Shown: piece by piece, positions 1-64,000 of the stretch
Position numbering within the stretch: position 1 is the first letter of the stretch
Layout: each line of letters starts with the position of its first letter
Assembly: GCA_023301795.1 (NCBI GenBank)
Contig: JALZVU010000121.1
Location: 1-64,000 of the forward strand
Direction: 5' to 3'
DNA from: Granulosicoccus sp.
Lineage (GTDB): Bacteria > Pseudomonadota > Gammaproteobacteria > Granulosicoccales > Granulosicoccaceae
Length of the DNA stretch: 64,000 bases
Notes under the pieces: generated by a model
What the model was told of the DNA's origin: nothing
Databases searched by the model: none
The model's input: the letters and a program-made list of their open reading frames with translations, nothing else
Program-made: the position numbers and the translations under genes

Positions 1-1414
1 CCACCCCAGTGGCAGCATTCAATACAACGGGCAAGAGCTGATTGGCGCAGGCTCATCGGTGCTTCGAAGCGTACGCGGCAACAATATCAGCATGATATTT
101 CAGGAACCGATGACATCGCTTAACCCGCTGCACACCATCGATAAACAAATTGCTGAATCGTTGAAATTACATCGCGGCTTGAATGGCAAGGCTTTACGCC
201 ATCGCGTACTCGAACTACTGGATCTTGTTGGCATTCGCAACGCAGAATCAAGGCTGAGTGCTTATCCGCATGAGCTGTCAGGCGGGCAACGCCAACGCGT
301 CATGATTGCCATGGCCTTGGCAAACGAACCTGATTTGCTGATTGCTGATGAACCTACCACCGCGCTCGATGTAACGATACAGGCGCAAATTCTGGATCTG
401 TTAAACGAGCTGAAGAAGCGCATGAATATGGCGCTGCTATTAATCACACACGATCTTGGAATCGTCAGGAAGATGGCTGACGATGTACACGTCATGACGC
501 AAGGCGAAGTGGTTGAACACAATAAACCTGAGCCGTTGTTCACTAATCCCCAACACCACTACACACAACAACTGCTGGGTGCACAACCTAATGCTCTACC
601 CGCGCGTGAGCCCTCAACGGCTGACGCTATCCTCAACGCAACCGACATACGGGTCAGCTTCCCGGTCAAAGGCGGTGTGTTTGGCCGTGTCAAACATCAT
701 GTGCATGCCTGCGACAGGGTCAGCGTCAGTGTGGCACCTGGACGCACAGTGGGCGTGGTCGGTGAATCAGGCTCTGGTAAGACAACTTTAGCGCTGGCAC
801 TACTGAGACTGATCAAAAGCGAAGGACAGATTCTGTTTCAGGGGGAGCCGGTTCACGCCATGCAAAAACAAGCACTGCAAAAGCTACGACAATCCATGCA
901 GATCGTGTTTCAGGATCCGTACGGTAGCCTTAGTCCTCGATTGTCTATCCTACAAATTATTGCCGAAGGACTGAAAGTTCATAAACCCGGCTTAACGGTG
1001 CAAGAACGGGTAAAACTGGTTTCGCAGGTATTGGACGAGGTAGGCCTTGAGCAAAGCGCTCTACACCGTTTTCCACATGAATTCTCCGGCGGTCAACGCC
1101 AGAGAATAGCCATTGCACGCGCCATGGTGTTAAAACCTGCACTCGTGATTCTCGATGAACCCACCTCGGCTCTGGACATGTCCGTCCAGGCTCAGATTGT
1201 TGCGCTGCTGCACGATTTGCAGACACGGCATCAGCTTGCCTACCTGTTTATCAGCCATGATTTAAACGTTATCAGAGCCATGAGTGACGACATAATCGTG
1301 ATGCGTGAAGGCCGTGTGGTCGAAAGTGGCCCTGCCCATCAGATCATGGACAACCCTCAAGAGCTCTACACACAGGCCTTGATGGCGGCCGCATTTGACT
1401 TGGAAGCACGCTGA
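1..1414 (+). CDS. Peptide/oligopeptide ABC transporter, fused dual ATP-binding protein (YejF-like), 5' truncated by window edge
   Basis: Frame is open to the window start (HPSGSIQYNGQELIGAG...). C-terminal half has Walker A GESGSGKTT; both halves have LSGGQ-type signatures (LSGGQRQR, FSGGQRQR) and Walker B (LLIADEPTTALD, LVILDEPTSALD). Confidence 0.93.
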   Translation, partial: HPSGSIQYNGQELIGAGSSVLRSVRGNNISMIFQEPMTSLNPLHTIDKQIAESLKLHRGLNGKALRHRVLELLDLVGIRNAESRLSAYPHELSGGQRQRVMIAMALANEPDLLIADEPTTALDVTIQAQILDLLNELKKRMNMALLLITHDLGIVRKMADDVHVMTQGEVVEHNKPEPLFTNPQHHYTQQLLGAQPNALPAREPSTADAILNATDIRVSFPVKGGVFGRVKHHVHACDRVSVSVAPGRTVGVVGESGSGKTTLALALLRLIKSEGQILFQGEPVHAMQKQALQKLRQSMQIVFQDPYGSLSPRLSILQIIAEGLKVHKPGLTVQERVKLVSQVLDEVGLEQSALHRFPHEFSGGQRQRIAIARAMVLKPALVILDEPTSALDMSVQAQIVALLHDLQTRHQLAYLFISHDLNVIRAMSDDIIVMREGRVVESGPAHQIMDNPQELYTQALMAAAFDLEAR

Positions 1415-1548
1415 AATCGAGGATAGATACACGTGGCAAATGTGTGCAATAGTCTAATCTACTTCTACAGCCGCGGTGTTGTTGCTCAACGATTCGGGGT
1501 ACAGTGTCCAGCCTGTAACACTTCGAATTAACCAGACGCCTTACCCAC

Positions 1549-3063
1549 ATGCAGGACATTGTTCTCTCCACGCTCAACGCAAAATACATCCATGCTTCAC
1601 TGGGTCTCAGATACCTGTATGCAAACATGGGTGAGCTTCAGTCACGCACAGCAATGTGCGAATACACACTGTCGCAAAGACCAGAAGACATTGTCGAATC
1701 CCTGCTGCGCGCGGATATTAAAATCATCGGATTTGGCGTATACATCTGGAACGTGGTGCCAACCCTCGAAGTCATCCAGCTCATTAAAGTCATCCGGCCC
1801 GATATCATTGTGGTTGTCGGCGGGCCAGAGGTCAGTTACGAGGTTGACCAGCAACCTATCACCGCTCTGGCCGACTTCGTCATTCTGGGAGCTGCAGACA
1901 AGTCCTTTGCCGAACTGTGCCGGGAAATTCTGAGTGGCAAACCGCCTTCCAAGCTGGTCTCCTCATTACCCATTGATTTGGACAGTCTGGCAACGCCGTA
2001 TGCGTTTTACAGCGATGAAGACGTTGCACAGCGTGTAATCTATGTGGAAGCCTCACGTGGCTGCCCCTTCAAATGCGAATTTTGCCTCTCTTCTCTGGAC
2101 AAGACAGCCACCGCATTTGATCTCGAGAATTTTCTGGATCAGATGCAGGATCTGATTGAGCGTGGCGCAAGACAATTCAAATTTGTTGATCGAACCTTTA
2201 ATCTTAAAGCTGAAACAAGCAAACGCATACTTGAGTTTTTTCTGGAACATATCGACAAAGATTTGTTTTTACATTTCGAACTCATCCCTGATCGCCTTCC
2301 AGAGGTTCTGCTGGATCTTCTACCGCGTTTTCCTGCCAATTCGCTACAGTTTGAAATTGGCATTCAATCATTCAACCCCGAAGTGCAGAAGCGTATAAGC
2401 CGCAAACAGCAGCACGAGCGCACTTGTCACAACATGCAGTGGTTGCGTCAAAACACACAAGCCCATATTCATGCAGATCTTATCTTTGGACTGCCCGGGG
2501 AGAACCTGACAAGTTTTGGCGAAGGTTTTGATCTGCTGCATTCATTAGGGCCACAAGAAATCCAGGTAGGCATACTCAAGCGTCTACGTGGCACACCTAT
2601 TTCGCGCCATACCATCGACTACGACATGCGATACATGAGCACGCCACCTTATCGCGTATTAGCGCATAAGGACGCGGACTTTGACACCATCCAGCGTATG
2701 GTGCGTTTCGCACGCTACTGGGACCTTATAGGCAACTCCGGACGCTTCCCTGCCACCCTGCCCTTGTTGCTGGGGGACAAACCTTTTGTAAACTTCATGT
2801 TACTCAGTGATTGGTTGTTTGAAACAACCACACAAACGCATCGTATTTCACTGCCAAAACTATTTGGCTTACTACACGACCACCTTCTCCAAGTGCGCAA
2901 TGTGGAAACAACATTAGCTCATGACGCTCTGGTATCCGATTTTGCGCATAGCGGTATGAAAGGCAGACCTGTCTTTTTGAACACCAATACGTCACACGAA
3001 GAAAAACGCCTACCCTCTGCAGCAGCACGCCAACAACGTCATGCCGGTGACGCTCACGCCTGA
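1549..3063 (+). CDS. B12-binding domain-containing radical SAM protein (DUF4080-like)
   Basis: Radical SAM CxxxCxxC motif in EASRGCPFKCEFCLSS; N-terminal cobalamin-binding-like fold (IIGFGVYIWNV...VVVGGPEVSYE); HADLIFGLPGE motif. Confidence 0.88.
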   Translation: MQDIVLSTLNAKYIHASLGLRYLYANMGELQSRTAMCEYTLSQRPEDIVESLLRADIKIIGFGVYIWNVVPTLEVIQLIKVIRPDIIVVVGGPEVSYEVDQQPITALADFVILGAADKSFAELCREILSGKPPSKLVSSLPIDLDSLATPYAFYSDEDVAQRVIYVEASRGCPFKCEFCLSSLDKTATAFDLENFLDQMQDLIERGARQFKFVDRTFNLKAETSKRILEFFLEHIDKDLFLHFELIPDRLPEVLLDLLPRFPANSLQFEIGIQSFNPEVQKRISRKQQHERTCHNMQWLRQNTQAHIHADLIFGLPGENLTSFGEGFDLLHSLGPQEIQVGILKRLRGTPISRHTIDYDMRYMSTPPYRVLAHKDADFDTIQRMVRFARYWDLIGNSGRFPATLPLLLGDKPFVNFMLLSDWLFETTTQTHRISLPKLFGLLHDHLLQVRNVETTLAHDALVSDFAHSGMKGRPVFLNTNTSHEEKRLPSAAARQQRHAGDAHA

Positions 3064-3170
3064 GTGAAACTGCGTACCCATTAAGTTCCATATTATTACA
3101 AATTGTAATGATAAAAGCTGCAATATATCTCTACTGTAAAGACTCCTATTTCATAATCAGGGGACAAGCA

Positions 3171-4802
3171 ATGAGCAGAGATCTAATAACGACAGACCCG
3201 CGTGAACATCTGGTGACACAGCGGCCCAGACGTACGACCACTAGCGCGAGAACCATCGCCTTAAGTGCGACCGTGATTGCCACCATACTGTCAGCACAGC
3301 CGGGGATCGCAGGCGTAGGTGTTGATGCTTCAGCGCTCATGGAAGCTGTCACTGTAGACGGCATCAAAACCCACCTGGACGTATTTCAGGATATTGCTGA
3401 TGCTAATGACGGCGTACGCGAGGCATCGAGCAACGGGTATTTTCAATCGGTACTGTATGTCAGTGAGGCATTATCCATTGCAGGCTACGATGTCGATGTC
3501 CAGATTTTTCCTTTCACCTTTTTTGAAGATACAACGCCACCCGAATTACAGCAGATTTCACCGACGGACACCCTTTACACACCCGATGATGATGAAGGCT
3601 TTGCTTCCCTGACATACTCAGGCTCTGGTGAAGTTACAGCCACCGCCCAGGCGGTAGATGTCATGTTGCCAGCGGCCGCCGACGCAAATTCCTCAACCAG
3701 TGGCTGTGAAGCGGAAGACTTCGCTGATTTTCAAGCAGGCAATATCGCGTTGGTGCAGCGTGGCTCATGCTCATTCTTCTTGAAGGCCTTAAATGCAGAA
3801 CAAGCAGGTGCTGTAGGGGTTGTTATTTTCAATGAAGGCCAAGACGGTAGAACCTCAGCTTTTGGTGGAACGCTGGGACAAGCAGGCGTCACTATCCCTG
3901 TTGTAGGCGCAAGCTTTGAAATCGGCAATACGCTGGCAGCACAGGAGTCGGTCGTTCGTCTTAAGGTTGACGCCATTACCGAGACACGCATCAGTGGTAA
4001 CGTAATTGCTGATACCCCAATAGGTGCTGCAGAAAATACCGTTGTAGTCGGTGCTCATCTTGATTCTGTTGCTGAAGGACCTGGTATCAATGACAACGGT
4101 AGTGGTACTGCCGCTATTCTGGAAGTTGCCTTGCAAATGGGCAACATCGGGTTGCTAGATGACGAAGATACTGGCATTCGTAACCGTGTACGATTTGCAT
4201 TCTGGGGCGCCGAGGAATTAGGGCTGTTAGGTTCTGAATATTATGTCGCTACCCTACCCGATGCAGAGTTCGAACAGATCATGGCCAACCTGAACTTCGA
4301 CATGATCGGTTCGCCTAATTTTGCGCGCTTTGTCTATGACGGCGATGGTTCAGCCTCGGTACAAGGTGGACCAGAAGGTTCTGCATTTATCGAGTGGATG
4401 TTTAACGACTACTTTCAGGATGTAGGACTTGCTAACGAGCCAACCGCTTTTGACGGTCGCTCTGATTACGGTCCTTTTATAGCGGCAGGTATCCCGGCTG
4501 GGGGCTTGTTTACCGGCGCTGAAGATATAAAGACAGAGAGCCAAGCTGCCATTTACGGAGGAACCGCCGGGGAAGCTTATGATCCGTGCTACCACGAGGC
4601 CTGCGACACAAACGATAACCTCAGCCTGGAAGCACTGGACGAGATGAGCGACGCTGTTGCCTACTCGGTGAATGTTCTGGCTGTAAACCGATTACCTGTG
4701 CCAAATGCGGTTGCCACTGCGCGTAGCAATGTGTTTGTTGACGCAACAAACAGCAGTAGCGACGTCATGTTTGACTACGACGGTAAGCGTCTACAGCGCT
4801 AG
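3171..4802 (+). CDS. Secreted M28 family metallopeptidase with inserted PA domain
   Basis: ATG at 3171 preceded by GGGGA; signal-like N terminus; M28 zinc motifs VVGAHLDSVAEGPGINDNGSG and FAFWGAEELGLLGSEYY; PA domain segment IALVQRGSCSFFLKALNAEQAGAVGVVIFNE. ORF track start (3108) is probably too early. Confidence 0.88.
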   Translation: MSRDLITTDPREHLVTQRPRRTTTSARTIALSATVIATILSAQPGIAGVGVDASALMEAVTVDGIKTHLDVFQDIADANDGVREASSNGYFQSVLYVSEALSIAGYDVDVQIFPFTFFEDTTPPELQQISPTDTLYTPDDDEGFASLTYSGSGEVTATAQAVDVMLPAAADANSSTSGCEAEDFADFQAGNIALVQRGSCSFFLKALNAEQAGAVGVVIFNEGQDGRTSAFGGTLGQAGVTIPVVGASFEIGNTLAAQESVVRLKVDAITETRISGNVIADTPIGAAENTVVVGAHLDSVAEGPGINDNGSGTAAILEVALQMGNIGLLDDEDTGIRNRVRFAFWGAEELGLLGSEYYVATLPDAEFEQIMANLNFDMIGSPNFARFVYDGDGSASVQGGPEGSAFIEWMFNDYFQDVGLANEPTAFDGRSDYGPFIAAGIPAGGLFTGAEDIKTESQAAIYGGTAGEAYDPCYHEACDTNDNLSLEALDEMSDAVAYSVNVLAVNRLPVPNAVATARSNVFVDATNSSSDVMFDYDGKRLQR

Positions 4803-4927
4803 CCTGAACTACTCCTGAAATACGCAAATCTTTCACTGGAAGGATTGGGACTGGGCGTCCCCGTGATTTCATGAATAATCCAGACCCTAGGAAGTTATAG
4901 CTTTGTAGACTTTGTAGTGCTGAAACA

Positions 4928-4969
4928 GGCCGCTCTTGACATTACTGCAAGAGTGGCCCAATCATTTTT
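4928..4969 (+). terminator. Rho-independent terminator downstream of the M28 peptidase
   Basis: GGCCGCTCTTG-ACATTACTG-CAAGAGTGGCC (11-bp stem with one G:U pair, 9-nt loop) followed by CAATCATTTTT. Confidence 0.82.
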
Positions 4970-5007
4970 GGTGGATTTTATCATTAGGATCAGCACGAAA
5001 ACTCGCG

Positions 5008-6393
5008 CTAAAACGTCACCCGAGGCGTAGTCTGATCCCACTGCTGCAAACGCTCATTCACTCGGTTCTGCGGCCATTGTGAAGTGCTCGGCAATCGGCC
5101 ACGGTCGATACCGAAACTATCAATGCCGCCCCAACTAAAGCCACCTCGCGACTGCATACCTTGCGAGTTGCTCATGGCAAACATTGCCCCGCCTAGCAAC
5201 GCTAGGCCTGCAATGCTTGCCAAAGCAATCTTCACGACACTATAAGGACGTTCACCACGCACCTTACCGGTTCTACCATTGACAACAAATCGATACGTCT
5301 TGTTGCGAAACTGGAATCCTGCTGTCCATACCGGCAACAACACATGCTTAAAAGTTGTGTCACTGTGCTGCGTGGTGAGCTTGTGTATCCGTTGCTGATC
5401 ACCTCCGATCGCATGTTTGACATCTCCACGAATGACCTTGTCCATCGTGCGCTGCGCAAGGGTGAACCCTTCATCAAGATCCACCTGGTACACCTCACTG
5501 CTGAAACCTGCCAGATAGTCCTCTTTGTAAGGCTCCAGATTCTGCAGATCCCATGGCGCTAGCCAATCAGTGATTTTACGCGGTAAGGTTTTTGTTGCGC
5601 CCACCAGTACATCATCGAAGTGACGACTTGTACGGCCGCTAGCCGGATACCAGCGAATCTTCGGGACTTGGCGAGTGCGGGTCACCGTACGACCATTTTG
5701 TTGAGTCGTGTATCGTTGAGTAACGTAATACACCTCACCACGCTGCCCTCGATAGGCCGTTGCCGTATCACTGTCGTAAGTCCAGTACGGGATGTAGACA
5801 CCATTGAGCGTTGCATCACTACGCGCATATTTTTTTAGCGCTCCAGGTGCGAACCAGCGTTTGGACAACCATTGCTGATACGACGTACGAGCCGCTTCTG
5901 CGGTGACGGCAAACGGCAACAGGCCCTTTGGCTTTATCGGTTTTGTTCGGCTTGTGTCGGTGACGACATCGGTGCCACAAAAGGGACATTCACCAGCATG
6001 GATATGCGCATCAAGTTGAAAATGTGCCGCACAGTTAGGGCAGGAAATGCCTTGCTCTTCAGCCGGCAACCTCGCTGATTCTTGTAACCCACGCAATGCT
6101 CGCGCCAGGTTTATCTCTTGCAACACCACATCCGATTCTGCAATAGCATTGTGATGACCACAATACTCACAACTCAAAGAGCGGGTCCCAACAGCGTAGT
6201 TAAGGACTGCGCCACATTGCGCACACGGAAAACGTTTCTCAGTGAGCGCACGAGTTGTGGCCTCACCTACGCCACGCTCATCATCGCCCTGCCACTGATA
6301 CGCCTCAGCGTTTGCAGGTGTAGTCTGCTGCGCATCCATGCGCTCCTGAAGCTGTGCTTTAAGACGTGTCTTGAGACTATCGCTTCGTGTCAT
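5008..6393 (-). CDS. Zinc-ribbon (TFIIB-like) membrane-anchored protein, YdjG-like
   Basis: Two zinc ribbons (CAQCGAVLNY...CEYCGHHN; CPNCAAHFQ...CPFCGTDV) and a TM segment near the C terminus (IALASIAGLALLGGAMFAM). Stop/start overlap with the upstream SPFH gene (6390-6393). Confidence 0.7.
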   Translation of the reverse strand: MTRSDSLKTRLKAQLQERMDAQQTTPANAEAYQWQGDDERGVGEATTRALTEKRFPCAQCGAVLNYAVGTRSLSCEYCGHHNAIAESDVVLQEINLARALRGLQESARLPAEEQGISCPNCAAHFQLDAHIHAGECPFCGTDVVTDTSRTKPIKPKGLLPFAVTAEAARTSYQQWLSKRWFAPGALKKYARSDATLNGVYIPYWTYDSDTATAYRGQRGEVYYVTQRYTTQQNGRTVTRTRQVPKIRWYPASGRTSRHFDDVLVGATKTLPRKITDWLAPWDLQNLEPYKEDYLAGFSSEVYQVDLDEGFTLAQRTMDKVIRGDVKHAIGGDQQRIHKLTTQHSDTTFKHVLLPVWTAGFQFRNKTYRFVVNGRTGKVRGERPYSVVKIALASIAGLALLGGAMFAMSNSQGMQSRGGFSWGGIDSFGIDRGRLPSTSQWPQNRVNERLQQWDQTTPRVTF

Positions 6394-7496
6394 GAAGCAG
6401 GAATAGGTGGCGGTGAGGCAGGAGCACTGCTCAATACGCTCTTTAACGCATCAACCGTACCGGCAGGGGCCCATTCAGTCATGGATGGCGCCCATACAAG
6501 CGTCTCTGCATTGAGTGTTCCGTTGGCCGCCTGCTGCTTGAGCAAATCGGTCGTGTACGGCCCCTGCGAGGCACCATTAACCGCCACATGAAAAACATCT
6601 GAGCCACCAGGCAACGGCGGCGGCATACCAGTATTACTTGTGCCACCGATAGATTCGTTCATACGATTCGCCATGGCCAGACCAATACCCATGCCGATCC
6701 CGTCAGATGCACCACCGCCTGTATTGTTGGCTCCGGCCTCCATGGAAACCCCTGTCTGGTATTGCAGAAATCGATCTAGATTTCCGGTCATACCCATGCT
6801 GGTACGTTTGTCCAATGCTTCTGAAACGGCCGGTGGCAGAGAAATGTTCTCTACCAGAATGCGCGTCAGTTGCAGTCCATATTCTCCAAACTCAGGGGCA
6901 ATACGTCGGGTCAGAAAATCCCCCAACTGGTCATAGTTGGCTGCCATGTCCAATACAGGGATATTGGCGCTGCCGATGATAGTAGCGAAGCGTGACGTGA
7001 TCAGATTACGCAGCTGGGCGCTGATCTCATCAGTGGTGAACACGCCTTCAGTGCCTACGATTTCACGAATGAACTTGAGCGCATCAATTATCCTGACACC
7101 ATAGGTACCAAACGCCCGGATGCGCAATCCACCAAATTCACTATCGCGCAACATCAGAGGTTGTTTCGTGCCCCACTTCAAATCAACAAACCGACGGGCA
7201 TTGCAGAAATACACTTCAGCTTTAAACGGACTCTCAAAACCATGGTGCCAGTTCTGCAAGGTGGTCAGCACCGGCAAATTTTTAGTCTCTAGCTCGTAAG
7301 TGCCAGGCCCAAGCACGTCTGCGACTTCGCCTTCATTAACAAAAACCGCAAATTGTGTTTCACGAACAATCAGTTTTGCACCGTACTTTATCTCGTTGCC
7401 GTAACGCTCGAAGCGATACACCATCGTGTTGCTGGAGTCATCAGTCCACTCGATGACATCAACAAATTCACCAAATAACTTGCTGAATAATCCCAT
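6390..7496 (-). CDS. SPFH domain protein with C-terminal GYF_2 domain ('virion core protein'-like / YdjI-like)
   Basis: N-terminal SPFH-like segment (MGLFSKLFGEFVDVIEWTDDSSNTMVYRFERYGNEIKYGAKLIVRETQFAVFVNEGEVADVLGPGTYEL); C-terminal GYF_2-like FHVAVNGASQGPYTTDLLKQQAANGTLNAETLVWAPSMTEW. Confidence 0.85.
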   Translation of the reverse strand: MGLFSKLFGEFVDVIEWTDDSSNTMVYRFERYGNEIKYGAKLIVRETQFAVFVNEGEVADVLGPGTYELETKNLPVLTTLQNWHHGFESPFKAEVYFCNARRFVDLKWGTKQPLMLRDSEFGGLRIRAFGTYGVRIIDALKFIREIVGTEGVFTTDEISAQLRNLITSRFATIIGSANIPVLDMAANYDQLGDFLTRRIAPEFGEYGLQLTRILVENISLPPAVSEALDKRTSMGMTGNLDRFLQYQTGVSMEAGANNTGGGASDGIGMGIGLAMANRMNESIGGTSNTGMPPPLPGGSDVFHVAVNGASQGPYTTDLLKQQAANGTLNAETLVWAPSMTEWAPAGTVDALKSVLSSAPASPPPIPAS

Positions 7497-7499
7497 GAG

Positions 7500-8669
7500 C
7501 TAGACCCCTGCTACCGGTGCACTGTCGGCGCGCGCAGAAGCTGATTTCAACGTTGCCTTCAACTCGCTTTCCATGCTCTGCAACTGCTGCTCGGCCTCAG
7601 CCCGGCGACGCTTACCCTCATCGGCAATCTGCAAGCTCTCTTCTACCGTGGCAATCAGGTTCTCGTTGGCACGGCGCACAGCATTCACATCAAACACACC
7701 ACGTTCCAACTCTTCACGCACAGTCCTGTTTGCAGTTCGCAGATTTTCAGCGTTCTTTTCTAGCAACTCATTGGTCAAATCGCTGGCCGCCTTGACACTC
7801 TTGGCAGCTTCTGCTGAGCGGAAGATAGTGACAGCTTGCGCAAGCTGCTGACGCCACAACGGCACAGTGTTGACCAGCGTGGAGTTGATCTTGTTAACAA
7901 GCCCTTTGTCGTTTTCCTGAATAAGCCGAATACTGGGCAATCCTTGCATGGCCACCTGACGCGTCAGACGCAAATCGTGAACGCGGCGCTCCAGATCGTC
8001 TCGTCCACTTCTCACATCACGCAGCTCCTGCGCTGCGAGAACATCATCAGAGCCGGCAGCTTTTGTTTCGGCTTCCGGAATGATCACATCCTCAATGGCT
8101 TTGAGCTTTTGCTCACCGGCCAGAATGTAAGCCTCCAGATTATGAAAGTAGTCCAGATTTGCTGAGTACAGCTTGTCCAGTGATTTTATGTCTCGCAGAA
8201 GCAGCGTCTTGTGTTTTTCCAGATCATCGGTCACAACATCGACCTGCCGGCGCACACCTTCGTATTGTTGTATGAATTTGGCAACAGGACTGACACCACC
8301 AAACAACTTGCGGAACACGCGTGTGAAAAACCCAGGGCTATTGTTGGGGTCAAAATCTTCAACCTCGAAACCGCGCAACACAGACACCATATTGTTAAGG
8401 GAGGTACCGGCAGAACCCAGATCCTTGTTTTTTACACCTTCGAGCATGCTGTCTGAAATGCTTGTGAGTTCTTGCTGGGCTTTACTACCAAAGAAGATAA
8501 TGGAATTGCTATCGCCCAGATTAATTTCGTTCATCAGCTGATCAATGCGAGTTTTCTCGCTCTGATCTACCTGTTCATAGGGGACGATGTCGTGCTTCAG
8601 ATCGGGCAGTAATTCGGTGCCTGGCAGCTCTTGCGTGGCAGTGGCAACATCAACAGTAGTCTGAGCCAT
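7500..8669 (-). CDS. telA: Toxic anion resistance protein TelA/KlaA family
   Basis: Long coiled-coil protein with TelA-typical IIFFGSKAQQELTSISDSML and the C-terminal repeat region (NENLIATVEESLQIADEGKRRRAEAEQQL). Confidence 0.88.
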   Translation of the reverse strand: MAQTTVDVATATQELPGTELLPDLKHDIVPYEQVDQSEKTRIDQLMNEINLGDSNSIIFFGSKAQQELTSISDSMLEGVKNKDLGSAGTSLNNMVSVLRGFEVEDFDPNNSPGFFTRVFRKLFGGVSPVAKFIQQYEGVRRQVDVVTDDLEKHKTLLLRDIKSLDKLYSANLDYFHNLEAYILAGEQKLKAIEDVIIPEAETKAAGSDDVLAAQELRDVRSGRDDLERRVHDLRLTRQVAMQGLPSIRLIQENDKGLVNKINSTLVNTVPLWRQQLAQAVTIFRSAEAAKSVKAASDLTNELLEKNAENLRTANRTVREELERGVFDVNAVRRANENLIATVEESLQIADEGKRRRAEAEQQLQSMESELKATLKSASARADSAPVAGV

Positions 8670-8851
8670 GGGTTTTTCTCCGCGTATTGACTGGAGCGTT
8701 GCATGCGCCAGCGTATGAACTTCAATGTTAGTAAACTGGTAGATACCAGTGTGACAAGGCCAGACAACCGCCTATCGTGCTTCGCTTTTATTTCGATTCG
8801 TACAGCACACAAACTTTAATACAAGACAGTTGCCGTCAAATCCGATCAAAT

Positions 8852-9700
8852 TCAGGTAACGCCTTCTCTCTCAAGCTGCATCTGCAGCACCTCGATAGTA
8901 ACGTCCAGATCGCTCAGATTGTTTTCAGCCAGCTTCAACTGCTGCTCAGCAATAACCGTTTCAATAGTGGTTAGCACACGACGGAAATTATCCTCTAGCG
9001 CATGCTTTTCATCGGCCGTATGAGTTCGCGCATAGCCTTCAGTAACCTGTTGAGCGCCATCCAGATACACCTTGAGAAACTTACGTGCGCGACGCGCATC
9101 CGCCGGATCTTTTTCTATTGTATCGAGTATGTCTCGCGCCTCTTTCACAATGCGCCGCAGCCTGTCTTTGAATTCCAGGTTATGGATTTGCCGACTGGCC
9201 TGCTCGATACCTTCAATTCGCCCTTCCGCTTCATCCAATAGCTCGATGAGCTCCTCTGTGGTTATCCCCACCGCCGCTACTTCAGGATCCTTGCGTGCTG
9301 GATCAAAGTCGTAGTACAGATAACATCCTAATAGAACTGCTGCGGCATAGAGAACGCTCTCAATCAGTGAATGCGCGTTATTGGTTCCCAGCCAGGCGAC
9401 CAGAAACATGCCTGCCGACACCAGCCCTGCACCTAACATCCGATATTGAACTGTGCTGGCCCTGCGACGCAGTCGACGCTTGGCAGCCTCATTGTCCAGA
9501 CGGATACCCTTGCGAATGAGCGTGGCTGCGGCCATAACCGAAACGAATCCGGCCGCCTGCGCCAGTGCCTGTACGATTTGGCCATCTCTCAAAGAGAAGA
9601 AAAATGCAGGCAACAAGGGTAACGGTAATATGTAGAGCAAGAATCCGCGCCACAGTATTTTGGGCTTGGAACCGGACTCTATGCGTGTGACGGCAGCCAT
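8852..9700 (-). CDS. XpaC-like (5-bromo-4-chloroindolyl phosphate hydrolysis family) membrane protein
   Basis: Two hydrophobic N-terminal segments followed by a helical region (LLDEAEGRIEGIEQASRQIHNLEFKDRLRRIVKEARDILDTIEKDPADARRARKFLKVYLDGA); neighbour of telA. Internal ATG at about 9700 preferred over 9793. Confidence 0.7.
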   Translation of the reverse strand: MAAVTRIESGSKPKILWRGFLLYILPLPLLPAFFFSLRDGQIVQALAQAAGFVSVMAAATLIRKGIRLDNEAAKRRLRRRASTVQYRMLGAGLVSAGMFLVAWLGTNNAHSLIESVLYAAAVLLGCYLYYDFDPARKDPEVAAVGITTEELIELLDEAEGRIEGIEQASRQIHNLEFKDRLRRIVKEARDILDTIEKDPADARRARKFLKVYLDGAQQVTEGYARTHTADEKHALEDNFRRVLTTIETVIAEQQLKLAENNLSDLDVTIEVLQMQLEREGVT

Positions 9701-9810
9701 AATCAGCCCATGAAAGCCTGGCAGGACAACATCCCTACCGTTGCCAGCAGGATGAAAAAACCGATAATTCGTTGCAAAGGCTTGGGCATGCAAATTTTCT
9801 CTAATAATAT

Positions 9811-10506
9811 CTATGACTTACGCATGAGTAGATAGACCCGCTCATCAAGAGTTTCAAGGCCTCGATCGCGAAGATTTCCGACCCGCTCTGGCCCTCCATA
9901 GTGTGCCAGCTCAGTGATCTCAAAGCCATCACCGAGTAAGTGCCGAACATTTTCATCAGATACCGAAAAAGGCGGCCCTTGCATAGCCGATTGATCATAT
10001 GAAATGGCGATCAGTAGACCCTGAGATGCCTCAGGCATCAACGTCACAAGGTGCTGCGCATAGTCGGCGCGCATGGCAGGATTCATGGCGATGAGCGACG
10101 CGCGATCATAAAACGTGCAACATTTTGCTGTGTGCTCGGGGGTCAAAGCGAAAAAATCACCCGCCAGAAGGGTTAGCCCATTAGCTGCGCCAGTGCCTGA
10201 GAAACACTCAAACTCGCCCTCTCGGGTTTGCTCAAACGTGAGCGCATTGTCACTGAAAAACGCCTTTACCGCATCCACACTGAGTTCGATACCAAGCACC
10301 TCAAAGCCCTGCGCATGGAGCCAGAGCATATCCAGCGACTTGCCGCACAACGGCACAAATACACAGGGGCGTTCTGATGATGCGTGAGGCGGCTGTAAGG
10401 CCGACAACACCTTGGGCCAATACCTTTCAAGTCGCTTGTTAACGACTGCCTGGTGGAAGCCGATTTTTTCTTCCGCCCACTTGTCCAGCCAGTATTGCGC
10501 TTCCAT
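9811..10506 (-). CDS. tpm: Thiopurine S-methyltransferase
   Basis: MEAQYWLDKWAEEKIGFHQAVVNKRLERYWP...VFVPLCGKSLDMLWLHAQGFEVLGIELS is diagnostic of bacterial TPMT. Confidence 0.93.
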   Translation of the reverse strand: MEAQYWLDKWAEEKIGFHQAVVNKRLERYWPKVLSALQPPHASSERPCVFVPLCGKSLDMLWLHAQGFEVLGIELSVDAVKAFFSDNALTFEQTREGEFECFSGTGAANGLTLLAGDFFALTPEHTAKCCTFYDRASLIAMNPAMRADYAQHLVTLMPEASQGLLIAISYDQSAMQGPPFSVSDENVRHLLGDGFEITELAHYGGPERVGNLRDRGLETLDERVYLLMRKS

Positions 10507-10541
10507 AGTGCTCCGTCTCCAGGTTTTTCATTGCGCCAGAG

Positions 10542-13500
10542 CTAGATTTTATCAGGCTCCCATTCCCTCCACTCACGCAACATCGGAAAATACAATCCCA
10601 CGCGCACCGGCCGCGACTCCAGCCGTTTCATGATAGCAGCATAGCCATTGAGCTGATCTGCATAACGTTTTTTCTCTTTATCCAGAAAGGCTTCCAGATT
10701 CCCGCCTTCATGATCACCTGTCTTGTAGTCAACGATCCACCGGACACCATCACTGTCTATAAACGTGCGATCAATAATGATTTTTTGTACAGGCGTAAAC
10801 GTTCCAGTATGACTAGCCGCATTGTTAGCCGATGATTGCGGCACGCTCAATGCCCACTCGCTGCGCGCCTGCTCGTGCGCTTGCAGAATCCAGCGACCGC
10901 GCTCATCATCAAGTGTGTTCGCAAGTGCTTTCATCACTTTGTCCACGGCACTATCCAGCCTTGAGACGTTGAGCCCAAGATTGCGTAACTGGCGTCGCAC
11001 CACCACACGATGCTCATCATTCACAACCATCGGCGTTGCCGCAGGCATTGACGCCAACATCTGCAATTGATCATGAATGACGGTGCCTATGTCACGCGCA
11101 TCTCTGCCAGCCCATTGAAACTCAATCGTTGCATTCTCTTTAGGCACCAAAGGCTCTGGTCGTGCGCTCCAGGCAAAGGGCGTAAATTGCGGCATTGAAG
11201 CAGATACCGGCAAGCGCTTGAACTGCGGTGCATCTAACGGCGTGTGATCAGTGTCATCACCAAGATCCAACATAGCTTGCACACCCGGTACGCCATCATG
11301 TTGTTGCTCCGATGACGACTCGCCGCTCGGTACCTGCGTACTATCAGCATTCTTCCCTTCCACATCAATCGCTTTGGACATCGCTAGAAATTGTGTTTCT
11401 AACAACGGCCAGAGCGGTGTCAGTAACGAGGCCTCCACAGGTTTGCCCAACTCGCCTTTGCTATTGTGCGCAGCTCTTGCCACCAGATGCAGTTGACGCT
11501 TGGCTCGTGTGCACGCCACATACAGCAGTCGTAGCTTTTCCTGTGCATTACAACGATCACTGGCACGCTGCACTAGTTTATTAATTCTGTCGCGCTGGTT
11601 TGCATGCAGGCCTGTTTGTTCAAACGGCGCCAGCAACAACCGTGGCTGACCATCCAGGGTACTTTCAAACCAGTTAAGCAACTGCGAGCTGTCACCGCGA
11701 GGGGGCCTGTTCAACGCTGGGAGAATTACCGTATCGAACTCTAGGCCTTTGGATTTATGCAATGTCATCACCTGAATCTGACACGATGAAGCGTTTGCAG
11801 GCTTGGCATATAGCTTGGCCATAGCAGCCTCAATCGTTGATTTTTGCCATAGCTCGCCAGCAGCTTCCAATTTGTACAACAAGGCCATAGCTCGATCTGC
11901 CGCATCGAAATCCAGATCGCTTTCACACACAACCGGACCTCCCAGCTGCAGCCAGACAGATTCTACCCAGGGCATAAGCCTGCCACGCAACGTACGCTTC
12001 ATGGCAGGTTCTATAACCTTCAGCATTCGATCGATTCGCAGCTGGCCATCCTCACTTAATGTCTGGAGCAGCGCAGCATCCTGCAAGCGCTCGATCACAG
12101 CCGCTCCACTGCCCGCCTCGTTCATCAGCCACTGCAAATCATGCAGTGTCAGCCCGACAAAGGGTGCGCGTAATAACGACAACCAATGCAGGCGATCGTG
12201 GGGATAACGCAATGCCAACGTCAGGCTAATCAGATCGCGCACCACCGCACGCTCACCCACCAAATCCATCTCGACCGACTCGTACGCTAAATCATGCGCT
12301 CGAAGCGCGGTAAATATCTCCACCGCTTGTGCCCGTGAGCGAACAAGAATGGCAACCGTATGATCAGGTGCACCATCAATCGCCTCTGAACAAAGCTTGG
12401 CAACATGCTCAGCCTCAGCCTGCTTGTCGACATCTATCAAGGGGTGTACGACCACACGCCCGTCATAGTTGCGGAACGCCTCCGAGGGCGAATACGGAAC
12501 AGCCCCGATATCGGCGTCAGCGCGTTTGGGGAAAATCTCAGCAAAGCTTGCATTCACCCATTGCGTCAAGGCAGGTGCTGCTCGAAAGTTCACAGACAAT
12601 ACCAGGGGCACGACATCAACGGGACCGATGCCATCACGCTGCACTTGAGTAAACAACGCAACATCACCTTCACGAAACCGGTAGATCGATTGCATGGGGT
12701 CACCCACTGCAAAAAATGTACGCCCATCTTCCTGCCCCCACTGACTCACCAGCTGCGTAAACAAGCGGAACTGTGTCTGCGAGGTATCCTGAAATTCATC
12801 AACGAGCAAATGTTTGAGCTTCAGGTCCATTGATAATGCAAGATCGGTGGGTTCATCTTCAGTACCCAACGCCCGAGCTGCTCGTGCCGAGATTTCACCA
12901 AAATCAACCTGTGCTCGCTCACTGAACACCAGCTGCAATTCAAACAGCAGTGCAGGCAACAACTCCAGCAACTGCGATAGCAACGCCCATTGTTCATCTT
13001 TATAGAACGGTGGCGGCAGCTTTCTAACCTCAACCAGAGCCTCTATGAACTCACTGGATTGTCCAACATACTCAAGCACATCAGCCATGCGCTGTTTATG
13101 CATCTCCAGCATGCCCGGCTCCACGCCCAGCTTTTTCGCATCGCCCTTGGCCGGAAATCCTTCATTTTTGGTGACTCGGCGGCGCACACCATGGGATGTG
13201 GTTAACAAGCCAAAGGCGACACTCGTCCAACCATCAAGATCACTGATATTACAATCTGGCAGTTCTAACATGTCTTGCCACAATTGCAGCTCCCACGCCA
13301 GCTCGTCAATATCCCCTTCTGCCTGATGCAAGGAAAATTCAAACGCTGTGTTGAGACACGGCAGCAGTTTTTCCGCCAACCCGTCTGGCACTAAGGAACA
13401 CAGATTAGCAAGACGCGACTCCACCAGCTCAGCCAACATACCTTCAAGCACCTGCCTTAGCTCGTCATGATCATTGCCAGCGGCATAGACATGTCGCTGC

Positions 13501-14078
13501 CATTGGTCACGCCTGGCCAACAATCCCGCCATCAGAGATCTGGCACGATCCAGCTTGTTACCAAGATGTAACAAGACCAGGTCCAGTTCATCCAAATGAG
13601 ATTCAATAAATCGCTCAGCAGCTTCACTGTATAAATTGTCGGCGTTCTCAACCAATCCCGTAGGCGCGCCCAATGTAGAGGTGACCGGTAAACGATGCGC
13701 AAGCTGTGTCGCTAGTGCATCGATAGTGCGAAGGTTCAAGCGCTGCGGGTTGCGTAACAAATTCCAACCACACAGCTGATCGCGCTCAAGAACCTGTTGC
13801 GCCAGCGCTATTCCCTCAAGCTCGTAGGGATCGTTGGTTTCGTAGTCGCTACCCGCACGCTCGAGTATCTCGACCACCCGCTGACGCATCTCGCTTGCAG
13901 CTTTTCGGGTAAACGTGATGGCCAGTATTTCTTCAGGCTCATCCACGGTGCACAGCAGCGTCAATACACGACGGGTAAGCAGCTCAGTCTTTCCAGAACC
14001 TGCTGGCGCTTGCACGATGAATGATTGTGTGGCATCGAGCGCTTGCTCTCGCACTGCCTGATCTACAGGCCCGCTCAT
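10542..14078 (-). CDS. addA: UvrD-like helicase / PD-(D/E)XK exonuclease, AddA-type
   Basis: Walker A FIVQAPAGSGKTELLTRR; Walker B HLLVDEFQDTSQTQ; QIQVMTLHKSKGLEFDTVILP; C-terminal nuclease motif RWIVDYKTGDHEGG. Confidence 0.88.
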   Translation of the reverse strand: MSGPVDQAVREQALDATQSFIVQAPAGSGKTELLTRRVLTLLCTVDEPEEILAITFTRKAASEMRQRVVEILERAGSDYETNDPYELEGIALAQQVLERDQLCGWNLLRNPQRLNLRTIDALATQLAHRLPVTSTLGAPTGLVENADNLYSEAAERFIESHLDELDLVLLHLGNKLDRARSLMAGLLARRDQWQRHVYAAGNDHDELRQVLEGMLAELVESRLANLCSLVPDGLAEKLLPCLNTAFEFSLHQAEGDIDELAWELQLWQDMLELPDCNISDLDGWTSVAFGLLTTSHGVRRRVTKNEGFPAKGDAKKLGVEPGMLEMHKQRMADVLEYVGQSSEFIEALVEVRKLPPPFYKDEQWALLSQLLELLPALLFELQLVFSERAQVDFGEISARAARALGTEDEPTDLALSMDLKLKHLLVDEFQDTSQTQFRLFTQLVSQWGQEDGRTFFAVGDPMQSIYRFREGDVALFTQVQRDGIGPVDVVPLVLSVNFRAAPALTQWVNASFAEIFPKRADADIGAVPYSPSEAFRNYDGRVVVHPLIDVDKQAEAEHVAKLCSEAIDGAPDHTVAILVRSRAQAVEIFTALRAHDLAYESVEMDLVGERAVVRDLISLTLALRYPHDRLHWLSLLRAPFVGLTLHDLQWLMNEAGSGAAVIERLQDAALLQTLSEDGQLRIDRMLKVIEPAMKRTLRGRLMPWVESVWLQLGGPVVCESDLDFDAADRAMALLYKLEAAGELWQKSTIEAAMAKLYAKPANASSCQIQVMTLHKSKGLEFDTVILPALNRPPRGDSSQLLNWFESTLDGQPRLLLAPFEQTGLHANQRDRINKLVQRASDRCNAQEKLRLLYVACTRAKRQLHLVARAAHNSKGELGKPVEASLLTPLWPLLETQFLAMSKAIDVEGKNADSTQVPSGESSSEQQHDGVPGVQAMLDLGDDTDHTPLDAPQFKRLPVSASMPQFTPFAWSARPEPLVPKENATIEFQWAGRDARDIGTVIHDQLQMLASMPAATPMVVNDEHRVVVRRQLRNLGLNVSRLDSAVDKVMKALANTLDDERGRWILQAHEQARSEWALSVPQSSANNAASHTGTFTPVQKIIIDRTFIDSDGVRWIVDYKTGDHEGGNLEAFLDKEKKRYADQLNGYAAIMKRLESRPVRVGLYFPMLREWREWEPDKI

Positions 14079-16786
14079 GATGACGCTCCGGAATCCACAC
14101 CCTCTCCAGCCAATTCATCCATCTGTGATTCAGGATCTGCTGCTTGTATGCGGCACAGTGACTTCAGCTCGCAGTACGTACACGCAGTTTTCATGGGGGT
14201 CACCGTTGCAATTCCAGCGTGGAGTTCCTGTGCGATGGAATCCAGTGATGTTTGCCAATGCGACGTCCATTGCGCCCAGCTAGTCATCGGCTCCTCGGAA
14301 GCCCTGCTCGATGAGGAACCTCGCAATTTTGTACTCACCCCTGGCAAGGTTTGCTCATCACTGGCAATACCGACAAAGCGACACTGATTACTGGCTACCT
14401 GCGCAAAACTTGCCGCCGTAATCTGCTCATCAGTCAGAACGTACAAGGGTAATTGAGGGTTTGAGATTCGTTCATCTGCCCACGTGTTCACCTTGTTACT
14501 CACACCGGTCTTATAGTCGACCACCACTAGCTCACCATCGACTTTATCGATTCGATCAATGATGACTTCCATAACTACACCGCCACGCTCGATAGGCATG
14601 CGCCGCTCCACCTCCACAACTTCAAAAGGCGCTCTGCGTGCTTCACACTGCGTTAACCACTCGTGCATTAACCCAGTAAGGCGGGTTAACTCCAATGCCT
14701 GCAACTTTTCGGGCACCTGAAGCTCCTGCATGGATTCAACAACGATAGTGTGCAATGTTTCATCAAGTACCTGTTCATCCATCGTTACAAGATTTTCATG
14801 GGTGCGCACCTGCAACCAGAAACACTCCAGAGCATGATGCAGCAATGTGCCATGCTGACGTGCATCAAGTCCTAACCCAACCTCTTCCAGAGGACGGATG
14901 TTCAGTCTGTGCAACGCAAATGCACGAAACGGGCAAAGCGCCTGATTTTCAAATAGTCGCGCACCGCCAGACGCTTTGGTGCCTGTAACCAGACCAGGCC
15001 CATAGAAGTCATCGATAACCACAACATTCAGTGATTGCGATATTGCTCTAACCAGATTAATGGGCTCTTCACAATGCTCCAGACGATCAAGCCTGCCAGA
15101 GGCAAGCAGCTGGGAAGACTCGGATGATGTGATGACGGGCAAAGCCGCACCGATCAACTCCTTTCCATCACGTGCCAACACATGGCTTGAAATCAGTAAC
15201 GGCGTATGCGATGCCCACAACTGGTATTCGGATTCGGCCAACGCCAGTCGACCCGCAGCAGAGCTGTTGGGAACATTGCAGTCCTTTTGCTCACTGATGG
15301 ATAAAAACGCACTGGCAGCGCCTGCCGGTGGCCATTGTTCACCATCGAGACCACAGACCCATAAACAGTCAAAATCCAGTCCGTGACTCTCCAGACGCCC
15401 GATCACCTGAATGGGCGTTGCCGGTGCCTGTGTCTGAAACACACGCTCAACAGCCAAGGTTTTTAATTGAGCGAATGCGCTTTTAAATGACACCGTCTCA
15501 TCGTCATCGAGTATCTGCATATCATCCAGACATTCAATCCACGCTGACACCGCCTGATACTCTTCACTGTCGGTTGATTTTCCCGGCCAACCCAGAATTT
15601 TCAACCAGGCACTAAACCGGGTCGCCCACTGACTCAATGTAGTGGCACGCAGTTTGCGCATTTTTTTCAATGATTTGAGTCCGGGCGTCAACTTGCTGGA
15701 CGAGTACATCTGATCAATAAATTGATCGAGCGTGAGCATACGAACACGCTTATCCCGAAGTCGCCGATCGAACTGTTCACGTTGACGTACCTCATCGGCC
15801 GCACCCTTCCAGTAAGGACTCAACACCAACGCGCTGAGCTCATTGCCGGATACAGATTCAGCGCTGAGTTGTAACAACAACAATGCCATCGCAACCACGG
15901 GCTGCTCAGCCAGGGACAGACCCAGTGACACCTCATAAACCGGATCCTGCTGATTGATTTGGGTAGGCGACATCATCGGGTAGAATACCCGTTCGAAAGC
16001 TCGCACAACAGCATCCCGACGTTGTTGCAGATCAGGCACGACCAACCCCAGCGACTGCGAAGAATCATGTTCAAGCTCGCTTCGCATCTGTTGTGCAATA
16101 CCCAGCAATTCTGCATCATCATCCGCATAGGTTGCGTTGTGCACTACGCATTGTGGCTGCGGCTGATTGATCTGCACCTGTACACCACATGTCTTCAGGG
16201 CTGTTAGCAACAGTTCAAGCTGTGTGGGTATCTGTAAGAAACCCTCTAATATCAGTACCGATGGCAACAACGCAGCTTGCTGTTGCGCAGAGGCGCTCTG
16301 CAATACTGTTATCAGTTCATCAGGCAGCGAGGGCTCATCAATACCTTGTTCGTCCTCCAGCCATCGACAATACCGCTTCATCCATCGTTGCCAGGTAAAC
16401 TGATCAGTCGACAGATACTGGTCTTCCGAAGGTTTGCACTGCCAGGCGCAAGACAGCTCCCAGGCCTGTAACGCCGAGCGCGCAGCCCCTACAGGATCGA
16501 GTAGTTGTACAGAGGTATCAGCATCGATGATGCGTCGCCATGCCTGTTGAACACGTAAGGCCGGCAGTAACGCCCTTTGACTCAGGCCCATACCCAGCGC
16601 TTGCCTGTGCAAAGTGCTCATCCAGCTGCGAAAGGGCAAAATCTGCGGTGTTGGCCACCAATCGACACCCTGCTGACATTGCCAGCTCTGGTACAACATC
16701 ATGTGATGCCGGGACAGTCGCTGATTGACGGTTAGCACAACAGCACCCTGACTGATCTGCTCGCTTCTGTTATCCACTGCGTACAC
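14075..16786 (-). CDS. addB: PD-(D/E)XK nuclease family protein, AddB-type partner of AddA
   Basis: Start of AddA overlaps its stop (ATGA). C-terminal nuclease motif LVVVDYKTGVS; cysteine residues NQALCPFRAF and ACTYCELKSLCRI consistent with an Fe-S nuclease domain. N terminus (VLTVNQRLSRHH) lacks a Walker A. Confidence 0.8.
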   Translation of the reverse strand: MYAVDNRSEQISQGAVVLTVNQRLSRHHMMLYQSWQCQQGVDWWPTPQILPFRSWMSTLHRQALGMGLSQRALLPALRVQQAWRRIIDADTSVQLLDPVGAARSALQAWELSCAWQCKPSEDQYLSTDQFTWQRWMKRYCRWLEDEQGIDEPSLPDELITVLQSASAQQQAALLPSVLILEGFLQIPTQLELLLTALKTCGVQVQINQPQPQCVVHNATYADDDAELLGIAQQMRSELEHDSSQSLGLVVPDLQQRRDAVVRAFERVFYPMMSPTQINQQDPVYEVSLGLSLAEQPVVAMALLLLQLSAESVSGNELSALVLSPYWKGAADEVRQREQFDRRLRDKRVRMLTLDQFIDQMYSSSKLTPGLKSLKKMRKLRATTLSQWATRFSAWLKILGWPGKSTDSEEYQAVSAWIECLDDMQILDDDETVSFKSAFAQLKTLAVERVFQTQAPATPIQVIGRLESHGLDFDCLWVCGLDGEQWPPAGAASAFLSISEQKDCNVPNSSAAGRLALAESEYQLWASHTPLLISSHVLARDGKELIGAALPVITSSESSQLLASGRLDRLEHCEEPINLVRAISQSLNVVVIDDFYGPGLVTGTKASGGARLFENQALCPFRAFALHRLNIRPLEEVGLGLDARQHGTLLHHALECFWLQVRTHENLVTMDEQVLDETLHTIVVESMQELQVPEKLQALELTRLTGLMHEWLTQCEARRAPFEVVEVERRMPIERGGVVMEVIIDRIDKVDGELVVVDYKTGVSNKVNTWADERISNPQLPLYVLTDEQITAASFAQVASNQCRFVGIASDEQTLPGVSTKLRGSSSSRASEEPMTSWAQWTSHWQTSLDSIAQELHAGIATVTPMKTACTYCELKSLCRIQAADPESQMDELAGEGVDSGASS

Positions 16787-16907
16787 CGTCCTGTTTTGTG
16801 CCCGAACCCCCTATGGTACGCCATCCGCTGATTACCAATTGACAGACCCGCCTGCGATTGTCACAGTTTGCACATACCCACGAGGCAACCTCTATGAAAA
16901 TGGTCAA

Positions 16908-17762
16908 ATGACACAGTGTAGCGATCCGGTAGCGCTGGCTCTATGGCACCCCATTGCCGCTATCGAGGATATTCCAGCCGATGGAAAACAGAAAACTCAG
17001 CTACTCGGGGAAGTCCTGCATTATAGAAAAATGGATGACACTCGGGTCAGCGTGCATCACGGCGATCGCAAGTTACCGGTCACCCTAGCCTACGGTTATG
17101 TCTGGACGTGTCTGGGCACCCCAGAGCGAGACCTGTTCGATTTGCCGGAATATGCAGAATCAGACCGGCGCAATGTTTGCGCGGCAACCGTTGGCGTCAA
17201 TGTGTCAGCCCCGCGTGCGGTAGAAAATTTTCTGGACATGGGCCATTTTCCGTTTGTGCATACCGGCATCCTGGGCGCAGAGCCACATACGGAAGTGCGT
17301 GAATATCAGGTAAACGTTGATACTGAGCGTGATGAAATACTCGCCACAGAATGCCTGTTCTACCAGCCACAGGCAGCGGCAGGATCCTCCGGAGGCGTGA
17401 TGTCAGATTACATCTATCGAGTGCCACACCCGTACTGTGCGGTGCTGTACAAATCCTGCCCTACCGATGAATCTCGTTTGGATGTCATTGCGCTGTTCCT
17501 GCAGAGCGTGGATGAAGAAAATATCCGCGCACATGCCTTGGTGAGCGTTATCGATACGCAAAGCAGTGATCTGGACATTCGCATGTTCCAACAAAATATC
17601 TTCAGTCAGGACAAGCCCATACTGGAGAACCAGCTGCCCAAACGACTGCCACTGGATCCGCGTGCCGAGACGCCCATTCGAGCAGATAAGTCGGCCATCG
17701 CCTACAGGCGTTGGCTACGCACAAAGGGATTGCAATATGGCGTCTTGGCGGCAGCGGCCTGA
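16908..17762 (+). CDS. Rieske-less mononuclear non-heme iron oxygenase subunit, NdmC-like
   Basis: Ring-hydroxylating oxygenase catalytic motif NFLDMGHFPFVH (N-x2-D-x2-H-x4-H) and FQQNIFSQDKPILENQLPKRLP tail. No C-x-H...C-x2-H Rieske motif. WHPIAAIEDIP aligns with oxygenase N termini, supporting ATG at 16908 (ORF track begins at a TTG at 16839). Confidence 0.85.
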   Translation: MTQCSDPVALALWHPIAAIEDIPADGKQKTQLLGEVLHYRKMDDTRVSVHHGDRKLPVTLAYGYVWTCLGTPERDLFDLPEYAESDRRNVCAATVGVNVSAPRAVENFLDMGHFPFVHTGILGAEPHTEVREYQVNVDTERDEILATECLFYQPQAAAGSSGGVMSDYIYRVPHPYCAVLYKSCPTDESRLDVIALFLQSVDEENIRAHALVSVIDTQSSDLDIRMFQQNIFSQDKPILENQLPKRLPLDPRAETPIRADKSAIAYRRWLRTKGLQYGVLAAAA

Positions 17763-17917
17763 GTACTTGCACAGGCTCCTTAGCTATCAAATACTACAGA
17801 TCAATTATATGAATTTTTCGTTGATTCAAGGCCCCGATACTGTGTATCTTGAGCGTGACGATAGCTGTCACCCCACGCTCACTACACGTCCGCTCTCATG
17901 CTCCAATTCAGTGCCTC

Positions 17918-19762
17918 ATGATCGACCTTGAAGCAGCCCGTTATCGCTGGCACCCAGTAGCCAGCAGTACAGATCTGGTACCTCGTCACGTTTTTCAGGC
18001 TCAACTCCTGGGTCGTGAGATGGCGCTGTGGCGAGCTGACGACGGTAACGTCAACGCGTGGGAGAATCGCTGCCTGCATCGCGGTGTGCGCTTGTCCATC
18101 GGCATCAATGATGGTCGGGAGCTTGTATGCCAGTACCACGGCTGGCGTTATGCCAATCGCACTGCCGGGTGCACGTATATTCCAGCTCACCCGGCAGATG
18201 CGCCGGCACGCACCATCTGCAACAACACGTATCCGGCAGTGGAAAAGCACGGACTGATATGGAGCGGCGAGAAACCTGATGGCCAGATCCCCTCTCTGGA
18301 CGTGCTCGATACGACCTCTATCACGCCTCTACGCGGTGTCACCATCAATGTCCCACTTGAAAATATTGCGCTACCACTGATCGATTACTACAGTTCGGGA
18401 CAACGTGGGGCTTCAGGCGACTCAGTAGTTCACTACGGTGCTGACACCCCCGATCCGTTCCTGTTGATCTTGCATGCCCACGGCCATTTACATACCAGCG
18501 CCAACGCGCAAGCAGTCGATACTCCCACCCCTGATATTGCATTCTTCTTTCAACCCCTTGATGCCGCACGTACGGCTGTTCGTGGGGTTCTTTGTGGCGT
18601 CGACGAACACAACATCGGTAGTGCAGCACTCATCGCGTTGTTAAAGCAGCATAGCTTCATGCTCTGCCGCGCCAGGGATATTATCGAGTCCGGCCACAGG
18701 GACAAACCTGTACCCACCCCGTGGACGCCCTACATACCAAAGGTCAGCGACCGCCACGCTAGTATGCCGCCGCTCACGAGCGCCGGCCAGCAAGCCAAAT
18801 TACGCGTGCGCCTAAGCGCTATCGAAAATCTCTCACCCAGCGTAAAAACATTCCGCTTCCAGGCGTTAAACACACAAATCGAAAGCGCAGCACCGTCAGT
18901 GTTGCCAGTTGCGCAGCCCGGCGCGCATATCGACATTCACCTGCCCAATGGACTTGTCCGGCAATACTCCCTGATCAATGGTCCGGGACAAACAGATCAC
19001 TATGCGATCGCCGTAAAACGTCTTGATGATTCGACCGGAGGTTCGCACGCATTACACGATTCTCTGAAAGTGGGCGATGTACTGGCGACATCGGTTCCAC
19101 GCAATAATTTCACGTTGCGCCGTGACGCCGAACACACGCACCTGATTGCAGGCGGTATCGGGCTTACACCACTACTGTCTATGGCTCGTGCGCTCGATCA
19201 TTCAAACCTGCCCTTTACCCTGCATCATTTCATTGCAACCGAAACTGACGCCATCAATCGCGCAGAGCTTGAGAACATGAGTGCCGCCGTACACTGGCAT
19301 GTTGGACAAGATGTTCAACAAACTCAAGACACTCTGAGCGCCTTGCTTGACGCGCCCACAGAACACCATCATGTGTACATTTGCGGGCCGGGCGCGATGC
19401 TTGGCTTTACAAGAGAGACGGCTGCAACCCGTGGATGGGCTGATGAATCCATACACTTTGAATATTTCAAAAACCCTGATGTGGTGGATGACTCATCCGA
19501 GTTCAATGTAGAACTTGCGCGCTCTGGACTGTCACTTCAAGTACCTGCCGGCAAAAGCCTGCTTAGCGTTCTGCGTGAGCACAATGTGGGCGTGCAGTCG
19601 TCCTGCGAACAAGGCGCTTGTGGAACCTGCCGGGTAGAGGTTCTTGAAGGCGAGCCCGATCATCAGGATGTTTATCTAAGCGATACTGAAAAAGCGCAAG
19701 GCAACTGTCTGATGAGCTGTGTGTCCAGAGCGCGCTCAAAGCGACTGGTGCTGGATTTATAA
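17918..19762 (+). CDS. Oxygenase reductase with N-terminal Rieske domain, FMN/NAD reductase and C-terminal plant-type ferredoxin, NdmD-like
   Basis: Rieske motif CLHRG...CQYHGW near the N terminus; flavin motif RQYSLINGP; NAD region GGIGLTPLLSMAR...YICGPGAML; ferredoxin CEQGACGTC...C. ATG at 17918 preferred (MIDLEAARYRWHPVA). Confidence 0.9.
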   Translation: MIDLEAARYRWHPVASSTDLVPRHVFQAQLLGREMALWRADDGNVNAWENRCLHRGVRLSIGINDGRELVCQYHGWRYANRTAGCTYIPAHPADAPARTICNNTYPAVEKHGLIWSGEKPDGQIPSLDVLDTTSITPLRGVTINVPLENIALPLIDYYSSGQRGASGDSVVHYGADTPDPFLLILHAHGHLHTSANAQAVDTPTPDIAFFFQPLDAARTAVRGVLCGVDEHNIGSAALIALLKQHSFMLCRARDIIESGHRDKPVPTPWTPYIPKVSDRHASMPPLTSAGQQAKLRVRLSAIENLSPSVKTFRFQALNTQIESAAPSVLPVAQPGAHIDIHLPNGLVRQYSLINGPGQTDHYAIAVKRLDDSTGGSHALHDSLKVGDVLATSVPRNNFTLRRDAEHTHLIAGGIGLTPLLSMARALDHSNLPFTLHHFIATETDAINRAELENMSAAVHWHVGQDVQQTQDTLSALLDAPTEHHHVYICGPGAMLGFTRETAATRGWADESIHFEYFKNPDVVDDSSEFNVELARSGLSLQVPAGKSLLSVLREHNVGVQSSCEQGACGTCRVEVLEGEPDHQDVYLSDTEKAQGNCLMSCVSRARSKRLVLDL

Positions 19763-19789
19763 AGTGGCACAGCGAAACGGGCGAACATC

Positions 19790-20485
19790 ATGATTATTCT
19801 CTACGACTACGAGCTATCGGGCAACTGCTACAAGGTACGGCTGTTGTTAAGCATGCTAAATGTTAGCTATGAAAAAAAAGCCATTGAGTTCTACCCGGCA
19901 GCCGAACATAAAACTGATGCGTTCCTGAGCATCAATGCGCTGGGGCAATTGCCTGTAATACAAACCGGCGACCTGACAATCAATGATTCTCATGCCATTC
20001 TGGTCTATCTGGCTCGACAATACGACAAGAGCGACACTTGGTTCCCCATCAGTGATCCGGTGCGACTCGCTCAAGTCACACAATGGATGTGTTTTGCCGA
20101 CTCACTAACCAGTTCTGCTTCGTCAGCTCGCCTTGTCAACGGTTTTTTCTACGACTTGGATGGTGAAGCCTGCCGACAAGAGGCGCATCGCCTTTTTCGA
20201 ATATTTGATGAACATCTTTGGTTCAACGAGCGCGAGGATCATCTCTGGGTAGTACCAGGCAAGACGCCTACCATTGCTGATCTGGCTTGTTTTGCCTATG
20301 TGGTCCTGTCTGAAGAAGGCGGCATATCGAGGATGGATTATCCGGCTATTCGGCGCTGGACAGACAGAGTGAAACGACTCGCAGGCTTTGTTGTCATGCC
20401 CGGTGTATTCCCAGCAGGACCAGGGCCTGTTCATGTACTACCCGCTAATGACACATTCCCATCAGCAGGCACTGCCGAAGCATGA
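19790..20485 (+). CDS. Glutathione S-transferase-like protein, NdmE-like
   Basis: GST N-terminal thioredoxin fold (MIILYDYELSGNCYKVRLLLSMLNVSYE...NALGQLPVIQTGDLTINDSHAILVYLARQY) and C-terminal domain (PTIADLACFAYV). Stop overlaps the next start (ATGA). Confidence 0.9.
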   Translation: MIILYDYELSGNCYKVRLLLSMLNVSYEKKAIEFYPAAEHKTDAFLSINALGQLPVIQTGDLTINDSHAILVYLARQYDKSDTWFPISDPVRLAQVTQWMCFADSLTSSASSARLVNGFFYDLDGEACRQEAHRLFRIFDEHLWFNEREDHLWVVPGKTPTIADLACFAYVVLSEEGGISRMDYPAIRRWTDRVKRLAGFVVMPGVFPAGPGPVHVLPANDTFPSAGTAEA

Positions 20486-21999
20486 ACTCATTACTTCAGC
20501 TTCGGGGAATCAGCAAGATTTACCCAGCCGTAGTGGCTAACGATCGTATCGATCTAGACATCGCTCCTGGAGAAATTCACGCCATTCTTGGAGAAAACGG
20601 CGCTGGCAAATCCACGCTAATGAAACTCATCTATGGCGTCAGCCAACCCGACGAGGGCAACATTACATGGCAGGGAAAACCTGTCGTTATCAAAAGCCCA
20701 GCGCAAGCGCGCAATCTGGGCATTGGTATGGTCTTCCAGCATTTTTCGTTGTTTGAGTCATTAAGCGTTGCACAGAATATTTCACTAGCTGTCAAAGGCT
20801 CGATTAAACATCTATCAGAACAAGTGGAAGCGGTGGGTGAAGAATTCGGCCTGCCACTGTCCGCGGACACACTCGTGCATTCGCTGTCAGTGGGTGAACG
20901 ACAACGCGTGGAAATTATCCGCTGCCTGCTGCAACAACCCAAACTATTAATCATGGACGAACCCACGTCGGTGCTACCGCCACAAGGTGTGCAGCAACTA
21001 TTCAACACCTTGCGCAAACTACGTGACACCGGCTGCAGTATTCTGTACATCAGCCACAAACTTGAAGAGATCCGACAACTGTGTGACAAGGCAACCATCT
21101 TGCGAAGTGGGAAAGTAGTAGCCACCGCCAGACCTGGCGAACATAGCAATGAAGAGCTCGCCCATTTGATGATCGGGCGCACTATCGCCCCACCAGAACA
21201 TGCACCTGCAGAGCCTGCCTCCGAGCAAGCGCTGTCTGTTACACAGCTCGCTTACGAACCCGACGACCCTTTTGGCACACGTCTGAAAGACATCAATCTA
21301 CAGGTGTACCCGGGAGAGATTGTCGGCATCGCCGGGGTCTCTGGCAACGGTCAAAACGAGCTGATGCGATTGATCTCTGGCGAAGAAATGCTCACAAAGC
21401 AAGACACAGGCGACATATTTATCGGCTCACAGAAATCCAATACACTGACTGCAACACAACGTCGCACACTGGGTCTTGGCTTTGTGCCAGAAGAACGGCT
21501 GGGGCGTGGTGCAGTGCCAGACTTGTCATTATCATTCAATGGCCTGTTAACAGCCTACCGTCATGGCCTAACCCGATTTGGCATGATTCGCCATAAAAAG
21601 GTGAGAGCGTTTGCCGATGAGTGTATTGCTCAAAATGATGTACGGTGTGGCGGAAACCAATCGGTGGCGGCCAGTTTATCCGGTGGCAATTTGCAAAAAT
21701 TTATAGTGGGTCGTGAAATTGCCTTGGCACCTTCCCTGTTTGTGCTGTCCCAACCGACCTGGGGACTGGATGTGGGTGCTGCGAGCAACATCCGTAAAGC
21801 CCTACTCCAGCTGCGCGATAACGGCGCAGCCATCTTGGTAGTCTCAGAAGAGTTGGAAGAACTGTTTGAAATAAGCGACAGATTGCACGTGATTTATGAC
21901 GGCTACCTATCTCCATCGCTGAACGCACGCAGCGCTACTGCCACTCAAATTGGTCGCTGGATGACCGGTGAATTTTCTAACGCTGGCGAGGTGGCCTGA
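20482..21999 (+). CDS. BMP-type purine/nucleoside ABC transporter, dual ATP-binding protein
   Basis: Walker A GENGAGKSTLMKLIYG; signatures LSVGERQRVEII and LSGGNLQKFIVGREIA; sugar/nucleoside-type ATPase architecture. Confidence 0.93.
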   Translation: MNSLLQLRGISKIYPAVVANDRIDLDIAPGEIHAILGENGAGKSTLMKLIYGVSQPDEGNITWQGKPVVIKSPAQARNLGIGMVFQHFSLFESLSVAQNISLAVKGSIKHLSEQVEAVGEEFGLPLSADTLVHSLSVGERQRVEIIRCLLQQPKLLIMDEPTSVLPPQGVQQLFNTLRKLRDTGCSILYISHKLEEIRQLCDKATILRSGKVVATARPGEHSNEELAHLMIGRTIAPPEHAPAEPASEQALSVTQLAYEPDDPFGTRLKDINLQVYPGEIVGIAGVSGNGQNELMRLISGEEMLTKQDTGDIFIGSQKSNTLTATQRRTLGLGFVPEERLGRGAVPDLSLSFNGLLTAYRHGLTRFGMIRHKKVRAFADECIAQNDVRCGGNQSVAASLSGGNLQKFIVGREIALAPSLFVLSQPTWGLDVGAASNIRKALLQLRDNGAAILVVSEELEELFEISDRLHVIYDGYLSPSLNARSATATQIGRWMTGEFSNAGEVA

Positions 22000-23066
22000 T
22001 GCCCTACCGCCTGGTCGCACGCACCGAGCCTTCACTGCGTGCACAGCTATTAGTACCACTGGCTGCCATCCTGCTGACCTTGCTCGCAGGTTCCCTGCTA
22101 TTCACGCTATTGGGAAAAAATGCACTAGACGCGTTCTATGCATTTTTTATAGAACCATTAACCACCCGCTACGGCATTGGAGAAGTACTGCTAAAAATGG
22201 GACCGTTGCTACTGATTGCACAAGGACTCGCCATTGGCTTTCGCGCCAGGGTCTGGAACATTGGTGCCGAAGGGCAACTGCTAGTCGGTGCTATTGCAGC
22301 AGGAGCGCTTGCGCTACATTTCGAGTCATCAGACTCTGTCTGGTTACTGCCGGCAATGATTTGTGCAGGCACTCTGGCAGGAGCTGCATGGGCTGGAATA
22401 GCTGCCTGGCTACGCACAAGCTGCAATGCCAACGAAATACTCGTTACATTTATGCTGTCTAGTATTGCATTACAGCTCTTGTATTATCTGGTAAGCGGCC
22501 CACTGCGCGACCCGATGGGAATGAGCTTTCCACAATCGGCATTGTTCGGTGACGCTGCCATGTTCGCCCCCTTGATGGACAACACCCGTGTGAACACCTC
22601 CCTACTGCTTGCGTTAATTGCCTCATTGGTTGCGTGGATTTTCGTACAACGCAGCATGCCAGGCTTTAAATTACTTGTGGGTGGTCAAGCACCTGAGGCT
22701 GCACGCTACGCAGGCTTTGCACAAAAACGCGCGGTCTGGATCGGCTTACTGATTGGGGGTGCTGCAGCTGGTATGGCCGGTGTGGGTGAAGTGGCAGGAC
22801 CTTTGGGACTACTGCAACGATCGATATCACCGGGCTATGGGTTTGCTGCCATCATCGTTGCATTTCTTGGCGGCTTGCATCCCATTGGGATTGTATTTGC
22901 AGCCTTCTTCATGGCGCTTATCTATGTGGGTGGCGACATGTCGTTAGTATCCGTTGGGCTACCAAACTCCTCCACTACAATTTTTCAAGGCATGTTGCTG
23001 GTTTTCTATCTGGCTTGTTTCCTGTTTGCACACCATCGATTGCAGCGAATAGAGATAAAACGCTAA
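21999..23066 (+). CDS. BMP-type ABC transporter permease
   Basis: Multi-TM protein with GLAIGFRARVWNIGAEGQLLVGAIAAG, characteristic of nucleoside-type permeases; TGATG overlap with the ATPase gene. Confidence 0.92.
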   Translation: MPYRLVARTEPSLRAQLLVPLAAILLTLLAGSLLFTLLGKNALDAFYAFFIEPLTTRYGIGEVLLKMGPLLLIAQGLAIGFRARVWNIGAEGQLLVGAIAAGALALHFESSDSVWLLPAMICAGTLAGAAWAGIAAWLRTSCNANEILVTFMLSSIALQLLYYLVSGPLRDPMGMSFPQSALFGDAAMFAPLMDNTRVNTSLLLALIASLVAWIFVQRSMPGFKLLVGGQAPEAARYAGFAQKRAVWIGLLIGGAAAGMAGVGEVAGPLGLLQRSISPGYGFAAIIVAFLGGLHPIGIVFAAFFMALIYVGGDMSLVSVGLPNSSTTIFQGMLLVFYLACFLFAHHRLQRIEIKR

Positions 23067-23989
23067 TGCTTGATTCCGTTATCTTTCTGCTGGCTAGTAC
23101 ACTAGCGGCTGCCACCCCCTTACTCTTCGCAGCAGTAGGTGAGGCGGTAGTTGAGAAAACCGGTGTTCTGAACCTGAGCATTGAGGGCATGATGGCCATA
23201 GGGGCAGCCACCGGCTTTGTCGTTGCAACCTTGAGTGGCTCCTATGTTCAGGGCTTTGCCATGGCCGCTATTGCCAGTGCCCTGCTATCTGCCGTGTTCG
23301 CAGGGCTGGTGCTGACGTTTCTCGCCAACCAGGTGGCCGCCGGGCTTGCCATTGGTATTCTGGGGCTGGGTCTATCGGTACTAATCGGAAAAGAATTCGA
23401 AGGGACCACCATCATTCCACTTCAGGATCTGGATTTAGGCACCCTCAGCGAATTGCCTTTCATCGGACCTGTGTTGTTTTCTCACGATGTGATGGTGTAC
23501 GTGGGCATGGCGACCGTAATTGTCTGTTGGTGGGTACTTAGTCACACAAGACTTGGATTGATTATACGTGCGGTTGGCGAGTCGCCGTCGGCTGCCGCAA
23601 CTATCGGCTATCCGGTGCTATTGATCCGTCTGCTAGCAATAGTGTTTGGAGGTGCCATGGCAGGACTTGGCGGCGCCTACCTCACGCTTGCCTACACACC
23701 GCTATGGGCAGAAGGCTTGGTGGCGGGGCGTGGCTGGATTGTCGTCGCTCTTGTGGTATTCGGTATGTGGCGGCCACTACGAATCGCAATTGGTGCTTAT
23801 CTGTTTGGTGCAGTATCACTGCTTGAGCTATTCATTCAAGGCCAAGGTTATGCTATCCCCTCGCAGCTAATGTCCGCCATGCCGTACATCATCACCATTA
23901 CCGTACTCGCGGTAATTTCGCGTAATCCTCGATTAATACGACTGAACCATCCCGCATCACTGGGGCAGACTTATAACAAAAGCGCATGA
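23066..23989 (+). CDS. BMP-type ABC transporter permease (second)
   Basis: TPLLFAAVGEAVVEKTGVLNLSIEGMMAIGAATGFV; TAATG overlap with the preceding stop sets the start at 23066. Confidence 0.92.
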   Translation: MLDSVIFLLASTLAAATPLLFAAVGEAVVEKTGVLNLSIEGMMAIGAATGFVVATLSGSYVQGFAMAAIASALLSAVFAGLVLTFLANQVAAGLAIGILGLGLSVLIGKEFEGTTIIPLQDLDLGTLSELPFIGPVLFSHDVMVYVGMATVIVCWWVLSHTRLGLIIRAVGESPSAAATIGYPVLLIRLLAIVFGGAMAGLGGAYLTLAYTPLWAEGLVAGRGWIVVALVVFGMWRPLRIAIGAYLFGAVSLLELFIQGQGYAIPSQLMSAMPYIITITVLAVISRNPRLIRLNHPASLGQTYNKSA

Positions 23990-24110
23990 GGCAGCGGCTT
24001 GGAAACAGCAAACCAGCATTTACCACCTGCGTTTACGGAATATTCGATTCAAGATGCTCTTAAGTTTTTTAACATTCTATTTTCCCATTCAACAATCACT
24101 GGAAGAAGTC

Positions 24111-25202
24111 ATGAAAACATGGATTAAGTCAGCACGCACTATTGCGTGGTCTCTGGCAACAGCGCTCACGATAGGCACAGCGCCCGCACAGGCACAAGAT
24201 GTCTTCAAAATAGGCTACATCTATCCTTCGCCTGCGGGTGATGTGGGTTGGGCTCATGAGCTTGATCGAGGTCGTCTTGCTATTGAAGAGAAGTTCGGCG
24301 ACAAAGTTGAAAGCGTAGTGGTAGAAAACATTCCAGAAGGTCCAGATGCTGCCCGCATCATGAATCAGATGGCTGCTCAAGGCGTAGACATGATGATGCT
24401 GGGCTCGTTCGGCTACATGAACGATGGTCTGAAAACCGCCAAGCGCTACTCTGATATCGACTTCATTCACGCAAGTGGTTACAAGCTGCTTGATAATCTG
24501 GGAAACTTCCAGACCCGTAACTATGAAGCTGCTTATGTAGCCGGTATGGGAGCAGGCTTTGTTACCGAAACCAACACAATTGGCATGGTAGCCGCCTATG
24601 CCATTCCAGAAGTGGTTGGACTGATCAACGCTTTCACACTGGGTGCGCAAGCCACCAATGCAGACATCAGCGTTAAGGTTGTTTGGCTTAATTCCTGGTT
24701 CGACCCAAGCAAGGCGCAGGAATCAGCCCGCTCTTTAATGGCGCAACAATCAGACGTCATTTTTTCAATCTACCAAGACACGCCCTCGGTTGTCAGCGTA
24801 GCAGAAGAGGAAGGTGTGTATGTGGTAAACACCAGCTCTGACATGAAACAGTACGCATCTAATCAACTGCTTGTATCCTTGCAGATCAGTTGGGCGGATT
24901 ACTTCATCGAGCAGGTGCAGGCTTCTATGGATGACACCTTTGTGGGCAGCGCCTTTTGGGGTGGTATGGCAGACAACGCAGTTAGCATGGCATCTTGGAG
25001 CGACGATCTGAGCGCCGAACAACGAGCCACACTGGATTCAACAGTGGCCAGGATTTCCTCCGGCGAGTTTCACCCGTTTCAGGGTCCGGTGATTGATCAG
25101 GCAGGTGATGAAAAAATCGCTGAAGGTGACACGTTGGCTGACGGTGATCTATTGGCTATTAGCTGGTTGGTAAAAGGTGTCGAAACCCAACTACCGAAAT
25201 AG
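24111..25202 (+). CDS. BMP family ABC transporter substrate-binding protein
   Basis: Signal peptide MKTWIKSARTIAWSLATALTIGTAPAQAQ; FKIGYIYPSPAGDVGWAHELDRGR; ATG at 24111 preceded by GGAAGAAG. Confidence 0.92.
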   Translation: MKTWIKSARTIAWSLATALTIGTAPAQAQDVFKIGYIYPSPAGDVGWAHELDRGRLAIEEKFGDKVESVVVENIPEGPDAARIMNQMAAQGVDMMMLGSFGYMNDGLKTAKRYSDIDFIHASGYKLLDNLGNFQTRNYEAAYVAGMGAGFVTETNTIGMVAAYAIPEVVGLINAFTLGAQATNADISVKVVWLNSWFDPSKAQESARSLMAQQSDVIFSIYQDTPSVVSVAEEEGVYVVNTSSDMKQYASNQLLVSLQISWADYFIEQVQASMDDTFVGSAFWGGMADNAVSMASWSDDLSAEQRATLDSTVARISSGEFHPFQGPVIDQAGDEKIAEGDTLADGDLLAISWLVKGVETQLPK

Positions 25203-25242
25203 CTCAGAGCCTGCCCGATAACCATAATCGCGCAAGTTATAG

Positions 25243-25271
25243 AACCTGACAGCTATCCGCTGTCAGGTTTC
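25243..25271 (+). terminator. Hairpin/terminator after the BMP transporter genes
   Basis: Perfect 11-bp inverted repeat AACCTGACAGC-TATCC-GCTGTCAGGTT followed by TCT; T tract is short. Confidence 0.7.
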
Positions 25272-25390
25272 TACAAAAAACCAGAGCCACTGTAAGAGCC
25301 TCATACGGTGTCGCACAAGCGGTGTGCTGCGCAGACAGCTATCGCTAACTATAGTCTTCTACCCGGAAAATTGAACAAAGCAATTATTAG

Positions 25391-26776
25391 ATGACAATCA
25401 AAGAATCATGTACTGATCAATGGTTTCTCGGCCAGTTCATGCATGCACCGACACTCGGATCGCTTGACGTGTTGCAAAAGACATTGATCCGAGTTGACAG
25501 CGAAGGCACTATTATCTCGCGACACCAGTCTGGTACTGATGACTTTGAAAGCTCATTGGCGCACGCACACCAGTGCGACGCGCTGACATCAATGGGCTGT
25601 GATCAAATAATGATTCCGGGCTTAGTCGATCTGCACATACATGCTCCCCAATGGCCTCAATTGGGTAAAGCGCTGCATTTACCATTGCAGGACTGGTTAC
25701 AAAAATACACCTTCCCACTTGAAGCACGCTACTCAGATATCGAATACGCACGGTGCGTCTACTCATCACTGGTCAATTCGCTGTTGGCTAATGGCACAAC
25801 CACAGCCATGTACTTTGCAACGATTCACGAAGAGGCAACCACGCTGCTTGCCTCTACCTGTCTTGAATCAGGACAGCGAGCTTATGTGGGTCGTGTTGCC
25901 ATGGATGATCCAGAGCAATGCCCTGAATATTATCGAGATGCCAATGCAAAGGCGGCCCTTGCCGCCAGCGAACGCAGCATTCATCACATCAGACAATTGT
26001 CAGGCAATAGTACACAACTCGTTAAACCTGTTATCACGCCACGTTTCATACCCAGCTGTAGCAATGAGTTGCTGCAAGGTTTAGGCGAGCTGGCATCACA
26101 CAAGCAATGCCATGTACAAACGCATTGTTCTGAAAGTGATTGGGAACATAGCTACGTTTTAAACAGGCTGGCTAAAACAGATACACAAGCACTATCAGAC
26201 TTTGGATTATTGAGCCGTCATACCGTGCTCGCTCATTCCAACTTCATCACCGAACAGGATATGCAGCTGATCAAACAATCCGGCAGTGGCATTGCACATT
26301 GCGCACTATCAAACAGCTACTTTGCCGATAGTGTATTCCCGCTACGACGTGCGCTGGAAAAATCACTACGTGTTGGCCTAGGGACTGATATTGCGGGCGG
26401 ACACAGTGCATCAATGTTCAGCGCTTGCCAGCATGCGGTGTCCGCCTCACGCATGCTTGAAGCAGGCGTGGATACGCAACTAACACAAGACAAACGCGGC
26501 CAGCCTGGATCCCGCATCAACTACATCGATGCATTCCATCTTGCTACTGCGGGTGGTGCCGCTGTACTTGACAGCCCCACAGGTACATTTGATGTCGGCA
26601 AACAATTTGACGCTTTACTGCTGGAACTGAATACCCCCTCTAATCGCTTAAACGAATTCGTTGACACCGATGACTGGGAATCTCTTCTCGCATGCATCGT
26701 CTACAATGCCCAAGCTTGCAATATTGCTCATGTATGGGTATCAGGTAGAAGCGTTAAATGTGAACAAACAAGGTAG
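25391..26776 (+). CDS. guaD: Guanine deaminase (amidohydrolase superfamily)
   Basis: PGLVDLHIHAPQWPQLGKALHLPLQDWLQKYTFPLEARYSD, VQTHCSES, TVLAHSNF, GLGTDIAGGHSASM: metal-binding and active-site motifs of guanine deaminase. Confidence 0.92.
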   Translation: MTIKESCTDQWFLGQFMHAPTLGSLDVLQKTLIRVDSEGTIISRHQSGTDDFESSLAHAHQCDALTSMGCDQIMIPGLVDLHIHAPQWPQLGKALHLPLQDWLQKYTFPLEARYSDIEYARCVYSSLVNSLLANGTTTAMYFATIHEEATTLLASTCLESGQRAYVGRVAMDDPEQCPEYYRDANAKAALAASERSIHHIRQLSGNSTQLVKPVITPRFIPSCSNELLQGLGELASHKQCHVQTHCSESDWEHSYVLNRLAKTDTQALSDFGLLSRHTVLAHSNFITEQDMQLIKQSGSGIAHCALSNSYFADSVFPLRRALEKSLRVGLGTDIAGGHSASMFSACQHAVSASRMLEAGVDTQLTQDKRGQPGSRINYIDAFHLATAGGAAVLDSPTGTFDVGKQFDALLLELNTPSNRLNEFVDTDDWESLLACIVYNAQACNIAHVWVSGRSVKCEQTR

Positions 26777-26870
26777 TAGTCACACAAAACAGAGCATCTT
26801 GTTAAATAGTTGTCTAATCGCTAGTTGCAATAACGCAGCAATAATTACAGTCTCATCTACACGAACCCTA

Positions 26871-29693
26871 TTACACCCAAATTACCAATTTACTATCTTT
26901 AGAGTCGTCAATCACTTGTAAACGAGCCTCCAGAGATTCAATGACAGCAGGAAGGTCACATGCACGCCCAGCCTCGGCAAAATAAAACCCTTGTATCAGA
27001 CTACAACCCAGGCCCACGAGCTGCTCAAGCTGAGCTTCTGATTCAACACCTTCAGCAACGGTGCTAAGACCAAGTCCTTGGGCCATCAGAACAATCGTAT
27101 TAACCAGCTGATGGTCGATCTGAAAAGCGCCGTTGTCGCGCATAAAGGTACGGTCAATTTTCAAGGTGTCCAGTGGCAAATCACGCAAATAACTTAGCGA
27201 TGAGTAGCCGGTTCCAAAATCATCAATGGCCACTCGGATACCCTCTTCACGAAGACGATTCAGGCGCGCAATCACAGTAGGTACATCTTTCATCACAATG
27301 CTCTCGGTCACTTCGATCTCAAGCAATGTTGCAGGTACACCAGCATCTGACAGCGCGTTTAACAAGTCGCCACAAAAGTCAGGCTCCAGAAATTGTGAGG
27401 CAGCGATATTGACACCCACACGCAAATAGCGCAGGGGCGTGTGTTGCCAGATGGCCAGCTGTTCTATGGCCTGTTCTAACACCCATGCACCAATCGCGTT
27501 GATCAGCCCAGCCTCTTCTGCCACTGGAATAAAGGAATCTGGGAATAACCGGCCTTCGGTCGGGTGATCCCAACGAATCAAGGCCTCTACTGCCTCAACA
27601 CACCCACGCCTTACATCTACTTGTGGTTGATAATGTAGAACAAATTGTCGGGCCTCTATTGCAGCTCGAATTTGCGCTTCCAACTCACGTTGCTGTTTCG
27701 CCTCATCCGCCATGCGTTGATCAAAACAGACAAGGCGTGGCTCATCAGAAGCCTTGGCCTGATACATGGCCTCATCAGCGTGCTGAAGTAGTTCATCTGC
27801 ACAGGCACTGTCTTCTGGATAGAAACTTAATCCAACGCTAGTGCTAATGCTAACAGGGGTATCACTCACCATAAAAGGCACTTTCAGCGATTCACGCAGA
27901 GCAGACGCTAGCGACATGGCCTCTTGTCTATCATCAAGGTTATTAGCAATGACGGCAAATTCATCGCCCCCGATCCGGGCCAGTAGCTGAGCATCGTCAA
28001 CGCAATCAAGCAACCTGGCGGCCACCAACTGTAGTAATTCATCTCCAGAGGCATGCCCCATGGTGTCGTTCACTGTTTTGAATCCGTCCAGATCCAGAAA
28101 CAACACAGCGCAACGTTTGGAGGTATCGCGTACCAAGGCCAGATTTTTCTGTAACTCGCGCTCAAAGCACCGACGATTAGGCAAATGGGTCAGGCTGTCA
28201 TGGTGGGCCTGATGTTGTAACGCATCAGACATCTGGCGAGCATAAACAGCACTCGAGACCTGATTGACGATACTGCAAAACAAATTAATTTCATTCTCAT
28301 CAAAGTTGCGCTTAGCTCGGTCGCGACTTGCTGCGAGCACAGCAACAACATGCTCACCAGAGATAATGGGCATGCACAGAGTGGCTCCCATGTTCAATTC
28401 ATCACGCAGCCGATGAACACGATCTGAACTACGCGCGTCACGCGACTCTCGCCGGATATTGGCAAAATCACCGGTTCTCAAGCACCAGCCACAAATAGAC
28501 TCCGCAACCATGTCATCAGGCAGCGAGTTACCGCGAATGACCTCAACTGAGGTCTTCAACCAGGAAACTCCCACTGTTAACACGCTTGAGTCACCAATCC
28601 GATAAACACTGGTCCGATTGATATCCATTGCATCAACCAAAGTTCTAGTCACAACCTTCAACAACGATTCCACGCTGCTGAACGACAACAACTGTTTACT
28701 GATCTCACTCAACGCCCGCATGCGCACAAGCTCGTTTCGCGATTGTTCAATTGATTGGGCATTGGCAATAGCGATGCCGGCCAAGGCAGCAAGACTGGTG
28801 ACCAGCCCACTGGACGTACTGAAGTCTACGGTGCCGATGGGCGCACCCAGAACAGCCACGCCGATAACTTCCCCATCCGCCAATAAAGGCTCAGCCAGAA
28901 GTTGCGTACCCGATGGCCAGAAGCCTTTTGTTTTATCGTTGTGATCACTGTTTTCCAGGTATTGGGTGCACTTGGTCTGCCACGCAATTCCTGCGAATCC
29001 GGCTCCACGATAACGTCGTTCCTCGAAATTGTGCTGCCGACTCGTTCCAGCTGATGCCACAACCTGCATGAATTCATCTGTCTCATCGACGAGCAATATC
29101 AGTGCGTTATTAGCAATAGTGCGTTCGATCATGATTTCAGCAATGTGCTGAAGCAGCGGATCCAACTCCTGATAAGTCATCATCTTGACCATCAAAGCGT
29201 TTAGCACCGATAACTGATCTTCGCGGGTTGCAACACTTTGTTCCAGAGTTTTTTTCAGCTCGCGAATGATCGAATCCGAATCTCCCGTCTGTACCAGTAG
29301 CGCCATGACGTCACCTGATTCATCAAACAACGGAACCCGCGATACCTTGGCATAAAGAAAAGGAGGTTCACCGCAGCGCGCTGGCAATTCGGGAGGGTAT
29401 TGAGCGATACCAGTCAGAATCGCTTGTTCATCAAGCGCCCGTGTTCCAGGCAGCTCGGCGTCAATCTGTCCAGACACAAACTTGCAGGCCAAACCCAACT
29501 CGAGTTCAGTCTTGCCAACAATCTCGTCGGCGTTACAACCCAGCTTTTCTGCAAACCATCGGTTCGCCAGAACAAAACGCAAATCCAGACCCTTGATGGC
29601 GATAGGAGTCGATTGCGCGTTGGCGATTTGCAGCAGCAGTTCGTATTGCTTGAGACCCATGGACACAGCTATATCAATACCGTTACATATCAC
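26871..29693 (-). CDS. PAS/GAF-GGDEF-EAL signalling protein (bifunctional c-di-GMP enzyme candidate)
   Basis: LARIGGDEFAVI (intact GGDEF), VEALIRWDHP (EAL motif) and IDDFGTGYSSLSYLRDLPLDTLKID; N-terminal sensor regions. Confidence 0.93.
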   Translation of the reverse strand: MICNGIDIAVSMGLKQYELLLQIANAQSTPIAIKGLDLRFVLANRWFAEKLGCNADEIVGKTELELGLACKFVSGQIDAELPGTRALDEQAILTGIAQYPPELPARCGEPPFLYAKVSRVPLFDESGDVMALLVQTGDSDSIIRELKKTLEQSVATREDQLSVLNALMVKMMTYQELDPLLQHIAEIMIERTIANNALILLVDETDEFMQVVASAGTSRQHNFEERRYRGAGFAGIAWQTKCTQYLENSDHNDKTKGFWPSGTQLLAEPLLADGEVIGVAVLGAPIGTVDFSTSSGLVTSLAALAGIAIANAQSIEQSRNELVRMRALSEISKQLLSFSSVESLLKVVTRTLVDAMDINRTSVYRIGDSSVLTVGVSWLKTSVEVIRGNSLPDDMVAESICGWCLRTGDFANIRRESRDARSSDRVHRLRDELNMGATLCMPIISGEHVVAVLAASRDRAKRNFDENEINLFCSIVNQVSSAVYARQMSDALQHQAHHDSLTHLPNRRCFERELQKNLALVRDTSKRCAVLFLDLDGFKTVNDTMGHASGDELLQLVAARLLDCVDDAQLLARIGGDEFAVIANNLDDRQEAMSLASALRESLKVPFMVSDTPVSISTSVGLSFYPEDSACADELLQHADEAMYQAKASDEPRLVCFDQRMADEAKQQRELEAQIRAAIEARQFVLHYQPQVDVRRGCVEAVEALIRWDHPTEGRLFPDSFIPVAEEAGLINAIGAWVLEQAIEQLAIWQHTPLRYLRVGVNIAASQFLEPDFCGDLLNALSDAGVPATLLEIEVTESIVMKDVPTVIARLNRLREEGIRVAIDDFGTGYSSLSYLRDLPLDTLKIDRTFMRDNGAFQIDHQLVNTIVLMAQGLGLSTVAEGVESEAQLEQLVGLGCSLIQGFYFAEAGRACDLPAVIESLEARLQVIDDSKDSKLVIWV

Positions 29694-30013
29694 TCTGTCG
29701 GCTCAGTCTACTGAGTCTTACCCCCCATTGCAGTGTTTTATGACCTACCTCTCGAAAAGCGGGCGTTTGGCTGGACCTGCGCCCCGCACACCTAGAGAAC
29801 CAACCCCTTACTTGCCAACCATTAGGCTGTTCAGGCGAATGGTGAAAAAGTGTCAAAGCTCCCTAGACAATCCACATCGAGCCTCCTGACACGCTGAACT
29901 TTGCACATTTACCCGATACACTATGCGGTTGTGACTTGCACTTACACGCTGTGCCCACAAATTGCTTATTAAGCCCTACAGCGTTATCCATTGCCTTTAT
30001 CTGGAAGAATTCC

Positions 30014-31027
30014 ATGTCTAACAGTCCCATACTAGTGACCGGTGGTGCCGGCTACATCGGCAGCCACGTAGTAAAGCTCTTGGGCGAGCGTGGCGAATCA
30101 GTTATCGTGCTCGATGACTTGTCGACAGGCAACGCTGACGCTGTGCTGCATGGCGAGCTCGTCGTTGGTAAAACAGGCGATACCGAGCTGGTGAGCCAAC
30201 TCATAAACGACAAAGGCATCGACACTGTCATGCACTTTGCGGCGCACACAATTGTGCCCGAGAGCGTCGAGAATCCGCTCAAATACTACGCAAACAATAC
30301 CTGCAGTACTCGAAATCTACTTCAAGCCTGTCAGGACAATAAGGTAAAAAACTTTATTTTTTCTTCCACGGCAGCCACCTACGGCGTGCCTGATGAGTCA
30401 ATAAGTGCGTGCAGTGAGGGTTTACAGACTGCACCGATTAACGCGTACGGCTCCAGCAAACTGATGTCAGAAGCCATGCTGAAAGACCTTAGCGCCGCAA
30501 CGGATCTAAACCACGTTATCTTGCGCTACTTCAACGTGGCAGGCTCAGACCCGGATGGCCGTATCGGTCAGTCAACAGCCAATGCCACTTTGCTTATCAA
30601 GGTAGCGGCGGAAGTCGCTGTAGGCAAACGAGAGCAACTCTACGTCTACGGTACCGACTACCCCACCGCTGACGGCACAGGCGTGCGTGATTACATCCAC
30701 GTGAGCGACCTTGGCGCAGCTCATCTGTCAGCACTGGACTATCTGCGCGATGGCGGTGATTCCACGCTGCTTAACTGCGGTTATGGGCACGGATTCAGCG
30801 TCCGCGAGGTTATTGACGCTGTGGAGCGCGTCAGTGGCGTAAAGCTCAAGGTGATCGAGCAGCCACGGCGTGCTGGAGACCCGCCTGCCTTGATTGCCGC
30901 CGTGGACAAGATTCATCAGACGCTGAGCTGGAAACCCCAGTTCGATAATCTGGATACCATCGTCAAGACATCGTTGGAATGGGAACGCACCTTACTCAAG
31001 CGCCAGCACAATTCTCCTGCTAGCTAA
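30014..31027 (+). CDS. galE: UDP-glucose 4-epimerase
   Basis: ILVTGGAGYIGSHVVKLLGERG; VMHFAA; NAYGSSKLMSE; start at ATG 30014. Confidence 0.92.
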   Translation: MSNSPILVTGGAGYIGSHVVKLLGERGESVIVLDDLSTGNADAVLHGELVVGKTGDTELVSQLINDKGIDTVMHFAAHTIVPESVENPLKYYANNTCSTRNLLQACQDNKVKNFIFSSTAATYGVPDESISACSEGLQTAPINAYGSSKLMSEAMLKDLSAATDLNHVILRYFNVAGSDPDGRIGQSTANATLLIKVAAEVAVGKREQLYVYGTDYPTADGTGVRDYIHVSDLGAAHLSALDYLRDGGDSTLLNCGYGHGFSVREVIDAVERVSGVKLKVIEQPRRAGDPPALIAAVDKIHQTLSWKPQFDNLDTIVKTSLEWERTLLKRQHNSPAS

Positions 31028-31165
31028 AAGGCTGTTCGCAAATAGACTGATATAACCAGTGGCAGCCTGCGCAAGGAGGCGGCCATTAGGCCAGATTTTC
31101 TCGTGAATTGCGGCGAATAGATCAACTATCCATCTTAATTGACGGGAAAGCCTTAACCCCTCGAT

Positions 31166-32680
31166 CTAAAGCTCCCAATCAATGTTGCCATGTGTACTTG
31201 CTGAACGTGCCGACAGGATGTCGGCGATGTGCCTGTGGTAATGCAAGCGCACCTTGGGCGGTAATTCTGCAATGGCATTAGTATCAAATTCCAGTGCGCT
31301 CATCGATGTAAGTGCATGAAAATCATGCGGCTCGGCATCACCTTTGATGAATCCGGGCTCCCCCAGACAGTCGCCGGCACTCAGCAGTGCACTGAATTTA
31401 CTGCCGACAGTGCGCTTTGCCGTACCGTCTGTAATAACCAATAGTCGCCTTTGTTTATCACCTTGCAGCAACACAGGCTCTGAAGGCACAAACGTTTTAA
31501 CCTTCACACGCTCCAGTAACAGGGCAATTTCCAAGTCTGAAAACGGGTTGAAAAATTTCTGAGTTTTCAGCCGCTTGATAAGTCGTTGCTGTGCAACGGG
31601 GCGTTTCTCAACCGCATTGAAATTTCTTAAAAAAGGTGCCAAGGCAGCCGCCATATCCGCACCGCTTTGAAAACGTGCCTGCGGTTTTTTCTCAAGTGCT
31701 TTGGCAACAACAGCTGCCAGAGCTTCGGGTAGGTCTGGACGAATAGCGGTAAGCCTTGGGGCTTTCTGATGAACCACCGTACGAAATAAATCCTTCACCT
31801 TCTTCGCTTTGAACAGCTGCCTACCGGTCAGCAACTCAAACAGGACGGTAGCCAGAGAATAGAAATCGCTTTGTGCTTCCAGCTCCCGGCCTAAAATCTG
31901 CTCTGGAGACATGTAGTTTGGTGTGCCCAGCGTAGGCCCCCGCTTTTTCAATGCGCTGCCTTCCTCAAGCCCGACCGCGATGCCAAAATCCAGAAGTTTC
32001 ACGGTCTTGTCAAAACTGAGCATGATGTTGGCAGGCTTGATATCGCGATGCAGAATGCCCTGCGCATGGGAATAATCCAGCGCCACGCAACAAGCGCTGA
32101 TAATACGCAGCGCCTCACCAACAGGCAGTAAGGTTTTTCCTTTTCCGTATTCCTTGAGGGTCTTACCCTCCACCGCTTCCATCACCAAAAAGTTAAGATC
32201 GCCGTATTGCCCAGCGTCGTAAACCGTCACGATGTTTGGGTGCGTCAACTTGCCAGCAGCGATGATTTCAGTCTGATAGGCACGCTGCGCGCCCGGCACT
32301 TTGCCAGTGGCAACATGCGCCTCACCAATGGGAGACAGTTTTACTGCCACTTCGCGCCCAAGCAGATTGTCCAGAGACTGATGGACCACCCCACAGGTAC
32401 CCGAACCGATTCGCCGTCCAATGGTATATCGCCCAATTTGATCAGGCACCACAATATCAAGCGGCTTGATGGTCACTGGTGTTTTCACAGCCGGATCAGC
32501 GCCTTTGGCAGATTTTGAGTTTTTCGGTACAACCGGGTTTACCGCCACCTTGTTGTCGACACCTGAATCAGTTGCACGGGCACCATTGACTGGCTTCTGG
32601 AGAGCCACATCGGGCGATGCCGCACTGCCAGAGTCATGGGCACCAGCGCCCTGCCCGGGCTGTGTCCACACGCGCTTCAT
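31166..32680 (-). CDS. Serine/threonine protein kinase with C-terminal cyclic-nucleotide-binding-like domain
   Basis: GSGTCGVVHQ glycine loop, VAVKLS lysine, LHRDIKPANIML, LLDFGIAV, GTPNYMSPEQ; C-terminal VPSEPVLLQGDKQRRLLVITDGTAKR...GDCLGEPGFI resembles a cNMP-binding fold. Confidence 0.9.
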   Translation of the reverse strand: MKRVWTQPGQGAGAHDSGSAASPDVALQKPVNGARATDSGVDNKVAVNPVVPKNSKSAKGADPAVKTPVTIKPLDIVVPDQIGRYTIGRRIGSGTCGVVHQSLDNLLGREVAVKLSPIGEAHVATGKVPGAQRAYQTEIIAAGKLTHPNIVTVYDAGQYGDLNFLVMEAVEGKTLKEYGKGKTLLPVGEALRIISACCVALDYSHAQGILHRDIKPANIMLSFDKTVKLLDFGIAVGLEEGSALKKRGPTLGTPNYMSPEQILGRELEAQSDFYSLATVLFELLTGRQLFKAKKVKDLFRTVVHQKAPRLTAIRPDLPEALAAVVAKALEKKPQARFQSGADMAAALAPFLRNFNAVEKRPVAQQRLIKRLKTQKFFNPFSDLEIALLLERVKVKTFVPSEPVLLQGDKQRRLLVITDGTAKRTVGSKFSALLSAGDCLGEPGFIKGDAEPHDFHALTSMSALEFDTNAIAELPPKVRLHYHRHIADILSARSASTHGNIDWEL

Positions 32681-32851
32681 TGGTGCGTTTGATTTGATAT
32701 CGAACAGACACTTTGGAACGCCATTGCGGTGGATCTACCTCGTGTGACCAAAGTATACATATTCTCTGGATAGCTGCCAGACAGCGCCACTTGACGGGCA
32801 AACTGCTGAACAGTTGTCAGTCGCGCTGGAACCGCCACTATCATAACACTC

Positions 32852-33445
32852 TCACCCCAGCGCCCCAAAGAGCTGCTTTGTCAGCATGTCACCCAATACA
32901 CCACCATCCAGTGCCGACACTGTAGCTTGAGCTAGTTCGGGCATTGGCAATAAGGTTGATATTAGCGAGGACAGCAGAATGAAATACACGAATGAAATCA
33001 CGATGCTGTGCACCAGACCCAGCTCGAAGGTGTGTCGTATTACATGACCGAGCAATGACAGCCCCCAGACTAATAGCAGAAAATCTGCAAAAAAGCCTAT
33101 TGAAGATCCTGACGACTCCAATCCACTGGGCCTGAGGTTATACAGTGGAACTGCGGCCATGTTTATGAAGGCCGACGCGCCACACAACCCACCGAATGCC
33201 TGTTCGAACCGATGTCGAAATCCGACAAGATTCAAAGCGACCAACAAAATGAGCGCGGTACAACCCAAATCGATAGCCGCTTGCAAAATGGCACGTGACA
33301 ATCCGTAGGGCACGGCTAGCGCCATGACGTAGGTGACCAGCGCCAGAGCCACACCGATCTTCATCTGCTCGTTGCCGGCGGGCAGATCTTGAGGTTTGCC
33401 CATCAAGAAGGCGATATTGAAATACTGGTGAAGCAATACACCCAC
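32852..33445 (-). CDS. Integral membrane protein, Yip1-like
   Basis: Several hydrophobic segments (ALALVTYVMALAVPYGLSRAIL, ALILLVALNLVG, SIVISFVYFILLSSLISTLLP). Confidence 0.5.
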   Translation of the reverse strand: MGVLLHQYFNIAFLMGKPQDLPAGNEQMKIGVALALVTYVMALAVPYGLSRAILQAAIDLGCTALILLVALNLVGFRHRFEQAFGGLCGASAFINMAAVPLYNLRPSGLESSGSSIGFFADFLLLVWGLSLLGHVIRHTFELGLVHSIVISFVYFILLSSLISTLLPMPELAQATVSALDGGVLGDMLTKQLFGALG

Positions 33446-33772
33446 AGCAAAGGATCGTCAGTGAACACTAAGAAGTGTGATGGTATCACTTGGGGTGAAT
33501 CGCTTTTGTTCGGAATAACCGCAAATTCTGGCAGGGTGCAACCCCTGAAACTGCAATTTGCACAGTAAATCGACGACATCCAGCGTCATGCAAGGCAAAC
33601 CATCCTGGCGCTGCAGATTAGCTCCACTGAACAAACTAGAAAACGTTTCGGCAAAATTTCAAGCCTGCGTGATCCATGGGTTTTTGCAAGAAAGGCTTTA
33701 GCATTCATGCATCGCCTGAGCTAGGTGTATGATTCGGTGCCCTGCCACATTTAACTGAGCAACCCACCTGGT

Positions 33773-34435
33773 ATGTACCAACCCGGAAGAGCCTATCGGC
33801 TCAACGAACGTTTTAGAGGCTACCTGCCAGTGGTTGTCGATGTAGAAACTGGTGGATTTAACGAGCGTACCGATGCGCTCCTCGAAATCGCTGCCGTGCT
33901 TCTAGACTTTGATGACAAGGGACGCCTGCACACCACAAAAAGCTTCACCACGCATGTGGTTCCGTTTGATGGCAGCAATATCGAACCCAAGTCACTGCAG
34001 GTCAACGGAATAGACCCTTACCACCCGTTGCGTGCAGCCAGAGAAGAGCGTGAAGCGCTATCGCATATTTTCACACCGGTGAGAGACGCTGTCTCGGCTG
34101 CCGGTTGCACCCGCGCCATTCTGGTTGGACACAATGCTTTTTTTGACCTGAAATTTGTTAACGCGGCAGCCGACAGAACGGGTATCAAGAAAAATCCTTT
34201 CCATCCTTTCAGCTGTTTCGACACCGTATCGTTTTGCGGTCTTGCCTACGGACAAACGGTTCTGGCAAGGGCGGCTGTTGCCGCTGGCATGGATTGGGAC
34301 ACCAATGAAGCTCATTCAGCAATATATGACACTCGCAAGACTGCAGAGTTATTTTGTAGTGTTGTTAATCGCTGGGAAGAGCTCCACGATGGCATAGAGG
34401 CACCCATTGCCGACGGCTCAATAATACCGCGTTAA
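33773..34435 (+). CDS. rnt: Ribonuclease T
   Basis: DEDD exonuclease: [25 protein letters not shown]...[19 protein letters not shown]...[14 protein letters not shown]; RNase T start [16 protein letters not shown]. Confidence 0.94.
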
Positions 34436-34553
34436 ATCTAAGCCTATCCAATGCCGCTCCCCGGATTGGCAAGCCAATGATCTGTAGTCGATACCCTGTC
34501 AAACGGGTATCGGGTAAGACATGACGGCTAAGAACAGTGATAAGCGACCAAAC

Positions 34554-34973
34554 ATGCTAAGAATCAATGATCAGCTATCCATTCCACTGGACGAAATAGA
34601 GTGGCAAGCCGTGCGCTCACAAGGGGCCGGCGGTCAAAACGTCAATAAAGTATCGTCAGCAGTGCACCTGCGTTTTGATATCACCGCCTCTACGCTGCCC
34701 GAGCACGTGAAATCCAGATTGCTTAAGCTTGCCGACAAACGCATTACTAAAGACGGAGTCCTGGTGCTCAAAGCCCAGCAGCACCGCCGTCAGGACCACA
34801 ACTACGAGGACGCTCTAAAACGCCTGACTGAGACTATTCGTGATGCTGTGAAAATCGAGAAACCACGTAGAGCCACTCGACCTACTCGCAGCTCAGTACG
34901 CAAGCGCCTGGACAGTAAAACCCGTCACTCCAAAACCAAAGCTGGACGCGGCAAAGTCGGCTTTGATGACTGA
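34554..34973 (+). CDS. arfB: Alternative ribosome-rescue peptidyl-tRNA hydrolase ArfB
   Basis: RSQGAGGQNVNKVSSAVHLRFD (GGQ motif) and a basic C-terminal tail (RPTRSSVRKRLDSKTRHSKTKAGRGKV). Confidence 0.92.
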   Translation: MLRINDQLSIPLDEIEWQAVRSQGAGGQNVNKVSSAVHLRFDITASTLPEHVKSRLLKLADKRITKDGVLVLKAQQHRRQDHNYEDALKRLTETIRDAVKIEKPRRATRPTRSSVRKRLDSKTRHSKTKAGRGKVGFDD

Positions 34974-34992
34974 AACTACTCTAACTTCTGTT

Positions 34993-35058
34993 AAAAAAAG
35001 AAGGTGTATGCCTTGAGCTGAACGTTTTTGCAGCTTTCGAGCAGACACCTTTTTTTAA
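34993..35058. terminator. Probable bidirectional terminator between convergent arfB and grxD
   Basis: A-tract + AAGGTGT...ACACCTT + T-tract with an inner AGCTG/CAGCT stem; A-run on the left, T7 on the right, lying between convergent genes. Confidence 0.75.
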
Positions 35059-35061
35059 AAA

Positions 35062-35391
35062 CTAACCTGCAGCCTTATCAATCATCTTCTGCAATTCGCC
35101 ATTTTCAGACAACTCAATAGCGATGTCGCAACCTCCAACCAGCTCACCTTCGATGTAGAGCTGCGGGAATGTTGGCCAGTCAGATACTTTTGGCAATGTT
35201 TCGCGAATGGACGGATCTGCGATGATGTTGACGAATGCAAATTCTTTATTGCATTGTTTCAACGCCTCAACCGTACGCATGGAAAACCCACACATAGGAA
35301 GCTGCGGCGTGCCTTTCATATATAAAATGACAGGGTTTTCAGCAATTTGCTGCTCGATGCGAGTTTTCACATCAGTGGCTTGATCGGTCAT
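35062..35391 (-). CDS. grxD: Monothiol glutaredoxin, Grx4 family
   Basis: CGFS active site in NPVILYMKGTPQLPMCGFSMRTVEALK; WPTFPQLYIEGELVGGCDI. Confidence 0.95.
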   Translation of the reverse strand: MTDQATDVKTRIEQQIAENPVILYMKGTPQLPMCGFSMRTVEALKQCNKEFAFVNIIADPSIRETLPKVSDWPTFPQLYIEGELVGGCDIAIELSENGELQKMIDKAAG

Positions 35392-35514
35392 AGTCCAAAG
35401 ATTCCTTACAATATTCGTTGATGGGCACCAGTTTACCCCGCCCGGTGCGTAAGTTCGACGCGCTTACGCACAAGTTGCGGAGCAAACTGCCAATAGTTTC
35501 TGCAGCGCAGACGC

Positions 35515-36120
35515 CTAAGAGGCTGAAGCGAATCGCTCAGAGGTCTTGGCCCAATCAACTACTTCCAACCAGCCATCGATGTAGTCAGGCCGCTTGTTCT
35601 GATACTTCAGGTAGTACGCATGCTCCCATACGTCCAACGCCAGAATCGGCGTGCCTTGCATATCGGCAACAGGCATCAGGGGGTTGTCCTGATTCGGCGT
35701 AGAGGTAACTGCCAACTTACCGTCCTTGACAATCAGCCAGGCAAAACCTGAACCGAATCGCGTGATACCTGCCTGTTTCAGACCCGCTTTCAGCTCGTCC
35801 ATCGAACCAAAAGCACTGTCGATGGCCTTGGCAAGATCACCACTTGGAGCGCTACCGCCTTCACACATGCTGTTCCAGTAAAGAATGTGGTTGTAGTAAC
35901 CCCCACCATTATTGCGAATAGCAGGCGATGCACTAGCATCAACGTGGGCCATTACCTCTTCCAGCGACTTATCTGCCATGGGCGTGTCAGCCACTGCGCC
36001 GGTGAAATTATTAAAGTAGGTACGATGATGCCTGTCGTAATGAATTTCCATGGTCTGGGCGTCTACATGTGGCTGTAACGCTGTGTAATCGTAGGGTAGA
36101 TCCGGGAACGTAAATGACAT
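35515..36120 (-). CDS. sodB: Superoxide dismutase [Fe]
   Basis: FTFPDLPYDYTALQPHVDAQTMEIHYDRHHRTYFNN...LDVWEHAYYLKYQNKRPDYI; start at 36120 preferred. Confidence 0.94.
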   Translation of the reverse strand: MSFTFPDLPYDYTALQPHVDAQTMEIHYDRHHRTYFNNFTGAVADTPMADKSLEEVMAHVDASASPAIRNNGGGYYNHILYWNSMCEGGSAPSGDLAKAIDSAFGSMDELKAGLKQAGITRFGSGFAWLIVKDGKLAVTSTPNQDNPLMPVADMQGTPILALDVWEHAYYLKYQNKRPDYIDGWLEVVDWAKTSERFASAS

Positions 36121-36390
36121 GAGTAGCTCCTTAAAAAGTACTGGCTGAGGCGGCACATGCTGTGAAGCACTTTTTGCCACGATTGGTTCACGCAAAGCAG
36201 TGTACGTATTTACACCCCTAAACGGTTGTTCTATGGCCTCACCATTCACAAATCAATGTCATGCGCAGCCAATGCCTCCAATTCGTGCACTGTTAGTTCG
36301 GGAATGGGCGCAAAATTAAGAGCGCTTGGCCCAGACCTCTATCTGTACTACCATCCGTCGATTGTGTTTTCTCAACCAAAGGTCCTTGCA

Positions 36391-37590
36391 ATGGCTTCAT
36401 TGATGGCAGCTTACGGCCGACTTCCGGTAACCATGACTCGTGGTGAAGGTGCTCGGCTATGGGACGATAAGGGTCGTGAGTACCTAGACGCGTTGTCAGG
36501 CATAGCAGTGACAGCACTGGGACATGCGAACCCAGAGATCGCCAAAGCCATCTCCGAGCAAGCACAGTCACTGTTGCACGTCAGCAATCTCTACCACATC
36601 CCGCAGCAAGAGGCTCTGGGAGACGAGCTGTGCAGAATTTCTGGCATGGACAAGGCGTTTTTCTGCAATTCAGGTGCTGAAGCCAACGAGGCGTGCATCA
36701 AGATTGCTCGCCTGCACGGACATGCCCGCAAAATCGGCACCCCTACCATCATTGTCACCGACACCGCTTTCCATGGCCGAACCATGGCCACCATTGCGGC
36801 CACGGGCAATGACAAGATCAAGGCAGGCTTCGGCCCGATGCTGCAAGGCTTTCATGTTGTACCTTTTGGCGATGCGGACGCTGTGGAAGAGGCCGGCACG
36901 CTACGCCACGACATCGTGGCCGTCATGGTTGAACCCATCCAGGGCGAAGGTGGGATCAATATTCCCGAGCCCGGCTACCTCAAGCGTTTGCGCCAGATCT
37001 GCGATGCAAACGACTGGTTGTTAATCTGTGATGAAATCCAGTCCGGTATGGGCCGCACCGGCCGCTGGTTTGCTCATCAGCACGAAGACATTGTCCCCGA
37101 CGTCATGGCTATTGCAAAAGCCCTCGGGAACGGCATGCCCATTGGCGCGTGTCTGGCGCGCGGGCCAGCTGCACAACTTATACAACCAGGAACTCACGGC
37201 ACCACATTTGGCGGTAACCCCATCGCCTGCCGGGTTGGCCTTACCGTGGTGCAAGAGCTTGAAAAAAACAATCTTGTAGCGCGCGCAGGCGATCTGGGCG
37301 AGCGTATGAGAGAAGGTTTCAAGAGCGCACTGCATAACCAGCCGGGCATCAACGACATTCGCGGCAAGGGCATGATGATGGGTATCGAACTCGACACCCC
37401 TTGTGCTGCGCTGGTTGGCGAAGCCTTGGAGGCCGGCATTCTACTGAACGTGACTGCCGGAAATGTTGTGCGATTATTGCCCCCCTACATACTCGACGAT
37501 GCACAAGCGGATGACATGGTTCGCCGCGTTAGCGATTTAATCATCGAATTTTTGTCGCAGGCGCATTCATCCGCCGAAGCGTCTGCCTGA
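36391..37590 (+). CDS. argD: Acetylornithine/succinyldiaminopimelate aminotransferase
   Basis: Class III aminotransferase: FFCNSGAEANEACIKIAR, LLICDEIQSGMGRTGRWFAHQ, GTTFGGNPIACR; adjacent to argF. Confidence 0.9.
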   Translation: MASLMAAYGRLPVTMTRGEGARLWDDKGREYLDALSGIAVTALGHANPEIAKAISEQAQSLLHVSNLYHIPQQEALGDELCRISGMDKAFFCNSGAEANEACIKIARLHGHARKIGTPTIIVTDTAFHGRTMATIAATGNDKIKAGFGPMLQGFHVVPFGDADAVEEAGTLRHDIVAVMVEPIQGEGGINIPEPGYLKRLRQICDANDWLLICDEIQSGMGRTGRWFAHQHEDIVPDVMAIAKALGNGMPIGACLARGPAAQLIQPGTHGTTFGGNPIACRVGLTVVQELEKNNLVARAGDLGERMREGFKSALHNQPGINDIRGKGMMMGIELDTPCAALVGEALEAGILLNVTAGNVVRLLPPYILDDAQADDMVRRVSDLIIEFLSQAHSSAEASA

Positions 37591-37610
37591 TACAAACCTG
37601 ATACTTGCAA

Positions 37611-38513
37611 ATGAGACATTTTTTATCCGAGCAGGATCTTACCGCAGACGAATTCCGCGGCATCATTCACCGTGGCAGCGAGCTACGCAAACAGTGGGAG
37701 TCGCATAGCTGTGAGCCCACCTTGCCGCAACGCGTACTGGGAATGATTTTTGAAAAGTCATCCACTAGAACCCGTGTCTCATTGGAGGCTGGCATGACTC
37801 AACTGGGTGGCCATGCTATTTATCTGTCACCCGACAACACGCAGCTGGGGCGCGGCGAACCGATGGCCGACACCGCACGCGTATTGTCTCAGATGGTTGA
37901 CGCCATCAGTGTGCGCACCTTTTCTCACGAATCGCTTGAACGATTCGCTGAGGTTTGCACGGTGCCTGTCATCAACGCCCTGACCGACCTGCTGCATCCC
38001 TGTCAGCTGCTCGCTGATATGCAAACCTACTTTGATCACCGGGGAGATATCACGGGTAAGCGAGTTGCGTGGATTGGGGATGGCAACAACATGTGCAATT
38101 CCTATATCAACACCGCCAAGATATTAGGATTTCACCTGACATACGCCTGCCCCGACGGCTATGAACCTGATGAGAGCATTGTCTCTGCCGCGGGCAACAA
38201 CACAAGCCGTGCAGCCTCCCCTTCCGAGGCCTGTGAGCAGGCGGATCTTATCGTAACCGACGTCTGGGCCAGCATGGGACAAGAATCAGAACAAAAAGCC
38301 CGCGAAAAGGCGTTCGAGGGATATGAGGTCAACACCCCGATGATGTCAGTCGCTCGTGAAGACGCTCTGTTTATGCATTGCCTGCCAGCTCATCGCGGCG
38401 AGGAAGTCTCAGCCGACGTTATCGACGGTGCTCAGAGTGTCGTTTGGGAAGAGGCTGGCAACCGATTGCACGCTCAGAAAGCGCTGTTGGAGTTTCTGTT
38501 GCTGGAGAGCTAG
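37611..38513 (+). CDS. argF: Ornithine carbamoyltransferase
   Basis: [48 protein letters not shown]. Confidence 0.95.
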
Positions 38514-38552
38514 CACTTCTTCTCGCTAACCACAGCCGTAGCAAAAGTGAAC

Positions 38553-38582
38553 CGTAGGCTCAATATCAACCTTGAGCCTACG
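38553..38582. terminator. Perfect hairpin between convergent argF and the outer-membrane barrel gene
   Basis: CGTAGGCTCAA-TATCAACC-TTGAGCCTACG, 11-bp perfect stem; no strong T tract on the plus strand. Confidence 0.55.
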
Positions 38583-38605
38583 TCAGTACAAACTACACAG
38601 AAAAA

Positions 38606-40099
38606 CTAAAGGCCGCTGGCTTGAGCCGCATCACGGACCTTCGAGGGAGGTACGTATTTGATGGCAAACAACACAGCATTACTCTCAGCGGATATTGGTT
38701 CAGATCGCGCTTTCTGCCTGCGATAACGGTACGCAGCCGACAATGTCCAGTTACGGGTATATTTCCACTGAATTCTGGGTTCGAAACTTATGAAGCGGCG
38801 GGCGAAGCGATCATTCGCTCTCACACCCAGACGATCGGGCTCGAAAGCACGACCACGCAATGAAAAATCCAGCCTCGGCGAGAGGATTTTGCGCATCTGA
38901 CCGATAAGCTCGTTAGTTTCCACCTGCGACCCTGCGCTGCTTGGCAAGACATCAACATCAAATCGCACCGTGTAACGCGTAGTACCTGCGTCGTAATCCA
39001 GCGATATACCGGCAAGCCATCCATTAGTATCACTTTTGCCATCATCGAGCCCAGCACGCTCTTCTTCGGGCACATCTTCGGGACGTAGAGTATCGGACGT
39101 ATCAGTGGTATTGATATACGCCCCGCCCTCAAGACCGAACTGTAATATCGGGCTAAGGAAACGTCGATAGCCAAGTACGAACGTTGTTGTCGTTGATACT
39201 GTCTCGCGCAGCGGTCTGCGTCGAATCTCAGGCACGTCTGAGTCCGGAATCAATTGTTCAAAAGGCACACTAAAACCAGGATCCGCGTCAGAGACGAACC
39301 GGCTGTAGCCCAATGTCGATGTCAAGGTAGTAATTGGTGAGTACTTGTACTGCAGGCCGAAGTCAATTTCACTTTCGTTAAAGTCCCTTAGCTCGCCATC
39401 CGGTGAGAACACCCCCACGTCATCAATGGTGACTTCATCAAATGGAAGCAGGGTGCCATTGAATGAGCCGTCTTCATTCCTCTCAAACGTATCAAGGTAG
39501 CGCTGGAAGATAACATCCTGATCGCTAGCCTCGCCATGCTCTACCAAGGTGAACTCGGCTTCCACATCGAACGCAAGGCGTCTGGAAATATCGTATTCGA
39601 ATGATGGTTCAAACGTCCACTCCTCCCGGGCTACATTACTTAGCAGCGATTGCGTCTCGAGTATTCCTGTATCTTCAGCAAGAGACTCTGAATCACTGAT
39701 ATCAGCTGCAATATCCCGGCTAGGTGTGTCCTGCGTGTAGTTCAGACGCGCGCCGTAGCGACTACGCGGAGTCAGTCTTCGAGCGTCAATGATGAAAATC
39801 TGATTAGAATCAAGATCTTCGTCACCCACATCAGTGCTGGTGGTCAACAGCGCATCCACTCTGGCCAGCCCCTCGATGGCATAGTCCTGAGCCTGACGAC
39901 TCAAACCCAGCTGTGCCACGCCTCGCGTGGCACTAAGCGATCCGTCGCCACCAACGGTCAGGAAGTAATTATCGTCTATTCGCTGATCAAGCGTAACGGA
40001 AGGCTCGAGCACCCAAACGTCCGCAAGCGCTTGCACACTGACGGCGGACATACAGAAACCAGCAACCAACGCTGCAACAGATTGTTTTCTCGATGACAT
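38606..40099 (-). CDS. Outer-membrane beta-barrel protein (exopolysaccharide-associated type)
   Basis: Signal peptide (SVAALVAGFCMSAVSVQALA); alternating amphipathic strands; adjacent to a polysaccharide export protein gene. Confidence 0.7.
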   Translation of the reverse strand: MSSRKQSVAALVAGFCMSAVSVQALADVWVLEPSVTLDQRIDDNYFLTVGGDGSLSATRGVAQLGLSRQAQDYAIEGLARVDALLTTSTDVGDEDLDSNQIFIIDARRLTPRSRYGARLNYTQDTPSRDIAADISDSESLAEDTGILETQSLLSNVAREEWTFEPSFEYDISRRLAFDVEAEFTLVEHGEASDQDVIFQRYLDTFERNEDGSFNGTLLPFDEVTIDDVGVFSPDGELRDFNESEIDFGLQYKYSPITTLTSTLGYSRFVSDADPGFSVPFEQLIPDSDVPEIRRRPLRETVSTTTTFVLGYRRFLSPILQFGLEGGAYINTTDTSDTLRPEDVPEEERAGLDDGKSDTNGWLAGISLDYDAGTTRYTVRFDVDVLPSSAGSQVETNELIGQMRKILSPRLDFSLRGRAFEPDRLGVRANDRFARRFISFEPRIQWKYTRNWTLSAAYRYRRQKARSEPISAESNAVLFAIKYVPPSKVRDAAQASGL

Positions 40100-40113
40100 G
40101 GACCGGTCCCTGA

Positions 40114-40707
40114 TCAGGGTACGAGGACGACGTCACCACTTTGCAGAATAATGTTCTGCTTCAGATCCTGGCCTCGCGACACATCCCGGAAATCGAATCC
40201 GAAAGTCACTTCCCGACCGTCTTGTCGGCGTAAGATCTGAATTCTTCGGCTATTTGCATACGGTGTAAATCCGCCAGCAAGTGTCAACGCCTGTACCACA
40301 TCCACGTAGCGCCCTAGAGTAAACTGGCCCGGCTCGTCTACCTCGCCCAAAACAAACACGGTGTATCCAGAGATTTCATCGACTGACACTGTGACTTCAG
40401 CATCTGGCACATAGCGCTGCAAGCGAGACCGGATCTCGTCCTGCACTTCCACAGGCGTACGACCTGACACCTGGATATCGCCAGCCAGCGGGAACGACAC
40501 TCCACCGTCAGGACGAACCAGCACCCTGCGGTCCAGGTCCTCTTCTTTCCAGACGGATATATGAAGCACGTCTTCCGGTCCAATTCGGTATTCCAGACCA
40601 GGCGTTGCCTGAGCGTTGGCGAATGGCGACACGAAAAACATCAGCAAAGCGGACAGAAGCGCACCAACAATGGGGCTGCGGCGTGTCAGATGACAAGTGG
40701 CTGACAT
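40114..40707 (-). CDS. Polysaccharide export periplasmic/outer-membrane protein (Wza/SLBB type)
   Basis: YRIGPEDVLHISVWKEEDLDRRVLVRPDGGVSFPLAGDIQVSGRTPVEVQDEI (Poly_export) followed by SLBB-like GYTVFVLGEVDEPGQFTLGRYVDVVQALTLAGG. Internal ATG at about 40707 preferred. Confidence 0.9.
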   Translation of the reverse strand: MSATCHLTRRSPIVGALLSALLMFFVSPFANAQATPGLEYRIGPEDVLHISVWKEEDLDRRVLVRPDGGVSFPLAGDIQVSGRTPVEVQDEIRSRLQRYVPDAEVTVSVDEISGYTVFVLGEVDEPGQFTLGRYVDVVQALTLAGGFTPYANSRRIQILRRQDGREVTFGFDFRDVSRGQDLKQNIILQSGDVVLVP

Positions 40708-40816
40708 GGTATGTAGATCTCCGTATGGGGCATTGCGAGGCCGACCAATTCGATCAGCCCTCTGCGTCAATAGCTATTGCAGAAGTATAGCCGATCGTCA
40801 TTGCCCCAAACGGGAT

Positions 40817-42664
40817 CTATTGCATGATCAGGATATCTGTAGCGATGGATTCGTCCAGAAAGTCAGTCTTCTCATCCTCAACCATCGTGCGGAACATATC
40901 GACCTGATCCACCCGATCCCCTTGTGTCCAGAGCTTTTGCAGATGCCCATAGCTAAGCGGTTGATACCGGAGTTGCGCGATTACGGTAAAAACACCGCCT
41001 TCTGGTATACCAAGCTCTTGCCGGTCCAATCGATACTTAACCAGATCACGCCCGTTGTTAAAATCGGGGTCATTGTCCAAAGCGTTGCCAAACACACCAA
41101 ACGATGAAGGCAAGGTGGTGTCGTTGGCGATGGCAAATTTGTCAAATCCAGACGGCGTAAGACGGTTGTCTTTCAAATAACCAGAGCCTGCCAACAAGGA
41201 ATGCGTACGTTCTCCGTTCACATCGCTGACGATGGCCTGATACACCTGAACCTGAGTCTCATTGGTAATAATGTCGTAGTGAGGTTCGTAGATATCAGGA
41301 TTAACATCCTCACTAACACCGACAATAAAGCCGTTGGGTTGCATCTTGCCACTTTCGAATATCAGCTCATTGTTCCCATCCAGCACTTGCACTTGCAAGT
41401 AGACGCGTCTTGAGTGATAGCCAGAAGGCAGCTTGTGTCCGGTGTTGTTCTGTACGTCTACATCAAAATTCAGCTTATCGGCCTCAACCTGACCCGGCGC
41501 CACGGTGATTGTGGCAGAGGTTTTGAGAAATTCACGATTCCTTGCAATAGCGGTATCAAAATCCAGATCCGGATCGATACCCAGCTCAGTGGCAAAATTC
41601 TTGAACATGTCCTGCATGACAGTGTTGGCACCCAGAAACGTGTGCTCTGCAAAGTCAGGACGCGTTTGATCAGCGCCTTGTGCAAGAGCGACCTCTTCAT
41701 TCACTGTTGGCATGTGGCAATCCTGACAACTAGCCTCTTTGGGTCCACCCACCGCGTAGTCGCTTCTCAGCCATTCCGTGTAAACCGCCTGCTCGGCGAA
41801 GTGCTCGATTTCGGGCACCTTGTTACCTTGCGGATCTACGGGCTCAATATTCAGATTATGGCATGTAGCACAGCTTTCAGACGTGCTGATGTGCGGTCCA
41901 AATTGCGGAGTGAAATTCGAATTGTTCCTCATGTAGGCAACTTCAGGATCATCATATTGTCCGTAGGCGGGACGATCACTGATGTCACCTGTTGGCGACC
42001 CACTAATGACGTACCCACCCGTCATACTTTCCTCTGTGCCGAAGTTAGCGCCGTCCATCTGATGGCACAACGTGCAGGTGACACCATCCATGGCGTGATT
42101 GAACAGTTCACTGTCGCTGTTCATGGTGTAGATGCCTTGTTGCAGGACTTCCTGCGTCTGTTCATCCACCTTGTCAAACAAACGCAAATCCAACCCCTCT
42201 TTTTCAGCAAGATCATAAGCAGTTGGTGCATGGCACACCAGGCACTCATCATTGATCTTATCTTCCAACATCGGAAAATTGTCGAGCTCAGACGCTACGA
42301 CAGCGTGCCAGTAAGGGTCGCGTGTGGCTTGCGCCATGACACTGGTCTCCCACGCAGTACCGATGGAAACATCACGCCTCTCACCAGGAACTTCGGACTG
42401 CACGCTCATGGAGGGGTCATTATGACAACTGCCACATTCAGCTGATCCTGAATGGTGCTCACCTTCAAAGGTTGCATTGTAGGTAGCCAGGCTGGGTAAC
42501 AGCTTGCGAGCAGCAGGCAAGACGATCTCTGTCACCTCAGCGCGTGGAGTACCTGAGTCCGGATCGCTATCACCCGAACTCCCGCCGCAAGCGGCGAGAG
42601 CCAGCAAAGAGATAGACGCAATCAGAGGCCTGAAAAGCAATTTATTGTATTGAATGCTGGTCAT
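40817..42664 (-). CDS. Multiheme c-type cytochrome lipoprotein (five CxxCH)
   Basis: CGSCH, CLVCH, CTLCH, CATCH, CQDCH; lipobox-like LLALAACGGSSG. Confidence 0.9.
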   Translation of the reverse strand: MTSIQYNKLLFRPLIASISLLALAACGGSSGDSDPDSGTPRAEVTEIVLPAARKLLPSLATYNATFEGEHHSGSAECGSCHNDPSMSVQSEVPGERRDVSIGTAWETSVMAQATRDPYWHAVVASELDNFPMLEDKINDECLVCHAPTAYDLAEKEGLDLRLFDKVDEQTQEVLQQGIYTMNSDSELFNHAMDGVTCTLCHQMDGANFGTEESMTGGYVISGSPTGDISDRPAYGQYDDPEVAYMRNNSNFTPQFGPHISTSESCATCHNLNIEPVDPQGNKVPEIEHFAEQAVYTEWLRSDYAVGGPKEASCQDCHMPTVNEEVALAQGADQTRPDFAEHTFLGANTVMQDMFKNFATELGIDPDLDFDTAIARNREFLKTSATITVAPGQVEADKLNFDVDVQNNTGHKLPSGYHSRRVYLQVQVLDGNNELIFESGKMQPNGFIVGVSEDVNPDIYEPHYDIITNETQVQVYQAIVSDVNGERTHSLLAGSGYLKDNRLTPSGFDKFAIANDTTLPSSFGVFGNALDNDPDFNNGRDLVKYRLDRQELGIPEGGVFTVIAQLRYQPLSYGHLQKLWTQGDRVDQVDMFRTMVEDEKTDFLDESIATDILIMQ

Positions 42665-42866
42665 CGTTACCCTGTATTGACGCAGCGATACATTATCCCC
42701 ACGCGCTTGTTTCTGTTCGCAGTGTCGACAGCGATAAAACTGTTATCGGCACTGCATGTAGAAACATTTAGGTAGTATTTCGCCCAATGGTTTGCCGCTC
42801 AACGGTGTCCTATTCGTCAAAACTGACTCAGGATAGCCATGCTCTAGATGTCACGAGCACCAGGTC

Positions 42867-45011
42867 TCAAAAATCGGCTGGCTCCAGCACAAGTATTTGA
42901 TCGCCAAACAGATCGGCTACCCAGATAGTGCCGGGGAAAACCTCATTATCACCTTGAGAAGTGACGTCCAATGGTGACTGCCCTAGATTGCTCTCCAGTA
43001 CTGATTTGGATGTCACCACATTACCGGCGTCGTTCAACTGCACACGAAACAGTGATCTATTGAAGGCAATCGCAATCAAATCGTTTTTCATGGCACCGCC
43101 AAAATTGCTCGCGGTATATTCGTCCAGACCGTTTGTAGAGGGAGTGTTGGTGGTCAACGCGCCGCTGGCAGGGCCGGGCTCTTGGTACTCACACTCAATC
43201 GGATTTGCTGGACCTTCAATGGGTGACTGTCCACCAAAGGTATTGGCTTTGTTGCCACGCGTGGGATTAGGGTGGCCACCATAGTAGCCCCGTGAAATCA
43301 GATGCAGACCATCCGGACTTTTAGTCCCACTATTATCAATGTCGTCTAAACAATCTGCGCCCGGATGACCGCCCCAGCCCGTGTTAGGGCCGTTATCCCA
43401 AATGTAGAAGCGAGCCGCTTCGGTGTGGACAATATCGTAGGAATTGCGTAGGCCTGATGCAAAAATCTCTATGGGGCCATTCTCGACAAGCATGGCCTGG
43501 TTGAGCCCGTCATGCCCGCCAAAGGGATCAAACTGATCGGCAGGCCCGTCCAGCGTGGGAATGTCGTACGTGGTCTCGCCAATCATAGCCAGATCGATTT
43601 CCAGCGTCGCCGAGGACAACGCGTACTCTGGCAGTTCTGCAAAGTTGTTCGATGGAACACCCTCATTGGTATGCCCCCCGATATTGATATAGATATGATT
43701 ATTAACCAGTACCAGTCCGTTCGGCACATGGTTTTCCTCGGAACGTGGCAGACCGCGAACCAGATCCAGTTTTGTCCAAGTATTGCCGTTCTTGGTTAAT
43801 CGGTGAAGTATTCCCGAATTAGTATCCAGGTCTGAGTCTCGGCCAGATGGTCCAGCCGCTTGGCGTGGGTCACTGGATGCTGCGTAAATGACAGGATTGG
43901 CAGCGGTTCCAGTAACGTGAATGCCGGTCATCAGTCGCTCATTCTGAAAATTACGCGTGCCATCATCGTTGTGATTGATCACGTCCTTGATCAATTCGAT
44001 ACTCTGATCAAGCGTTGCCGAGTAGTTGTTCTGCCCATCTCGCGTAACGTCAAAAATACGAATATTGCCCTGCATCTCACCCACATACAGTTTGCCATCG
44101 GGACCAAATTGCAGGGTCGTTGGTGTCGCTAACGCAAAAGAAGTTGCCAGTGTGCTGGAGGTAAAATTGACGGGTACAGCTTGAGGTTCGTTAATCGTAG
44201 CCGCAAGCTCGATTTGCAGCGCACCATTGTTGCCATCATGAAAAATCTCGGCAGTGGCAGATTTGAAACCGGGGACACTCGTATTGACACTGACGTTCAA
44301 CTCAAGGGCCTCTCCAGTCAACAATACCTGAGGCTGAAAATCAGTCGTAAAAGAGGCTGCATTGATACCACTGAGCGATATCGCAGAAATGTTGATAGCT
44401 GGAGCATCGGGCTCGCCTTCATTGGTCAATGTAAAGCTTCCACTCCCAGTCGCACCTTGCAGAATTTCCCCAAGGTCCACGTTCTCATCGGAAGTCCCTA
44501 AATCAGAAGTAAGCGGAAAACGAGACTCACCTTCAAAGAGCAATACATAAGGGGCTGTCGCGCCGGCAATGCTCAGCCTGAGACCAGCGCTTTTTGTACC
44601 TGGAACCATCGGAGTCAGCGTCACGGTGACATCGATAAAGCCGCCTGGATCCAGCGTGGTGAAGCCGTCGAAATCTGTTGCGAACTCATCAGCATTCTGC
44701 CCAAACAATGCGGCGTCGAGGATCTCCACGGCAGGTGCATCCTGTGAACCAGAGTGCGAGATCGTAATGGTGCCGCTGACTGTATCCCCTATTTCAACAA
44801 GGCCTACATCCAGAGTGGCCGTATCAACCGTCAAATTACTGTTGCGTGTAACCATTCCCCGGCCAGACAGAGGTACGCTGATTTGCCCGGATTCGGCTCT
44901 GGATTCGGTGTCATCCGGCTCTTGAGCCAAAACTGAGCTGCCATAGAGCCCCACGCCAGCCACCATTGCCGTCAGGACACAGCGAGACCACACCAGAAAA
45001 TCGCTTCTCAT
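42867..45011 (-). CDS. Secreted protein with choice-of-anchor D-like repeats and glucose/sorbosone dehydrogenase-like propeller
   Basis: Two repeats of the type VDLGEILQGATGSGSFTLTNEGEPDAPAINISAISLSGINAASF; propeller-like LQFGPDGKLYVGEMQGNIRIFDV...EIFASGLRNSYDIV; C-terminal GTIWVADLFGDQILVLEPAD. Confidence 0.75.
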   Translation of the reverse strand: MRSDFLVWSRCVLTAMVAGVGLYGSSVLAQEPDDTESRAESGQISVPLSGRGMVTRNSNLTVDTATLDVGLVEIGDTVSGTITISHSGSQDAPAVEILDAALFGQNADEFATDFDGFTTLDPGGFIDVTVTLTPMVPGTKSAGLRLSIAGATAPYVLLFEGESRFPLTSDLGTSDENVDLGEILQGATGSGSFTLTNEGEPDAPAINISAISLSGINAASFTTDFQPQVLLTGEALELNVSVNTSVPGFKSATAEIFHDGNNGALQIELAATINEPQAVPVNFTSSTLATSFALATPTTLQFGPDGKLYVGEMQGNIRIFDVTRDGQNNYSATLDQSIELIKDVINHNDDGTRNFQNERLMTGIHVTGTAANPVIYAASSDPRQAAGPSGRDSDLDTNSGILHRLTKNGNTWTKLDLVRGLPRSEENHVPNGLVLVNNHIYINIGGHTNEGVPSNNFAELPEYALSSATLEIDLAMIGETTYDIPTLDGPADQFDPFGGHDGLNQAMLVENGPIEIFASGLRNSYDIVHTEAARFYIWDNGPNTGWGGHPGADCLDDIDNSGTKSPDGLHLISRGYYGGHPNPTRGNKANTFGGQSPIEGPANPIECEYQEPGPASGALTTNTPSTNGLDEYTASNFGGAMKNDLIAIAFNRSLFRVQLNDAGNVVTSKSVLESNLGQSPLDVTSQGDNEVFPGTIWVADLFGDQILVLEPADF

Positions 45012-45207
45012 TTATCGTATCTACCTTGCCAATGTTTGAATCAGTCGGACTCAACGCCCGCAAGGATGTCTCTCTGCAATATCCGTACTATTTTTCGTGA
45101 CAAGTTGGTTATTATTTGTGAACTACTCGTCTAACAGGGCATTTGGCCTGTTCTAAACGAGTTGTTTGGCCGATACTGTGATGTCAACCGTAATCTAACT
45201 CTATGCC

Positions 45208-45693
45208 ATGCGTTGCTCTTTCCTGCTGACATTTTTCGTGTATTTTACTGCTAGTTTCACGGCTCTGGCGAACACGTCTGAAACCGAGAGTAACGCGGGT
45301 GTTCTAGACATACCATTGCCCAACAGCACGGTTGTGGCCAGGCCCGATCAGCCAGCCTCGCCTGCCATCGTTAACGCAGCGGGAAATCCCGAAGCTTTAC
45401 AGCAAGCAATACGTGATGAACTGTCTGATGAGCAAGATGTGCTGGAAGCACTCCCCCGCGATGAACTTGAAGACCGTGCAGAGCAGGGTGAGCGAGCGGC
45501 TCAGATAACACTGGCAGCAGAATTTGCTCAAGAAGCGTCACAACTGGCGTTTGCACCCGAAGCCGCTAATGACGCATTAAGTGACGCAGTGCGGTGGTAT
45601 TCACTGGCCGCCAAGCGCGGTTTCCCCGGTGCACCCTCACTCGACCAGGCAGGCGTGCAGTTCTACCCCATCAGAGTGCACAGAAACCAGTAG
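45208..45693 (+). CDS. Small secreted Sel1-like repeat protein
   Basis: Signal-like N terminus (MRCSFLLTFFVYFTASFTALA) and DALSDAVRWYSLAAKRGFPGAPSLDQAG resembling one Sel1 repeat. Confidence 0.5.
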   Translation: MRCSFLLTFFVYFTASFTALANTSETESNAGVLDIPLPNSTVVARPDQPASPAIVNAAGNPEALQQAIRDELSDEQDVLEALPRDELEDRAEQGERAAQITLAAEFAQEASQLAFAPEAANDALSDAVRWYSLAAKRGFPGAPSLDQAGVQFYPIRVHRNQ

Positions 45694-45838
45694 TCCGCTC
45701 TGCAGGTTGTCAGATCGAGCTGATGGTGGTCTCGCAAGTTCGCGATATCTAGGCCACCGATTGCTATTGATGAACAGCCTGCTGATCACGCAACTGTGTA
45801 TGAGCTTGGCTCTAGTGTAGAAACACAAGGTACATGCC

Positions 45839-46645
45839 ATGCCCTCGCTGTCCATCAACGATATACAGATGCACTATGAGCATCACCTTTGCGACGACTC
45901 TTCTCACCCTCCGCTGCTTTTACTGTCTGGCATGGCCAGCGACTGTACCAGCTGGCAACCCGTCGTAGCAGAGCTGTCGAAGCACTACGAGCTACTGATA
46001 CCTGACAACCGTTGTTCGGGAAGAACCCTCCCAAATCCCGTGTCCACCAGCCGGGACCGTATGCTCCACGACATACTGATTCTGCTCGACAAGCTGAAGA
46101 TTGATAAAGTTAACGTGTTGGGTCACTCCATGGGCGGCATGCTGGGCTGGGCATTGGCGGCACAGGCACCAACCCGCGTGAACCGACTGATCAGTGCAAG
46201 TGCACAGTCGTCAATCAATCCAGCAAGAGTGGCGTTGTTCAATTCACTCAGCGCGTTACGCACGACACACAATGAGGCTCACTGGTTTAAGCTGCTTTAT
46301 CAGTTTTTGTTTAGCCCCTCGTTTTTTCAACATCCTGTAGCGGTCGACCAAGCGGTAAACGCTTCTTTGTCGTATCCACACAAACAAAGTCACACCGCGT
46401 TTTCGGCTCAAGCAGCAGCCTTAGAGACGTTTAAGACACCTGTTAATCCAGGCGCCATACTCTGCCCAGTCTCACTGCTTACCGGCGCCAACGATTTGTT
46501 GATGACTCCTGCACTGCTGGAAGCTTTCTGTACAACACACAACTACCCGTTTACGATAATTCCAGATGCAGCCCATGCCTTGCACTGGGAACAGACACAG
46601 ACGTTTGTGCAGTATGTCATCGACGAGCTCGGCACCGCGCTGTGA
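45839..46645 (+). CDS. Alpha/beta hydrolase
   Basis: VNVLGHSMGGMLGWALA nucleophile elbow (GHSMGG); PDAAHALHWEQ His region. Confidence 0.88.
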   Translation: MPSLSINDIQMHYEHHLCDDSSHPPLLLLSGMASDCTSWQPVVAELSKHYELLIPDNRCSGRTLPNPVSTSRDRMLHDILILLDKLKIDKVNVLGHSMGGMLGWALAAQAPTRVNRLISASAQSSINPARVALFNSLSALRTTHNEAHWFKLLYQFLFSPSFFQHPVAVDQAVNASLSYPHKQSHTAFSAQAAALETFKTPVNPGAILCPVSLLTGANDLLMTPALLEAFCTTHNYPFTIIPDAAHALHWEQTQTFVQYVIDELGTAL

Positions 46646-46719
46646 TTATTCAGCTAGAAATTTCCTGGCAGAAGAACAGAACACGATGCCAGCCTTCCAC
46701 GCTTCATGAGTAATCGCGC

Positions 46720-47766
46720 TTAGCACTGCTGCCACGAAGGGAGTGTGTCACCGGCAGCTGGTTCTGCGTGATAGACGCCACGAGCAATGGCGCGCGATAG
46801 ACACACGGCTGCTGCATGGCCCAACACCATGGCCTCATCCCCCTGCCCCGTCAAGGGTTGTTCAGCGGTGGAGAGCGAGAATATCAGATCACCGTCAAAG
46901 GGCGTATGGGAAGGCACAATAGCGCGCGACATACCATCTTGCGCAGCAATAGCCAGACGTTTTAACTGCGCTTTATTCAAAGCTGCATTGGTGGCAACGA
47001 TTGCGATCGTTGTATTCATCCCGCCAAGAGGGGGGACATCGTTCGCCTGCGCACCGTATTGCTTTTGGTAAGCTGCAAACTTATTGTTCTCGGGGATCAG
47101 GGATGCGTCATGCGCGCTAGCAACACCCAGCCCACCAAACTCATCATCCATCTCGAACGGTGCCGCCCAGAACTGTCTGGTACCGGGGACGACAACATGG
47201 CCATGCGGATTGACAACCACCAATGCACCAACCACTGCCCCATTCGCAAGTGTCAACGAAGCTGAGCCCAATCCACCTTTAATCGAACCTGTAGTGGCCC
47301 CCATACCAGCACCTGCCGACCCCAAAGCAAAGTCTGAGGCAAGCTCAGCAAAGGCCTGGCGTCCAAGCTCAGGGTAGGGATTGGTCTTCCACTGATGATC
47401 GCCACCGTTCATCAAGTCAAAGATAATCGCTGCAGGAACAATAGGGACCTTCGCAGGCCCGACCTGAAAGCCCCGACCCAGTTGCCGTAATGCATCTGTG
47501 ACCCCTGATGCTGAATCCAGACCAAAGGCCGAACCGCCAGACAGAACCAGCGCATCGATTTGCTCCACTATTTTATCGGGCGCTAACAATTCAGTTTCAC
47601 GCGATCCCGGTGCGCCTCCCATAACATCAACACTGGCCACAAAAGCCTTATCAGCACTCAGAACGGTGACACCACTCTTGACTGACAGCTTATCCGCATT
47701 GCCTACCAGAATACCGGGCACATCCGTGATCAAGTTTCGAGGGCCGACTGTCCAACGATTACTCAT
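46720..47766 (-). CDS. P1 family peptidase (DmpA / S58 type)
   Basis: NLITDVPGILVGNA...GGSAFGLDSASGV...GGLGSASLTLANGAVVGALVVVNPHG...ATNAALNKAQLKRLAIAAQDGMSRAIVPSHTPFDGDLIFSLST. Confidence 0.92.
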   Translation of the reverse strand: MSNRWTVGPRNLITDVPGILVGNADKLSVKSGVTVLSADKAFVASVDVMGGAPGSRETELLAPDKIVEQIDALVLSGGSAFGLDSASGVTDALRQLGRGFQVGPAKVPIVPAAIIFDLMNGGDHQWKTNPYPELGRQAFAELASDFALGSAGAGMGATTGSIKGGLGSASLTLANGAVVGALVVVNPHGHVVVPGTRQFWAAPFEMDDEFGGLGVASAHDASLIPENNKFAAYQKQYGAQANDVPPLGGMNTTIAIVATNAALNKAQLKRLAIAAQDGMSRAIVPSHTPFDGDLIFSLSTAEQPLTGQGDEAMVLGHAAAVCLSRAIARGVYHAEPAAGDTLPSWQQC

Positions 47767-47790
47767 AAGCTAATCTATCATCATGTGTTA

Positions 47791-49458
47791 TTAATCAAGA
47801 TTCAGCACAGGCGCTGCACTTATCAATGCTTGCGTATAGGCATGCTGCGGATCGGCAAACACATCAGCGGTGTACCCACGCTCCACAATCTGACCATCTC
47901 GCATCACCATAACGCGATCCGTCACTCGTTGCACCACACTTAAATCATGGGATATGAACAAGTAGGCAAGCCCTTGTTCTTCGGCCAATGTATCAAGCAA
48001 CTCAAGCACTTGCGCCCTGACCGACACATCAAGAGCGGATACGGCCTCATCCAGAATCACTATTTTTGGCCCTACAATCAGTGAACGGGCAATAGCTATG
48101 CGCTGACGCTGCCCACCTGAGAATTCATGAATATATTTGTCGCAATCGTCTGGGCGCATACCAACACTGCTCAAAACATCAGTCACTCTGCGCAGCACCT
48201 CAGCCCTGCCTGGCTTGTAATCAAGCACATGCAATGGTTCACTCACAAGGCGCCCAACCTTATGACGTGGATTGAATGAACCATACGGATCTTGAAATAC
48301 CACCTGCATAAGCTGACGGGCGCTGCTGGATACTTGTCGCATCGCGGTTACCGACTCCCCTGCCAGCGTGATGGTGCCTGAATGCAACGACATAAGCCCG
48401 AGCAGAGCCCGGGTAAGCGTAGATTTACCACACCCACTTTCGCCCACCAGGCCCATACTCTCACCGGCATGAACCTCAAAGCTCACCTTGTCTATGGCCC
48501 GGAAACTGCCTGGCGATGAAAACAGGCGTTTGCGCGGTAGAACATATTCACACACCAGATCACTGACACTCAACAATGGATGAACAATGTCAGCTTGGGT
48601 ATTGATATTGGCGTTGGCGTTGGCGTTGGCGTTGGCGTTGGCGTTGGCGTCGCGAATTATAGGCTTGCGTTTCACTTGGGTAAGCGCAGAAGCTGCAAAC
48701 AACATTCGCGTGTAGTCATCTGCTGGTGCTTTGAACACCTGCAACAACTCACCTTGCTCCACAACACCTCCCTTGTTCATCACCACGATGTCATCAGCCA
48801 TGCTCGATACCACAGCAAGGTCGTGTGTGATCAGGATCAACCCAAGCTGCTCTTGTGCTTGCAGCTCTTTAAGCAACGCCAGGATACCGGCTTGCGTGGT
48901 TACATCAAGTGCAGTGGTAGGTTCATCGGCAATCAACAGTCTGGGCTTACAAGCAACTGCGATTGCAATCACAACGCGTTGCCGTTGACCACCCGAAAGC
49001 TCATGCGGATAACGCGATAGCGGGAATTGCTCGTTAGGCAGCCCAACGCGCTCCAGTGTTTTCAGGGTAATGAGGTCTGCCTCACGTCGACTCACGCGTC
49101 GATGCAAGCGTACGCTCTCGCTCACTTGGTCACCGATTGTCTTTACAGGATTCAGCGCTGTCATCGGCTCTTGAAATACCATTCCGATATCGCTTCCGCG
49201 CAGCTCACATAACGCAGACTCAGCAAGCTCATGCAATGCATGACCCGCGAAGTGAATACTGCCAGACACCGTAGAGCCACGCGGAAGAAGCTGCATGATG
49301 GCCAACGCAGTCATGGATTTACCCGATCCGCTTTCGCCAATGATGCCTAGCGTCTGGCCGGCTTTAAGCTCAAACGACACATCATTCAAAATGGGCTTGC
49401 CATGAATGGCTAGATTCACGCCCTCAAGACGAAGCAGCGATTCAGTGTTATCGCTCAC
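47791..49458 (-). CDS. Peptide ABC transporter, fused dual ATP-binding protein
   Basis: GESGSGKSMTA and GESGCGKSTLTRA Walker A; LSGGQRQRVVIA and FSGGQRQRIAIA; start estimated at GTG 49458 (ORF track extends to 49554 through the permease gene). Confidence 0.92.
   Translation of the reverse strand: MSDNTESLLRLEGVNLAIHGKPILNDVSFELKAGQTLGIIGESGSGKSMTALAIMQLLPRGSTVSGSIHFAGHALHELAESALCELRGSDIGMVFQEPMTALNPVKTIGDQVSESVRLHRRVSRREADLITLKTLERVGLPNEQFPLSRYPHELSGGQRQRVVIAIAVACKPRLLIADEPTTALDVTTQAGILALLKELQAQEQLGLILITHDLAVVSSMADDIVVMNKGGVVEQGELLQVFKAPADDYTRMLFAASALTQVKRKPIIRDANANANANANANANINTQADIVHPLLSVSDLVCEYVLPRKRLFSSPGSFRAIDKVSFEVHAGESMGLVGESGCGKSTLTRALLGLMSLHSGTITLAGESVTAMRQVSSSARQLMQVVFQDPYGSFNPRHKVGRLVSEPLHVLDYKPGRAEVLRRVTDVLSSVGMRPDDCDKYIHEFSGGQRQRIAIARSLIVGPKIVILDEAVSALDVSVRAQVLELLDTLAEEQGLAYLFISHDLSVVQRVTDRVMVMRDGQIVERGYTADVFADPQHAYTQALISAAPVLNLD
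48610..48651. repeat. In-frame hexanucleotide microsatellite (GGCGTT)6 + GGCGTC, encoding (AN)7 on the minus strand
   Basis: Direct read: attgatatt-ggcgtt x6-ggcgtc-gcgaattat; translates to RD-ANANANANANANAN-INTQ between the two ATPase halves. Confidence 0.97.
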
Positions 49459-50263
49459 GACGAAGCCTCGGATCCAACCAGTCTCGCAAACCATCACCAA
49501 GCAGGTTAAGGCCCAACACAGTAAAGACGATGGCAAGACCTGGATACAAAGCAAGATGCGGCGCCAGCGTAATCAACGTCTGGCTCTCGGCCAACATACG
49601 CCCCCAACTCGGGATAGGCGGCTGCGCGCCAAGCCCGATATACGATAAACCGGCTTCGGCCAGAATTCCCAGAGAAAATTGAATAGTGCCTTGTACGATA
49701 AGCAGGTTAGTCAGGTTGGGTAGTACATGCTCGTAAGAGATCCGTAGCTCTCCCTTACCAGCAACACGTGCCGCCATGATGAACTCGCGTGTCCACAAGC
49801 TCATGGCAGCTCCACGAGTCAAACGCGCAAACACCGGGATATTGAAAATGCCGATGGCAATAATGGCGTTAATAGCGGAAGGACCAAACACCGCTGTAAT
49901 CATGATGGCTATAAGCAGTGCGGGAAAAGCAAAAACTAAATCATTGCCACGCATGATGAGTTCATCCACCCAGCTGTTACGACGTGCAGCCGCGAACAGC
50001 CCCAAGGGAACACCAACGCCCATACCGATAAAAACAGCGACTAACGCCACAGCTAACGAGGTTCGGGCACCCACCATCAGCATCGATAATATGTCGCGAC
50101 CAAGATGGTCTGTGCCCAACCAGTGAATGGCGCTACTGGTCTGCATCTTGTTGCGGATATCCAGTCCTGCCACATCAAACGGCGTCCAGATAAAACTGCA
50201 TAGCGCGCCAACAATAACAACGACAAGCAGAAAGGCGCCCGGCACCACGCTTCGCCAGTTCAT
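49448..50263 (-). CDS. Peptide ABC transporter permease (DppC-like)
   Basis: HWLGTDHLGRDILSMLMVGARTSLAVALVAVFIG; EAGLSYIGLGAQPPIPSWGRMLAE. Confidence 0.93.
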   Translation of the reverse strand: MNWRSVVPGAFLLVVVIVGALCSFIWTPFDVAGLDIRNKMQTSSAIHWLGTDHLGRDILSMLMVGARTSLAVALVAVFIGMGVGVPLGLFAAARRNSWVDELIMRGNDLVFAFPALLIAIMITAVFGPSAINAIIAIGIFNIPVFARLTRGAAMSLWTREFIMAARVAGKGELRISYEHVLPNLTNLLIVQGTIQFSLGILAEAGLSYIGLGAQPPIPSWGRMLAESQTLITLAPHLALYPGLAIVFTVLGLNLLGDGLRDWLDPRLRRER

Positions 50264-50283
50264 GCTTGGCTACACCTCATAGT

Positions 50284-51243
50284 CTATCGGACTCCATGAC
50301 GAAGCCGCGGGTCCACCCACGCATAGGCGATATCAACCAGAAAAGTAACAATAACCACCGCAAACACCAACAACATAATGACACTTTCGACAACTATCAG
50401 ATCACGTTGAGCAATGCTCTGAAAAATCAACCTTCCAAGCCCAGGAAGAAAGAAAACATTTTCAATAATAATCGCACCGGCAATCAAAAATGAAAACTGC
50501 AAACCAATAATGGTGAGCACAGGGATAAGCGCGTTGCGTAATGCATGTCGCAAAAGTGCCTGCCGCTCACTAAGCCCTTTAGCACGAGCGGTACGCATGT
50601 AGTCTTCACCCATAACATCCAGCAGTGAAGAGCGCATGACCCGTGTCAGGATCGCAGCTTGCGGTAACGCCAACGCAACAGCGGGCAGTGTTAATGATTT
50701 CATCGACGCAAAAAAACCAGCGTCCCAACTAACAAACCCTCCAGCGGAAAACCATCCTAGATTAACAGCGAAAACCAGCACAAGAATCAACGCAAACCAG
50801 AAATTAGGCACCGCTATTCCCAGTTGCGTAAAGCCCATAACGGCAGAGTCTGCGAAACGTCCGCGCCGGCTTGCAGCCCATATCCCTGCAGGGAACGCAA
50901 TAAGCGTGGACAACGCCAGTGCGTACAACGCCAAGGGTAGCGATATCCACAGCCTGTCACCGACCATGTCAGCAACCGGTGTGCGATAGGTATAAGACTG
51001 CCCGAAATCGCCCTGAACCATACCAAAAACCCAGCTCAGATAACGCTGCACTTTCGACACATCCAGCCCCAACTCTGCTCTGAGTGCCGCGATCGTATCC
51101 GGCTGCGCATTAAGCCCAAGCATGAACGATGCAGGATCGCCAGGCACGACCTCAATAACGATAAATACAATAAGGCTTGCCACTACAAGAGTGGCAAGCA
51201 ACGAGCCTAAACGCCTGATGATGTAGCGAAACATAGAAGACAA
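50284..51243 (-). CDS. Peptide ABC transporter permease (DppB-like)
   Basis: MFRYIIRRLGSLLATLVVASLIVFIVIEVVPGDPASFMLG; DYMRTARAKGLSERQALLRHALRNALIPVLTIIG. Confidence 0.94.
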   Translation of the reverse strand: MSSMFRYIIRRLGSLLATLVVASLIVFIVIEVVPGDPASFMLGLNAQPDTIAALRAELGLDVSKVQRYLSWVFGMVQGDFGQSYTYRTPVADMVGDRLWISLPLALYALALSTLIAFPAGIWAASRRGRFADSAVMGFTQLGIAVPNFWFALILVLVFAVNLGWFSAGGFVSWDAGFFASMKSLTLPAVALALPQAAILTRVMRSSLLDVMGEDYMRTARAKGLSERQALLRHALRNALIPVLTIIGLQFSFLIAGAIIIENVFFLPGLGRLIFQSIAQRDLIVVESVIMLLVFAVVIVTFLVDIAYAWVDPRLRHGVR

Positions 51244-51322
51244 GCCGTCAACTGACGTTATTCATGCAAAGCTACATAGGCTGGCAGCACCGGCGCTTGC
51301 ACCTTCAATAACGCGATAGCTT

Positions 51323-52801
51323 TTAGTCTTCCCAATAGACGCCTGTCAGATCATTTGCCTGGGTTGGAGCATTTGCCCATAGCCCCTTCAACTTGCTATT
51401 GGCAACACCTGTTTTAGCTAGCTGAAACAGGTAGCCGTTGACGTAGTCATCAGCGATGATCTGTTGAGCATTGCTCAGCATTTCATCACGTTTTGCTGTG
51501 TCTGTCTCAACGCTAAAGGCTGCCATCAACTCTTGCAACTCCGCATTATCGTATTGAAAATAATAGTCAGGGTTGGCATACACACCAATGTCCATGGGTT
51601 CCGTGTGCGAAACAATGGTCAGGTCGAAATCACGCCCCTTGAACACCTGTTCTATCCACTGCGCCCATTCAACATTCTCGATGTCTGTATCGATACCCAC
51701 ATCGCGCAACTGAGCAGCAATGATCTCACCACCACGACGAGCATACGAGGGGGGTGGCAACTTGAGCGACAGAGTAAGACCTTCGGAGAATCCAGCTTCG
51801 ACCAGAAGAGCCTTTGCCTTTTCCGGATCAAAATTAGATTGAGCAGTCAGATCCACATAAGCGGGATTGTGAGGGGCAAAGTGAGTTCCGATAGGTGTTC
51901 CATAACCAAACATGGCACCGTCAATAATCTCATCGCGATTAATGGCATGCGATATAGCTTGGCGCACCCGCAAATCGTTGAGTGGCGCAGATGCATTATT
52001 CATGGAAAGAATGGTTTCGCCTTCTGTAGAACCCAGCACCACGCTGAATCTCGGATCAGCATCTAGCTGCGGCAAGTTCTCTGGTGCAGGGTAATTAGTG
52101 AATACATCAACATCCCCCGCCATAATTGCGGCAAAAGCCGCCGTCGGCTCACTGATGAATTTGAAGGTAGCTGACTCAAGCTGAACAGGCTCACCCCAGT
52201 AATCAGGGTTCTTCGCAATCTCCACGCGATCACCTTGCACCCAGTCAACGAAGGTGAAAGGGCCAGTACCCACAGGATTTGTAGCAGCATCCGTCGCCGA
52301 GGCTTCATCCAGAATGATGGCATCACCCCACGCTAGATTAAACAACAGGCTACCGTCAGCCTGTTTCATATTGACGGCAACGGTTAACTCATCGACCACC
52401 TCAACGTTTTCGATATTGGCAAACAATACTTTTTGCGCGTTCGTGGAATCCTCAGCCATAGCCCGATCGAAAGAGAACTTCACATCATCAGCAGTAAATT
52501 GCGCACCATCATGAAATGTCACGCCTTCGTTCAGAGAGAACACATAGCGAGCTCCGTCGTTCTCGATCGTCCATTCCTTAGCCAAGGCCGGTAACACACT
52601 GCCATCGGGTGCAAAACGGGTAAGCCCCTCATAAATGTTGGCGTACACCACCTCATCAATAGCGGCTGCAGCGCCGCCAGTTGGATCAAGATTCGGCGGC
52701 TCAAGCGCCATCCCGATGGTGACATCAGTACGCGCTGCAATCGCTGTAGTTGAGACTAGTCCAGCTACCAAAAGAGCAGGAATCGAATAATGCAGTTTCA
52801 C
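51323..52801 (-). CDS. Peptide ABC transporter substrate-binding protein (SBP_bac_5)
   Basis: GTG start at 52801 preceded by AGGAGAAAAACA; signal peptide; YEGLTRFAPDGSVLPALAKEWTIENDGARYVFSLNEGVTFHDGAQFTADDVKFSFDRA. Confidence 0.93.
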   Translation of the reverse strand: MKLHYSIPALLVAGLVSTTAIAARTDVTIGMALEPPNLDPTGGAAAAIDEVVYANIYEGLTRFAPDGSVLPALAKEWTIENDGARYVFSLNEGVTFHDGAQFTADDVKFSFDRAMAEDSTNAQKVLFANIENVEVVDELTVAVNMKQADGSLLFNLAWGDAIILDEASATDAATNPVGTGPFTFVDWVQGDRVEIAKNPDYWGEPVQLESATFKFISEPTAAFAAIMAGDVDVFTNYPAPENLPQLDADPRFSVVLGSTEGETILSMNNASAPLNDLRVRQAISHAINRDEIIDGAMFGYGTPIGTHFAPHNPAYVDLTAQSNFDPEKAKALLVEAGFSEGLTLSLKLPPPSYARRGGEIIAAQLRDVGIDTDIENVEWAQWIEQVFKGRDFDLTIVSHTEPMDIGVYANPDYYFQYDNAELQELMAAFSVETDTAKRDEMLSNAQQIIADDYVNGYLFQLAKTGVANSKLKGLWANAPTQANDLTGVYWED

Positions 52802-52882
52802 TGTTTTTCTCCTAAAACAACGATAAATAAATCGTAAATCTAACCGTTTGGCAACGCAGGGGGCGAAATAGCACACCGCCAA

Positions 52883-54190
52883 TCAGGATAACAGCAAGCT
52901 CTGCAGCGTACGGCCCATGACCTGTGCAGACTCAATCATATCCTGAATCCCTACATACTCATCAGGTTGATGTGCCAGATCAAGAATGCCAGGCCCATAG
53001 GCTATACAGTTGTGTAATCGCCCGATGCGATCAATGTGCTTTTGATCATAGGTACCGGGGGATACTACATATTGTGGTTCTGAGCCCAGACGCTGACGTA
53101 TTGCATCAGCCACCGCCAGAACCACCGGGGCATCACGCGCAGTCATTGTCGGCAACACAGAGAAAAGCTCCTTGAGCTCATAGCGGAATGTCGCCCTGTC
53201 CTTACCCACTGTCTCCAGCACATCGTGCAGCTCGGCTTTGACATCGTCCAGCTGCTCCTCCATCAGGAACCGCCGGTCAATGACCATTCGACACCGATCG
53301 GGTACCAAAGCTGACGGCATACCGGTATAGCCTTCCTCAGGCTCTGCAAGTCCGCCATGAATGGAATTGATATTTAACGTAGATTGACGAGCGCCTTCCG
53401 GCACCACCGGCATCTCGGTGCGGCGCAAGGCCAATCTGGGGTACAGCTTCGTCTCGAACGCCTCCATAACCGCGCCCATATGCCGCACTGCACAGTCACC
53501 CAGAAAAGGCATGGATCCATGGGCGATATGCCCGTGTGTCTCAATCTCTGCCCACCACACGCCCCGATGACCCAGACAAATACGATCCTTGTTCAAGGGC
53601 TCAGGAATGATGACATGCTGGACACGCGCAGGATCAAACCATCCGTGCTCAGCCAGATAGGCAACCCCGCCAAAACCACCTGATTCTTCGTCGCAAGTGC
53701 CGGATATCTCCACAGAGCCTGCGTGATCCGGGTGTTCAACAACGAAGCAAATAGCGGCAATCATTGACGCTGCCAGACCACCTTTCATATCGCAGGCACC
53801 CCGGCCATAGACCTTGCCATCCTTCACTACGCCTTCGAACGGATCAACCGTCCAGCCTTCGCCTGTACTAACCACATCAGTGTGCGAATTGAAGTGAACA
53901 CAATCACCAGGGTGAGATCCTTCGTGTCTGGCAATAATGTTCCAGCGCGGATATTTGTCGCTGTCCCCCATTGCACCTATCGCACGCACCCACTCAACCT
54001 TGAACCCGTAGGGCACAAGAAACTGCTCAATCAGATCGCACACGGCAGCGTAATCCAGACCTGGCGGATTGATAGTCGGGATGCTTATGAGCTTGCGAGT
54101 CAGATCAACAAGCTGGGCCTGAGCATCAGCTATGCGTTGGTCTAACGGCGTTAATGCCTGTGAAGCGCTATCAGAAGTAAGACTCGGCAA
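52883..54190 (-). CDS. M20 family metallopeptidase (ArgE/DapE-like)
   Basis: VHFNSHTDVVSTGEGWTVDPFEGVVKDGKVYGRGACDMKGGLAASM and CDEESGGFGG motifs. Confidence 0.92.
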   Translation of the reverse strand: MPSLTSDSASQALTPLDQRIADAQAQLVDLTRKLISIPTINPPGLDYAAVCDLIEQFLVPYGFKVEWVRAIGAMGDSDKYPRWNIIARHEGSHPGDCVHFNSHTDVVSTGEGWTVDPFEGVVKDGKVYGRGACDMKGGLAASMIAAICFVVEHPDHAGSVEISGTCDEESGGFGGVAYLAEHGWFDPARVQHVIIPEPLNKDRICLGHRGVWWAEIETHGHIAHGSMPFLGDCAVRHMGAVMEAFETKLYPRLALRRTEMPVVPEGARQSTLNINSIHGGLAEPEEGYTGMPSALVPDRCRMVIDRRFLMEEQLDDVKAELHDVLETVGKDRATFRYELKELFSVLPTMTARDAPVVLAVADAIRQRLGSEPQYVVSPGTYDQKHIDRIGRLHNCIAYGPGILDLAHQPDEYVGIQDMIESAQVMGRTLQSLLLS

Positions 54191-54334
54191 GACGTCACCT
54201 GTACCTAACTGAACAAGTCTTGTAATGTATCAGCTGTAGGCCTACTGGTTGTGCATTAGACTTGCAATGTGACGGTTGGGCCTTACACTGCCTAGTCGTA
54301 CTCCCGCTGCGTGTCGCTGCTACCAGGTAGATTG

Positions 54335-54988
54335 ATGAACGAAAAAATACTCGCCCGCCTACCCAAAGCTTCGCACGCTACTCGTTTCTGGTGGATCAGA
54401 CATGCTCGCGTACCGGAAGTAGCACATCGCATGTATGGCAGTCTGGACGTTGATAGTGATACTTCAGACGTCCCTTTGTTCACAGGCGTTGCGGCCAAAT
54501 TACCACATGATGCACTGTGGGTAACCAGTCCTCTCAAACGTACAAAACAAACAGCGCAGGCGCTGATAGACAACGGCGCAAAGGCTGCCGACATCATTGA
54601 GGATGCCGATATCGTGGAACAGAATTTTGGCGACTATAACGGGCTGACGCACGAGGCGTTATTCGCCCTGCGTGATGACGCCTACCTGGGATTCTGGCCG
54701 CTACCACCTGAAGAACAGGCACCCAATGGTGAAAGCTTCTCCATGCTTCGCCATAGGGTGGAGTCCTTTGTCGACAGAATGACGGCTGCTCATCGTGGCA
54801 AAGACATTGTCTGTGTTGCTCATCGAGGCACCATATTGGCAGCACTGCAAATGGCCCTTGATCTGCCACTGCGCAACAGTGTCAGCTTTGATGTGGGCAA
54901 CGTCTCGCTAACACGCCTCACACACCATGGGGACGTACCCGAAGGTGGACCGCAATGGCGTGTGGGCGATGTAAGCTGGCTACCGTAG
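54335..54988 (+). CDS. Histidine phosphatase family protein
   Basis: RFWWIRHARVPE (RHxR-like), SPLKRTKQTAQAL, VAHRGTILAALQM. Confidence 0.85.
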   Translation: MNEKILARLPKASHATRFWWIRHARVPEVAHRMYGSLDVDSDTSDVPLFTGVAAKLPHDALWVTSPLKRTKQTAQALIDNGAKAADIIEDADIVEQNFGDYNGLTHEALFALRDDAYLGFWPLPPEEQAPNGESFSMLRHRVESFVDRMTAAHRGKDIVCVAHRGTILAALQMALDLPLRNSVSFDVGNVSLTRLTHHGDVPEGGPQWRVGDVSWLP

Positions 54989-54994
54989 CCTGTA

Positions 54995-58350
<3,356 letters not shown>

Positions 58351-58529
58351 ATAGTCCTTGGGGTTGTATTGTTGGACGAATCACCTTGGCAACACATCAA
58401 TCAATCACTAGATATCAGAGAATGAACGTAGGTTGCACTAAGGTTTTATGCTGAGTAACTGACTATATCAGCATATCATTGCTGCCTGCCATCAGAGAAC
58501 AACAGGACCGGTTGAGCTAACGTTGTCAC

Positions 58530-60344
58530 CTACAAGGCAAAGTGGGCCTCATCCAGATCCATCAGGTTTTCCGCTCCCGAGAGCATGGTGGCCGCTAACG
58601 AATGCGTTCGAGGTAGTAGGCGCTCCATATAGAACCTAGCGGTAAACAGCTTTGCACGTAAAAATGTCACATCTCCACGGCCCTCTTCCAATTGCTGATG
58701 CGCCACAACCACTGCCTGTGCCCAGAAATAGGCCATGACAACGTAACCTGAGTACATCAAGTAGTCGACCGATGCCGCCCCTGCCTCTTCCTTGTCTTGC
58801 AATGCCGCCATACCGATCCGTTGGGTCAGATCATTCCATTCGGCATTCACACGCGTCAAAGGCTGCAAATAACGCTTTAGACGTGGCTCATCAGCGTGCT
58901 CAGCACAAAATTGCTGGATCTGAGAGGTGTAGTTTTTCAACAAAGCCCCTTGAGAACCCAGAACCTTGCGACCCAGCAGATCAAGAGCCTGAATGCCTGT
59001 AGTCCCTTCGTAGATCATGGCAATACGGGCATCGCGCACGTTTTGCTCCATGCCCCACTCTTTGATATAGCCGTGCCCACCAAACACCTGCAATCCTAGA
59101 TTAGCGGCCTCAAAACCTGTTTCGGTTAGAAACGCCTTAGCAATAGGTGTCAACAACGCCAACTCTTTTTCGGCAGTAGCACGTGCCTCATCTGATGGGC
59201 TTGTGTGGGCGATATCCACCAGCTGAGCACATCGGTAGATGAACATACGACCACCTTCAGCCAACGCCTTTTGCGTCAGCAACATGCGTCTTACATCAGG
59301 GTGCACGATGATTGGATCCGCGACTTTTTCCGGATTCACAGCGCCCGACAGTGAACGCATCTGCAAGCGATCTCGTGCATACGCAAGAGAACCCTGGAAC
59401 GCCAGCTCTGTGTGCGCCAGACCTTGAATAGCAGTACCAATACGCGCCGTATTCATAAAAGTGAACATGCAGTTCAGCCCTCGGTTAGGCTGGCCAATCA
59501 AAAACCCCTTTGCACCATCAAAATTAAGCACGCATGTGGCATTTCCGTGTATCCCCATTTTGTGTTCGATGGATCCACAGCTAACCGCATTGCGGCTTTC
59601 CGTATCGCCAGCAGCATTCAGTGTAAATTTAGGTACGATAAATAGAGAGATGCCGCGAGTACCCGCTGGCGCACCCGGCAGACGCGCCAACACGATATGC
59701 ACAATATTGTCTGCCATGTCGTGCTCACCCGCAGATATGAAAATCTTCTGGCCCGTTATGGCAAAACTGCCATCCTCATTGGGCTCTGCTCGGGTTTTCA
59801 ACAACCCCAAGTCGGTACCACAATGCGATTCAGTTAGACACATGGTGCCTGTCCATTCGCCTGAGACCAGCTTGCTCAGATAGGCCTGTTGCTGCTCCTC
59901 GGTTCCATGCGCAGCCAGGGTATTCATGGCTCCGTGGGACAAACCTGGATACATCGCCCATGACCAATTGGCCGTGCCGTTCATCTCCGACAGCACGGTA
60001 CCCAGCGATTCAGGCAAGCCTTGCCCACCCAGCTTGGGCGATTGAGCCATAGAAGGCCAGCCACCTTCGACGTATTGCTGATAGGCCTCTCGAAATCCAT
60101 CAGGTGTCTTCACATCACCATCGACCCACGTGCATCCTTGGGCATCACCGACAGCATTTAGAGGCGACAGCACATCGCGTGCGAATTTTGCGCCCTCCTC
60201 CAGAATGGCATCCACGGTCTCAGGATCCGCGTCCTCAGCGCATGGAAGCTGCGCATAGTGATCATCAAAATCAAGCACGTCGCGCATGGCAAAGCGGATA
60301 TCTTGTAGCGGCGGGTTATAAGTCGGCATGCTCAAATTAACCAT
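58530..60344 (-). CDS. Acyl-CoA dehydrogenase
   Basis: MCLTESHCGTDLGLLKTRA; GQKIFISAGEHDMADNIVHIVLARL; VFGGHGYIKEWGMEQNVRDARIAMIYEGTTGIQALDLLGRK. Confidence 0.94.
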   Translation of the reverse strand: MVNLSMPTYNPPLQDIRFAMRDVLDFDDHYAQLPCAEDADPETVDAILEEGAKFARDVLSPLNAVGDAQGCTWVDGDVKTPDGFREAYQQYVEGGWPSMAQSPKLGGQGLPESLGTVLSEMNGTANWSWAMYPGLSHGAMNTLAAHGTEEQQQAYLSKLVSGEWTGTMCLTESHCGTDLGLLKTRAEPNEDGSFAITGQKIFISAGEHDMADNIVHIVLARLPGAPAGTRGISLFIVPKFTLNAAGDTESRNAVSCGSIEHKMGIHGNATCVLNFDGAKGFLIGQPNRGLNCMFTFMNTARIGTAIQGLAHTELAFQGSLAYARDRLQMRSLSGAVNPEKVADPIIVHPDVRRMLLTQKALAEGGRMFIYRCAQLVDIAHTSPSDEARATAEKELALLTPIAKAFLTETGFEAANLGLQVFGGHGYIKEWGMEQNVRDARIAMIYEGTTGIQALDLLGRKVLGSQGALLKNYTSQIQQFCAEHADEPRLKRYLQPLTRVNAEWNDLTQRIGMAALQDKEEAGAASVDYLMYSGYVVMAYFWAQAVVVAHQQLEEGRGDVTFLRAKLFTARFYMERLLPRTHSLAATMLSGAENLMDLDEAHFAL

Positions 60345-60563
60345 TAGCGAGTAGTGCCTGTAGTGTCGGCCATCCAGTGGCTGGTCTCAATATCCAAAAT
60401 CGTCTGATTTACTGACAATTTCGTTCAACTAATAAATCAGCAATAAATTATTCAGCATTTTCAATGGCTTAAATATTTTTGCACATTGCAACTACATACC
60501 GTAATCGCCCACTAAAAATGCCTGAAACAAAACAGAAGCTCCACATTGACCAGAGTGGGGCTA

Positions 60564-61625
60564 TCAAACATCCCTCGATGCTGCCAAATCTGCACGATAT
60601 TCTGATGGTGTTTTCCCAGTCCATCTCTTAAATGCACGAAAAAAGGCACTGGATTCATCAAACCCAAGCAAGCTTGATACTTGCAAAAGCGAAAGCTCAG
60701 CGCGTGCCAGATATTGACAGGCAGCATCACGCCGGCTCTCGTCTTTGATCCGCTGAAACGAGGTTCCCTCCTCGCCTAGCTGACGCCGCAAGGTACTTAA
60801 CGACATACCCAGTTGCTGGCCTACTTCTTGAGCAGTAGGCAGGGGTTGCCTGAAATCATCACCAAACAAGGCCAGTATTCGATCACTGAGCTTTTGATCA
60901 TAATACGACGGCACTATGAGACGGTAAGGCGAATATTTCAGAAACACAGCCAACGATGCCTCGTTCTGAATATTGGGTGAGCCAAGAGCGCCCGCCTCAA
61001 AACTGAGCATTGAACACGGCCCGTTAAAAATAACAGGACAAGAGAAAATCTTACGCCAAGGCTCTGAACGTTCTGGTTCGTCAAATTCGAAATACACCGC
61101 CCTAAGCGGCAAATTACGACCCGCAAGCCAGCTCAGCAAACTGTGCCAAAGATAGAGCGTTGTTCTTATCTTAACCGGGTTCTGCAAACCAAGAATCTCA
61201 GCAGCTGAACGCGGCTCTCTGGCCACGGCTGCAAAGCCTACACCTGAGTGGTGATCGAGCTCAATCAATGCTGGCTTGAGTCCTGCGCTCTGACAAACAT
61301 CAAGGAATTCACCGGCACGCCGAACAGCGCTAGTCAAACACGGACGATGAATGATAGACAGACACATCATGCGGAACGTTCCTACCATGACAGGCCCCAC
61401 GCTCACCATACCCAAGGACTCATTGTTGGCAAACACTATTGCGGCTTGAAAAAGCCTGCCAAAATGAGCGGCATCCAGACAACCCGTATTTTGCACGTCT
61501 GCCATATCAACTTGCTGCTCAGCAAGAATGAAAGCAGGGTCCAACCCCTGTTCTGCAAACTCCCTCAGCAACGCATTGACATAGTTGGCAGAGACAAACG
61601 CAGAGCTGGAGTTGGCTTCAGACAT
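60564..61625 (-). CDS. AraC family transcriptional regulator (OruR-like N-terminal ligand domain)
   Basis: C-terminal HTH: VGQQLGMSLSTLRRQLGEEGTSFQRIKDESRRDAACQYLARAELSLLQVSSLLGFDESSAFFRAFKRWTGKTPSEYR. Confidence 0.92.
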   Translation of the reverse strand: MSEANSSSAFVSANYVNALLREFAEQGLDPAFILAEQQVDMADVQNTGCLDAAHFGRLFQAAIVFANNESLGMVSVGPVMVGTFRMMCLSIIHRPCLTSAVRRAGEFLDVCQSAGLKPALIELDHHSGVGFAAVAREPRSAAEILGLQNPVKIRTTLYLWHSLLSWLAGRNLPLRAVYFEFDEPERSEPWRKIFSCPVIFNGPCSMLSFEAGALGSPNIQNEASLAVFLKYSPYRLIVPSYYDQKLSDRILALFGDDFRQPLPTAQEVGQQLGMSLSTLRRQLGEEGTSFQRIKDESRRDAACQYLARAELSLLQVSSLLGFDESSAFFRAFKRWTGKTPSEYRADLAASRDV

Positions 61626-61855
61626 TAGACACTCCTGGTTTCAACGCCAACATTTCATGATGAGGCAGCTCAGCGACAGCTGAGCTAGCATACTCACTGA
61701 TTACCTGCTGACGTCCTCTGGGCTCGACCATCCGTTGGTGATTAAACGTGGGCGAACCGTGGCGAACAAGACGAATCTTCATGCTGATATTTTACAGGAT
61801 GCTGATAGTGTCACCTGACATTTGCTAACAGGAACACAACCCTCAGGATCAGTTG

Positions 61856-62509
61856 CTACTTATCAAGAAAGCTGATTGCCGATCTGACACCGGGATACGG
61901 GCTTGCAAGTACTAAGATCTTACTTCCGTCGAACCTCTTTGCCGCAGGAGCCATAGAGGCCTGGGCCAAAATTACACAATCGTATCCCTTGCTTTCTTGA
62001 TTGATATAAGCGGCAATACAATCATAATACTCATTCATCCTACCGGCTTCAAACAACGGCCAAGCGTCTGGAATTAACCGTAGGTAGATTTCAGGGTTAT
62101 TACCTGCCATGACCGACGACTCATCAATGAGATTTTTCGTCGGCGCTAGCGTGCTATCAACCGCAGCCAATACAAGTATCTTCTGACTATTCTCAACAGC
62201 GATATCCGCCATTGCCCTGTCTATTCTCATTGATCTTGTTGGCGTAGTTGACAAAGCATTCTCAGCGATCCCACCAATAGTAGAACATGTGCACACAACC
62301 ACTCTGACACCAGAAATAGCTGCAGCATTCATAGCAGCGACAACTCGCGCCCGTAAGTTATCGGTAATGCCGTTGGCTACAGCATCAGATAACAATGTCG
62401 CATCAACTAGATGATGAACATTGAGAGACGCATTAGCTTGTTTAACCAGTTTCTCAAAGGTTTGTATATGAACTTCCGCAGTATGCAAAAACGCTATATC
62501 GTGACTCAT
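61856..62509 (-). CDS. Asp/Glu/hydantoin racemase-like protein
   Basis: VVVCTCSTIGGIAE and DCVILAQASMAPAA cysteine/active-site-like segments typical of the Asp/Glu racemase fold. Confidence 0.65.
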   Translation of the reverse strand: MSHDIAFLHTAEVHIQTFEKLVKQANASLNVHHLVDATLLSDAVANGITDNLRARVVAAMNAAAISGVRVVVCTCSTIGGIAENALSTTPTRSMRIDRAMADIAVENSQKILVLAAVDSTLAPTKNLIDESSVMAGNNPEIYLRLIPDAWPLFEAGRMNEYYDCIAAYINQESKGYDCVILAQASMAPAAKRFDGSKILVLASPYPGVRSAISFLDK

Positions 62510-63015
62510 TGCTACGTCTACTTGAATGATTCAAAACGGATGGGAGCAGTATCAATCAGATTTTGTGAGATTTCAACCGGCATGCCTGTTGGTGATTGAC
62601 AACACCCACATTTCCTTTCGATTGAAAAACTCCTTAACTTCTTGCAATATTTCAGAGCGTTTTGCGTCTCACCCTCGGATAGCATCAGATGTGCAAGCTT
62701 CGTCACTACCACCATCCTCAATCGAGATTGCCGGCTCAGCGCACAACTTCAACTGACAACCATCATCGGGAACACTTGATACTGATGCGTGTATTGACGA
62801 GATAAGGCTGCATTCCAACAGACACAATCACTAGAACCAAGGCCGAGGCAGATGCCCCTGACGGCATTTCCATGGAAAACAAAGCACCAAAAAATCACCT
62901 TTGGATTCGTTACATGCAGCTCTAACCCATCCAGGCAATATGTGCTGAGCGAAACGCCTTGAGAAACTATGACATCACTTTTATTATTTAGTGATTGTCA
63001 ATCGTCCGGGACGCG

Positions 63016-63046
63016 CAGTCGGGGGCGCCCAGTCGGGGGCGCCCAG
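63016..63046. repeat. 14-bp tandem repeat CAGTCGGGGGCGCC x2 + CAG (intergenic)
   Basis: Direct read of cagtcgggggcgcccagtcgggggcgcccag. Confidence 0.9.
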
Positions 63047-63139
63047 CCTGAGTAGAATTCGCTACAGGAAAAAATGAGAGTGGTGGAAGTTGTGGTGTAT
63101 TCATGGATAATCCGGGCTGGGACTTACGACACCTACAGG

Positions 63140-63679
63140 TTACGCGCTGCCCACCTCCTTTATGACGGGTGTCGGTCGATCAGTAACGTTGGCAGAATCA
63201 ACTACCTTCCAACTCAACCCTTTGGTTCTAAAAATACGCTTTGCTTGGTTAGGATAATCCACAACATCACTCTCAAGTCGTTGACCAACCACAATACACT
63301 TAAGCACATTTGTTCCCGTATTTTTCAACGAATGAGCCATGCCTCCTTTTCGATAGCCCAAAAAATCGCCTTCTGACACAGAAAATATTTCTTCGCCAAT
63401 CATTGCGGTTCCCTCTCCCGACAGAACATAGAGACATTCGTCTTCATTATAGTGAAAGTGATGCTCAGTAGAATCATATCCTGGCTGTACCTCCATTATA
63501 TGAAAGCCAAATCCAGTCAACCCAACGGCATCACCAAGAGACTTGTTGGTACATTGCGCATTGGCATTCAAAAAATGCCGCTTACTTAGCCCTTCACTAT
63601 TTTCGATATCTACTTTCTTTAGAATGTACTTTTCTTCCACCAATTCGACTTCTCCGTAAATCTTGTTATACACAACCAA
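63140..63679 (-). CDS. Cupin domain protein
   Basis: GFHIMEVQPGYDSTEHHFHYNEDECLYVLSGEGTAMIGEEIFSVSEGDFLGYRKGGMAHSLKNTG: both cupin motifs. Confidence 0.9.
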   Translation of the reverse strand: MVVYNKIYGEVELVEEKYILKKVDIENSEGLSKRHFLNANAQCTNKSLGDAVGLTGFGFHIMEVQPGYDSTEHHFHYNEDECLYVLSGEGTAMIGEEIFSVSEGDFLGYRKGGMAHSLKNTGTNVLKCIVVGQRLESDVVDYPNQAKRIFRTKGLSWKVVDSANVTDRPTPVIKEVGSA

Positions 63680-63751
63680 ACAGTTCCATCAGTTTGCCAA
63701 CTGATCATTGTCTTAGCCAATTTTTCAGACATAAAGTGCCCGAAGAATACA

Positions 63752-64000
63752 CTAGAGGGCAGGACACTCGTCGTCAAATGACAGGGTCTGTTTTGACTCT
63801 TCCTCAGATGGCTTTGGAAAACACGTCTTGAACGTAAATGCTTCAGGACTTGGGCCTTTCGCTTGTAACAATTCAAGCTTTACTTGCGCCTCCCAAAGAG
63901 TTGGGCGATGCCCCCTAGGAACCCACCACAAAACAGTGTATGAATTAGTCATTCTTTCAAACCACTCTTTGCGTCTACTCATAATTTGTGCATGAGCAGT
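63752..64000 (-). CDS. DUF3291-like protein, probably truncated at its 5' end by the window edge
   Basis: YTVLWWVPRGHRPTLWEAQVKLELLQAKGPSPEAFTFKTCFPKP resembles the DUF3291 C-terminal part. Confidence 0.65.
   Translation of the reverse strand, partial: TAHAQIMSRRKEWFERMTNSYTVLWWVPRGHRPTLWEAQVKLELLQAKGPSPEAFTFKTCFPKPSEEESKQTLSFDDECPAL

Follow-up and report, generated by a model that had tools for sequence, protein, structure and literature searches.

The window analysed here is a stretch of 64,000 nucleotides (positions 1 to 64,000) of contig JALZVU010000121.1, assembly GCA_023301795.1, from the marine bacterium Granulosicoccus sp. Positions 16908–26776 of its plus strand hold eight intact genes, arranged almost without gaps. 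All eight had been proposed in the initial annotation, and each was recovered with coordinates that match to the base. The genes, and two domains within the second of them, are as follows:

16908–17762, plus strand: ndmC-like catalytic subunit, 284 aa; VanA_C only by Pfam, 47% identity to the caffeine-plasmid NdmC
17918–19762, plus strand: ndmD-like electron-transfer protein, 614 aa; Rieske, FAD, NAD and Fer2 domains by Pfam
17948–18196, plus strand: Rieske [2Fe-2S] domain within the NdmD-like protein (PF00355)
18302–18871, plus strand: degenerate, ligand-less oxygenase catalytic domain within the NdmD-like protein (hhalign, AF2/Foldseek)
19790–20485, plus strand: ndmE-like GST-fold protein; GST_N, 58% identity over 210 aa to the caffeine NdmE
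20482–21999, plus strand: ABC importer ATPase with a double ABC domain, BMP/PnrA type by profile match
21999–23066, plus strand: ABC importer permease 1 (BPD_transp_2)
23066–23989, plus strand: ABC importer permease 2 (BPD_transp_2)
24111–25202, plus strand: predicted Bmp/PnrA periplasmic purine-binding protein, AtzT-like (PF02608)
25391–26776, plus strand: guanine deaminase paralogue of a second, human-GDA-like GuaD lineage by tree (TIGR02967, 388.3 bits; curated cutoff 375.4 bits)

The same eight genes were found in unchanged order in other Granulosicoccaceae (loci L026–L029, L031, L064 and L066), and none of the genes flanking the cluster in the window was found around these relatives' copies. 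Because the order recurs while the flanks differ, the linkage of the eight genes goes beyond chance. A scan for sigma-70 promoters and terminators gave a number of sites not above that in shuffled sequence. The parts, their homologies, the conserved linkage, the intact active sites and the paralogy of the deaminase are facts at the level of sequence.

The oxygenase trio was compared with proteins of a caffeine plasmid, which had been recognised through a match to the PDB entry for NdmA (92% identity, 205 aa). Identities to NdmC, NdmD and NdmE were 47%, 38–47% and 58%, respectively, in keeping with the homology first proposed. NdmCDE of Pseudomonas putida CBB5 is the 7-methylxanthine N7-demethylase of the caffeine pathway, and passages of PMC4408171 describe it as specific for that substrate. 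The window trio shares its hallmarks: a catalytic subunit that has the non-heme iron motif without the Rieske [2Fe-2S] ligands, a reductase with an extra Rieske domain and an adjoining gene for a GST-fold partner. Unlike the CBB5 genes, however, the window trio adjoins a BMP importer and a guanine deaminase rather than an NCS2 permease and caffeine genes, and its substrate is predicted from sequence. The tree of NdmC homologues placed the window protein outside the caffeine-plasmid clade, in a clade of its own; given this and an identity of just 47%, N7 specificity is not to be assumed.

Residues D110, H113, H118 and D235 of NdmC were invariant in both alignments (A1 and A3), whereby the two histidines and D235 would be the iron ligands and D110 the bridging residue. 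The subunit had been called Rieske-less, which holds for the [2Fe-2S]-binding loops, the only part missing, but not for the Rieske beta-scaffold, which is retained. Its AF2 model (pLDDT 88) covers the entire SxtT fold, and its best PDB matches by both sequence and fold were SxtT and GxtA, not NdmA or NdmB. The NdmD-like protein carries the Rieske motifs CxH/CxxH and the Fer2 motif CX4CX2C. By hhalign, residues 129–318 of NdmD matched NdmC with a probability of 89.6 (E = 1.9e-6), and the entire N-terminus did so with a probability of 98.6 (E = 1e-15); AF2/Foldseek also placed an oxygenase catalytic domain inside this protein. The N-terminal half of NdmD is thus a complete but degenerate Rieske-oxygenase subunit, with an intact Rieske domain and a ligand-less catalytic domain, so that NdmC and NdmD look like duplicates that have decayed in complementary fashion. 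Such decay suggests a reason for the split of this Rieske oxygenase.

The importer set is complete, comprising the Bmp binding protein, the double-ABC ATPase and two permeases. Nearest to the binding protein among PDB entries were two purine-binding BMP proteins, 6pi5 (AtzT) and 3s99 (Brucella); AtzT binds guanine with a Kd of 110 nM (PMC6834077). The aromatic sandwich of AtzT, together with S97, F98 and E165, is kept; five core pocket residues are conserved or conservatively replaced, and three edge residues differ (N, N and N at 169, 218 and 220 in AtzT; L, I and D in the window protein). This closeness supports assignment of the importer to a probable guanine-binding type, in line with the purine carrier first suggested. 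Profiles of the vitamin B6 BMP transporter (NF047927-30) scored far under their cutoffs (51/400, 423/670, 175/400 and 175/465 bits), and this identity was rejected.

The deaminase is the second GuaD of its genome, the canonical copy (at C124, 586 bits) adjoining another BMP-type importer; the window gene as sole guanine deaminase was thereby ruled out. In the GuaD tree, the window lineage lies nearer human GDA than the genome's canonical bacterial GuaD. The cluster-linked GuaDs retain every catalytic and guanine-contact residue of GDA (H82, H84, Q87, R213, F214, H240, E243, H279 and D330), alongside clade-specific changes (W88, N281 and A/P337). Window-type GuaD was present in 8 of 9 family genomes with a window-type cluster versus 2 of 27 others (Fisher p = 1.3e-5, with related genomes counted as independent and phylogeny ignored). 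Five unlinked copies ruled out confinement of this type to NdmCDE clusters, and members of the clade also sit beside NCS2 permeases or PNP/NupC without NdmCDE, so the enzyme may merely deaminate guanine. In two genomes (G003 and G018), it is the sole strong GuaD.

A whole-genome search with NdmA returned only partial Rieske matches of ≤33% identity. The absence of an ndmA/ndmB-like gene was thereby upheld, and a caffeine operon was ruled out. XdhB (xanthine dehydrogenase) and FrmA (formaldehyde dehydrogenase) are encoded outside the cluster in the same genome, consistent with the xanthine and formaldehyde that had been predicted as products. Across 80 loci with NdmC homologues, neighbours included BMP genes (41), formaldehyde dehydrogenase (13) and window-type guaD (10), with xanthine dehydrogenase, a purine permease or a deaminase also seen; in Nocardioides (L101), consecutive genes encode a purine permease, XDH, XDH, GuaD, NdmC, NdmD and GST. 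Among 399 Pseudomonadota genomes, 14 strong cases were examined; in 11 of them, NdmC had a BMP gene no more than about 10 kb away. Linkage to the importer is therefore conserved, and that to guaD holds for part of the family. Where the homologues' pathway and the conservation of linkage were examined, none of the refuting outcomes named in the initial annotation was observed.

Homologues of ndmCDE in Sinorhizobium, Mesorhizobium, Klebsiella and Janthinobacterium are noted in PMC4408171, in passages that give their function outside caffeine degraders as unknown and describe no linkage to an importer or deaminase. The S. meliloti pSymA trio adjoins a BMP importer, as in the window. Most homologues in these genera, by contrast with the window, have no linked guaD, and many have tandem NdmC paralogues; several bacteria carry two or three per single NdmD. 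As many NdmCDE homologues (those of Devosia and most of Sinorhizobium/Mesorhizobium) are without a linked guaD, the tie between this oxygenase and guanine is not a general one.

Taken together, we consider the cluster to be, with a probability of roughly 0.58, a self-contained operon that scavenges a guanine methylated on a ring nitrogen, of which 7-methylguanine from RNA/DNA turnover is the likeliest candidate. That the window NdmCDE catalyses purine N-demethylation is highly likely; the choice of an N-methylguanine as substrate, of 7-methylguanine above all, and the sequence of the two reactions are inferred. The BMP importer would bring the free base into the cell, where the dedicated GuaD paralogue would remove the exocyclic amino group to give 7-methylxanthine, and NdmCDE, with NADH and O2, would then release the N7 methyl group to give xanthine and formaldehyde. 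Electrons would pass from NADH to flavin, plant-type [2Fe-2S] cluster and Rieske centre, all inside the NdmD-like protein, before crossing to the iron held by a second protein, the NdmC-like subunit; the GST would be an assembly partner. Xanthine would enter ordinary purine breakdown by xanthine dehydrogenase, and formaldehyde would be oxidised by the glutathione-dependent formaldehyde dehydrogenase. The nucleoside, which had been offered as an alternative to 7-methylguanine, is less likely, because relatives of the binding protein with known ligands take free bases and the cluster has no nucleosidase gene.

Within this proposal, demethylation of 7-methylguanine to guanine, followed by GuaD, would also be a possible order, given the full guanine pocket and the clade relatives beside ordinary permeases; as an explanation of its own, overlapping with the first, it is somewhat less likely than not. 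The two genomes in which this GuaD is the sole strong one speak for it, whereas the 7-methylxanthine specificity described in passages of PMC4408171 and the clade-specific changes in a GuaD that duplicates an existing one speak against. The same described specificity, the many clusters without a deaminase, the ordinary pocket of the window GuaD and its relatives in plain guanine/nucleoside salvage loci would also suit methylxanthine scavenging of the kind seen in caffeine degradation, with 7-methylxanthine or an intermediate dimethylxanthine as substrate and GuaD merely using co-imported guanine. This is unlikely, as no ndmA/ndmB orthologue exists in the genome, the caffeine clusters seen have an NCS2 permease in place of a BMP importer, the canonical GuaD already has its own importer and the nearest relative of the binding protein, AtzT, prefers guanine.

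The distinct clade of the window NdmC and the tandem paralogues sharing one NdmD, which suggest differing positions or substrates, raise the prospect of shifted regiospecificity towards another ring-methylated purine (1-methylguanine, 1-/3-methylxanthine, 7,9-dimethylguanine or similar). Such a substrate is distinctly unlikely, since the sole characterised member is N7-specific and the deaminase requires a guanine-like pyrimidine edge. Hydroxylation of a non-purine, for example a guanidinium alkaloid, could be imagined from the ranking of SxtT/GxtA above NdmA/NdmB; it is disfavoured and highly improbable in view of the much higher identity to NdmC (47%), the fit of the split NdmD and GST to NdmCDE and neighbours that are purine and formaldehyde genes.

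In sister (type II) clusters of Rhizobium and other Granulosicoccus, GuaD is replaced by an enzyme with the signature of NdmH, an N2,N2-dimethylguanine hydrolase (PMC13054789); all NdmH residues compared are present (Q74, N165, C213, Q214, N217, E243, H275 and D326). That paper's text contains none of the terms Rieske, BMP, demethyl or transporter. Clusters of Paracoccus and Methylopila contain 8-oxoguanine-deaminase-like enzymes. Exchange of the deaminase between cluster types predicts differing substrates.

RNA and damaged DNA are a steady source of 7-methylguanine and other methylated guanines, and mammals excrete 7-methylguanine unchanged. No pathway for its degradation, no natural consumer and no pathway linking the parts seen here was found described in the open-access literature searched, the last as anticipated in the initial annotation. 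A wider reading, which we regard as doubtful, is that the NdmC family serves general bacterial N7-methylguanine catabolism, with one N7-demethylase module, interchangeable deaminases and an oxygenase that arose when two copies of an ancestral subunit decayed in complementary ways. If so, window-type GuaD would handle 7-methylguanine, NdmH would handle the base found in trimethylguanosine RNA caps, 2,2,7-trimethylguanine, and the 8-oxoguanine-deaminase-like enzymes would handle 8-oxo-7-methylguanine, each yielding a 7-methyl-(oxo)xanthine on which the demethylase would act. The conserved partners (purine-base importer, deaminase, formaldehyde dehydrogenase and xanthine dehydrogenase) give specific predictions for ndmCDE homologues of unknown function, which, should the wider reading be true, would form a recycling route for RNA caps and modified RNA bases.

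Each gene of the candidate methylpurine cluster named in the initial annotation was recovered, with its coordinates, in the ORF list and in Pfam/NCBIfam scans. All lie head to tail on the plus strand, spaced -4 to 188 bases apart. The features concerned are:

16908-26776, plus strand: NdmC-like, NdmD-like, GST (NdmE-like), BMP importer ATPase, two permeases, binding protein, guanine deaminase (GuaD)
17918-19762, plus strand: NdmD, with a degenerate oxygenase catalytic domain in its N-terminus, the complement of NdmC's degenerate Rieske scaffold
9811-10506, minus strand: thiopurine S-methyltransferase gene, two large helicase/nuclease-like genes away from the cluster and probably there by coincidence

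For identification of the trio, the caffeine plasmid pTmex-577K of P. putida MT178 was used, located via its NdmA (92% to PDB NdmA over 205 aa). Window proteins matched its NdmC at 47% over 279 aa, its NdmD at 38% across the reductase and 47% across the Rieske part, and its NdmE (window GST) at 58%; its NdmA and NdmB matched at only 26-29%, and a whole-genome search found no ndmA/ndmB orthologues in the window's genome. A tree of 135 NdmC-like proteins kept the caffeine-plasmid, type II, tandem "NdmCb" and window groups apart, with window NdmC placed among Granulosicoccaceae (99*). A review (PMC4408171) names NdmCDE as the 7-methylxanthine N7-demethylase and mentions further ndmCDE-homologous clusters of unknown function.

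Gene linkage was counted at 80 loci from a single genome scan, in which related species are over-represented; because some contigs are short, the counts are lower bounds. Beside NdmC were found NdmD (at least 75), GST (at least 70), BMP genes (at least 41), formaldehyde dehydrogenase (at least 13), often followed by an esterase resembling S-formylglutathione hydrolase, and window-type GuaD (at least 10). Of 399 evenly sampled Pseudomonadota genomes, 15 had strong NdmC, and a BMP gene lay within ~10 kb of it in 11 of the 14 neighborhoods examined. On S. meliloti pSymA, a BMP importer and GntR accompany two NdmC-like genes plus NdmD and GST; one Nocardioides locus (L101) carries consecutively NCS2/OHCU decarboxylase, two XDH, GuaD, NdmC, NdmD and GST. 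Outside the window, the genome encodes xanthine dehydrogenase (contig C206, 1161 bits) and glutathione-dependent formaldehyde dehydrogenase (contig C91, 627 bits).

Four Ensifer/Rhizobium loci (L082, L086, L096, L102) have three NdmC-like genes per NdmD and GST, with serine hydroxymethyltransferase and formaldehyde dehydrogenase close by. NdmCDE-like trios also occur on conjugative plasmids of Klebsiella pneumoniae (L045, urine isolate) and P. putida KF715 (L044), accompanied by a TIM-barrel protein, a 2OG-Fe oxygenase and a nucleobase permease.

Alignments showed D110, H113, H118 and D235 to be conserved in NdmC, a set that fits the 2-His-1-carboxylate site plus bridging Asp of Rieske oxygenases. 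The NdmC model (pLDDT 88) matches the entire SxtT fold (TM 0.74, normalized by target), and its N-terminal part is therefore a Rieske scaffold missing the cluster-binding loops. By profile comparison, NdmC 11-242 aligns with NdmD 9-259 (probability 98.6, E 1e-15, or E 1.9e-6 when only the part after the Rieske domain is compared); the gap in NdmC falls exactly at the NdmD cluster ligands, and the NdmC iron ligands are not kept in NdmD. Stand-alone Rieske proteins from other clusters match the NdmD N-terminus end to end (E 1.9e-65), and its model covers full oxygenase subunits at a TM of just ~0.5, with low confidence near the cluster. We infer that NdmC and NdmD arose by duplication and complementary loss. 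In Rieske oxygenases, electrons pass head-to-tail from one subunit to its neighbor, so an NdmC/NdmD hetero-oligomer would be workable.

The closest relatives of the importer binding protein are AtzT and adenine-bound 3s99. Relative to AtzT, Ser97, Phe98, Glu165 and Trp194 are retained and Tyr45 is Trp; Asn169/Asn218 are Leu/Ile, hydrophobic replacements that may suit a methyl group (the genome's other purine BMP has Gly/His). Guanine copurifies with AtzT (Kd 110 nM; PMC6834077).

Of the genome's two GuaDs, that of the window scores 388 bits and the canonical one (contig C124), adjoining a different BMP-type importer, 586 bits. At the contig ends concerned (C124, L181; C186, L043), the canonical GuaD gene is divergent from this importer, whose operon probably extends onto C186; together they look like an ordinary guanine uptake and deamination unit. 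In a GuaD tree, every proteobacterial NdmCDE-linked GuaD of at least ~50% identity falls in one clade (100*), separate from canonical copies and sister to human GDA; all GDA active-site residues are retained, with clade-specific neighboring changes. Window-type GuaD is present in 8 of 9 family genomes with a window-type cluster versus 2 of 27 others. Against its specialization stands its distribution in the 399-genome sample, where it seldom adjoins NdmC: of the seven genomes that have it only two have the pair (the window's own and G768, at 37 bases), the remaining copies mostly adjoining NCS2 permeases or PNP/NupC.

Sister (type II) clusters, in other Granulosicoccus, Rhizobium and Agrobacterium, encode the Rieske protein as a gene of its own, together with NdmC, GST, an amidohydrolase and a BMP importer; a small acylphosphatase-like protein is often present too. 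All 8 compared residues of N2,N2-dimethylguanine hydrolase are present in the amidohydrolase, with identical numbering; 4 of 4 strong copies in the 399-genome sample adjoin NdmC, all from a single family.

L046, 13477-14856: type II deaminase with the full N2,N2-dimethylguanine hydrolase signature; equivalents in L033-L039, L051, L233-L236
L033-L038, L046, L049, L051, L176, L232-L236, L244-L246 (annotated in L047 too): acylphosphatase-like protein (PF00708, 20.7 bits, slightly below cutoff), adjoining stand-alone Rieske/NdmC/GST sets; none found adjoining fused NdmD sets in the loci surveyed

In Paracoccus and Methylopila, the place of the deaminase is taken by an enzyme of the 8-oxoguanine deaminase type. 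This variety motivates a reading, unlikely at about one in four, in which different deaminases are swapped ahead of one N7-demethylase and the NdmC family is a general catabolic machine for N7-methylated guanines.

The open-literature search turned up nothing equivalent to the proposed pathway. The proposed methylpurine function is supported in part: purine N-demethylation is strongly inferred, and 7-methylguanine would be the best single guess at the substrate. For the type II clusters of rhizobia and Granulosicoccus, sequence suggests catabolism of dimethyl- or trimethylguanine (RNA cap).
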